Of a DNA stretch of 39,308 nucleotides, positions 1 through 39,308 are shown piece by piece (the stretch's first letter is position 1; each line of letters begins with the position of its first letter). Below the pieces are notes generated by a model that saw only the letters and a list, made by a program, of their open reading frames with translations, had not been told where the DNA came from and made no database searches. Source of the DNA: Oxalobacteraceae bacterium (GTDB lineage Bacteria > Pseudomonadota > Gammaproteobacteria > Burkholderiales > Burkholderiaceae_D); NCBI GenBank assembly GCA_947464955.1, contig CANHZI010000019.1, positions 1 through 39,308 on the forward strand. Direction: 5' to 3'. Both the position numbers and the translations under genes were made by a program.

Positions 1-94
1 CATGTTCACGACAAAGTTCTGGGATTGGAGAGCCAGCTTCTGCCTGCTTCAGGATTGCGATAATCTGGCTGTCGGTGTAACGGGATGTCTTCAT
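1..94 (-). CDS. IS3-family transposase OrfA, N-terminal fragment
   Basis: The minus strand from 94 down to the window edge encodes MKTSRYTDSQIIAILKQAEA followed by GSPIPELCREHG. This is the start of the helix-turn-helix protein OrfA (InsE-like, HTH_8/transposase_8 family) of IS3 elements, which binds the terminal repeats and is fused to the DDE catalytic part (OrfB) by programmed frameshifting. The start ATG at 92-94 is preceded on the minus strand by AGAGG about 6 bases away. Only ~31 codons are visible, so nothing can be said about whether the element is intact. The ORF track misses it because it is too short. Confidence 0.8.
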   Translation of the reverse strand, partial: MKTSRYTDSQIIAILKQAEAGSPIPELCREH

Positions 95-164
95 GTAAAA
101 CCTCTAAAAATCAAATTTAGAAAATTCTACTTATAAGTCCGATTATTTGTTGGGGGGATTACCA
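1..164 (-). mobile_element. End of an IS3-family insertion sequence (partial)
   Basis: The first ~164 bases hold the 5' end of a transposase gene on the minus strand and its upstream leader. Read on the minus strand, the probable element tip at about 164 starts with TGGTAATCCCCCC. A 5'-TG end and a C-run a few bases in are usual for IS3-family terminal inverted repeats. The other end lies outside the window, so neither the inverted repeat partner nor the target-site duplication can be checked. The tip falls only 18 bases before the first possible start of the next gene. Confidence 0.6.
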
Positions 165-226
165 TCCGAAATAAAATTTCGGTGCGATCAGTCAAGCAAA
201 AGGCATCAAATACATCAACGAGGAAA

Positions 227-994
227 ATGAAAAAAATTACTTTTTCAGTATTTGTGGTTCTAGTTTCTCTTGCTGCTTGCTTTCTATTTGCAACATCTAT
301 CAAACAAAGCACGCCTAAGGAAGTTAGCAGGCCTGAAAATCAATCACAAGAACGTCCGTTTAATCCGAAGGCTTGTATAAAGGGCAGCGATAACAATATT
401 TACCTCGCGATTCGAGAGGCCGTTTTCAAACTACGAATTGACGAAAATCTCCCGCTGTATTCCATTAACCGAGCACGTCAAGATTCTAAGCTAAAGTTTC
501 CGGAACCGATCGATCGATCAGAATCGGAGGGTTGTTTAGCAAATCCGCTCCAAGTTTATAGTTTTCAATACAACGGAATTGGAACAATCTACGCTGAGGA
601 TTACACTCAATCAGCTTTACGATACGAATCTGAATTCACCTCTCTAATGAACGGAAAACATAAAGAAAAAGGACGCTGCGAAAAATGGCCAGTAGATTCC
701 CGGTTTACTGTCTGTCACCATCGCGACACTAAAATACAAGCCGTCGACCTTCATACAATTTACCAAGTGGATCCTTCCATCTATCCAACCCCAGACGGGC
801 GACCTTTTACTATATACTGTGATGATCATATTAACTTGGAAAATTGCAAATATACGTACAAGGTTGGCGATAAATTTGTGATTACAGTCAGGTTGCATGG
901 TACTGGTGTTTTCAGAGCAATTTCTGATGACGTCGAACGACGTTGGACTTTGGATTCATTGATCGTAAAAAATTATCGATGGGCCTCAAGATAG
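227..994 (+). CDS. Unrecognised Cys-rich lipoprotein or membrane-anchored protein
   Basis: I do not recognise a family. The ORF is open from a GTG at 182, but an ATG at 227 begins a cleaner N-terminus (MKKITFSVFVVLVSLAAC) with lysines, a hydrophobic stretch and a lipobox-like LAAC. That favours 227 as the start and a lipoprotein or an N-terminal membrane anchor as the topology. The spacing of the purine-rich AGG to 227 is short (3 bases), so the start is uncertain. The rest (~230 residues) is polar and should be periplasmic. Six cysteines after the anchor suggest disulfides. The gene is AT-rich compared with its neighbours and sits directly against an IS end, so its native promoter may have been displaced. 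The next gene is convergent. Confidence 0.6.
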   Translation: MKKITFSVFVVLVSLAACFLFATSIKQSTPKEVSRPENQSQERPFNPKACIKGSDNNIYLAIREAVFKLRIDENLPLYSINRARQDSKLKFPEPIDRSESEGCLANPLQVYSFQYNGIGTIYAEDYTQSALRYESEFTSLMNGKHKEKGRCEKWPVDSRFTVCHHRDTKIQAVDLHTIYQVDPSIYPTPDGRPFTIYCDDHINLENCKYTYKVGDKFVITVRLHGTGVFRAISDDVERRWTLDSLIVKNYRWASR

Positions 995-1054
995 CCTTTT
1001 AGGGGGCACTATGAGACTGTACCCACCCAACGATTCTGCTATCGAATTGCGGTT

Positions 1055-1068
1055 TGGTTGGCCAACCA
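1055..1068. repeat. Perfect 14-bp palindrome between convergent genes
   Basis: TGGTTGGCCAACCA is self-complementary and lies between two convergent genes. It may be part of a terminator structure or a protein site. There is no clear T-run, so no function is assigned. Confidence 0.35.
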
Positions 1069-1089
1069 TTTGCAAACGACTACCTTTGC

Positions 1090-2883
1090 TTATTTGCGAT
1101 CCCGCTGCCGCAACTCACGCTTTCTTGCATCAATTTCACTTTGCAAAACCAAGCCATGACTAGCCGGTGGTGGTGGCGCACTTGGTCTTTGTATCGATGG
1201 CACCCAAGGGTCGCGTAATGGTGTTTGTAGCGCCTCAGAGGTAGGCATGATGACGATGCCTGAAGTCAGCGGCTTAGGCGGTGCAGCGGATACGTTTAAT
1301 GTTGGCGCGCTTAGCTGTGCCGCTTTCAAATTGCCTCGATAAAACGCCTGCAGGTCAGCCTTGCTTGCGATGCGGGAAGCGTCGTCCAAATAAGTCATAT
1401 GCCCGCCCGCATAATTGCGCAACAAGATGCGATCCGGCATCGTTAGGCGTGTTAGATCTTGTTCAGTTTGGTAGAAAGGCGTTGCCAGATCGTGATAGCC
1501 ATTGAGTGCCAATACCCGCAATTGCGGATTGAGCTGCAAGGCCGCGCCTAGGTCTGGAATGCTGTCTGGCAGATCCTTACCAGCATGACGAAAATCCCAA
1601 TTTTCGATAGCGGTTCCCGATAACACATAAGTCGATGCATTGCGGTAGCGCAGTGTATCGCGCAGATAACTGGTGATGGCGCCAGAAAACGATGCAGTGA
1701 TCAGGGTACTTGAAGGATCACCCTCACTGGCCAAGGTACTGCCCAATGGCGCCGACACGCGGCCATCGTAGCGACCGAGTAAGGTACCTGAGATCAACTG
1801 GTTGCGGAACACGCCTGGTGGCATGTTGAAATTTTTCTGCCATGACGTTAGAGCCAGGCCAGTCGAGTCGCTCAGTAGCGGCAATAACTCGGTAGACGGA
1901 GCGCTGCCCGCTAACAGTAGATTGACTGCTGGTGCATAACGGCGAGCACTAAAGTCACGCATCTGAGCCATATAGGCGCTCACATCCTCTACCACAGGTC
2001 GGGTCAAACGATAGAATTGCCCTGTCGCCGCATAGCTAGGTAAAAAGCCGCTGCAACTTATACTAGCCTGTCCAACTACTCCGCAATTACTGTTGTAATT
2101 CATTGCAGGCGATTGCAACATCAGGCCCGTGAGTTTGACACCGGCACTCTCTAGCAGTGATGCCAACACGGCTGTGCGGGGCCCGCCGTAGGATTCTCCA
2201 AACAAATATTTGGGTGAAGATTGCCGCGCATTGACCGTGATGTATCGCTGTACAAAATCACGAAATACGGCTGCGTCAGCATCGACACTCCAAAAACTAC
2301 GATTAGTAAAAGGTGCTATCGCTTGCGACAACCCGGTACCGACTGCATCCACAAATACCAGATCGCTGGTATCTAACAAACTTTCAGCGTTGTCCACCAA
2401 AGCATAGGGACGCGCCACGGTGGTGGACGGCATACCGGTCGCCAGTCGTTTCGGGCCATAAGAACCTAAGTGCAGCCATATACTGGCTGAACCGGGGCCA
2501 CCGTTGTAAAAGAAAGTGATGGGTCGGTTGGCTGCGGCTTGATTATCGGCCGTATAAGCAACGTAAAAAAATGAAGCCTGATCCTGGCCCGTTCCATTTG
2601 CTTTCGCCGTCAAATGACCAGCTCTGGCAGTATAAGGAATGCTTACACCGCTCAGAGTGATACTGTGTGTCGTGGTCGCTGCAGCCTCAACTGCTGAGCT
2701 AAGCGACGCATTGGCAGTCGAGGAATAGCTTACCGTATCAACTAAGGTCCCCGGCAATTCCGCCACCGGTTCGACGGTACTAGCAGTGCTATTACCACTA
2801 TCACTACCTCCACCACAACCAATCAGGACTAACAGCAGCACGACCATGCCACCCTTTAGGCAATCATCTACAGATGTATTCAT
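1090..2883 (-). CDS. S10-family serine carboxypeptidase-like lipoprotein
   Basis: This is an alpha/beta-hydrolase peptidase of family S10, which removes C-terminal residues from peptides. The characteristic FFYNGGPGSAS segment (about residue 125) forms the oxyanion/substrate-binding part. The nucleophile Ser is in FGESYGGP (about 232), the Asp is probably in GYHDLATPF and the His in AGGHMTYLDD. The N-terminus has a hydrophobic run ending in LIGCGGGSDSG, a lipobox followed by a flexible Gly/Ser linker, so the enzyme should be lipid-anchored in the envelope. There are two tandem ATG codons (2886 and 2883); the GGAGG is 6 bases from the second and only 3 from the first, so 2883 is preferred. The C-terminus is a Pro-rich then charged tail. 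It is a single-gene unit. The family call is secure; exact specificity is not visible. Confidence 0.88.
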   Translation of the reverse strand: MNTSVDDCLKGGMVVLLLVLIGCGGGSDSGNSTASTVEPVAELPGTLVDTVSYSSTANASLSSAVEAAATTTHSITLSGVSIPYTARAGHLTAKANGTGQDQASFFYVAYTADNQAAANRPITFFYNGGPGSASIWLHLGSYGPKRLATGMPSTTVARPYALVDNAESLLDTSDLVFVDAVGTGLSQAIAPFTNRSFWSVDADAAVFRDFVQRYITVNARQSSPKYLFGESYGGPRTAVLASLLESAGVKLTGLMLQSPAMNYNSNCGVVGQASISCSGFLPSYAATGQFYRLTRPVVEDVSAYMAQMRDFSARRYAPAVNLLLAGSAPSTELLPLLSDSTGLALTSWQKNFNMPPGVFRNQLISGTLLGRYDGRVSAPLGSTLASEGDPSSTLITASFSGAITSYLRDTLRYRNASTYVLSGTAIENWDFRHAGKDLPDSIPDLGAALQLNPQLRVLALNGYHDLATPFYQTEQDLTRLTMPDRILLRNYAGGHMTYLDDASRIASKADLQAFYRGNLKAAQLSAPTLNVSAAPPKPLTSGIVIMPTSEALQTPLRDPWVPSIQRPSAPPPPASHGLVLQSEIDARKRELRQRDRK

Positions 2884-3112
2884 CATCTACCTCCAGGCAC
2901 ATAAATATTGAGTAAATGCAGCGCTACTTGTTCCGAATACTTTTTAGCAAATCGAAAACACGGCGCGATCAATAAACGGACATTACAGAAAGGCATTTCT
3001 TGTTTGGCATGTTTGCTTGCGTTCAAGCATAGCTTGCCGCTCAATAGAAAATCCTTTGCAGGTCAAGTACTGTTCTGGCTGTCTAACAATAAGCGTTCGC
3101 GAATACAAAGGT

Positions 3113-4120
3113 TCACCACTTGGTTCCTATCCCCAATTTATAGCTATGGTTTTTCAGATTCCCCCCTGAGAATCCAATCACATCCACGATCAGTTTGCCC
3201 GTGAGATAAATTTGTGCATTAAGTTGATAGCGCAATCCGGCCTCTGATTGCAGGATCAATTTGACCGGAATGTTTTGCGGGAAAAGAACGTCAGCTTTAG
3301 CATAGACGTCCCATTTTTCATTCTCAAATTTGCGTTTGTATTCTGTCGAAAGCAACCATGTGTTGAGCCCTACCTGTGTAGGACGACTACCAATCACTAA
3401 CTTATTGTAGGTAGCGATGACTTCCCAGCTGCCACTCTCGTCCTTCCATAGCTTTCGACCTAAACCTAAACCGTTATAGTGTAGATCACTATCTGCGGTC
3501 ACGCGGTCACGCTGATAGAAGCTATTGCCGCGTGTGAACCACGCTGGGGTCAGAAAATAGTCAACTGAGTACTCGAGCTTTTGACTGTCCTCTGTTTTCT
3601 CACCATCTTCGCTATCGTTGCGTTTCTTGACGTCAACCGTATGACGCCAGGCATTATGTTGGACGGTGAGATTGAGATCGACCTCGGCATAACGTGTTTG
3701 GGTTTTATTCTGAAGACTTTCGATACTGGCCTCGGCACGTCCATGAAAGGATTGTTGCTTAAGCGGATCAGTGTTTTCTACATTCTCTGATTTTTCAAAT
3801 CCTATCTCGCTAAGCGCTATCGATTTACCCGCGATCAGTGCATATCCGGGTGTATCGCTCTGTAGATTCGTTTTCAAGATTTGGCCAGACTTCAAACGAA
3901 GATCAATCGCGCCGTCGGTGACGATACTGCCGACACTATCTAAATTGATAGTTAGCTCGCCTGCATACTCGGTCTTGAGCACTAATTTATTTGCACCGAT
4001 TCTAAGCAGCTGACCACTTAAGAGATCGGCGTTCTTCAGATGAACAGTGTCTGCCAAAACGCCCTTGCCAAGGCTAGTGAGTAGTATGCATGCAATACAG
4101 TGATGCAAAATTAGTCGCAT
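3113..4120 (-). CDS. DUF481-family outer-membrane beta-barrel protein
   Basis: After a signal peptide (MRLILHHCIACILLTSLGKG, cut near VLA-DT) comes a short N-terminal domain rich in beta structure, with LKNADLLSGQLLRIGANKLVLKT and a second similar strand set (residues ~20-95 of the mature part). A ~220-residue C-terminal region of alternating polar/hydrophobic strands ends in YKLGIGTKW, with an aromatic last residue as in outer-membrane barrels. DUF481 proteins (E. coli YdiY is one) are salt-induced or of unknown transport function. The ORF can start at GTG 4174 or ATG 4165, but the extra residues are basic and polar and would spoil the signal peptide, so ATG 4120 is preferred. It is transcribed alone. 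Confidence 0.75.
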   Translation of the reverse strand: MRLILHHCIACILLTSLGKGVLADTVHLKNADLLSGQLLRIGANKLVLKTEYAGELTINLDSVGSIVTDGAIDLRLKSGQILKTNLQSDTPGYALIAGKSIALSEIGFEKSENVENTDPLKQQSFHGRAEASIESLQNKTQTRYAEVDLNLTVQHNAWRHTVDVKKRNDSEDGEKTEDSQKLEYSVDYFLTPAWFTRGNSFYQRDRVTADSDLHYNGLGLGRKLWKDESGSWEVIATYNKLVIGSRPTQVGLNTWLLSTEYKRKFENEKWDVYAKADVLFPQNIPVKLILQSEAGLRYQLNAQIYLTGKLIVDVIGFSGGNLKNHSYKLGIGTKW

Positions 4121-4441
4121 CTGCTCACGCTTTGTCGCGATCGCGAAACAAAACTTCTTTGTCATTGAAAGCACACTTTGAAATGTTTAGATGGCCTCGA
4201 TTGTATCGAAGTCTTTGAAACTCTGAGCAGCCTAAATAGCAATAAAGCGTGATTTATCTACAAGTTGCAACAAAGCCTATTTCACCTTAAATACCAAACA
4301 AAGCATGTTGTAAATGCCGAACATAACAACGCGCTACCCTCGCCTTGCAGAATGAGGGAGCGTATATTGGCGTGGCTGCAAACTGATAGTCATCGTTTAT
4401 TTCAAAAATATATCACTTGAAAAAGTAAAGAAGGAGACTCT
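4121..4441. other. Divergent intergenic region
   Basis: This holds the leaders of the DUF481 gene (minus) and the small membrane protein gene (plus). It is AT-rich. A weak inverted repeat CCCTC/GAGGG sits near 4337-4358. I see no promoter pair good enough to call and no coding sequence. Confidence 0.4.
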
Positions 4442-5005
4442 ATGAACTTACTACAACTCTGGCTACCAATCATCGTCAGTGCAGTCGGCATCTTCATCGC
4501 CAGCAGCCTGATTCATATGGTATTTAAATGGCACAATTCTGAATATAAGCCTCTGCCGAACGATGACGCCGTGCGTGCCGTTCTGAATGCAGCACAATTG
4601 GCACCTGGTCTATATAGCACTCCGCATTGCGTTGATATGAAAGACATGCAGAGTCCAGATATGCAGCAAAAGATGAAAGAAGGTCCGGTCGCTTTAATCA
4701 CTTTGCGCAAACCAGGTTTGCCTGAGATGGGAAAATACATGGTGCAATGGTTCTTGCTGAACATCGGCATCGCCGCACTTGGTGGTCTGCTGGCGCTGCA
4801 AACGATGGGGCTACACGCGAATCCTCACTATGCAGGTCATTTTGTCGGTTTGTTTTCTTTAATCGTCTATGGCGCAGGTAGTGTGCAAGAGTCGATCTGG
4901 ATGGGGCGTCCATGGAGCGCAACATTCAAAAATCTACTCGATGCGTTGATCTATGGCGTAGTTAGCGCTGTCGCGTTTTGGCAATTATGGCCAGTGGCCG
5001 CTTAG
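4442..5005 (+). CDS. Conserved small integral membrane protein, function unknown
   Basis: The protein has 187 residues, with one N-terminal hydrophobic helix (about 5-27), a ~70-residue soluble segment (containing YKPLPNDDAVRAVLNAAQLAPG), then three more helices (about 98-120, 129-148 and 165-185). It looks like a conserved proteobacterial hypothetical membrane protein; I cannot give a function. The start is well supported: AAGGAG lies 7 bases before the ATG. It is a single-gene unit, since a strong terminator follows 40 bases after the stop. Confidence 0.8.
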   Translation: MNLLQLWLPIIVSAVGIFIASSLIHMVFKWHNSEYKPLPNDDAVRAVLNAAQLAPGLYSTPHCVDMKDMQSPDMQQKMKEGPVALITLRKPGLPEMGKYMVQWFLLNIGIAALGGLLALQTMGLHANPHYAGHFVGLFSLIVYGAGSVQESIWMGRPWSATFKNLLDALIYGVVSAVAFWQLWPVAA

Positions 5006-5045
5006 GGCGTTGCCACAGTCGCTTATTGCGCCCAACACATATTTC

Positions 5046-5085
5046 AAAATAACGGCATCCAGTTTGGTTTGGATGCCGTTATTTT
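5046..5085 (+). terminator. Strong intrinsic terminator
   Basis: There is a perfect 16-bp stem (AAAATAACGGCATCCA with its exact complement) around an 8-base loop, ending in ATTTT. It sits just after the membrane protein gene. The A-run on the left arm and T-run on the right would let it work on both strands, but only the plus-strand gene ends here. Confidence 0.85.
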
Positions 5086-5195
5086 GAGGATGAAGCATCT
5101 CGCTGCAAGCTGCCAGCACCATTACACTTCTGCCTTTGTTGAACAGATCAAGTTCAACCCTTACTGATTTGAACAACAAGCAGAGGACACAGACT

Positions 5196-5702
5196 ATGAC
5201 ACTGTCGCCAACAACACTTTTTCCATCGGTGGGCATTGGCCTGCTTTCCCGTATTTTGCTTTTATTTAGTTTATTGATCTCTAGCCTGTTGACACCTGCG
5301 TTGGCCCACGCTCAAGCAGAAGAGCAAGAAGTGCGCGCAGCAGTTAACGGTCTATACCGTGCTTTGAGCGATCAAGATGCAACAGCCTTCTCCACTTACT
5401 TGATGCCGCAAGGATTCACGGAATTCAATCCCGACTGGCCTGGTGTCCGTCGCCTCGATATGAAGGTTTTCAAAAGTATCTTCGAGTCCGGTGCAAAAAT
5501 TGACTTAAGTGTCGCTGAGCTTCAAGTGCATTTAATATCAGCCGGAAACGCAGTTACCACTGGCTACCGTGTAGGCACCATCACCCCGCCCGGTGGTGTC
5601 GCCATCAAAAGCCGTTTAGCGCTGACCATGATTTGGGCTAAGCATCTGGTGCAATGGAAACTACAACACGTCCATTTGTCAGAGGAGAAATCTGATCAGT
5701 AG
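5196..5702 (+). CDS. Secreted NTF2-like / SnoaL-like domain protein
   Basis: The ORF track opens at a TTG (5136), but ATG 5196 has AGAGGA 8 bases upstream and begins a long signal peptide (MTLSPTTLF...) ending in PALAHAQA. The mature part of ~128 residues starts with EEQEVRAAVNGLYRALSDQD, the first helix typical of the NTF2-like/DUF4440 cone fold. An aromatic-rich FTEFNPDWPG loop and C-terminal strands (ALTMIWAKHLVQWKLQHVHL) follow. Such proteins bind small ligands in a pocket, and some are enzymes. No catalytic residues are obvious, so the role is open. It has a strong terminator upstream, so it is transcribed on its own or with the RCC1 gene 144 bases downstream. Confidence 0.72.
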   Translation: MTLSPTTLFPSVGIGLLSRILLLFSLLISSLLTPALAHAQAEEQEVRAAVNGLYRALSDQDATAFSTYLMPQGFTEFNPDWPGVRRLDMKVFKSIFESGAKIDLSVAELQVHLISAGNAVTTGYRVGTITPPGGVAIKSRLALTMIWAKHLVQWKLQHVHLSEEKSDQ

Positions 5703-5845
5703 AGGTCCAACATTTCAAGCATGACTGCTCAACGAGGCACACGTCATAATCAGCACAGGAAACCAACACTTAGCGGCAAGCCACATCCTCAACGCATAGA
5801 ATTCATCCTAGAATAGCGACATCAAACTCGCTCTAGAGGCATTTT

Positions 5846-6970
5846 ATGCGCACATCATTCAAGCGAACCAGCGCGTTCGCCGCCCCTTTCATCTTTTTCA
5901 TTGCCCTCGTCTTAATGGCGCCCGCCTCGGCCAGCGAGGTGGTCAAAGTCACTGGCGAAGGGAACAAGGTTTTGCTTCTCGACGACGGTAGTGTGATCAC
6001 TTGGAAAAACGCGAAAGATGGCTTGGTCAAAGTTAAACTGCCAGCAAAAGCTGTCGACATTGCATCAGGCGCTCGCCAATACGCCGTACTCGAGGATGGC
6101 AGTCTATATAGCTGGGATGTGCAGAATAATGAAGCGGCAAGTCAGTTCTTGGCGGTCAAAGACGTCAAGAATATTCAAGTCGCGGGGGCTACGGTCTTAG
6201 TCCTCTTGCGTGATGGACAGGTCATGGCCTGGGGGCCACGCGGCAGTGGCTTGATTGGCGATGGCTTACATCCTAAGCGTTATCTTGAGGATGGTCCTCC
6301 CGCGAAAAATCCTGTCTTGGTGCCGAATGTCAGTCGCGTCATCCAGCTTTCGGTTGGCTATTCTCATGCCTTAGCCTTAACCGAAGATCATCGCGTATTG
6401 GCATGGGGCTCAAACTTCTACGGTGCCTTGGGCCGCGAGCCTCGTCGCGAGCTACCTATAGACTCGGCTGAAGAAATTCCTGGCTTGGGCGATGTCGTCG
6501 CCGTGGTTGCAGGCAATGGCGTTTCTAGCGCGCTCAAGAAAGACGGCACAGTTTGGGTCTGGGGCGCTAACTGGCATGCGCAGTTTGGCAATGGCGATCG
6601 AACCGATCCACCCGGCGTTGGCTATGGCTATGTGCTGACACCGCAACAAGTTAAGGGCATCAATAATGTCACGCATCTGACATTAGGGCTGGCGGGCCGA
6701 CATACGATGGTGTTACTCAAAGATGGCAGTCTGCGCGCTTGGGGCAATACAGATTGGGGACAAATTGGGGCCGGTGTTAGTGGCACATTTCAAGAGAAGC
6801 CAGTCACGCCTAAAATTAACAATATCAAGAGTGTTTTCGCGGTTGGCAACAATACTTTCGCTGTCAAAAAAGATGGTAGTTTCTGGGCTTGGGGCTCAGG
6901 TGATAGAGGAAGCTGGCCATTTACAAAAAACACTAAAATCCCAGAGAAAATCGAGATTCCTTCCAACTAA
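5846..6970 (+). CDS. Secreted RCC1-repeat beta-propeller protein
   Basis: A signal peptide (cut near APASA-SEV) precedes repeated units, each carrying a Trp-Gly or similar pair after a small hydrophobic strand: VITWKN, LYSWDV, VMAWGP, VLAWGS, VWVWGA, LRAWGN and FWAWGS. These are seven copies at ~45-55-residue spacing, and the second half of each often shows the alpha-tubulin-suppressor/RCC1 signature (YGALG, HAQFGNG, WGQIGAG). Seven copies match one complete seven-bladed propeller. The family is a protein-interaction scaffold; in bacteria secreted versions are of unknown function. The first two blades are the least canonical, lacking the G after W. It is convergent with the acyltransferase gene downstream. 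Confidence 0.9.
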   Translation: MRTSFKRTSAFAAPFIFFIALVLMAPASASEVVKVTGEGNKVLLLDDGSVITWKNAKDGLVKVKLPAKAVDIASGARQYAVLEDGSLYSWDVQNNEAASQFLAVKDVKNIQVAGATVLVLLRDGQVMAWGPRGSGLIGDGLHPKRYLEDGPPAKNPVLVPNVSRVIQLSVGYSHALALTEDHRVLAWGSNFYGALGREPRRELPIDSAEEIPGLGDVVAVVAGNGVSSALKKDGTVWVWGANWHAQFGNGDRTDPPGVGYGYVLTPQQVKGINNVTHLTLGLAGRHTMVLLKDGSLRAWGNTDWGQIGAGVSGTFQEKPVTPKINNIKSVFAVGNNTFAVKKDGSFWAWGSGDRGSWPFTKNTKIPEKIEIPSN

Positions 6971-7023
6971 AGCTTGCTCAGCTTGAGGGGCAAGCGCGTG
7001 TTTGTTTACGCCACCGCGTTCGT

Positions 7024-8109
7024 CTACGCACTCACTCGCTTGGCAAGCTTAGCGCCGAGCGCGATGAAAGGCTTCTCTATAAATCGGTGACAGCACCAAC
7101 TGATCGCGAGTACGGCCAAAAATATCAGGAAAAGGAAAGTCGCCTGATATTCGCTATGGAGATTTCCAAGATTGCGCGAAATTGCTAGCGCGGCGACGAT
7201 GATCCCCATATGAACTAAGTAAATCGAGTACGAGACATCACCTAGCTCAACTAAAAATTTGGGCAAGCACCATCCTTTTAATTTTTCTATTCCTATCAAA
7301 CCGTAAATGATAAAAGCACTGCCAAGGCCAAAGCTCAAGGTGCGGGGGCTTGATGTCAAAAGCCCCTGCTGTAAGGTTTGATATGCGCCAATGAAGAATA
7401 AAATGAGTCCAACGAACAATACCAGTACCGGCAAATATAGGGATTCACGCCGGATTAAGAAAAACACCACACATCCAAACAAAAATTCCAATAACATCGG
7501 ATCTAGGATGATGTCGCGAACGTAGCCCGTGGGCAGAAACTCTGTCGCATACCATGCAAAGGGTAGCAAAAACCAAATGAGCAGGCACACGAAGTAGCGA
7601 GCACGAAAGAAAAACAAGATACATGCCATCGAAGCATAAAAATACATTTCGAAAGCTAAACTCCAGGCTTGCGGCACCACGTCGTTGTACTTATTTACCA
7701 GCCAAAAATTCTTCAACAAGGTTTGAAAATTGTTCTCAATAAAATCGATATTGAGTCCTTTTGTGCAGCAAAAAATGACGAGAAAAACAGTCCAATATAA
7801 GGGATAGATTCGAAACAAGCGACGAACCAGAAAACTCAAACTCAACTGTAGATTAGATACCTGTGCAGATTGGACCAGGTGCTTTTGTGCAGCAGTGCAG
7901 ATCACAAGTCCTGAAATAACGAAGAAAATATCGACACCCGCATAAGCGAAGGTATGGATTAATCCCCCACCTAAGTACTCAGGCAAATTAATGGAAGATA
8001 AGGCAAGAGTGTGCCCAACCACGACTAATAAAGCCGCTACGGCACGCATTGCTTGAACGTTCAGGAGGGTTGTTGGATTCGCATCGACTGCAGACGAAGT
8101 GCTATGCAT
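7024..8109 (-). CDS. Acyltransferase-3 family membrane protein (OafA/YrhL-like)
   Basis: This is an integral membrane O-acyltransferase that moves acetyl or other acyl groups onto envelope sugars such as O-antigen or exopolysaccharide. The N-terminus has the family's hallmark LNVQAMRAVAALLVVVGH, with Arg and His spaced as in the proposed active site. About ten hydrophobic helices follow, with DIFFVISGLVI and the late YSIYLVHMGII motif. The ORF extends to 8268, but the extra 53 residues show no membrane or family features; ATG 8109 (MHSTSSAVDANPT) gives a normal N-terminus. It is not next to recognisable polysaccharide genes, so the acceptor cannot be named. Confidence 0.88.
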   Translation of the reverse strand: MHSTSSAVDANPTTLLNVQAMRAVAALLVVVGHTLALSSINLPEYLGGGLIHTFAYAGVDIFFVISGLVICTAAQKHLVQSAQVSNLQLSLSFLVRRLFRIYPLYWTVFLVIFCCTKGLNIDFIENNFQTLLKNFWLVNKYNDVVPQAWSLAFEMYFYASMACILFFFRARYFVCLLIWFLLPFAWYATEFLPTGYVRDIILDPMLLEFLFGCVVFFLIRRESLYLPVLVLFVGLILFFIGAYQTLQQGLLTSSPRTLSFGLGSAFIIYGLIGIEKLKGWCLPKFLVELGDVSYSIYLVHMGIIVAALAISRNLGNLHSEYQATFLFLIFLAVLAISWCCHRFIEKPFIALGAKLAKRVSA

Positions 8110-8290
8110 TCTTATTCTCGCTTTTGTTATCCCGCCATTATAGCGATACCAGCAGGATACTTCGAGCGCTAAACTCGGCAACAATATAGCCTTCCAAGCG
8201 CAAGCCCTCAATCTGATGTGATCATAGCCACAACAACCATGAGGGCTTTCGCTCTGTTCTACCAACAAAAATCAAGATTAAAGCCGGACG

Positions 8291-10144
8291 CTAACTTAGC
8301 CTAAGCGTGGAATTCGGCGATTTTCTGATCGCTGTAGGTAGCTTGTTTTCTGAAATTGAAAAAGACGACATCGCTCCCTTCAGGATACGCACCTGCTCTT
8401 CCAATGCCCCAGCAGCAGCTGCTGCCTGTTCAACCAAGGCCGCATTTTGCTGCGTCGCTTCATCCATATGTTCAAGCGCGTGATTGACTTGTTGAATACC
8501 GTCACTTTGTTCCGCCGATGCCACCGTAATCTCGCTAATCACAGCTGCGACTTGCTTGATCGCATCAACGATATCGCTCATTGATGCTCCGGCTCTGTCG
8601 ACCAAAACTGAACCCTCATTCACTTTACCGACAGAATCATTAATTAAGGCCTTAATTTCTTGGGCAGCAGACGCACTACGTTGCGCCAATATCCGTACTT
8701 CGCTGGCAACAACTGCGAAGCCACGGCCTTGTTCACCCGCACGTGCAGCTTCAACCGCCGCGTTCAACGCCAAGATATTGGTTTGGAAGGCAATGCCCTC
8801 AATCACGCTAATAATGTCAACGATTTTCTTCGAGCTATCTGTGATGCCTTGCATCGTGACGACGACTTGATCGACCACTTTGCCACCTTCAAATGCCAGA
8901 TCGGATGCATTCAAAGCCATCTTATTCGCCTCTTTCGCATTTTCAGCATTATGGGCCACAGCGCTCGTCAGTTCCTCCATACTGGCCGAAGTTTCTTCTA
9001 GCGTAGAGGCTTGCTGTTCAGTACGCGACGATAGATCCATATTGCCATTTGCAATTTCAGATGCACCGACTTCAATCGACTCCGTCGCTTTCCGCACATC
9101 AACCACCATCGATTGAATTTGATCAATGAAATGGTTGAAAGCCTGCGCAGTTTGGGCTACCTCATCTTCACCACTAACATGAATACGACGACTCAAATCA
9201 CCACCGCCGCCATCAGCGATTTCAGTCATCGCATCCCGTACATGCTGTAGACCATTTAGTAAGCGGCCCACCACTAGTGTCGTCAGAGGCAACAATACTG
9301 CGAGGACAATCAGCAGGACCACAGCTGAAGTCATCACCAAATGGTCAAGCGCCTCAAGGGCTTTTCCTTTATCGATCACCAATCCCATGTAAATTTCAGA
9401 ACCAGAGATTCTTTGTAATAGTAGAAAATGCGATTTGCCGTCGATATCGAGCACAACAGGATCAGTTGCTTTCGCCAATGCAGGCAGCTTTTCCACAGCC
9501 AAATCAGCCGCCAGTTCTTTGGAAAATTTCATGACCTTGGTTTGGTCAGGATGAGCCAAGATCTGCCCACTCTTATCTAACAAAAAGGCGTAACCACCAC
9601 CAGCGAGCTTGATGGTCATAATTTGTTCAACGATTTTGGTCAGGAACACATCGGAACCCACCACGCCGTCGGCACCTCCATTGACTGGCGCTGCAAAAGA
9701 AATCATCAAACCCGGAGGCGCCACACCCATGTATGGTGCGGTGACGATAGTCTTTTTAGCCTCTGTTGCCTCTTTATACCAAGGCCTGACGGTTGGGTCA
9801 TAGCCTGCAGGCGGTGGATCATCCGGTACATTCACGAAGGTCTTATCTGGCTTCCCTTGATATACGCTCAAAAAGTTTCCGGCTCGTTGCACCATGTTCA
9901 GCGATGTTAGCAAATCGGCGCCACTGCCTAGGCTAGTCGCCATACTCGTCATCATCGCCATATTGGTTTGTATCCAATTACCGAGAAGAGCGTTATAGCC
10001 AGAGGCAACGCCCCGCATTTCTTTATTGAGGTCAGTCTCGATCTGTGACTTTAAGCGCATATAACTACTGATGGTTAACATGATGGTGCAGATCGTGATC
10101 AACACACCAATTACAGCAATTAGCCTCGTTTTTAGAGAGTTCAT
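8291..10144 (-). CDS. Methyl-accepting chemotaxis protein, Cache sensor type
   Basis: This transmembrane chemoreceptor has, from ATG 10144, TM1 (~8-30), a periplasmic dCache-like domain (~40-280; note VRPWYKEA and [19 protein letters not shown]), TM2 (~285-307), HAMP (~308-360) and a cytoplasmic four-helix bundle. The hairpin tip is the near-invariant [20 protein letters not shown] region that binds CheA/CheW. Gln/Glu pairs in the methylation helices ([17 protein letters not shown]) are present. No C-terminal NWETF-type CheR tether is seen. Cache chemoreceptors usually sense amino acids or organic acids, but the ligand is not readable here. The ORF track starts at 10240; ATG 10144 is preferred because TM1 then lies at the N-terminus, while ATG 10165 is also possible. 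No che genes are nearby. Confidence 0.93.
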
Positions 10145-10504
10145 ATTGTTTTCCAATCCGACCATGTCAACAGAAAATAGGCACCGACCTCTGCGCGCTA
10201 CCGCAAGCATCAGACATCGCTTTGCCCAATAAAGTCTCATCTTACCGATAAGAAATAAAAGTGCAATACAGAAACTTTAGGGAACACAACGCAGAAATTT
10301 AGGGTTTGATCACGAGGTACTAAGTACCGATACGTTCGCAAAACGAGTTCGCTTCAAGCTGGTGCACAAAAACCGATAAGCAGCAAGGATTGGTCCATTT
10401 TCCTAGCGCCCATCGAATCAATCCGCCGTCTCCATGCACCTTCTGGGGGCGCAGCAAACAGTCCTCTACTTGGAAACTATTTTTCAACGGTGTTGCAAAA
10501 TTCC

Positions 10505-10549
10505 ATCACATCCTATGCCTTGATTAGCCATCGCCCAACAGGATGTGAT
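10505..10549. repeat. 10-bp perfect inverted repeat with 25-base spacer
   Basis: ATCACATCCT and its exact complement AGGATGTGAT flank 25 bases, about 40 bases upstream of the -35 element of the repressor promoter. There is no T-run, so it is not a typical terminator. It could be a stem in a transcript from upstream or a two-part regulator site. Confidence 0.45.
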
Positions 10550-10588
10550 TGCTGCTGTGCCTTGTTTTAAGTTTGATTTCAAAAATAT

Positions 10589-10617
10589 TTGACAAAAAGA
10601 AAATTCAATTCTACAGT
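10589..10617 (+). promoter_or_regulatory. Putative sigma-70 promoter of the BlaI-type operon
   Basis: TTGACA (perfect -35) is followed after 17 bases by TACAGT (4 of 6 to TATAAT). It lies 51 bases before the repressor ATG and runs into the operator immediately downstream, the geometry expected for an autorepressed operon. Confidence 0.6.
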
Positions 10618-10623
10618 TCAAAT

Positions 10624-10637
10624 TCTACATGTGTAGA
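10624..10637. promoter_or_regulatory. BlaI/CopY-type operator (TACANNTGTA)
   Basis: TCTACATGTGTAGA contains TACA-TG-TGTA, an exact match to the core recognised by BlaI/MecI/CopY-family winged-helix repressors. The flanking TC/GA extends the symmetry to 6-base arms. A half-site CTACA lies 13 bases upstream inside the -10. The site covers the likely transcription start, so repressor binding would block the operon's own promoter. Confidence 0.72.
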
Positions 10638-10667
10638 GAAACACATACTCAATCTTGATCGAATCCT

Positions 10668-11057
10668 ATGGATGAAGAAAACAACGTCACCTTGAGCGAC
10701 TTGCAAATTTCTATCTTGCGTATCCTGTGGGTGAAACCAGAATCGACGACCATGGAAGTGCTCGAAGCCTTGCGTCCGCAACGCATGCTTGCCCACACCA
10801 CCGTATCGACTTTACTCACCCGTCTAGAAAAACGCGGCATCGTGGCGTCTACACGCAACGGTAGGATTCACCACTATCGCGCCCTTATCTCGGAAAACCA
10901 AGTCCAAAAATCGATGGTGACCGATCTACTATCGTCACTCTTTTTTGGCAATGCACAAGCACTCGTCAAACATCTCGTGAGCGAGGACGAGATTAGTGCT
11001 GACGATTTAGCGCAAATACAAAAACTTTTGTCAAAAAAAGGCCGTGATCATGTTTGA
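10668..11057 (+). CDS. BlaI/MecI/CopY-family transcriptional repressor
   Basis: At 129 residues this is a normal length for the family. The N-terminal winged helix (about 8-80) is seen in LSDLQISILRILWVKP, then TMEVLEALRPQRMLAHTTVS and LLTRLEKRGIVAST, which match the family's recognition helix and wing. The C-terminal ~45 residues are the dimerisation helices (SSLFFGNAQALVKHLV). In known systems the repressor is released when a partner M56 membrane peptidase is activated and the repressor is cleaved. That partner gene overlaps the 3' end here. A matching operator lies 31 bases before the start, so autoregulation is likely. No beta-lactamase or copper gene is in view, so the symbols blaI, mecI and copY are not used. 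Confidence 0.92.
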   Translation: MDEENNVTLSDLQISILRILWVKPESTTMEVLEALRPQRMLAHTTVSTLLTRLEKRGIVASTRNGRIHHYRALISENQVQKSMVTDLLSSLFFGNAQALVKHLVSEDEISADDLAQIQKLLSKKGRDHV

Positions 11058-13158
11058 TCTCTTTTGCTTTAAGTTGTTAGAGTTTTTTTGTACCTATTTT
11101 CTACATAGCTCAGCGTTGCTTGTATGCGCTTATTTGCTTAAGCGAAGTGGCGCCCTTAAAAATAGAGCCGTTGCTGAAACGATTTGGCGCTTTGCGTTTT
11201 GGGGTGGATTCGTATCGGCCACCGCCCTTAGCTTGCTCTCAAACGAAAAGCCAAGTCCATCACTCAAGTCCACGATGGAAACCGGCTCTCCTACAAAAAC
11301 GCTAGAGAGAACGCCTCCGACAAATACTCTTACTTCTTTGCCTCAAAGCGAGTCTAAGCAAGAGCTTGCGGTGCGCAAAAAGTCTGAAGATGAGATTCCA
11401 CCTTCGCCAGTTGAACTTGCCTCGAGTATCAATGCAAGCCATTTGCAAGCCGCAAAAACGATCAGCCTCTCAGCAGAGATTAAGCCTTATCTGGGTTACC
11501 TCGCATATGGGTGGCTAGTATTTTTGGTACTAAGCTTGACACAGTTCGCTTTACGTATTGTGCGCCTTAACCAGCAAGTGCATCGGTATCCCCTGTGTCA
11601 GCTGGACTTTCTCAGCCAGCTGGTTGAACGCAAGTTCCCTCAGTTTAAAGATCGATTAACAATTCGATGTTCTGAAACCTGGAGCAGCCCTATCGTGACC
11701 CCCAATAAGGTTATTTGTTTACCAGACTGGACTCTACGAGAACTCGCACCGAAACAACTCGAGATGATGGTCGCGCATGAAGTAGCACACATTCAACGCG
11801 ATGATCCCGTTCTCTCAATTGCATACCGTTTTTTGACGACTGCCTTCTTTTTTCAGCCGATGAACATAATCGCAGAGCGTGAACTCAATAGCTTGGCCGA
11901 ACTCGCCTGCGACGCCTTGGCCAGCGAAAGTTCAATCGAGAAACATCATCTCGCCGAAGCACTGTTTGCCTGCGCCAAAGCAAAGAAACGCAGTAACGAA
12001 ATACCCAAACTTGCGCTCGCCATGGCCAAAGCAAACTCGCCACTTGTAACGAGAGTACGTGTATTGATTGACGAAATGCCGACAATCCCGATGCAACATG
12101 CGAAGTTGATCTACTTTTCTAGCGCCACCGTGATCCTCATGCTGATACTCAGCGTTCCAAGTGTGCGGTTTACATTTACAGAACTGAGAAATCTACCAGC
12201 AATTGCCAGCGTGAACAAAATCACACCTTTGATTGATGCTATAGGCCAGCAGTTAACGGCCGTGAAAGAATTGAATTCAAGTCAGCCAGAAGCAATACCA
12301 GAGAAGCAAGCGACGGACTTAGCATCACTCAATAACACCAGTGAAGCGGTTGTGGCAGCGCCTGCAAACGCCGTCCAATCGGCGCCGATCAATGAACCCG
12401 GCATGCCGACAACTTCAAGCGAGCTACAAGGCACACAAGCAAGCCCGCAATGGACCATCGAGGACGCGAAACAGGCGCTCAACTCCAAGCGTTTGTCGGA
12501 CGCGTATGAGATCTTGCTCACGCTCGCCAAAGCTGACGATACCAAAGCGCAGAGCTTGTTGGGAACGATGTATTGGAATGGCGAGGGGCGTCCGATCGAT
12601 CTCGAAGAGGCTGAAAAATGGTTCCGGCTCGCAGCAAACAAAGGCGATCAAGCAGCGCTTCAATCCGTTCGCCTGATCGACGAAAGAAGACAAAAAAAAC
12701 GCTCAATAGAATTTTATACGGGCGAGTCAAAGAGTGCCGACTATCGATATCTTGAAGACAAATGCCCTGCGCCTACTTATAGCAACTCGCTCTTTGCATC
12801 AAATGCAAAAGCACTTGAGTCTTGGAACAAATGCGCGAAAAAACACTTGAATGCCTTAAGAGCAGCCAAAGCACAAGATCAAATCATTATTCCATCAGCC
12901 TTAATCCCGCTACTAACAGACCGCGAACTTAAAATGGCCGAGGACAATTCTTCTTTGGTGATTGAACACGCTATCGAGAGTATTGCAGTCAGCGAAGCAG
13001 AAATGCGTCGCGGTCTGCAAACATGGAACGATGCCCATCCCAACTTGATTACGAATTCAGCCTATATACCAGCGGCAAAATTACCGGAATCCACAGACAG
13101 AACACCTGAATATCGGGTTGCCGTACCACCTATGCAGTTGAAACAATCCTCACCCTAG
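11050..13158 (+). CDS. BlaR1-like M56 membrane metallopeptidase with C-terminal Sel1 module
   Basis: The N-terminal half resembles BlaR1/MecR1: hydrophobic helices at about 5-27, 38-60, 145-170 and 350-370, with the zinc site HEVAH at 243-247 and a downstream ELACD (285-288) that supplies the third ligand region, preceded by TPNKVICLPDWTLREL. In BlaR1 the cytoplasmic protease loop leads to cleavage of BlaI. The usual penicillin-binding sensor domain is absent. Instead the periplasmic C-terminus has a Gln/Ala/Pro-rich linker, a Sel1/TPR-like repeat (AQSLLGTMYWNGEG...EEAEKWFRLAANKGD) and a ~150-residue unnamed domain (IEFYTGES, YRYLEDKC, KAQDQIIIP). That module is repeated as a separate secreted protein in the next gene. 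The ATG at 11050 overlaps the repressor stop by 8 bases and has AAAGG 8 bases upstream; the track's GTG 11044 is too close to that site. The inducing signal is unknown. Confidence 0.88.
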   Translation: MFDLFCFKLLEFFCTYFLHSSALLVCAYLLKRSGALKNRAVAETIWRFAFWGGFVSATALSLLSNEKPSPSLKSTMETGSPTKTLERTPPTNTLTSLPQSESKQELAVRKKSEDEIPPSPVELASSINASHLQAAKTISLSAEIKPYLGYLAYGWLVFLVLSLTQFALRIVRLNQQVHRYPLCQLDFLSQLVERKFPQFKDRLTIRCSETWSSPIVTPNKVICLPDWTLRELAPKQLEMMVAHEVAHIQRDDPVLSIAYRFLTTAFFFQPMNIIAERELNSLAELACDALASESSIEKHHLAEALFACAKAKKRSNEIPKLALAMAKANSPLVTRVRVLIDEMPTIPMQHAKLIYFSSATVILMLILSVPSVRFTFTELRNLPAIASVNKITPLIDAIGQQLTAVKELNSSQPEAIPEKQATDLASLNNTSEAVVAAPANAVQSAPINEPGMPTTSSELQGTQASPQWTIEDAKQALNSKRLSDAYEILLTLAKADDTKAQSLLGTMYWNGEGRPIDLEEAEKWFRLAANKGDQAALQSVRLIDERRQKKRSIEFYTGESKSADYRYLEDKCPAPTYSNSLFASNAKALESWNKCAKKHLNALRAAKAQDQIIIPSALIPLLTDRELKMAEDNSSLVIEHAIESIAVSEAEMRRGLQTWNDAHPNLITNSAYIPAAKLPESTDRTPEYRVAVPPMQLKQSSP

Positions 13159-13219
13159 TAAGTCATAAACAAAACACTAAAACTGACATCTTTATCCTTG
13201 AATAACCATGGAGACATCA

Positions 13220-14026
13220 ATGAAAAATACTTCAATCAATACCAATAAGACGCAAAGCACGATGATCAAACTCGGTATCGCCGCAATGATCACTCTATCA
13301 GCACAATATGGCGCGGGAGCACTACCTATCAGCATTGGCGCAAGCTATGCGCAGCAAGCAGGGGTGAAGGAAGCCATAGAACTCATCAAGAATAAATCTT
13401 TCGCTCGCGCCCACGAAATTCTTTTGAGCCACGCCAAACAAGGTAACGCAGAGGCTCAAGGACTTCTTGGCGAAATGTATTGGTTTGGTGACGGTGTCGC
13501 TGTCGATGCCAAAGAGGCGGAGAAATGGTTTAAGCTCGGCGCAGAAAAAGCGGATCCAAAATCACAAGGTTTTATCAACCTCATTGCGCAACGTGAAGCG
13601 CGAAAAGGGGAAATTTCTTTCTATACGAATGAGTCCGTTGATCCCAAATTTCGCTACCTAGATAGTAAATGTATTACACCGGATTACGGTATTAATTCAT
13701 ACGCCTACAATCAGAAGTTAAACACGATCTGGCGCAAGTGTTATCGTGAATTTCAAGGAGCAATTAAGCAAGCGAAAGAACAGGATCAAGTTGTCGTTCC
13801 AGAAGACTTGCTTCAAATTCTGACAGAAGATGAGATCAAAAAAGTAGAAGCGAACAATTCAAAAATTGCCGATCTCATTCTCGAGAATATGGAGAAGAGT
13901 AAATCTGAGATCGACAAAGCTTTTGTCGCGTGGGCTGAAACTCGCCGTAATGAGCTGCGTAATTCCATGGCAGAAAAAGCGGAAATTCCTATGCGTACGG
14001 TTGAATTACCAAAAACTGTGCGGTAA
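13220..14026 (+). CDS. Secreted Sel1-repeat protein, paralogue of the M56 sensor module
   Basis: Signal peptide (cut near GASYA-QQA), then one Sel1-like repeat pair (AHEILLSHAKQGNAEAQGLL, GEMYWFGDGVAVDAKEAEKWF) and a domain of ~150 residues. It aligns along its whole mature length with the C-terminus of the upstream M56 protein: WFKLGAEKAD with WFRLAANKGD, ISFYTNES with IEFYTGES, FRYLDSKC with YRYLEDKC, AKEQDQVVVP with AKAQDQIIIP. Two Cys and the LTEDEIKKVEANNS helix are also shared. A free periplasmic copy of a sensor's own domain suggests a ligand carrier, competitor or partner for the membrane protein. The start is ATG 13220, with GGAG 6 bases upstream; the track's ATG 13208 contains that site. 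It lies 61 bases after the M56 gene, same strand, so probably one operon. Confidence 0.85.
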   Translation: MKNTSINTNKTQSTMIKLGIAAMITLSAQYGAGALPISIGASYAQQAGVKEAIELIKNKSFARAHEILLSHAKQGNAEAQGLLGEMYWFGDGVAVDAKEAEKWFKLGAEKADPKSQGFINLIAQREARKGEISFYTNESVDPKFRYLDSKCITPDYGINSYAYNQKLNTIWRKCYREFQGAIKQAKEQDQVVVPEDLLQILTEDEIKKVEANNSKIADLILENMEKSKSEIDKAFVAWAETRRNELRNSMAEKAEIPMRTVELPKTVR

Positions 14027-14033
14027 TTTGATG

Positions 14034-14070
14034 GTGCGAGCTGGATAGAGCGAAAACTTCCAGCTCGCAC
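14034..14070. terminator. Perfect 12-bp hairpin between convergent genes
   Basis: GTGCGAGCTGGA and its exact complement TCCAGCTCGCAC enclose 13 bases, 7 bases after the Sel1 gene stop and 9 bases before the end of the TonB receptor gene. There is no T-run on either side, so it is either a non-canonical bidirectional terminator or a 3'-end stabiliser. Confidence 0.55.
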
Positions 14071-14079
14071 TTCGATCAA

Positions 14080-16338
14080 TCAAAAGCGGTGTTCATAATT
14101 CAAACGGATATTCAGTTTTGGTGGATTGAAGGCGTTGCGCACAACGCTTCCCTGCATGTCTTGATACTGTGAACGTGACATCGGAATCTGATGCAGTAAA
14201 TTACTTGCACTTAAGCGTAGATTCGACTTCGTATCGAACTTCCACAAAGCATAGGCTTCCAAACTCCGGTTTGCACTGCCCCAATTGGTTTGGTACTCAG
14301 AGCTACGCACCAAACCCGCATTTTGAAATGCAAAGCTCGCCCCCACTGTCAGCGGCAATTCTTGAGGTTTATAGTCTAGGCCAAGATTAATTCTCACTGG
14401 CACCTGGGCATCAAGACGATTGTTCGGGCCAGGAACGGTATCAATACTAGAACGATTGAAACCCGCATTCGCCCGGAAATCGATGGCCGGAGCATCGTCC
14501 ATCAACAAACGCAAAGGGAACTTCGCTTCGAGCTCTATTCCGCGTGTCGTCGCATGCCCAACGTTCATTGGCATCAATGCCCACAAATTATCTTGGTACA
14601 ACAAGATATTACGAGTAATTCCGTTGATCTTACGCATGAAGAAATTGACACTAAAAACACCGCCACCATCGACGAAATGCTCGTAGCCAAAATCAAAGCC
14701 TGTCGCTAGTTCTGGCTTCAAATTAGGGTTTGCCAAACTATCCGGTGCAGTTTGACTATTATTGGTTGAATAGTAATGGCGATGGACCAGATCCCAAGAA
14801 TTGACAGCTTTGTAGGTGCGAGAAAACGCAAAACGAAATTGCTGATTAGGGCGATCTGGGACCTTGTACAAAGTCTGAAAAATCGGACTTAATACCGATG
14901 ATCGATTACGAACTGAGGGTAAATCTGTGCCGCGTCCGTTTAGAGTAATACCTTCCCAACGTGCGCCCAAATAAAAGGAAAGCTGCTTGTCTAAAGTCCA
15001 TTCATCTTGCGCATACAAAGCGGAACGCTGTACCTTGAACTCGACATCCTCACGTTGATCAATCGGCATCACGACGGTATTGATTGCCGTTGTACCACGC
15101 GTCAGATTATCACTACTTTGCCAACGGGAAGCAGCCTCCCAGCCCATCGATAATACGTGGTCCTCGATAAATGGCGCTGAGTACTTACCGCTCGTACTCC
15201 ACCCTCGATTATAGTTTTCGGTATCGACATGGCGCGCAAAAAGTGGACTTTCGTTTGCTTGGCGACCGAAGGTATTGCCTGCGGATTTCGCATGCCAATA
15301 ATGCGTCCCAAAACGCAATTCGAGCTTGGCGCTATCACCGAGCTTACGTACCCAACTTAGATTATTACTGAGATTTTGACTATTGTTTTGGGTGTTATAG
15401 TCTTCAAACACAAAGGGATAAAGAGGTCCAATTTCACTCAAGGTATTTAGTCTTGAAAGATTGGTGTTGCTATTGATGCTAATGAAGGAATTCAAACTCA
15501 ATACGTCATCGTTCTCAAAAGTCCAAATCAAGCGCGGGGCGCTCGACACCGATCGATTACGATTATCATCATGTCCCGCTGTTCGACGTAACAGTTGAGT
15601 TTCACCTTGCGCATTTAAATTACGCGTTTGACTAGTGTTACCCGTATTTTCATTGTGTCCAACATAAACATTCAAAGGTAGGCTATAGGCGAGTTGATCA
15701 AATTTATCGGAGAACTGTAAGCTCGTGTACAAGCCTGATGGTTGATCACTCCGTTGATAGTAGCCAAGCTTCAATAAGTACTGCGCTAACTGTACCGATT
15801 TCTTCAAAATGACATTGATCGTGCCCGCAACTGCTTGCGCACTAAATTCCGCACTTGCGGAGCGTACGATTTCTATCCGTTCTATCAAATCAGGAGATAG
15901 GCTTTCTATCGAAAATCCCGGTGGACTTGGCTCGCCATTTAACAAAATTTGAGTATATCCCGCCCCCAAACCTCGCATGCGAATTGCGCCGTTGACCACA
16001 CTCACACTAGGCAAACGCTTTAAGACATCACTGATTTCTGTGTCGCCATAACGTGCGATTTCTTCTTGTGTAATGACGATCTTGCTGGCGGTATCGAATC
16101 GCCTTGCATCGTATTCGCGATTTCCTTTGACCTCAACCTTTTGCGACTTGTCTGAAGAAACGCTCACTGCATTTTTTGTATCTTTACCGAGCTTGCTGTC
16201 TTTAGCGAGCTTTGCATCTTGATAGTCGCCACTAGTACCTAGCTCACCCGCCAACACCTTAATTGGAAAGGCAAATAAAGCGGCAATCACACATGCAATG
16301 GTGGTCGATGGTAGGCGGCGGGACGGAAGAGCGGGCAT
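14080..16338 (-). CDS. TonB-dependent outer-membrane receptor
   Basis: This is a ~752-residue ligand-gated outer-membrane channel that takes up substrates with energy from TonB-ExbBD. Signal peptide (cut near KVLA-GEL), an unusual Lys/Asp-rich spacer (DAKLAKDSKLGKDTK), then a plug domain (about 75-180) with EEIARYGDTEISDVLKRLPS, IRMRGLGAGYTQILLNGEP and a final AVAGTINVILKKS. The 22-strand barrel follows, ending in LNIRLNYEHRF with the terminal Phe needed for assembly. The typical CarboxypepD_reg N-domain is absent. No substrate marker (Fur box, siderophore or B12 genes) was seen nearby. It is convergent with the BlaI/M56/Sel1 operon and does not share its operator, so a link is possible but not shown. 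Confidence 0.92.
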   Translation of the reverse strand: MPALPSRRLPSTTIACVIAALFAFPIKVLAGELGTSGDYQDAKLAKDSKLGKDTKNAVSVSSDKSQKVEVKGNREYDARRFDTASKIVITQEEIARYGDTEISDVLKRLPSVSVVNGAIRMRGLGAGYTQILLNGEPSPPGFSIESLSPDLIERIEIVRSASAEFSAQAVAGTINVILKKSVQLAQYLLKLGYYQRSDQPSGLYTSLQFSDKFDQLAYSLPLNVYVGHNENTGNTSQTRNLNAQGETQLLRRTAGHDDNRNRSVSSAPRLIWTFENDDVLSLNSFISINSNTNLSRLNTLSEIGPLYPFVFEDYNTQNNSQNLSNNLSWVRKLGDSAKLELRFGTHYWHAKSAGNTFGRQANESPLFARHVDTENYNRGWSTSGKYSAPFIEDHVLSMGWEAASRWQSSDNLTRGTTAINTVVMPIDQREDVEFKVQRSALYAQDEWTLDKQLSFYLGARWEGITLNGRGTDLPSVRNRSSVLSPIFQTLYKVPDRPNQQFRFAFSRTYKAVNSWDLVHRHYYSTNNSQTAPDSLANPNLKPELATGFDFGYEHFVDGGGVFSVNFFMRKINGITRNILLYQDNLWALMPMNVGHATTRGIELEAKFPLRLLMDDAPAIDFRANAGFNRSSIDTVPGPNNRLDAQVPVRINLGLDYKPQELPLTVGASFAFQNAGLVRSSEYQTNWGSANRSLEAYALWKFDTKSNLRLSASNLLHQIPMSRSQYQDMQGSVVRNAFNPPKLNIRLNYEHRF

Positions 16339-16551
16339 GAGTGGATTAGATCAAGTGGCGAATGCAGCGCAAAAAGTAAACTAGAATGATAATAGATATG
16401 ACTGTTGCTCTGCACAAAAGTTCCAACTATAAACGGCAGGGGCGATGAAAATCTTGACTGAACTCGTCGCAAGTTGAAGGGTCATATGGCTTTAACACGA
16501 AAAGCAACACATCTCAGCATACCTTTACATGTTCAATGAAGGAAAAAAACC

Positions 16552-17202
16552 ATGATTCAACTCTATTATTCGCCAGGAACAGCCAGCCTCGCCCCGCATT
16601 TCATTCTAGAAGAACTCGCGCAAAGCTATGAGCTCATCTTGGTCGACACAGCCAAGCAAGAACACCAGCAAGAGCCGTACCTGAAATTGAATCCGCTTGG
16701 GAAAATTCCTTTGTTGTTCGACGATGGGGAGTCAATGACTGAAAGTGCTGCTATTTGCTTACACCTTTGTGATCGCTTTGCCACAAATTCGGCAAACTTT
16801 ATGCATCCTTCATTGGCAACGAAAGAACGGGCGCAGCTGTACAAATGGATGCTATTCCTATCCAACACCTTGCAAGCAGAGCTCGTCACTTATTTTTATC
16901 CAGAACGGCTGCTGGCCGATCCAGTCCTTGCAGAACAAATCAAACAGAGTGCTGAAAGACGTATCGTCCCCATGTTTGAATACATCGACCAACATCTGGC
17001 GAAATCTGGGACGCCGTATTTACTTGGCGATACCGTCTCTGCAGCAGATTTCTTTTTATTCATGCTAGGGCGATGGTCACGCGGGATGCAAAAGCCGGCT
17101 CGCGCTTATCCGCATCTCGGTAAATTTATGCAAGATATGTTTGCTCGACCACGGGTAAAAGCCGTATTTGATCAAGAAGGAATTCAAGCGCCCTACTTCT
17201 GA
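16552..17202 (+). CDS. Glutathione S-transferase family protein (beta-class-like)
   Basis: 216 residues, a normal GST length. The thioredoxin-like domain (1-80) starts IQLYYSPGTASLAPHFILEE and contains the glutathione-binding NPLGKIPLLF and ESAAI (the SNAIL/TRAIL-type motif). The helical C-terminal domain (90-205) includes the N-capping-box region TPYLLGDTVSAADFFLF. In beta-class bacterial GSTs the equivalent N-terminal stretch is usually GxCS with a catalytic Cys; here it reads GTAS, so the Cys is Ala, and the adjacent Ser or Tyr would have to serve. The substrate cannot be inferred. The start is supported by AAGGA 9 bases upstream. It is divergent from the TonB receptor gene and ends at a good terminator. 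Confidence 0.9.
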   Translation: MIQLYYSPGTASLAPHFILEELAQSYELILVDTAKQEHQQEPYLKLNPLGKIPLLFDDGESMTESAAICLHLCDRFATNSANFMHPSLATKERAQLYKWMLFLSNTLQAELVTYFYPERLLADPVLAEQIKQSAERRIVPMFEYIDQHLAKSGTPYLLGDTVSAADFFLFMLGRWSRGMQKPARAYPHLGKFMQDMFARPRVKAVFDQEGIQAPYF

Positions 17203-17216
17203 TTTGCATTATGTTG

Positions 17217-17254
17217 AAAAGCCCTTCTGACCAATGATCAAAGGGGCTTTTTTT
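17217..17254. terminator. Intrinsic terminator after the GST gene
   Basis: AAAAGCCC pairs with GGGCTTTT around an interior containing TTCTGACCAATGATCAAAG, and is followed by a T-run (seven T in total). The A-run on the left arm means the minus-strand M20 peptidase gene ending at 17292 could use the same structure. Confidence 0.8.
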
Positions 17255-17291
17255 ACAATCAAAGCGATGCCAAATTCCAACGGTATAGAGA

Positions 17292-18746
17292 CTACTTCAT
17301 TGGTACGCGATCAATCGCTTTCATTAAGCGATACATAAACTCCAGTTCTTCGGCAAACACTTTCACATCGATGCGTTCATCCCGGCCATGGGCGCGCCCA
17401 TCGTCAAGATCATCAAACATGGCGTCGACCCCATAAGTGGGGATTCCAGCTGCGCGGGTATAAATGCTGTCGGAGGCCCCCGCCGTCATGCTCGGCAAAA
17501 CTGCGATATCGGGCCACATCGACTTCGTCACTTGTTCCACTGCCGCCCGAACTGGGCCAGAAGGAGCAGACTCGGGACTTGGACGGGCAGCGGTGCGTAC
17601 ACTGAACTTCACACTAGGATCACGCATCACTTGCTTCAATAAAGCTTCAGTCCCTGCTTGCGTTTCGCCAGGTACAACACGGCATTGAATCGTCGCTTTG
17701 GCGCGCTGCGGCAAAGCATTCTCCGCATGGCCACCGCTGATTTCTGTCGCGGTACAGGTAGTGCGCATTTGAATATTGGTTTCAACCTCGCGTGATAGGC
17801 GCTTCGCTGCCGCCAAATCGGACTTTTCACCACTCACGGCAAGCATGTCTTTCTTTATCTGTCCCTGCTCCAATGCGGCTCGCCCTTTGAAATACTGCTT
17901 CACAGTGTCAGTGAGGTGCAAAGGGAAAGAATAGTCTGAGAGGCGCGCCAACGCTTGCGACAAACGATAGATTGGATTGTCTTTCGTCGGACGTGAACTG
18001 TGACCGCCTTTATCTGTCACTTCGACCTCGAAACTCAAAAACATCTTTTCGCTGGTTTGCATGGTGAGATAAATCTTCTTGCCATTTTTAATCGCGGCTT
18101 CACCAGCATCAGGATTAATGACTAAACCAGCATCAACCAAAGAGCGATGCTCTTTCAGTAAAAAATCAACCCCATTTGCAACGCCACCAGCCTCTTCGTC
18201 TGCAGTAAAAGCGACAATGATGTCGCGCTCAGGCACATAGCCCTCTTGTTTTAAACGAATCAAGCTTGCCAGCATGGCGCTATTTTGTCCTAGCATATCA
18301 ATCACACCACGTCCGTACAGCCATCCGTCTTTCTCTGCCAATTTAAACGGATCGAAATTCCAATCCTCAGGCTTGGCTTCAACCACGTCGAGATGGCCAA
18401 TAAATAAAGTAGGCTTAGCTTGCGTCTTGCCCCGTAAACGAACAACCGTATTGGCTTTATCGGGAAAATCTTTCGGAGCCAATACTTTTACGTCATCACT
18501 AGCAAAACCTGCTGCTAGCAAACGATCAGCGACCAGCTTCGCGGCATTGGTTGAGCCCAAACTATGAACCGACTTAACAGCGACTAGTTCAGATAGAACT
18601 TGGCGCCCAAGCGCAACGTTTGCAGCGGGTGCGCTAGTCTGCTGAGCCCACAAGGGTGAACTGTATGCCACGAGGCTCACTAATCCGGCAATCGCTAAAG
18701 ATCGTGAACTTGAGAATGACTTCTTCACCAACTTAATGTGATCCAT
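17292..18746 (-). CDS. Secreted M20-family metallopeptidase
   Basis: A 484-residue dizinc aminoacyl/carboxypeptidase of family M20. Signal peptide (SLAIAGLVSLVAYSSPLWA-QQ), then the catalytic domain. The first metal His is in LFIGHLDVV, the bridging Asp in GVIDMLGQ, the catalytic Glu pair in TADEEAGG, another metal Asp in INPDAGE, and the last His in DDGRAHGRDERI. The dimerisation domain insert begins near GGHSSRPTKDNP. It probably removes N- or C-terminal residues from small peptides in the periplasm; some M20 members instead hydrolyse N-acyl amino acids. It is a single-gene unit sharing a terminator region with the GST gene. Confidence 0.93.
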   Translation of the reverse strand: MDHIKLVKKSFSSSRSLAIAGLVSLVAYSSPLWAQQTSAPAANVALGRQVLSELVAVKSVHSLGSTNAAKLVADRLLAAGFASDDVKVLAPKDFPDKANTVVRLRGKTQAKPTLFIGHLDVVEAKPEDWNFDPFKLAEKDGWLYGRGVIDMLGQNSAMLASLIRLKQEGYVPERDIIVAFTADEEAGGVANGVDFLLKEHRSLVDAGLVINPDAGEAAIKNGKKIYLTMQTSEKMFLSFEVEVTDKGGHSSRPTKDNPIYRLSQALARLSDYSFPLHLTDTVKQYFKGRAALEQGQIKKDMLAVSGEKSDLAAAKRLSREVETNIQMRTTCTATEISGGHAENALPQRAKATIQCRVVPGETQAGTEALLKQVMRDPSVKFSVRTAARPSPESAPSGPVRAAVEQVTKSMWPDIAVLPSMTAGASDSIYTRAAGIPTYGVDAMFDDLDDGRAHGRDERIDVKVFAEELEFMYRLMKAIDRVPMK

Positions 18747-19215
18747 GGTTTGCTTTCTTTAACTAAATCAATCAATAGGAAACGCGATTCGAATCTGTCC
18801 GCGATCCCCAACATTTTCCCCATTTTGTGCACTTTAGAGCCAGTTCTCTAAACCTAAAAATTGATCATACTCTCATAGGAGAACAAGGCTCATTTCTTTT
18901 TATTGATCGATGTTTTTTTGTTGCATCGCAAATAGACACTAGCTGCTTCCGATATTGATAATGCATTCAAATCTTCAATGACACAAATACAGATCCAAAC
19001 TATTGGACAAAGTGCTTTGTTGATTTTCACGTCGCTGAGTAATGACGCTTGGGGGAGACAGTCCGAGCCGCAGCACCCACATTAATCAGTGTTTTAGTTT
19101 CTTTCATCCATTTGAGTTTTTTGAAATGCCGAGATCTTGGTAGGGGCTTGCTTTGCCCTAAAAACCGAGCATTGAAGTCAATCAAAGATACTCAAAAGTG
19201 CTCAATGGGAGTCGC
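18747..19215. other. Divergent intergenic region
   Basis: This separates the M20 peptidase (minus) from the secreted hydrolase-like gene (plus). A 7-bp inverted repeat TTTAGAG/CTCTAAA lies at 18833-18852 and a GATG/CATC-arm T-rich hairpin near 18908-18927. No confident promoter or coding sequence was found. Confidence 0.4.
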
Positions 19216-20115
19216 ATGATGAAGTTTACATTTAGCTTGAAGCAGCTTTTCTTATCGGTTGTTTTGCTATCACTCACTGCTGTATCTGGTTTAGCAAGCG
19301 CAGAAAATTACACACTATGGATCAACGGTCGCACTGGAGGTGGTGTGGTCGGTAACTACAATAGCTTTACCTACTGGGGGCCATCGACAACTGCGGCCGG
19401 GGTCAATAAGAAGTCGGTCAACTGGGACGGCTACAACAGCATTGCCTCCCAAAACAGCAAAATTCGTGACGCTTTAGATTGCTTCTGCACCGGTTCTAAC
19501 TGGTGCTATGTGGCGACGCACAGCGCCGGTGATTTAATGTTGGGTTACACCTTAGCGAATTATGGTGGATCTTCTCGCATGAAGAAGAACGCGGTCGCCA
19601 ATTCGTCCGGACAATGCGGTAACTCAGATGGCACAGCCCAAGTAGGCTGGAACATCAAATGGGTGCGCACAGCATCTGGTGCGGGAGGCGGTTCAGAGCT
19701 TTCTGACGCAGGCTCATGGGCAGTATCCGAACCACTCGTCAAAGATTTAAAAACCAGCACTGCACGCGCTATGTACAACCACAATGAAACACGCAATATC
19801 TGGTTCTACATGTATGCTGGCGCTAAAGGTACGATCTATTCAGGCATCTTACCAGGCCAAGATGATGAAGCCGTGGCTTATCACAGTACTGGCGGTGTTG
19901 CTGGATCTTCGGGCACTTCGCTGTGCAATCCTAGTGATTGGTTTTGTAACGATTTGAAGTTGGGCACAGCAGCCAACGAAGGTGGTTCAGTCAAATGGGC
20001 CTACCATTCGGTCGTATTCAGAGATGATGCAGAGGCCTACAACCATTACGCCAATGGTAATTGGCAGGGAATTATCTCGGTAGTTCGAGCGGCCATGGTT
20101 TCGAATGCGCTCTAA
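19216..20115 (+). CDS. Secreted alpha/beta-hydrolase-like protein
   Basis: I do not recognise a named family. A signal peptide (FLSVVLLSLTAVSGLASA-ENY) leads to a ~275-residue secreted domain. Three features suggest a hydrolase fold: an early strand-Gly loop (TLWINGRTGG) like an oxyanion loop; YVATHSAGDLMLGY, which fits a nucleophile elbow with Ser and a GxSxG whose first Gly is Thr; and late candidates for Asp (GQDDEAVAYH) and His (KWAYHSVVF). Cys are paired in a pattern (CFC...C, then CNPSDWFC) that suggests disulfides. GGGAG sits 5 bases before ATG 19216 (8 before ATG 19219), so the track's GTG 19198 is rejected. The last 11 bases overlap the next gene. A lipase, esterase or peptidase are all possible. 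Confidence 0.7.
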   Translation: MMKFTFSLKQLFLSVVLLSLTAVSGLASAENYTLWINGRTGGGVVGNYNSFTYWGPSTTAAGVNKKSVNWDGYNSIASQNSKIRDALDCFCTGSNWCYVATHSAGDLMLGYTLANYGGSSRMKKNAVANSSGQCGNSDGTAQVGWNIKWVRTASGAGGGSELSDAGSWAVSEPLVKDLKTSTARAMYNHNETRNIWFYMYAGAKGTIYSGILPGQDDEAVAYHSTGGVAGSSGTSLCNPSDWFCNDLKLGTAANEGGSVKWAYHSVVFRDDAEAYNHYANGNWQGIISVVRAAMVSNAL

Positions 20116-21418
20116 CAAACCTCAATCGAAGAAAAACCACCAGCCACCTCCTGGTGGTTTTTCTACATCCACTAGCGGCAATAAGAAAAAAATTACGATA
20201 TTTGTCGCCGCTATCATCATTACGCTACTTGCATTTCTCGTCTTCAATTCGTTCACACCGACGAATGAACCAAGCACAGCAATAGTAAACAATGACAGAA
20301 CCACGAAGAGTGCAGAATTTCTAAGCATGCCGGCAGGGTCCGGCGTAATCGATGCAAAAACTGCGTCCGAAAGAGAACAACAAAAAAAACAGTTACAAAT
20401 GCGTTTCGATGAGGTGAGCAAAACTTTTTGCAGCTATCGCGAAAGCACCAAATACCCCAATTCATCGCGACCAATTTCACAGCATCCTGATCAGGTTTAC
20501 CCGAATCAGCCAATTAAAGAAACCCATCCCATGCGTAACAGCCATGGTGGGACTGACAAGAATATTCAAATTCAAACAAGCCAATCTCGCGTCTATCTTT
20601 CCTCCAAAGAATCTGTAGATTTGAGTTTGCGTGCACTCGATGCGAGTGGCAATAGCTTGCCCCTCATCGTAGAGGGTGCCGCTGCGCGTGGCTTAAGGTT
20701 CGGCGATAGTCGCCCCGCTCCTCAGGTCGCCATTAAACTCGCGGATGATGGCAAAGATAGCGATCAAGTTGCCGGCGATGGTATTTCCAGCGCACGGCTA
20801 ACGCCTGGCGCAAGTCCATTTGCCAATTTTGATGGCACCATCAGGATAGAAGTCAATTACAGTGTCAATGGCAGCCGTGGCATGCTCTATTTCGATGTCA
20901 TCTACACGCCTGAAGTCCCTGCCGTTTGGACCGGCAAGGTCAGAGAGACAGTAGAGAATGGTGACCTCAAATTTTTCCTACCTGTATCTGTGAAAGTCGC
21001 TGGGCGCTATCTGGTCAGTGCCCGTGTCGACGATGCAAAAGGCAAGCCTTTCGCCTATCTCAGCTTCAATGATCTGCTTGCCGTTGGCAATGCCGAAATC
21101 CCACTCAATGTTGCAGGTAAATTGCTACGCGATGGTGAAGCGAGCTTCCCTTTGAGCTTACGTGACATCGACGCCTATCTACTCAAGGAAAATGTTGACC
21201 CCGATCGGGCCCTCATGGCACGCCTAGAAGGTCAACAACACGTCAGCAAATCCTATTCACTCAAGGTGTTTTCAGATGCTGAATGGGAAAGTGAAGAGCG
21301 CAGCCGCTATTTGAAAGAGTTCAGCAAAGACCTAGAGCAAGCACGCACTGCTCTCACCTCGATCGATCCCGGCTTAGCGCGCACAGCCAAAATTCAAGAC
21401 CCCTGTAGTAACCCTTAA
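20105..21418 (+). CDS. Membrane-anchored choice-of-anchor-X-like protein
   Basis: A short cytoplasmic, Lys/Pro-rich N-terminus is followed by one helix (KKITIFVAAIIITLLAFLVF, about residues 27-47) and a ~380-residue periplasmic part. Around 165-260 it has SKESVDLSLRALDASGNSLP, then KLADDGKDSDQVAGDGISSA, a DDG...DxxAGDGxYS-type motif typical of the choice-of-anchor X domain. Further beta-rich segments and a charged helix (AEWESEERSRYLKEFSKDLE) follow. The ATG overlaps the hydrolase stop by 11 bases (20105-20115) with no clear own ribosome site, so it is probably translationally coupled. It looks like the membrane partner of the secreted protein upstream. The biochemical role is unknown. Confidence 0.75.
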   Translation: MRSNKPQSKKNHQPPPGGFSTSTSGNKKKITIFVAAIIITLLAFLVFNSFTPTNEPSTAIVNNDRTTKSAEFLSMPAGSGVIDAKTASEREQQKKQLQMRFDEVSKTFCSYRESTKYPNSSRPISQHPDQVYPNQPIKETHPMRNSHGGTDKNIQIQTSQSRVYLSSKESVDLSLRALDASGNSLPLIVEGAAARGLRFGDSRPAPQVAIKLADDGKDSDQVAGDGISSARLTPGASPFANFDGTIRIEVNYSVNGSRGMLYFDVIYTPEVPAVWTGKVRETVENGDLKFFLPVSVKVAGRYLVSARVDDAKGKPFAYLSFNDLLAVGNAEIPLNVAGKLLRDGEASFPLSLRDIDAYLLKENVDPDRALMARLEGQQHVSKSYSLKVFSDAEWESEERSRYLKEFSKDLEQARTALTSIDPGLARTAKIQDPCSNP

Positions 21419-21618
21419 GCGTCGATTCGAAGTTTGTCTGCACGCAAAAAGCGATGAGAGGCTAAGAATTCTCTGCGTAAATTGCCTTGTGTTCGATCCA
21501 ATATGGTCGATTGTGTAGGCACTTACATGCGAGTATCATCACTAAGTCCACCGACACGCTGTTAAAACTACGGCACTCCAACCGCAGCGAACCGCACCCA
21601 GAGAATTGAGAACACAAG

Positions 21619-22284
21619 ATGCCTTTACACCACTTTGTCTACCATCGCCCTCGCCTGACGGCTGCGATCGTTGCAGGATTGGGTTTGGGTCTTTTTATTC
21701 CGGGCGAGTACACCGCTGTCACCCGCGGACTTCTGGCGTGGACGACAGGGATTTGGATTTATCTCGCATTAATGGCATGGCTAATGACAACAGCAAATCA
21801 TGCTCGCGTTTGTGAAATTGCCCGCCAAGAGGACCGTAGCAGTGTGATGGTCTTGTTTCTGATGTCGATCGGTGCCATTGCTAGTATCATCGCCATCATC
21901 TGGGAACTCACCTTACCCTCCCAAGCAAACTCACCATTAAGACTGGCGCATTACGCGTTGACGGCGGCTACCATCATCGGCTCTTGGTGTTTTGTGGCCG
22001 TCCTATTCACCTTTCACTATGCACGCCTCTATTACACTGCGGGCGATCATCCAACACCACTTGGCTTTCCTGACCAAGAATTGCAGCCGAACTATTGGGA
22101 TTTCCTGTACTTCTCATTCACGATCGCGGTCGCTGCGCAAACCTCAGACATCGTCATCCGCTCGCGCCGCATGCGAAAGACCGTGTTAGCACAAGCGGTT
22201 CTGAGTTTCTTTTTCAATCTCGCGATTATCGGTTTCTCGATCAATATTGCAGCTAGCATAGTTCAACTTTCATCCTCGCATTAA
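21619..22284 (+). CDS. DUF1345 family integral membrane protein
   Basis: 221 residues with five or six hydrophobic helices (starting near 15-35, 40-60, 80-100, 115-135 and 190-210). It carries the family's late motif YWDFLYFSFTIAVAAQTSDI and HYARLYY. DUF1345 members are of unknown function. The start ATG 21619 matches the usual basic-poor N-terminus (MPLHHFVYHRP); no strong Shine-Dalgarno precedes it. A 200-base gap separates it from the anchored protein upstream. It ends 5 bases before a hairpin shared with the convergent DUF4139 gene. Confidence 0.85.
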   Translation: MPLHHFVYHRPRLTAAIVAGLGLGLFIPGEYTAVTRGLLAWTTGIWIYLALMAWLMTTANHARVCEIARQEDRSSVMVLFLMSIGAIASIIAIIWELTLPSQANSPLRLAHYALTAATIIGSWCFVAVLFTFHYARLYYTAGDHPTPLGFPDQELQPNYWDFLYFSFTIAVAAQTSDIVIRSRRMRKTVLAQAVLSFFFNLAIIGFSINIAASIVQLSSSH

Positions 22285-22309
22285 GAAAAAAGCCCCAGGA
22301 ACGGGGCTT
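22285..22309 (-). terminator. Intrinsic terminator of the DUF4139 gene
   Basis: AAGCCCC and GGGGCTT (22290-22309) form a 7-bp GC-rich stem with a 6-base loop. On the minus strand it is followed by TTTTTTC..., a canonical terminator for the gene ending at 22333. On the plus strand there is no T-run, so it would end the DUF1345 transcript only weakly. Confidence 0.8.
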
Positions 22310-22332
22310 GAATTGTGAAATAAATCAAAGGA

Positions 22333-23772
22333 CTAATAGCGTATCTGCGCTCTATACACCAATTTAGTCGATCCTTCCGCAGGCACCTGCACCTTCCATA
22401 CTGCGGTATTGCTACTTCCTTTGGTATACGGGTGACTGCTATTTTGGATTTGCCAATCTGCAGGAATCGGCTCTTGCACAGTAACCGTGACCGCTTCTTT
22501 CTTCGCATTTTTCAGCTCAAACTCATAGGCACTCTCAAATATATAGTTATACTTTGAATTGCCTGCGATTTTTTTAAAGTCGGTCTGTTTCTTATCAGCG
22601 GTGATATCAAAAGCATCGCCAAGCTTTAAACGTATCTTCTCGTTCTTCGGTGTGTGATCAATTTGATCTTCACCAATGAACTGCGCACTACCTGTACTAT
22701 CTTTTTTGTAAACTCGCACTACGCCCTTCGGCAAAGCCATCCCCAGTTGGCTACTTTCTTTATTATCGAATTCCAAGAAAGTCCCCACTTTTAGTTTTTG
22801 ACCTAGATCACCGGCAGCGCCTTGATAATAATAATCAGCGCCGCGCAACAAATATTCTTTACGGGCCGGTACATTACTCGCACCGAGCAGGGAAACCTGC
22901 TTAGTTTGATTTTCAGCGATCGTCGTTGGTCTACCTAAAGTGTAAAGATGATATTCAAACAAAGACTCGGTCGTCATTTCACGCGCTTTCGCTGCTGGCG
23001 GAGCTGCCATTGGCATCGCACTTCCAGTGACCGTAATAAACTGATTGCGGACTTGATTCACATCGCCCGCAACCAACTGTAACTTGGCATTCTTGTAGCT
23101 CGCTCCGCTCGTATTGGTTAAGGTTACCCATGCTGAAATATCAAGTTTGTCTTCGGCCGGATTGAGCTCCAAGACGTAGTCGGCCTTCCAAGCTAAGCCA
23201 CCTGTCAAATAACTTAATTCCACATCTTGTGCAGCACTTTGCGTATTATCTAAAGCCATCATCAAGGTTGGACGGTCACGCAAATTGTTCGGCACACTGT
23301 TGTAGACGATGCGCGCTGGCAAACCTGTCTCAATACGATTGCCTATCTTCAGCACCACCCCTTCATTAGCGGACAAGACCTCGGCAACTTCACTGGTTTC
23401 TGCACCTGTCGCTGGATTAGTCCGAATCACATTGACCGTTTGCCCAACAAATTTCTCTAACATTTTCTGCGGCGTAAGCAATTCGAAGTTGAAATTTTGT
23501 TCGAGCACGGACAGGCTACCTGGAGATGAAATGCTACGCAGCAGCGCTGTCTCTGGACGCATATTGGCGCTCACATCTCTGAAGGCCAAATTCACCGGAC
23601 CACGTTTCATGGTAAAACGCCGCACGTCTTTGACCAAAGCTAAATTCTCGTTATAGATCGTTACAGCGACTTCTTTTTGATCAGCGAGAGTAGTCCTTTG
23701 CTCCGCGTCTTGCGCCATAGCGGCGGCACTCAGTGAAAGACAAACTAAAATAAAGCCGGAATTTCGTAACAT
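22333..23772 (-). CDS. Secreted DUF4139 domain protein
   Basis: From ATG 23772 (GGAGG 6 bases upstream) the protein has a signal peptide (MLRNSGFILVCLSLSAAAMA-QD), then an N-terminal strand-rich region beginning VAVTIYNENLALVKDVR, typical of the family's opening. The DUF4139 domain follows (VELSYLTGGLAWKADYVLELN, WVTLTNTSGASYKNAKLQLVAGDV), ending in the usual WQIQNSSHPYTKGSS and TKLVYRAQIRY strands. DUF4139 proteins are predicted periplasmic or outer-membrane-associated beta proteins without assigned function. The track's M at 23805 adds 11 residues that only extend the signal region. It is followed by a strong terminator. Confidence 0.87.
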   Translation of the reverse strand: MLRNSGFILVCLSLSAAAMAQDAEQRTTLADQKEVAVTIYNENLALVKDVRRFTMKRGPVNLAFRDVSANMRPETALLRSISSPGSLSVLEQNFNFELLTPQKMLEKFVGQTVNVIRTNPATGAETSEVAEVLSANEGVVLKIGNRIETGLPARIVYNSVPNNLRDRPTLMMALDNTQSAAQDVELSYLTGGLAWKADYVLELNPAEDKLDISAWVTLTNTSGASYKNAKLQLVAGDVNQVRNQFITVTGSAMPMAAPPAAKAREMTTESLFEYHLYTLGRPTTIAENQTKQVSLLGASNVPARKEYLLRGADYYYQGAAGDLGQKLKVGTFLEFDNKESSQLGMALPKGVVRVYKKDSTGSAQFIGEDQIDHTPKNEKIRLKLGDAFDITADKKQTDFKKIAGNSKYNYIFESAYEFELKNAKKEAVTVTVQEPIPADWQIQNSSHPYTKGSSNTAVWKVQVPAEGSTKLVYRAQIRY

Positions 23773-23826
23773 GGCAAACCTCCAGAAATGAGATAAAGAG
23801 AACAACGCACGAGGTATGCCGAGCGC

Positions 23827-24381
23827 TTACATCAAATAGTAAAGAAGCTGAGCCATCATGGCGGCCAACCCACGCTCCAGCAACTGCAAAATAATAAAGG
23901 CGACCAGAACCGAGAAGTCAAAACCACCAATCGGAGGAATTACGCGACGAATCGGTGACAAGAATGGCTGATTGAGAGCCCTGACCAAGGGTGCGAGTGG
24001 CGCGTGTGGATTAACAAAACTAAAGATCACTTCTAATATGAGTAAGCCCATCAAACCATAAATAGCCCATTGCAGTAACTTATACACTGATAGTACCAAC
24101 AACAGGCTGATATCGAAGCGATTACTGATCAAGGACAAAAGCGCACTCGCCAATAAGGCGACTAACCAAGCTGCGATCAGACTCGCCCAATCAAGGCCTA
24201 ATAGCCCTGGAACTAGACGTCGAATCGGCTTCACGATCCAATCAGTCAGTTGAAAAATTGAGTTAGCAAACGACATCGGTGGACGAACTCGGAGTGCCTG
24301 CATCCAAAAACGTAACAGCAGAAATCCTGCCAACACACCGGCTACCGCATTGATAATCAAGCTGAACATCTCGTACAACAT
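23827..24381 (-). CDS. YggT family membrane protein
   Basis: 184 residues with two copies of the YggT domain: NSIFQLTDWIVKPIRRLVPG in the first half and VRALNQPFLSPIRRVIPPIG in the second, each followed by hydrophobic helices. YggT proteins are small inner-membrane proteins of uncertain role, linked in other bacteria to osmotic tolerance and, by analogy with plastid CCB3, to cytochrome assembly. GAGG is 8 bases before the ATG at 24381. The gene comes right after the histone gene's terminator, so it may be read by read-through or a promoter inside that region. It precedes the DUF4139 gene by 54 bases and could be co-transcribed with it. Confidence 0.9.
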   Translation of the reverse strand: MLYEMFSLIINAVAGVLAGFLLLRFWMQALRVRPPMSFANSIFQLTDWIVKPIRRLVPGLLGLDWASLIAAWLVALLASALLSLISNRFDISLLLVLSVYKLLQWAIYGLMGLLILEVIFSFVNPHAPLAPLVRALNQPFLSPIRRVIPPIGGFDFSVLVAFIILQLLERGLAAMMAQLLYYLM

Positions 24382-24393
24382 AGGCGAATCCTC

Positions 24394-24430
24394 AAAAAAA
24401 AACCCACTGGGTGATTAACACACAGTGGGT
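24394..24430 (-). terminator. Intrinsic terminator of the histone-like gene
   Basis: On the minus strand ACCCACTG pairs with CAGTGGGT around a 13-base loop and is followed by nine T. It lies 38 bases after the stop of the histone-like gene, directly before the YggT ribosome site. Confidence 0.85.
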
Positions 24431-24468
24431 ATTGTGCCTGAATAAAACCAGGCGTCCAAGTAAGAATA

Positions 24469-25182
24469 TTACGCTGGACGAGTACCAGTTGGGAACGGCC
24501 AAGCTGCTGTTGGGCTGACCACCGTCTTTGCATCTGGTGTCGCTGGCTTAGCTGCTGCTACTGGTGCAGCTGGTTTAGCTGCTGCTTTTTTTGCTGCTGG
24601 TTTTTTCGCTGCTGGTTTAGCTGCGGCCTTTTTTGCGGCTGGCTTAGCCGCCGCTTTTTTTGCTGCTGGCTTCGCTGCTGGTTTAGCTGCTGCTTTTTTC
24701 GCTGCTGGCTTTGCCGCTGGCTTAGCTGCTGCTTTTTTCGCTGCTGGCTTAGCTGCTGCCTTTTTCGCTGCTGGCTTAGCTGCTGGCTTAGCTGCTGCTT
24801 TTTTTGCTGCTGGCTTAGCTGCTGCTTTTTTCGCTACTGGCTTAGCTGCTGCTTTCTTAGCTGCTGGTTTTGCTGCTGGCTTAGCTGCTGCTTTTTTTGC
24901 CGCTGGCTTAGCTGCTGCTTTTTTAGCTGCTGGTTTTGCTGCTGGCTTAGCTGCTGCTTTTTTCGCTACTGGCTTAGCTGCTGGTTTAGCTGCTGCTTTT
25001 TTAGCTGCTGGCTTAGCTGCTGGTTTAGCTGCTGCTTTCTTAGCTGCTGGTTTTGCTGCAGGTTTAGCTGCTGCTTTCTTCGCTGCTGGTTTTGCTGCAG
25101 GTTTAGCTGCTGCTTTCTTGGCCGCTGGTTTCGCTGCCGGCTTTGCCGCAGCTACTTTCTTGGCTTCTGGTGCTGTTGCCAT
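24469..25182 (-). CDS. Histone H1-like Lys/Ala/Pro-rich DNA-binding protein
   Basis: 237 residues made almost only of Lys, Ala and Pro. After MATAPEAKK, units of 13 residues (KKAAAKPAAKPAA) and 9 residues (KKAAAKPAA) alternate to about residue 205, resembling the C-terminal tail of eukaryotic histone H1 and the AlgP/HctB-type bacterial proteins. It would bind DNA nonspecifically and may compact the nucleoid. A unique, non-repetitive tail follows, with TPDAKTVVSPTAAWPFPTG before the last residues. GGAG lies 7 bases before ATG 25182. Tandem DNA repeats make the length likely to vary between strains. A second gene with the same N-terminus (MATAPKKAA) starts at the right edge of the window. Confidence 0.9.
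   Translation of the reverse strand: MATAPEAKKVAAAKPAAKPAAKKAAAKPAAKPAAKKAAAKPAAKPAAKKAAAKPAAKPAAKKAAAKPAAKPVAKKAAAKPAAKPAAKKAAAKPAAKKAAAKPAAKPAAKKAAAKPVAKKAAAKPAAKKAAAKPAAKPAAKKAAAKPAAKKAAAKPAAKPAAKKAAAKPAAKPAAKKAAAKPAAKKAAAKPAAKKPAAKKAAAKPAAPVAAAKPATPDAKTVVSPTAAWPFPTGTRPA
24559..25165. repeat. In-frame tandem repeats inside the histone-like gene
   Basis: The coding DNA repeats imperfect units of 27 and 39 bases (for example GCTGCTGGCTTAGCTGCTGC on the plus strand) about 20 times. Silent changes (gct/gcc, tta/ttt) vary between units. The units are multiples of three, so expansion or contraction keeps the frame. Only the repeat span is approximate. Confidence 0.8.
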
Positions 25183-25465
25183 TTTGTTTCTCCTTCACGT
25201 TAGTCGGAAAAAAATCAGATTAAAGTTAAAATCCGCTCGAATTCAAGTAAGCGGATTATTCATCGGCACAAACATGACGTCTGGTTGCGCTAATGAATTT
25301 GGCACCAACAGCAACGAAAGATGCTCACTTTCGCTACTATCAAATGGCTATGTCGTTTGTCCCTTATTCTTATTTACTACGAACAGACCTTAACGATTAA
25401 TGACAACAGCCAAAAACACGCTATTTATATAGACTGCTATAAACAACGCTGGAATTCTTTCACAT

Positions 25466-25481
25466 GTCTACCAGTGTAGAC
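25466..25481. repeat. 16-base interrupted palindrome
   Basis: GTCTAC-CAGT-GTAGAC has perfect 6-base arms. It lies 284 bases upstream of the histone-like gene and could be a regulator site. It is not an exact TACANNTGTA match, so it is not assigned to the BlaI-type repressor. Confidence 0.35.
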
Positions 25482-25502
25482 GCAGATATAGAAAACACAA
25501 AT

Positions 25503-25532
25503 GCGCGAGACCCAGCCTCGCCGGGTTCGCGC
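25503..25532 (-). terminator. GC-rich hairpin, likely nrdAB terminator
   Basis: On the minus strand GCGCGAACCC pairs with GGGTCTCGCGC (one bulge, one G-T) over an 8-9 base loop, about 130 bases after the nrdB stop. It is followed by ATTTGTGTTTTC. The T-run is interrupted, so terminator strength is uncertain. Confidence 0.55.
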
Positions 25533-25663
25533 TTTAAATTTAGCAATTCGAATGAGTCAATCAAGTTCATTCAGTTTTGTGAAGCCTTTCTTGTTCAAGC
25601 ACCGCGTTTCGCTTTTTCAATCGCTTTGCGATTTCAGTCCTGAACATCTTCGACTACAAAAAT

Positions 25664-26851
25664 TTATTCCCAATTGAGTGCACCACCTGTTTGATATTCG
25701 ATGACACGGGTCTCAAAGAAGTTTCGCTCTTTTTTCAGATCGATCATTTCGCTCATCCACGGGAACGGATTTTCTTCTTGTGGGAACAAAACGTCAAGTC
25801 CAATTTGTTGTGCGCGACGATTTGCGATGAATCGTAAATAGCCTTTGAACATTGGGGCATTCAAGCCGAGCACTCCTCGCGGCATTGTATCCTCTGCGTA
25901 ACGATATTCCAACTCCACCGCACGCAAAAACAACGATTTAATCTCTTCACGGAATGCAGCTGTCCACAAATGTGGGTTCTCCATTTTGATTGTGTTGATC
26001 AAATCGATTCCGAAATTGCAGTGCATCGATTCATCACGCAAGATGTACTGGTATTGTTCCGCAGCACCCATCATTTTATTTTGACGACCGAGCGCAAGAA
26101 TCTGCGTGAAGCCAACATAGAAGAAAAGACCTTCCATCAAACACGCAAAAACGATCAAGGAGCGCAACAGTGTTTGGTCCGCTTCGGTAGTGCCTGTCTT
26201 GAATTCTGGGTTAGTCAACACGTCGATGAATGGAATCAAGAACTGATCTTTATCGCGAATCGATTCAACTTCATTGTAAGCATTAAAGATCTCTGCCTCA
26301 TCCAAGCCAAGCGACTCAACGATGTACTGGTATGCATGCGTGTGGATCGCTTCTTCAAACGCTTGACGCAATAAATACTGACGACATTCAGGCGCAGTGA
26401 TGTGACGATAGGTGCCGAGCACAATATTATTTGCTGCCAAAGAATCTGCAGTAACGAAGAATCCGAGATTACGTTTTACCAAACGACGCTCATCTTCACT
26501 CAAGCCATTTGGGTTTTTCCAGAGCTCGATATCGCGCTGCATATTAATTTCTTGCGGCATCCAATGGTTTGCGCAACCTGCCAAATATTTATCCCATGCC
26601 CATTTATATTTGAACGGCACGAGCTGATTAACGTCTGTCTGTCCATTGATAATGCGCTTGTCCGCTGCGTTCACGCGACGAGCCACGTCCTCTGCAGAAA
26701 CCGTCACTGGCTTAGTAACCAAGGCTGGATTCAAGGCCACGTCTTGCGTTTGCATACGTGTTTGAAATTGATCGAAAGCAGTTGGAGCTGCAGGTGGAGC
26801 TTGGCGCGGCGCTGGTGCCGCTGGCGCTACTTCATCATCCCAAGAGAGCAT
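25664..26851 (-). CDS. nrdB: Ribonucleotide reductase class Ia, beta subunit (R2)
   Basis: This is the di-iron/tyrosyl-radical small subunit that starts the radical chain for dNTP synthesis. About 395 residues. The diiron ligands are visible: Asp in [10 protein letters not shown], Glu and His in [12 protein letters not shown] (with the radical Tyr in the same run, four after the His), Glu in [12 protein letters not shown], and Glu/His in [10 protein letters not shown]. The N-terminal ~60 residues are Ala/Pro-rich and unusual for NrdB. It ends ALNWE after TGGA. It is encoded downstream of nrdA with a 122-base gap that contains a hairpin. Confidence 0.96.
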
Positions 26852-26871
26852 GTGAGTTCCTTTTGTACACA

Positions 26872-26890
26872 GCCGACTTTTGAAGTCGGC
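26872..26890. other. Hairpin between nrdA and nrdB
   Basis: GCCGACTT and AAGTCGGC pair perfectly around 3 bases. In the nrdAB mRNA (minus strand) it would form 21 bases before the nrdB start, in place of a T-tailed terminator. It may stabilise the ends after processing or set the nrdA:nrdB ratio. Confidence 0.55.
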
Positions 26891-26973
26891 GGGTTTTGTT
26901 AAATATTCTTAAATTGTCTGCGACAGGAAAAAGAAAGCTTTGCGACACATCAAGCCGCAAAGCATTTCCTCTT

Positions 26974-29895
26974 TTATTGACAAGCTTCGCACTCTTCGAA
27001 GCCAGGGTCGCCAGGACGCAAGTAGCATGCTGCGCCTTCTGCTTCAACCGCAGGCAAAGCTGCTACATCAGTGGAGGCTGCAGTGTAACCGCCTGAACCA
27101 CCATCAACAGCTACCGCATTCAAAGAACCAGTCTTCGTAGTTGATTTCTCTGTATGCGTTGCACCGATTGTGCGCAAGTAGTAAGTCGTTTTCAGGCCGC
27201 GCAACCACGCCAATTTGTAAGTTTCGTCCAACTTCTTACCAGAAGCGCCCGCCATGTAGATGTTCAAAGACTGTGCTTGGTCAATCCATTTTTGACGACG
27301 GGAAGCCGCTTCCACCAACCATGTTGGGCTGATTTCGAAGGCTGTCGCGTAGAGTTGACGCAGATCTTCTGGAATGCGATCGATCTTCGCCAAGCTACCG
27401 TCAAAGTATTTCAAGTCAGAGATCATGACGTCATCCCACAAGCCTCGCTCTTTCAAGTCACGCACCAAGTGTTCATTGATCTCAGTGAATTCACCGGACA
27501 AGTTCGACTTCACGTACAGATTTTGGTAAGTTGGCTCGATACAAGCAGCAACACCAATAATATTAGAGATTGTCGCTGTTGGTGCAATCGCCACGCAGTT
27601 AGAATTACGCATACCGTATTGTTTGATGCGGTCACGAACGATGGACCAATCCATCGTTTCAGAGGAGTCCACTTCCAAGTAGCCGCCACGTTCTTGCGCC
27701 AACAATTTCACAGAATCTTGTGGCAGGATGCCGCGATCCCACAAGGAACCTGTGTAAGAACTATAACGACCACGTTCTTGCGCCAATTCTGTCGAAGCTA
27801 AGTAAGCGTAATAGCACACTGCTTCCATCGATGTATCAGCAAAGTTCACCGCGTCTTGGCTCGCATATGGAATACGCATCATGTGCAAACAGTCTTGGAA
27901 GCCCATGATACCCAAACCGACTGGACGGTGACGCAAGTTAGAATCACGCGCTTTCTTCACAGCGTAGTAGTTGATATCGATGACGTTATCCAACATACGC
28001 ATTGCTGTCGTGATCGTACGCTTGAGCTTTTCGTGATCAAGTTTGCCATCTTTCATGTGCGCTGGCATGTTCACAGAACCCAAATTACATACGGCGATTT
28101 CGCTGTCATTGGTGTTCAAGGTAATTTCTGTACACAAGTTGGAGCTATGTACGACACCAACATGCTGTTGTGGAGAACGGATGTTGCATGGATCTTTAAA
28201 TGTGATCCAAGGATGGCCAGTTTCGAACAACATCGACAACATCTTGCGCCACAAGTCGAGCGCAGCGACTTTTTTAGACAACTTAATCTCGCCACGTGCC
28301 GCTTTCTCTTCGTAGGCAGTGTAAGCATCTTCAAACGCTTTACCGAATTTATCATGCAAATCTGGCACGTCAGAAGGAGAGAACAAAGTCCAATCACCCT
28401 TCTCCATCACGCGTTTCATGAACAAATCTGGAATCCAGTTCGACGTATTCATATCATGCGTACGGCGACGGTCGTCACCGGTGTTCTTACGCAATTCCAA
28501 GAATTCTTCCACGTCCATGTGCCAAGTTTCGAGGTAAGCACAGACTGCACCTTTACGTTTACCGCCTTGATTGACCGCAACTGCAGTGTCGTTGACCACT
28601 TTTAAGAATGGAACCACACCTTGTGACTTACCGTTTGTGCCTTTGATGTGCGCACCCAGGGAACGAACTGGTGTCCAGTCATTACCCAAACCACCTGCGT
28701 ATTTGGCCAACAACGCATTTTCTTTGATCGCTTCGTAGATACCGTCGAGATCATCAGCAACCGTCGTCAAATAGCAAGACGACAATTGTGAACGCTGTGT
28801 ACCACTATTAAATAGTGTAGGAGTCGAACTCATGAAGTCGAAAGTCGACAACAAGTTGTAGAACTCAATCGCACGTGCTTCGCGATCGATCTCGTTCAAG
28901 GCCAATCCCATCGCAACACGCATGTAGAAAGCCTGTGGCATTTCGATGCGAACGTCACGGATATGCAAGAAATAGCGGTCATATAAAGTTTGCAGACCGA
29001 GGTAACCGAACTGCAAATCACGATCACTGACGATGGCGTTAGCCAATTTCTTCAAATCGAATTGTCCCAGCTTTGCATCAAGCAAACCTGCTTCGATACC
29101 TTTTTTGACGAATTTAGGGAAGTATTCAACGTATTCTGTTGCCGCATCTTTTTGTGCCACTTCACGACCAAAGACTTCTTTACGTACCGTATGTAAGAGC
29201 AAACGTGCCGTCACTTGGCTGTACGCTGGTTCTTTTTCCATCATCGCACGTGCGGCCAAGATTGCAGATTTGTGCAATTCTTCGACAGGCACGCCGTCGT
29301 ACAAATTCTTTAAGGTTTCAATCAGAATCGCTTCTGCATCCACCAACTTTTCCAAACCAACACAAGCCGCATCGATCAGAGCTCGAACTTGGCTGACCTC
29401 TAATAATTGCGGACGACCGTCGACTACAACATGAATTTGTGGAACTACTGCACTTGGCTTACCAGCTGCTTGCGCTTCCAATTGCAAACGACGCTCTTCC
29501 ATGCGTTTCGCACGATACAACACATATGCGCGCGCCACATCGTGTTCGCCAGAACGCATCAAGGCCAATTCGACTTGGTCTTGAATATCTTCAATATGGA
29601 AAGTGCCGCCAGCTGGTTGGCGACGCATCAAAGCATTCACCACCGTTGAAGTTAACTGTTCAACCAATTCACGAATACGTGCGGAGGCAGCACCTTGCCC
29701 ACCATTCACAGCCAAGAAAGCCTTCGTTACAGCAATCGCGATCTTGGACGGTTCGAATCCAACTACCGCTCCGTTACGACGGATGATACGGTAATCATTG
29801 TAACTAGCGGTCGCCGCTGGAGTACTCGCCTCCAAGCTTGCATAGGCCGCGGAATCAAACGATTGAATAGGTGATGTTTCTATAGAAGAGTGCAT
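26974..29895 (-). CDS. nrdA: Ribonucleotide reductase class Ia, alpha subunit (R1)
   Basis: This is the large catalytic subunit that reduces NDPs to dNDPs. 973 residues, longer than E. coli NrdA (~760) because it has two N-terminal ATP-cone-like regions. One is at ~35-130 (YRIIRRNGAVVGFEPSKIAI). The second is at ~148-225 (IHVVVDGRPQLLEVSQVRAL, YDGVPVEELH), which lines up with the single E. coli cone. Active-site residues are seen: Cys in LSSCYLTTV, Asn/Cys/Glu in NLCTEI and Cys in AVCNLGSVNM. The radical-relay pair of Tyr is in TTYYLRTIGAT, and the redox-shuttle CEAC is at the very C-terminus. ATP/dATP at the cones controls activity. The start ATG 29895 is preceded by GGAGG. Upstream, four NrdR-like boxes suggest NrdR repression. 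Confidence 0.96.
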   Translation of the reverse strand: MHSSIETSPIQSFDSAAYASLEASTPAATASYNDYRIIRRNGAVVGFEPSKIAIAVTKAFLAVNGGQGAASARIRELVEQLTSTVVNALMRRQPAGGTFHIEDIQDQVELALMRSGEHDVARAYVLYRAKRMEERRLQLEAQAAGKPSAVVPQIHVVVDGRPQLLEVSQVRALIDAACVGLEKLVDAEAILIETLKNLYDGVPVEELHKSAILAARAMMEKEPAYSQVTARLLLHTVRKEVFGREVAQKDAATEYVEYFPKFVKKGIEAGLLDAKLGQFDLKKLANAIVSDRDLQFGYLGLQTLYDRYFLHIRDVRIEMPQAFYMRVAMGLALNEIDREARAIEFYNLLSTFDFMSSTPTLFNSGTQRSQLSSCYLTTVADDLDGIYEAIKENALLAKYAGGLGNDWTPVRSLGAHIKGTNGKSQGVVPFLKVVNDTAVAVNQGGKRKGAVCAYLETWHMDVEEFLELRKNTGDDRRRTHDMNTSNWIPDLFMKRVMEKGDWTLFSPSDVPDLHDKFGKAFEDAYTAYEEKAARGEIKLSKKVAALDLWRKMLSMLFETGHPWITFKDPCNIRSPQQHVGVVHSSNLCTEITLNTNDSEIAVCNLGSVNMPAHMKDGKLDHEKLKRTITTAMRMLDNVIDINYYAVKKARDSNLRHRPVGLGIMGFQDCLHMMRIPYASQDAVNFADTSMEAVCYYAYLASTELAQERGRYSSYTGSLWDRGILPQDSVKLLAQERGGYLEVDSSETMDWSIVRDRIKQYGMRNSNCVAIAPTATISNIIGVAACIEPTYQNLYVKSNLSGEFTEINEHLVRDLKERGLWDDVMISDLKYFDGSLAKIDRIPEDLRQLYATAFEISPTWLVEAASRRQKWIDQAQSLNIYMAGASGKKLDETYKLAWLRGLKTTYYLRTIGATHTEKSTTKTGSLNAVAVDGGSGGYTAASTDVAALPAVEAEGAACYLRPGDPGFEECEACQ

Positions 29896-30178
29896 TTCGC
29901 CTCCAGGTTCAGGGTCTTATTAATATGATTGTGTTGCGATGTCTGTGCTGCCACTACCTGTTCATTACTGCATGTAACTACCACACATCAAATACTAGGT
30001 ACTGCTACTGCTTATCCATTTCCGAGTACTGGGCTCGAAAGTGCGATTCATCTGTACAACGACTTTTCGGAAATTCCTACTACCATTTCAATCTCATGCG
30101 AATTCAATACAGCATCGTAAGTGAAGGAAAAACGGGACTAGGACAATAAAAAAATAACCGAGAGAAACTTTTCTCAAA

Positions 30179-30194
30179 CCACTATATCTAGTGC
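30179..30194. promoter_or_regulatory. NrdR-like box 1
   Basis: CCACTATATCTAGTGC matches 13 of 16 positions of the NrdR consensus ACACWATATATWGTGT, as I recall it. It lies about 285 bases upstream of nrdA. Confidence 0.65.
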
Positions 30195-30208
30195 GTTTAT
30201 TTTTATTT

Positions 30209-30224
30209 GCACTAATTCTAGTGG
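30209..30224. promoter_or_regulatory. NrdR-like box 2
   Basis: GCACTAATTCTAGTGG keeps the CAC/GTG arms and matches about 11 of 16 positions. It starts 30 bases from box 1, close to three DNA turns, so the two form a tandem pair. Confidence 0.55.
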
Positions 30225-30423
30225 CACGACGTTAAGAGCGCAACCGCTTTTTTTTAGAAACATCAAGTTTATTTTTTGTTTCTGAGTCGGTTCTGTTTGA
30301 CTTTAGAAAATGCACAAAACTATGCATACTAGAGAGTGAGCGGACACTCACCTTTTGACGAGTCATTACTTAGAGAACGGTTCGATTTCGAAAAAAACCT
30401 AGCGCTGGAGTGTCGCTTTCGAA

Positions 30424-30439
30424 CCACTATATGTAGCGA
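30424..30439. promoter_or_regulatory. NrdR-like box 3
   Basis: CCACTATATGTAGCGA matches about 12 of 16 consensus positions; its left half is the same as that of box 1. Confidence 0.55.
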
Positions 30440-30465
30440 TTGAGTGTCGATTTTTACCAACATCG

Positions 30466-30481
30466 ACACTAGATATAGGGA
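30466..30481. promoter_or_regulatory. NrdR-like box 4
   Basis: ACACTAGATATAGGGA matches about 13 of 16 positions. It starts 42 bases from box 3, i.e. four DNA turns, so boxes 3 and 4 form a second in-phase pair. Confidence 0.6.
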
Positions 30482-30568
30482 AATTAATTTAGTTATTCAC
30501 AACACAAACAGACACACTATTGAATCAATTTAAGAGATTCATCTCGATTGAAGAGTGCAGTACAGTGT

Positions 30569-31990
30569 CTACTCTTCAGAAATTTTCAATTTCTGAATCG
30601 AATAGCGGAGCTGTCTAAAGCTAACGCCCAAGAGTTCAGCTGCTTGGGTACGGTTATTTTGAGTGCGGCGCAATGCAGCGCGGATTACGTCGCGTTCTAT
30701 TGACTCTAAATATTCTGGCAGACTGCAAGGAAATTCAGGCTTTAAAAATACTCTATCAGGCGCATCTTCCTGCCCACCTGCACTGGCAATTGGGCTTCGC
30801 TCTATCTTCGAATTCGGTCGCAATCCTAAATCGATCACATCAACAATTCCATCATTTGCAAATGCCGCTGCACGTTCAAGTATGTTTTCAAGCTCCCGAA
30901 CATTTCCCGGAAAGTCGTATGCCTTAAGGGCTTCGAGCGCCTTTTGATTGAGTTCAATCGGATAACTTGAGTTAGCTAGCTTCGTCAAAATTGCTCTTGC
31001 TAACTCTTCCACATCATCTCGACGTTCCCGCAACGGTGGCAGAACTAATTCAATTACATTCAATCGATAATACAAATCTTGTCGAAACTTACCGTTCGTC
31101 ACGCAGTCTGCCAAGTTTTGATGCGTCGCACTCAAAATTCGCACATCCACGGCCTCTTCGTTGGTCGCGCCAACTTTTCGAACTCGGCGCTCTTGGATGG
31201 CACGCAATAATTTAACTTGCATCGCCAGCGGTAGATCTGCAACTTCATCAAGCATCAAAGTACCACCATTAGCCGCTTGAAAGAAACCATCGCGATCGTC
31301 ATTAGCACCTGTGAATGCTCCCTTTCGGTAGCCGAAAAACTCAGCCTCCATCAATAGCTCCGGGATCGCACCACAGTTAACTGCAATGAAAGGCTTGTCT
31401 GCCCGCGCACTATTTCGGTGAATTTCACGAGCCGCTAGTTCCTTACCGCTGCCAGATTCACCGGTAATAATAACTGGGGCCATACTACGGGCGAGTCGAC
31501 TAATTTGCGCTCGTACGTGTTGAATCTCAGGCGAACTACCAATGAGAAACGAAGGACTGATAGGTCGAACCACTGCAACAGTAGCCTCTTCGACGGGCTT
31601 GATCTCATGCATCTGCAATGCTGAACGCACCAACTTACGTAACTGGTCTAAGGCCACCGGCTTTGAAACATAGTCAAATGCGCCAGCTTTCAAGGCAATC
31701 ACCGCATTTTCCGCGCTACCGAAAGCAGTAATCACCGCGATCGGGATATGCTTATGATTGGCTGTAACGAGTTCCACCATGTCTAGGCCAGATCCATCAG
31801 GCAAACGCATATCCGTCAGCACTAATGAATACGAATGCTTGTTCAACAAATGCCGCGCCACATCCAAGGTCTCAGCGCTGTCGACATCGAGGCCCATTTT
31901 GATCAAGGTAATTTCAAGTAATTCCCGCAGATGGGCTTCATCGTCGATGACTAAAATGCGCGGCTTCGCGTTGGGCTCGTTGACAATCAT
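30569..31990 (-). CDS. pilR: Sigma-54 response regulator PilR
   Basis: This NtrC-family activator switches on pilin genes for type IV pili when phosphorylated by PilS. The receiver domain (12-125) has acidic residues in VIDDEAHL and the phospho-acceptor Asp in LVLTDMRLPDG. The AAA+ domain (~152-380) has Walker A GESGSGKE and the sigma-54 contact loop GAFTGA in FFGYRKGAFTGA. The C-terminal Fis-type helix-turn-helix (RTQNNRTQAAELLGVSFRQL) ends the protein. The last motif, with RQLRYSIQKL, is characteristic of PilR. The start ATG overlaps the pilS stop by ATGA, so translation is coupled. The pilin target is not in this window. Confidence 0.93.
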   Translation of the reverse strand: MIVNEPNAKPRILVIDDEAHLRELLEITLIKMGLDVDSAETLDVARHLLNKHSYSLVLTDMRLPDGSGLDMVELVTANHKHIPIAVITAFGSAENAVIALKAGAFDYVSKPVALDQLRKLVRSALQMHEIKPVEEATVAVVRPISPSFLIGSSPEIQHVRAQISRLARSMAPVIITGESGSGKELAAREIHRNSARADKPFIAVNCGAIPELLMEAEFFGYRKGAFTGANDDRDGFFQAANGGTLMLDEVADLPLAMQVKLLRAIQERRVRKVGATNEEAVDVRILSATHQNLADCVTNGKFRQDLYYRLNVIELVLPPLRERRDDVEELARAILTKLANSSYPIELNQKALEALKAYDFPGNVRELENILERAAAFANDGIVDVIDLGLRPNSKIERSPIASAGGQEDAPDRVFLKPEFPCSLPEYLESIERDVIRAALRRTQNNRTQAAELLGVSFRQLRYSIQKLKISEE

Positions 31991-33726
31991 ACTTTTTCAG
32001 TTGAGGAGAAATTGATGACGAAACGGCCGCCTGGCTCTATCCATTGAGAGGAAGATTCGTCGTTGCGATATTCATAGTCGAGGAATGCATGATTATTTAA
32101 GCATAACTCTCGAGCCATATACAAGCCCAAGCCAGTACCCTTACTCGACGTGGTATAGAAAGGCTCAAACAAGTGTGACCTTACTGTAGCAGAAATTCCC
32201 GGGCCGTCATCTTGTATATGAAGTTCGCGCCGATTCCCGTTCGCTATCCTAATCGTAAGGCGAATACAGGCACTCTTGCCGCTGGCATACCTGAGTGCAT
32301 TAGATAGTAAATTCGTCACCACCTCATGCAAATGTCCTGGATCAAACGTCACATAAAAATTCCCGAGGTCTTGTAATTGTATGGTTCCGGGAGCGATGTT
32401 TTTGGTCTCAACAAACTCTTGAACAATTTGTTCGAGCTCGGCCATCAACAAGATCGGTTGTAAATTCGTCTGCGCCTTACGAGATAATTTAAGAATGTCT
32501 TCAATTAGTTTATTCAGCCGCGCCACATTGTCTTCAATAATCTTCAATAGCCGTCGCGACTGCAATTCATTCTGCACGTCCTCACCCAATAATGAGGTCG
32601 CATAAGATATCGACGACAGTGGATTACGTACCTCATGCGCAATACTGGCGGTCAGGCGTCCCATGGAAGCCAACTTCAGTTGTTGAGCTTGATTTTCAAT
32701 ATCGGAGACATTTTGCATAAAGATGACAATGCTCGGTGTAATTTGACCATCCAAATGCCCGAGTTCACTATCATCAATCGCAACAAACCTTAGCTTCAAG
32801 TGTGTGCCCGTGTCTGGCCCCTCATCAGCAATCGAATCTTCGAGCGACAAACGGGAGTGCCCATTGAAATTTCGAATGACGACAAATGACGCACCTTCGT
32901 GTCTAAGCCAAGTCGTATTATCAGGCTTTTTACCCTCGGACCACTTTTGCAAAGCTTCTGAAATCGGGTCTAACACTGGAATTTCACTCAACCTTTTTTG
33001 AGCTCCGCCGACATGATTAAGAGACTCAAGACCTAACATTCGACTCGCCGCTGGGTTCGATTCAAAAAGATGGCCAAATTGATCAACTACAAGAACCCCG
33101 TCTTCCATATCTGCAATCACAGTTCGATTAATCGCTTGTTGCAAGACCAACTCTAGGCCTCGTTGACGTGCGAGTTCCTCTTGCCCGATCAGATTTCGCG
33201 CCAAGCGATTAAGTACGTAGACAACAGCAAAATAGGTTGCCCCATACAAACCTGCCTGCGAAATGATATTACTGTCTTCACTTTGCAAGACCTGATAAGC
33301 GTTAACGAATAGCAGGAAAAGCGACACCGCAGAAACAAAACTCAATGCCAGCAGTAAAGAACCAAGAACGCCTGCTCCGGCCAGAGGAAACAGATATAGG
33401 ATTACCAAACCACTCTTACTACCACCTGCACCAATAAATAGGATAGAAATAACGATCAAATCGATACTGATCTGCGAAACTAGCTGCAGTAAAAATCGTT
33501 TAGGCCAAACTGCCTTGAGAACGACAAAAGCAACTGAGAGCAAAAGGTAGGTCAGGGTCACTAACTTCAGCGACATCAAATCGAGCTGCCATGTATCGCG
33601 ATTCGATTTGATACTGAGATAGGTGATGAGGACGATCGCGATTAAAACACGCGATACATTGAAGGTTTGCAGCGATCGCCACAGAGTGGAATTAACATTA
33701 CTCAGTGTGGGAGCGAGCTTAGTCAT
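31987..33726 (-). CDS. pilS: Sensor histidine kinase PilS
   Basis: This membrane kinase partners with PilR. The N-terminus has six hydrophobic helices (about 25-195), then a PAS-like region (~205-340), the HisKA segment LTASIAHEVRNPLSSISYAT with the phospho-His, and HATPase motifs NLLSNALRYASG, DDGPGI and the G2 box SSKGTGLGLYMAREL. The family senses pilin levels in the membrane. The track's start at 33756 is replaced by ATG 33726 (MTKLAPTL), which overlaps the upstream stop by 4 bases (ATGA). Together with pilR it forms a tightly packed operon. Confidence 0.93.
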   Translation of the reverse strand: MTKLAPTLSNVNSTLWRSLQTFNVSRVLIAIVLITYLSIKSNRDTWQLDLMSLKLVTLTYLLLSVAFVVLKAVWPKRFLLQLVSQISIDLIVISILFIGAGGSKSGLVILYLFPLAGAGVLGSLLLALSFVSAVSLFLLFVNAYQVLQSEDSNIISQAGLYGATYFAVVYVLNRLARNLIGQEELARQRGLELVLQQAINRTVIADMEDGVLVVDQFGHLFESNPAASRMLGLESLNHVGGAQKRLSEIPVLDPISEALQKWSEGKKPDNTTWLRHEGASFVVIRNFNGHSRLSLEDSIADEGPDTGTHLKLRFVAIDDSELGHLDGQITPSIVIFMQNVSDIENQAQQLKLASMGRLTASIAHEVRNPLSSISYATSLLGEDVQNELQSRRLLKIIEDNVARLNKLIEDILKLSRKAQTNLQPILLMAELEQIVQEFVETKNIAPGTIQLQDLGNFYVTFDPGHLHEVVTNLLSNALRYASGKSACIRLTIRIANGNRRELHIQDDGPGISATVRSHLFEPFYTTSSKGTGLGLYMARELCLNNHAFLDYEYRNDESSSQWIEPGGRFVINFSSTEKV

Positions 33727-33953
33727 GCGCTTTGGTTTGCATGTTCGGCACAACAATAAGCATTATCACCGCGCATCACTGCTTCTGATGCGGGAATAAA
33801 TACTTGGCAAGTGGCACAGGCGAGCATGGTTTCACCAGCCGATGTTTGCGCTGGTGGCGGCGCTTGTTGAGAACTTTGCTGAGCAGAAGTGATCTTCTTA
33901 CGTAAAGCAAGATAAACTAACACCGCTAATGCGATCCAAACGAGTACCTTCAC
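33723..33953 (-). CDS. PP0621-like small membrane-anchored Cys protein
   Basis: The track shows 128 residues, but the real product is probably 76 residues from GTG 33953, which has AGGAG 5 bases upstream and overlaps the stop of the ypjD-like gene (GTGA). It has one N-terminal helix (VKVLVWIALAVLVYLALRKK), a Gln/Pro linker and a C-terminal CATC...CC motif (MLACATCQVF, NAYCCAEH), which looks like a small metal-binding knuckle. This fits the PP0621 family of unknown function, usually placed beside pilS. The extra upstream residues lie inside the previous gene in another frame and are rejected. Confidence 0.82.
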   Translation of the reverse strand: MKVLVWIALAVLVYLALRKKITSAQQSSQQAPPPAQTSAGETMLACATCQVFIPASEAVMRGDNAYCCAEHANQSA

Positions 33954-34759
33954 ACCAAACTCCTGTGCAGCAAAACTTCTAACACAAATCGACTTCCGAC
34001 GTAGGCCAGTAATAAGAACAAGAATCCAAACAAGGTCATCCGTAACACGGCCTTGCCGCGCCAACCTCGCCACTGACGACCGATTAATAAAGTCGCGAAC
34101 AATATCCAAGAAAACAGAGAAAGAACTGTTTTATGATCTAACTTAAATGCAACGCCGAGAACTTGTTCAGAGAAGACTACCCCAGAAAGTACGGTCAAGC
34201 TCAGGAGAATAAAGCCTATGCTGACCAAAATGAATAGCAACTGCTCCATCTTTAATAAAGCTGGCAGCTGATCAATCGCCTTTTCGAGCCAAGTTTGTAC
34301 CGATTTGCCACGCATTTTATGCAAATGTCGATCCTGCACATACATTACCAATGCATGAAACGCTGCAATGCTTAAGGTACTATAAGCCAATAAGGCGATT
34401 CCTACGTGCCAAGGAAACATCGCCGTCTTGCCTAAAACGGAAATTAGACTTCCTGGAAAAAACAGGAGCAAAATCACCGTTAATGCCGCCTGCGGCAGCA
34501 CCAACAAGCGTAAACCATCGAGAGAAAAATTACGATTCTCAACAAGAAATACCAATACCGACACCCATATCGCTGCCGACCACATGGTCGCAAACCCTAT
34601 CCTTAGTGCGTCAACAGCGTACACACTCATGCCGAGCACCAAGCCATGTAAAGCCCAAGCCAATGCGGCAACGCCCATCGCCAACCACTTGCGATGTGAA
34701 GGTATGAATGAGCAGACTACATAAAGTAAAGCTGCAGCAATTGAAATTTGAGTAAGCAT
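33950..34759 (-). CDS. YpjD-like cytochrome c assembly-family inner-membrane protein
   Basis: 269 residues with about eight hydrophobic helices, related to CcsA/CcmC/HemX. The long loop VQDRHLHKMRGKSVQTWLEK and the His residues in AFHALVMYVQDRHLH and FKLDHKTVLSLFSW resemble the paired haem-ligand positions, while the WGxWxWD haem-handling motif of true CcsA/CcmC is absent. This matches the YpjD subgroup, often found next to ffh. The ribosome site AAAGG sits directly against the ATG at 34759, so start strength is weak. It leads the PP0621-like/pilS/pilR operon. Confidence 0.85.
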   Translation of the reverse strand: MLTQISIAAALLYVVCSFIPSHRKWLAMGVAALAWALHGLVLGMSVYAVDALRIGFATMWSAAIWVSVLVFLVENRNFSLDGLRLLVLPQAALTVILLLFFPGSLISVLGKTAMFPWHVGIALLAYSTLSIAAFHALVMYVQDRHLHKMRGKSVQTWLEKAIDQLPALLKMEQLLFILVSIGFILLSLTVLSGVVFSEQVLGVAFKLDHKTVLSLFSWILFATLLIGRQWRGWRGKAVLRMTLFGFLFLLLAYVGSRFVLEVLLHRSLV

Positions 34760-35095
34760 CCTTTAAGTTTACACTATGTTGTGACAAGTTTTCGATGAAA
34801 GCCTGAGATTCTGCGCTAACTCAAAAAAAATCCTTTGCAGAAACAAACTGAGCTCGGGCAGTTGATTTATGGGCGCCACATTTACAACAGCTTAACAATT
34901 TTCACGATTTTCATGCTTGTCCTGCGCTATTCGCTTGACGAGCGCGATCCCCTTCTAGATACTTCCTGCACCCAAAGCAGCACTCTTTACTTAGTGCCCC
35001 GATGGAGACGTCACAAGCGCATCCTTCGGCACTAAAAGCACTTTGGCATTCTCAAGAGAATTTACTATTCGGATTTACTTTTTGCAGGATACATA
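34760..35095. other. Divergent intergenic region with a candidate promoter
   Basis: This lies between the ypjD-like gene (minus) and the S46 peptidase gene (plus). On the plus strand TTGACG (34935-34940) and GATACT (34958-34963) are spaced by 17 bases and could be the peptidase promoter, leaving a leader of about 125 bases. Nothing else stands out; the ORF 34835-35035 has no ribosome site or family resemblance. Confidence 0.4.
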
Positions 35096-37258
35096 ATGAA
35101 AAAATCACTGTTCGCCCTCGCTGCACTCGCCACCATGAGCGCCGCTGCCCACGCCGATGAAGGTATGTGGATGCCGCAGCAATTACCGCAAATCGCCAAA
35201 CAATTGAAAGCAGCTGGTCTCAAGCTCGATCCAGCCAGCTTGACGAAGTTAACCGAATTCCCGATGGGAGCGATTGTCAGCCTAGGTGGCTGCTCAGCTT
35301 CTTTCGTTTCTCCTCAAGGCTTGGTCGCGACCAACCACCACTGCGTGTATGACAGTGTGGCTCGTGCCTCCACTCCAGAACATAACTATTTAGCCAATGG
35401 TTTCTTGGCCAAGACTTTGGCCGAAGAAGTGCCAGCTGCACCAGGTTCACGCATCTTCGTGACCACCGATGTGACCAACGTCAGTGACAAGATCATTAGC
35501 GCAGATGTCGCTAAACTGACAGGCAAAGCACGTGTCGAAGCGATCGAGAAAAATCAAAAAACCATGATCGCCGAATGTGAAAAAGAAGCCGGCTTCCGTT
35601 GCAGTATTCCGACTTTCTACGGTGGCTTAGAGTTCTACCTAATTAAACAAATGGAAATCAAAGACGTCCGTTTGGTTCACGCTCCAGCCGAAGGCGTAGG
35701 CAAATTTGGTGGTGACACTGATAACTGGACGTGGCCACGCCACACGGGTGACTATGGTTTCTATCGTGCCTACGTTAGCAAGGACGGTAAGCCTGCTGAA
35801 TACAGCAAAGATAACGTTCCATACGTACCAAAACATTTCTTGAAATTGGCTAAAGATGGCTTGAAAGAAGGTGATTTCGTGATGGTATTGGGCTACCCAG
35901 GCCGTACTAACCGCCATCGTTTGCCATCTGAAATTGCTTACACTTTCGATTTCGAATACCCTAATTTCGTTAAAAATTCAGCAGAAACTTTAGCGATCAT
36001 CGCCAACGAAACTAAAGACAATAAAGATGCGTCTTTGAAATACGCGGGCATGGTTGCCAACATCAACAACTACTACAAAAATCGCCAAGGTATGCTCGAT
36101 AGCTACGCGGGTAGCGATATTTTGGAACGCAAATCCAAAGAACACGCTGAGTTAAAAGCATGGGTCAACTCGAATCCGAAAACGAAAGCAGAATTTGCTG
36201 CCGATATCGAGAAGATTGAAGAGATTTACGCTAAGCGCGACGCAACGGCGAAAAAGGAATCTTACCTCGCTTCCTCCTACCCACGTTTCTTGTCAACGGC
36301 TCGCACTTTGTATCGCTTGGCACATGAAAAAACCAAGCCGAATGCAGAACGTCGCGCTGGTTTCCAAGAGCGTGACTTACCACGCTTCAAAGCTGGCATT
36401 GACGGCGTTGAACGCAGCTACGATGAAAAGGTCGATAAGGCTTTGGTCTTGAATAGCTTGGTTAAATACGCAGCAGCTCCAGCAGCGGAACGTAACGCCA
36501 ATTTTGACAGCGCGATGGGCATCAAGGATGGCATGAGCAAAGACCAATTGAAAGCTTTACTCGACACAATGTATGCGGGTAGCCAATTTGGTGACAAAGC
36601 CTTCCGTGCTTCTTGGTTGAACAAATCCGTTGACGACTTCAAAGCCAGCAACGATAGCTTCATCAAAGCCGCTGTTGCCATGTACGAAGAAGGCATGAAA
36701 CGCGAGGTGGCGGATCAAGAAACTGGCGGTAATACGCAAAAAGCTTATGCAAGCTATATGAAAGCGAAAATTGCTTACATGAAGAGCAAAGGCCAAGCCG
36801 TTTATCCTGATGCCAACAGCACTTTACGCGTCACTTTTGGTAAGGTTGCGAGCCGCCCATTCGGTGCTGACGGTACGACTTGGACTGCCTTCACGACAGT
36901 GAAAGGTATCACGGCTAAAGCAACGGGCACAGGCGAATTCAATGCCCCAGCGAATCAATTGGCAGCAATCAAAGCTAAAGACTTTGGCAAATATGTTGAT
37001 CCAGCCTTGAAAACTGTGCCAGTCAACTACCTCGCAACACTCGATATCACAGGCGGCAACTCTGGTTCTGCGGCCTTGAATGCCAAAGGCGAGTTTATTG
37101 GTTTAGCATTCGATGGCACGCTTGATTCCATCATTGCTGATTGGGACTACAACAAGGCTTCTAGCCGTTCTATTCAAGTTGATTTGCGCTACATGTTGTG
37201 GCAGATGAAACATGTGGACAAGGCTGACAACTTGTTAAAAGAAATGAACGCTGAATAA
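35096..37258 (+). CDS. S46-family dipeptidyl-peptidase (DPP7-like)
   Basis: A secreted serine exopeptidase that removes N-terminal dipeptides from oligopeptides in the periplasm. Signal peptide (MKKSLFALAALATMSAAAHA-DE), then a chymotrypsin-like fold split by a helical domain. Catalytic residues: His in TNHHCVYD, Asp in FGGDTDNWTWPRHTGDY and Ser in ITGGNSGSAAL. Near the C-terminus GLAFDGTLD has Gly where DPP11 enzymes have the Arg that selects acidic P1 residues, so a hydrophobic-P1 (DPP7-like) preference is inferred. 720 residues is usual. AGGA lies 7 bases before the ATG, and a strong terminator follows. It sits between the ypjD-like gene and ffh. Confidence 0.94.
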   Translation: MKKSLFALAALATMSAAAHADEGMWMPQQLPQIAKQLKAAGLKLDPASLTKLTEFPMGAIVSLGGCSASFVSPQGLVATNHHCVYDSVARASTPEHNYLANGFLAKTLAEEVPAAPGSRIFVTTDVTNVSDKIISADVAKLTGKARVEAIEKNQKTMIAECEKEAGFRCSIPTFYGGLEFYLIKQMEIKDVRLVHAPAEGVGKFGGDTDNWTWPRHTGDYGFYRAYVSKDGKPAEYSKDNVPYVPKHFLKLAKDGLKEGDFVMVLGYPGRTNRHRLPSEIAYTFDFEYPNFVKNSAETLAIIANETKDNKDASLKYAGMVANINNYYKNRQGMLDSYAGSDILERKSKEHAELKAWVNSNPKTKAEFAADIEKIEEIYAKRDATAKKESYLASSYPRFLSTARTLYRLAHEKTKPNAERRAGFQERDLPRFKAGIDGVERSYDEKVDKALVLNSLVKYAAAPAAERNANFDSAMGIKDGMSKDQLKALLDTMYAGSQFGDKAFRASWLNKSVDDFKASNDSFIKAAVAMYEEGMKREVADQETGGNTQKAYASYMKAKIAYMKSKGQAVYPDANSTLRVTFGKVASRPFGADGTTWTAFTTVKGITAKATGTGEFNAPANQLAAIKAKDFGKYVDPALKTVPVNYLATLDITGGNSGSAALNAKGEFIGLAFDGTLDSIIADWDYNKASSRSIQVDLRYMLWQMKHVDKADNLLKEMNAE

Positions 37259-37283
37259 GAAAAAGTTATTTAGCTTCAACAAG

Positions 37284-37318
37284 AAAGCCATGCCGATCTG
37301 TGTCGGCATGGCTTTTTT
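37284..37318 (+). terminator. Intrinsic terminator after the S46 peptidase
   Basis: AAAGCCATGCCGA and its complement form a perfect 13-bp stem with a 6-base loop, followed by a T-run. It is among the clearest terminators in the window. Confidence 0.9.
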
Positions 37319-37504
37319 ATTGCCCGGAGCGAGACAAAACCACTAGCCTTGGCATCTTCTCGCAGCGGGGGACAGCAGCCAAAGCTTCGGAGCGAGGCGC
37401 TTTTCGGGTAAAATGCAAGCTTATCGATGTATTTCTATACGTCTCTCAGCCTCAGTATTTTCTCTCAACTGACGCAGCCACTGATTTCTGATTGAAGGTT
37501 CACT

Positions 37505-38863
37505 ATGCTCGACAATTTGACCCAACGTCTCGCCAAAGTCGTTAAAACGATGCGCGGCGAAGCCCGTCTGACCGAATCCAACACCGCTGACATGCTACGC
37601 GAAGTGCGTATGGCTCTGCTGGAGGCCGACGTTGCCTTACCAGCTGTGCGCGAATTGATCGCTCGCGTTAAAGAAAAAGCGATGGGCGAAGAAGTCATCG
37701 GTTCGCTGACGCCTGGTCAAGCTTTGGTCGGTGTCGTACAAAAAGAATTAGCGTCCTTGATCGGTGCAGACTTAGGTGAAAACGCCTCTGAATTAAACTT
37801 CGCCACACAGCCACCAGCGATTATCTTAATGGCCGGTTTGCAAGGTGCAGGTAAAACCACCACAGTCGGTAAGTTGGCGCGCTATTTACGTGAGACAAAA
37901 AAGAAGAAGGTTTTGACTGTCTCGGCCGACGTCTATCGTCCAGCAGCGATTGGCCAGCTTGAAACAGTGACTGCACAGGCTGGCGCAGATTTCTTCCCCA
38001 CCACCATTAACGACAAGCCTGTCGATATCGCGCTCGCTGCGCTCGATTGGGCCAAGAAGCATCATCATGAAGTCCTGATCATCGATACCGCAGGTCGCCT
38101 CGGTATTGACGAAGCCATGATGCAAGAGATTGCTGCCGTTCATGCTGCCGTCAAACCGATTGAAACTTTGTTCGTGGTCGACGCCATGCTCGGTCAAGAT
38201 GCGGTCAATACAGCAAAAGCATTTAACGATGCACTGCCATTGACTGGCGTAGTGTTGACCAAACTCGATGGTGATTCACGCGGCGGTGCGGCTCTTTCTG
38301 TTCGCCATGTCACCGGTAAGCCGATTAAGTTTGCTGGCGTCTCTGAAAAACTCGATGGTTTGGAAGCCTTCGACGCTACACGTATGGCCAACCGTATCCT
38401 CGGCATGGGCGATATTTTGGCTCTGGTCGAATCCGCGCAAAAAGGTATGGACATCGAAGCCGCTAAGGGTTTGGCGGAAAAGATCAAAGTCGGCGGCAAG
38501 TTCGATATGAACGACTTCAAAGCACAGCTGGCACAAATGAAAAATATGGGTAGCCTGTCGAGTTTAATGGATAAGCTGCCAGCCCAATTTCAACAAGCAG
38601 CATCGGGCGCCAATATGGATAACGCAGAAAAGAGTATGCGCCGCATGGAAGGGATTATTAATTCCATGACGCCACTTGAGCGCGCCAAGCCTGAGCTGAT
38701 CAAGGCCTCACGCAAACGCCGTATCGCGGCCGGTGCAGGCGTTCAAATTCAAGAAGTGAACCGCATGCTGTCCCAGTTCGAGCAAATGCAAAGCATGATG
38801 AAAAAACTCAAGGGCGGTGGCATGATGAAAATGATGCGCGGCTTGAAAGGGATGATGCGCTAG
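37505..38863 (+). CDS. ffh: Signal recognition particle protein Ffh
   Basis: GTPase subunit of the signal recognition particle, which brings nascent inner-membrane proteins to FtsY and SecYEG. N domain (1-~95), G domain with P-loop GLQGAGKTTTVGKL, VDTAGRL-type G3 (IIDTAGRLG), G4 TKLDGD followed by SRGGAALSV, and an M domain (~325-430) rich in Met. This binds signal peptides and the 4.5S RNA (KPELIKASRKRRIAAGAGV). It ends GGGMMKMMRGLKGMMR. 452 residues is normal. GAAGG lies 8 bases before the ATG. The 4.5S RNA gene is not in view. Confidence 0.98.
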   Translation: MLDNLTQRLAKVVKTMRGEARLTESNTADMLREVRMALLEADVALPAVRELIARVKEKAMGEEVIGSLTPGQALVGVVQKELASLIGADLGENASELNFATQPPAIILMAGLQGAGKTTTVGKLARYLRETKKKKVLTVSADVYRPAAIGQLETVTAQAGADFFPTTINDKPVDIALAALDWAKKHHHEVLIIDTAGRLGIDEAMMQEIAAVHAAVKPIETLFVVDAMLGQDAVNTAKAFNDALPLTGVVLTKLDGDSRGGAALSVRHVTGKPIKFAGVSEKLDGLEAFDATRMANRILGMGDILALVESAQKGMDIEAAKGLAEKIKVGGKFDMNDFKAQLAQMKNMGSLSSLMDKLPAQFQQAASGANMDNAEKSMRRMEGIINSMTPLERAKPELIKASRKRRIAAGAGVQIQEVNRMLSQFEQMQSMMKKLKGGGMMKMMRGLKGMMR

Positions 38864-39279
38864 TCATTGCAAAAACCTACGCGAGAGATGCAAGACAGTG
38901 TTGCATCTCTCCACAATACGCCTGTATTGCTGTCCTTGACGCCTAACACGGCATCTCCATCAAGGAATTTCCACCGGCGCACACAAAACCTTCCGCATTT
39001 TTTCTCCTAAACGCCCACTTTTTTCCGATATCTCTTGGTTCAACAGAGGCGATTTTTCTCTTTCGTAGCTAGGCATTTCTCTCGCGAATCTCTCTCTCAA
39101 GTTCTCCGCTCTGCAGAGGAAAAACGACATTTTTCCCTCTGAAAGTGGCTCTGCACATGATTTCTCACAGTTTTTTTGCGAAAACCAAAAAAAAACACTT
39201 GCATCACTCGATAAACAGCACCACTATAAGCACTGCGTGAAATGGCGCATTTTCAAGACAATTGTGAAGGAGCCTCAAT
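38864..39279. other. Intergenic region downstream of ffh
   Basis: It holds an 11-bp perfect hairpin (38883-38911) and a T/C-rich stretch with scattered CTCTC. A possible -10 TATAAG lies near 39226, but no well-spaced -35 was found. I see no other gene. Confidence 0.45.
38883..38911 (+). terminator. Hairpin after ffh
   Basis: GAGAGATGCAA and its exact complement TTGCATCTCTC enclose a 7-base loop, 20 bases after the ffh stop. No T-run follows, so it may be a weak terminator or a 3'-end protector. Confidence 0.5.
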
Positions 39280-39308
39280 ATGGCAACAGCACCAAAAAAA
39301 GCAGCAGC
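39280..39308 (+). CDS. Start of a second histone H1-like gene (partial)
   Basis: ATG 39280 has AAGGAG 7 bases upstream and reads MATAPKKAA up to the window end. The first five residues equal those of the histone H1-like gene at 24469 (MATAPEAKK), and the Lys/Ala composition fits the same family. Only nine codons are seen, so this is an inference from the N-terminus and strong ribosome site; another Ala/Lys-rich protein is possible. Truncated by the window edge. Confidence 0.6.

Follow-up and report, generated by a model that had tools for sequence, protein, structure and literature searches.

To our knowledge, BlaR1-type signalling is known almost solely from antibiotic resistance. Genes for M56 peptidases, the family to which the BlaR1 receptors belong, are nevertheless widespread, and in the BlaI and MecI repressors of staphylococci the cleavage bond is N-F. 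For the comparison with BlaR1 we rely on a published account (PMC9834060), from which it is also clear that the M56 receptor BlaR of Mycobacterium tuberculosis lacks a penicillin sensor of the classical kind. The BlaI of the same organism controls further genes besides the beta-lactamase gene (PMC12565901). Another system that bears on the present case is that of ExoR, a periplasmic Sel1 protein that holds the sensor kinase ChvG in check by binding to it (PMC3460628).

In this study we analysed a stretch of 39,308 nucleotides from an Oxalobacteraceae bacterium (the window), which carries an operon of three intact genes encoding a BlaI/MecI-family repressor, an M56 membrane metallopeptidase and a third protein. 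Taken as a whole, the evidence makes it fairly probable that this operon is a BlaI/BlaR1-type switch in which the sensor has been exchanged for a Sel1 part and a C-terminal domain (CTD) with a pair of cysteines, which would respond to an envelope signal other than a beta-lactam, be tuned by a free copy of the sensor and, at least in the case of a sister operon, have a small lipoprotein as a target.

Results

Organization of the operon

The features of the operon are listed in Table 1. The end of blaI overlaps the start of the M56 gene at either of two candidate start codons, of which ATG 11050 is more likely than GTG 11044, and one promoter of the form TTGACA-17-TACAGT, with the operator upon it, precedes the pair. 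The overlap and the single promoter described in an earlier sequence-only reading of this DNA are therefore borne out. The span considered in that reading included the third gene, which was left undiscussed there. Downstream of the third gene a strong hairpin separates the operon from a convergent TonB-receptor gene and is the probable terminator of the operon. Domain search of the window genes tested found no beta-lactamase among them, which agrees with the earlier claim that none lies nearby.

Table 1. Positions of the operon features within the window
Feature	Position	Strand	Basis or remark
Promoter TTGACA-17-TACAGT	10589..10617	+	Consensus scan 10/12; layout common to 12 operons
Tandem operator of the BlaI type, CTACAGTTCAAATTCTACATGTGTAG; overlaps the -10 hexamer	10611..10636	+	Exact motif: 3 sites in the host genome, 14 across 44 genomes
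BlaI/MecI-family repressor	10668..11057	+	Penicillinase_R, E 2.5e-28; MecI 1sd6, E 9e-15
M56 membrane metallopeptidase with C-terminal Sel1+CTD	11050..13158	+	702 aa from ATG 11050; 704 aa from GTG 11044
M56 protease region HEVAH...E	11449..12066	+	Pfam residues 136-341; invariant columns; BlaR1 alignment
Low-confidence linker after last membrane helix	12148..12444	+	AlphaFold pLDDT <50 in residues 369-447 and 449-467
Sel1 repeat	12544..12648	+	Pfam residues 501-535; structure matches Sel1 proteins
Unnamed CTD of M56 protein	12697..13110	+	No Pfam match; alignment A1 with invariant C, C, E
Putatively secreted Sel1+CTD paralogue (third gene)	13220..14026	+	Start in open-frame list 13208; GGAG precedes ATG 13220
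CTD of third gene	13604..14017	+	Cys pair C155/C178 (counted from 13208)
Strong hairpin	14032..14070	.	-28.3 kcal/mol, z -5.8

The repressor and its tandem operator

The repressor, a protein of 129 aa, matches the Pfam family Penicillinase_R over residues 9-122 with 99.1 bits (cut-off 22.6) and the solved structure of MecI (1sd6) over its full length (8-124). Its best NCBIfam match is CopY_TcrY and the operator has a core, TACANNTGTA, that looks like a cop box, so that one could take it for a CopY-like metal-responsive repressor that adjoins an M56 gene by chance. We consider this very improbable, because the CopY_TcrY score of 80.7 bits lies below the cut-off of 121.95, the repressor contains no cysteine and hence no C-terminal cysteine metal site, and its pairing with an M56 gene is constant.

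As would suit a BlaI-type repressor, the operator is a dyad of the TACA..TGTA kind on the promoter of blaI itself. It has the tandem form CTACA-N9-CTACA-N3-GTAG, and the shorter operator proposed earlier, TACATGTGTA (10626-10635), is its inner part. In the 4.66-Mb host genome there are three exact copies of the tandem motif, one before the window blaI, one before blaI in a sister operon (contig C7) and one at position 32399 of contig C29. Across 44 genomes of the genus there are 14, solely in those that carry the system. The reversed motif, used as a control, was found in none of the 44 genomes, and the tandem motif is therefore far above chance, which upholds the operator of the sequence-only reading. 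A loose search for single dyads gave equally high counts in the control, and CTACANNTGTAG alone gave 4 sites against 5 in the control, showing no enrichment, so specificity is limited to the tandem form. The same promoter layout is found in all 12 intact blaI-M56-CTD operons that we read (the window, L012, L041, L044, L047-L051, L055, L059 and L105), each with TTGAC[AT], 17-18 bases, TACA and two operator half-units 14 bases apart. In every one of them blaI lies directly upstream of the M56 gene, mostly overlapping it or nearly so, and a conserved gene order was thus found by the survey that the earlier reading had proposed. The DNA-reading stretch of the window BlaI, HTTVSTLLTRLEKRG, is nearly identical to that of the C7 BlaI, HTTIATLLTRLEKRG.

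Sequence alignment further reveals that H-L replaces N-F at the staphylococcal BlaI/MecI cleavage position in 12 of 12 relatives, and it therefore cannot be taken for granted that these repressors are cut at this bond. This replacement would fit an alternative in which BlaI is no substrate of the M56 protein, which would perform separate work in the envelope, while a cytoplasmic ligand, for example a peptidoglycan-derived dipeptide, frees BlaI from the operator; the dipeptide gamma-D-Glu-m-A2pm has been reported to inactivate the BlaI of Bacillus (PMC3305447). However, none of the 12 operons separates blaI from the M56 gene and the peptidase keeps its catalytic residues unchanged throughout, and we regard such M56-independent release as unlikely.

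The M56 protein and its C-terminal part

The M56 protein, the putative antirepressor of the system, matches Pfam Peptidase_M56 (E 3e-19), and its catalytic residues H245, E246, H249 and E286 (numbered from GTG 11044) are invariant in the alignment. The family profile also matches BlaR1 (8exs, E 3e-11), and the alignment brings HExxH and the E...D behind it into register. The AlphaFold model of the full-length protein, which has a mean pLDDT of 63.5 and low confidence in places, finds its best PDB matches in the BlaR1 entries 8exp, 8exq, 8exs and 8ext, and its helices 2-34, 41-66, 147-181 and 354-368 agree with membrane helices flanking the protease and with a C-terminal part outside. By hydropathy there are three clear segments, the second of which is weak in the window protein. 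The linker that follows the last membrane helix is presumably flexible, as its low model confidence suggests.

Beyond the linker, one Sel1 repeat exceeds the Pfam cut-off (31.7 bits against 30.7), and about 140 residues, approximately 552-689, have no Pfam match. Pfam search found no penicillin-binding (SxxK) or beta-lactamase domain in the protein. The proposal that a Sel1 module and an unnamed C-terminal domain replace the penicillin sensor has thus withstood both the domain search and structure prediction of this part. The host genome contains six M56 genes above the family cut-off, with C-termini of coiled, HEAT, TonB_C and Sel1+CTD types. Since other M56 proteins of the same genome carry HEAT or TonB_C at this place, the C-terminal part is exchangeable, and its swapping is a general feature. 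When the full M56 alignment was scanned against genome contigs, the only hits were generic M56 proteins from other phyla, which provided neither a name nor fusion relatives, and we found no description of an M56-Sel1 fusion or of such a system in the open-access literature.

The unnamed domain and its free copy

Two cysteines (C574/C597 in the window M56 protein) and one Glu are invariant among the aligned CTDs, and this Cys pair could make the Sel1+CTD module redox-sensitive. In surveys of sampled genomes, one per species, the CTD profile matched 127 of 394 genomes of the host's family, belonging to 6 of 44 genera, and in 300 genomes drawn from the order it gave no hit outside this family; searched against PDB sequences it gave nothing significant. 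The analysis therefore defines an unnamed domain that is present in about a third of the family's sampled genomes. Its family-wide occurrence, mostly in stand-alone form, had been overlooked in the earlier reading, as had the presence of the operator before a distant lipoprotein gene. Fusions of the CTD to M56 were seen, among the sampled genomes, only in one clade of the host's genus. Outside this genus the CTD open frames listed are mostly 170-340 aa long, and the longer frames that we read (L103, L104) showed no M56 match. Stand-alone CTD genes often lie behind pntAB in the host's genus (names from reading the sequences) and beside dedD/cvpA/purF/metZ-like genes beyond it; as these neighbours are housekeeping genes, the neighbourhood is uninformative as a clue to CTD function.

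The third gene encodes a free copy of this module, 36% identical over 227 aa to Sel1+CTD as found in the M56 protein (E 2e-47). Its hydrophobic N-terminus was read by eye as a signal peptide and lies below the threshold of the hydropathy scan. The Sel1 part scores 27.9 bits, just below the cut-off of 30.7, and the model matches Sel1 structures. This model reaches a pLDDT of about 97 in the Sel1 part and is fair in the CTD, where it shows a long helical hairpin, and a Foldseek search of it against the PDB returned Sel1 proteins only, with no match for the CTD. In a tree of 50 CTDs, the CTDs of the third gene and of the window M56 protein are sisters (99/99) on two long branches, a placement from which it is most likely that the free copy arose by duplication inside the operon. 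A CTD-bearing third gene occurs in 5 of the 12 operons (window, L012, L041, L049, L105) and is absent from the other 7.

These results also bear on the question of whether the module senses anything. Sel1 repeats usually bind proteins, and the CTD is widespread as a stand-alone protein unlinked to BlaI, both of which would suit a docking part, with the signal entering by way of the loop that joins membrane helices two and three or by some other partner. Against such a role, the module occupies the position of the BlaR1 sensor and appears to have been duplicated inside the operon, so that we think docking alone improbable and favour a sensor.

A lipoprotein gene in the operator set

When the tandem operator was searched for together with a -35 box in the 44 genomes of the genus, 17 sites were found, 12 of them at blaI genes, 4 at lipoprotein genes and 1 by chance. 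The lipoprotein has 77-78 aa, with the lipobox LSAC in the host's own copy. Comparison of the sequences upstream of these four lipoprotein genes shows 93% identity in the 26-base operator but 24-26% in most flanks, which is the level of unrelated sequence, and this difference is the strongest evidence that the lipoprotein gene is a target. The gene is present in 7 of the 44 genomes, all of which carry the system or, in the case of G001, a broken remnant of it; in G003, G012 and G001 it has no operator. Operator-bearing copies accompany the C7-type operon (G000, G006, G013 and G031), suggesting that the C7 BlaI is the likelier controller in the host genome. Given its nearly identical DNA-reading stretch, cross-control by the window BlaI is possible.

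The operator sites found genus-wide adjoin blaI and lipoprotein genes, and none adjoins a beta-lactamase gene, which extends the earlier claim to the 44 genomes of the genus. A serine hydrolase of the Pfam family Beta-lactamase does occur near the lipoprotein operator. It would be tempting, given the homology to BlaR1 and BlaI, to see in the M56 protein a beta-lactam sensor of unusual build, but this hydrolase sits two genes upstream of the operator and not downstream, the operator sites are without a beta-lactamase and the protein has no penicillin-binding domain, all of which makes such a sensor scarcely credible.

Distribution and history of the system

In a tree of a ribonucleotide reductase protein the carriers of the system group together in a single 11-genome clade with a few losses, and the three non-carriers within this clade are also without the lipoprotein. 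The co-occurrence of system and lipoprotein is therefore partly due to shared descent. The window operon itself is absent from the matching locus of two compared relatives, in which a gap of about 0.5 kb (G013) or about 0.4 kb (G006) between the flanking genes for a chemoreceptor and a TonB receptor takes the place of the 3.9-kb operon of the window. A foreign base composition of the operon was ruled out (GC 0.464 against 0.472). Its absence from both relatives, together with its native composition, indicates that it was either gained, or retained as an old paralogue, in the window lineage alone.

Discussion

Based on these findings, we propose that in the absence of a signal BlaI dimers bound to the tandem operator across the -10 box would hold the operon low, as the layout of the promoter suggests. 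An envelope signal other than a beta-lactam would be perceived by the Sel1+CTD module, directly or via a partner protein, and the position of this module and the example of BlaR1 suggest that it would pass the periplasmic signal on to the protease. The activated zinc protease, on the cytoplasmic side, would then inactivate BlaI. Induction of the operon would also raise the level of the secreted paralogue of Sel1+CTD; by binding the receptor or competing for its ligand, this protein may adjust the response, in a manner comparable to ExoR and ChvG. The small lipoprotein gene elsewhere in the genome would in addition be under the control of one or more paralogous BlaI proteins of this set.

We put forward only tentatively, and with some doubt, that the Sel1 and Cys-pair module represents a periplasmic sensor class new among M56 antirepressors, with the free paralogue as partner or competitor of the receptor and the lipoprotein as a dedicated output; a soluble version of the receptor's sensor domain would then tune a receptor that is coupled to a protease. 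The case offers a probable non-beta-lactam version of the switch, for which a compact operator set can be predicted and a candidate output gene named and which comes with a free sensor copy, and the question of what else M56 receptors sense becomes testable within one organism.

Like the BlaI-BlaR1 and MecI-MecR1 systems of Staphylococcus and Bacillus, the window operon combines a repressor of the BlaI fold with an M56 protease bearing HExxH...E and probably placed between membrane helices, and it likewise has adjacent repressor and receptor genes and dyad operators on the promoter. Unlike them, it has the Sel1 and Cys-pair module in the place of the sensor, H-L instead of the N-F bond and a free paralogue of the sensor within the operon, and its set has no beta-lactamase or PBP2a target, the lipoprotein being the probable second target of the set. 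The M56 protein is thus a relative of BlaR1 that stands apart from the BlaR1 receptors proper in its sensor, in its NCBIfam blaR1 score (27.8 bits, below the cut-off of 400) and in the lack of a beta-lactamase target. The BlaR of M. tuberculosis has no equivalent sensor domain, whereas the window protein has Sel1+CTD. With the ExoR-ExoS(ChvG)-ChvI system of Rhizobiales the operon shares a secreted Sel1-repeat protein beside a membrane-bound sensor, on which it may act in the window as well; the receptor there, however, is a histidine kinase, and homology to ExoR stays below the NCBIfam cut-off (12.9 against 450 bits). Finally, three further M56 proteins of the host genome belong to BlaI-M56 pairs with TonB_C or HEAT C-termini, in which a BlaI-like gene adjoins the M56 gene as in the window and the C-terminal domains differ from Sel1+CTD.

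Distribution of the operon and its operator

Comparison of window positions 10146-14079 with the matching place in two relatives (L224/L225 and L227) reveals that the entire operon is missing from that place in both, its flanking genes lying near each other there. In another genome of the genus, G001, a broken remnant of an M56-Sel1-CTD gene (L176:2061-3150) persists as a pair of overlapping open reading frames that lack an internal segment, and the lipoprotein gene of G001 carries no operator. At the loci given in the Table, the BlaI-type tandem operator is carried by this small conserved lipoprotein gene, which has no Pfam match. A perfect single dyad, TACTACAAGTGTAGTA, at L141:3442-3454 (G000:C72:5942) precedes a gene for a 413-aa protein with the Pfam domain Metallopep; this dyad may reflect chance or be the target of another BlaI.

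Related loci

Additional BlaI-M56 loci are present in the window's own genome, and the long charged C-terminus of one of these M56 proteins is probably coiled. A weak match to histone H1-like HC2, under the cut-off, was obtained for a repeat protein elsewhere in the window.

Table. Coordinates of features
Feature	Location	Strand	Genome
Small lipoprotein gene, tandem operator	L140:4005-4241	-	
Same	L163:4669-4902	+	
Same	L164, within 4344-4700	-	
Two tandem M56 genes, TonB_C C-termini	L015:4120-5562, 5631-7538		own
M56 gene, HEAT repeats	L014:5535-7148		own
M56 gene, long charged C-terminus	L013:5103-6962		own
Lipoprotein-like gene, third-gene place	L059:4802-5221		
Same	L055:5091-5540		
237-aa AAKPAAKK-repeat protein	window 24469-25182	-	own

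In two operons the third-gene place is held by a different, lipoprotein-like gene (139-149 aa). Other genera of the family carry tandem or multiple copies of stand-alone CTD genes (L098, L093, L096, L107 and others).
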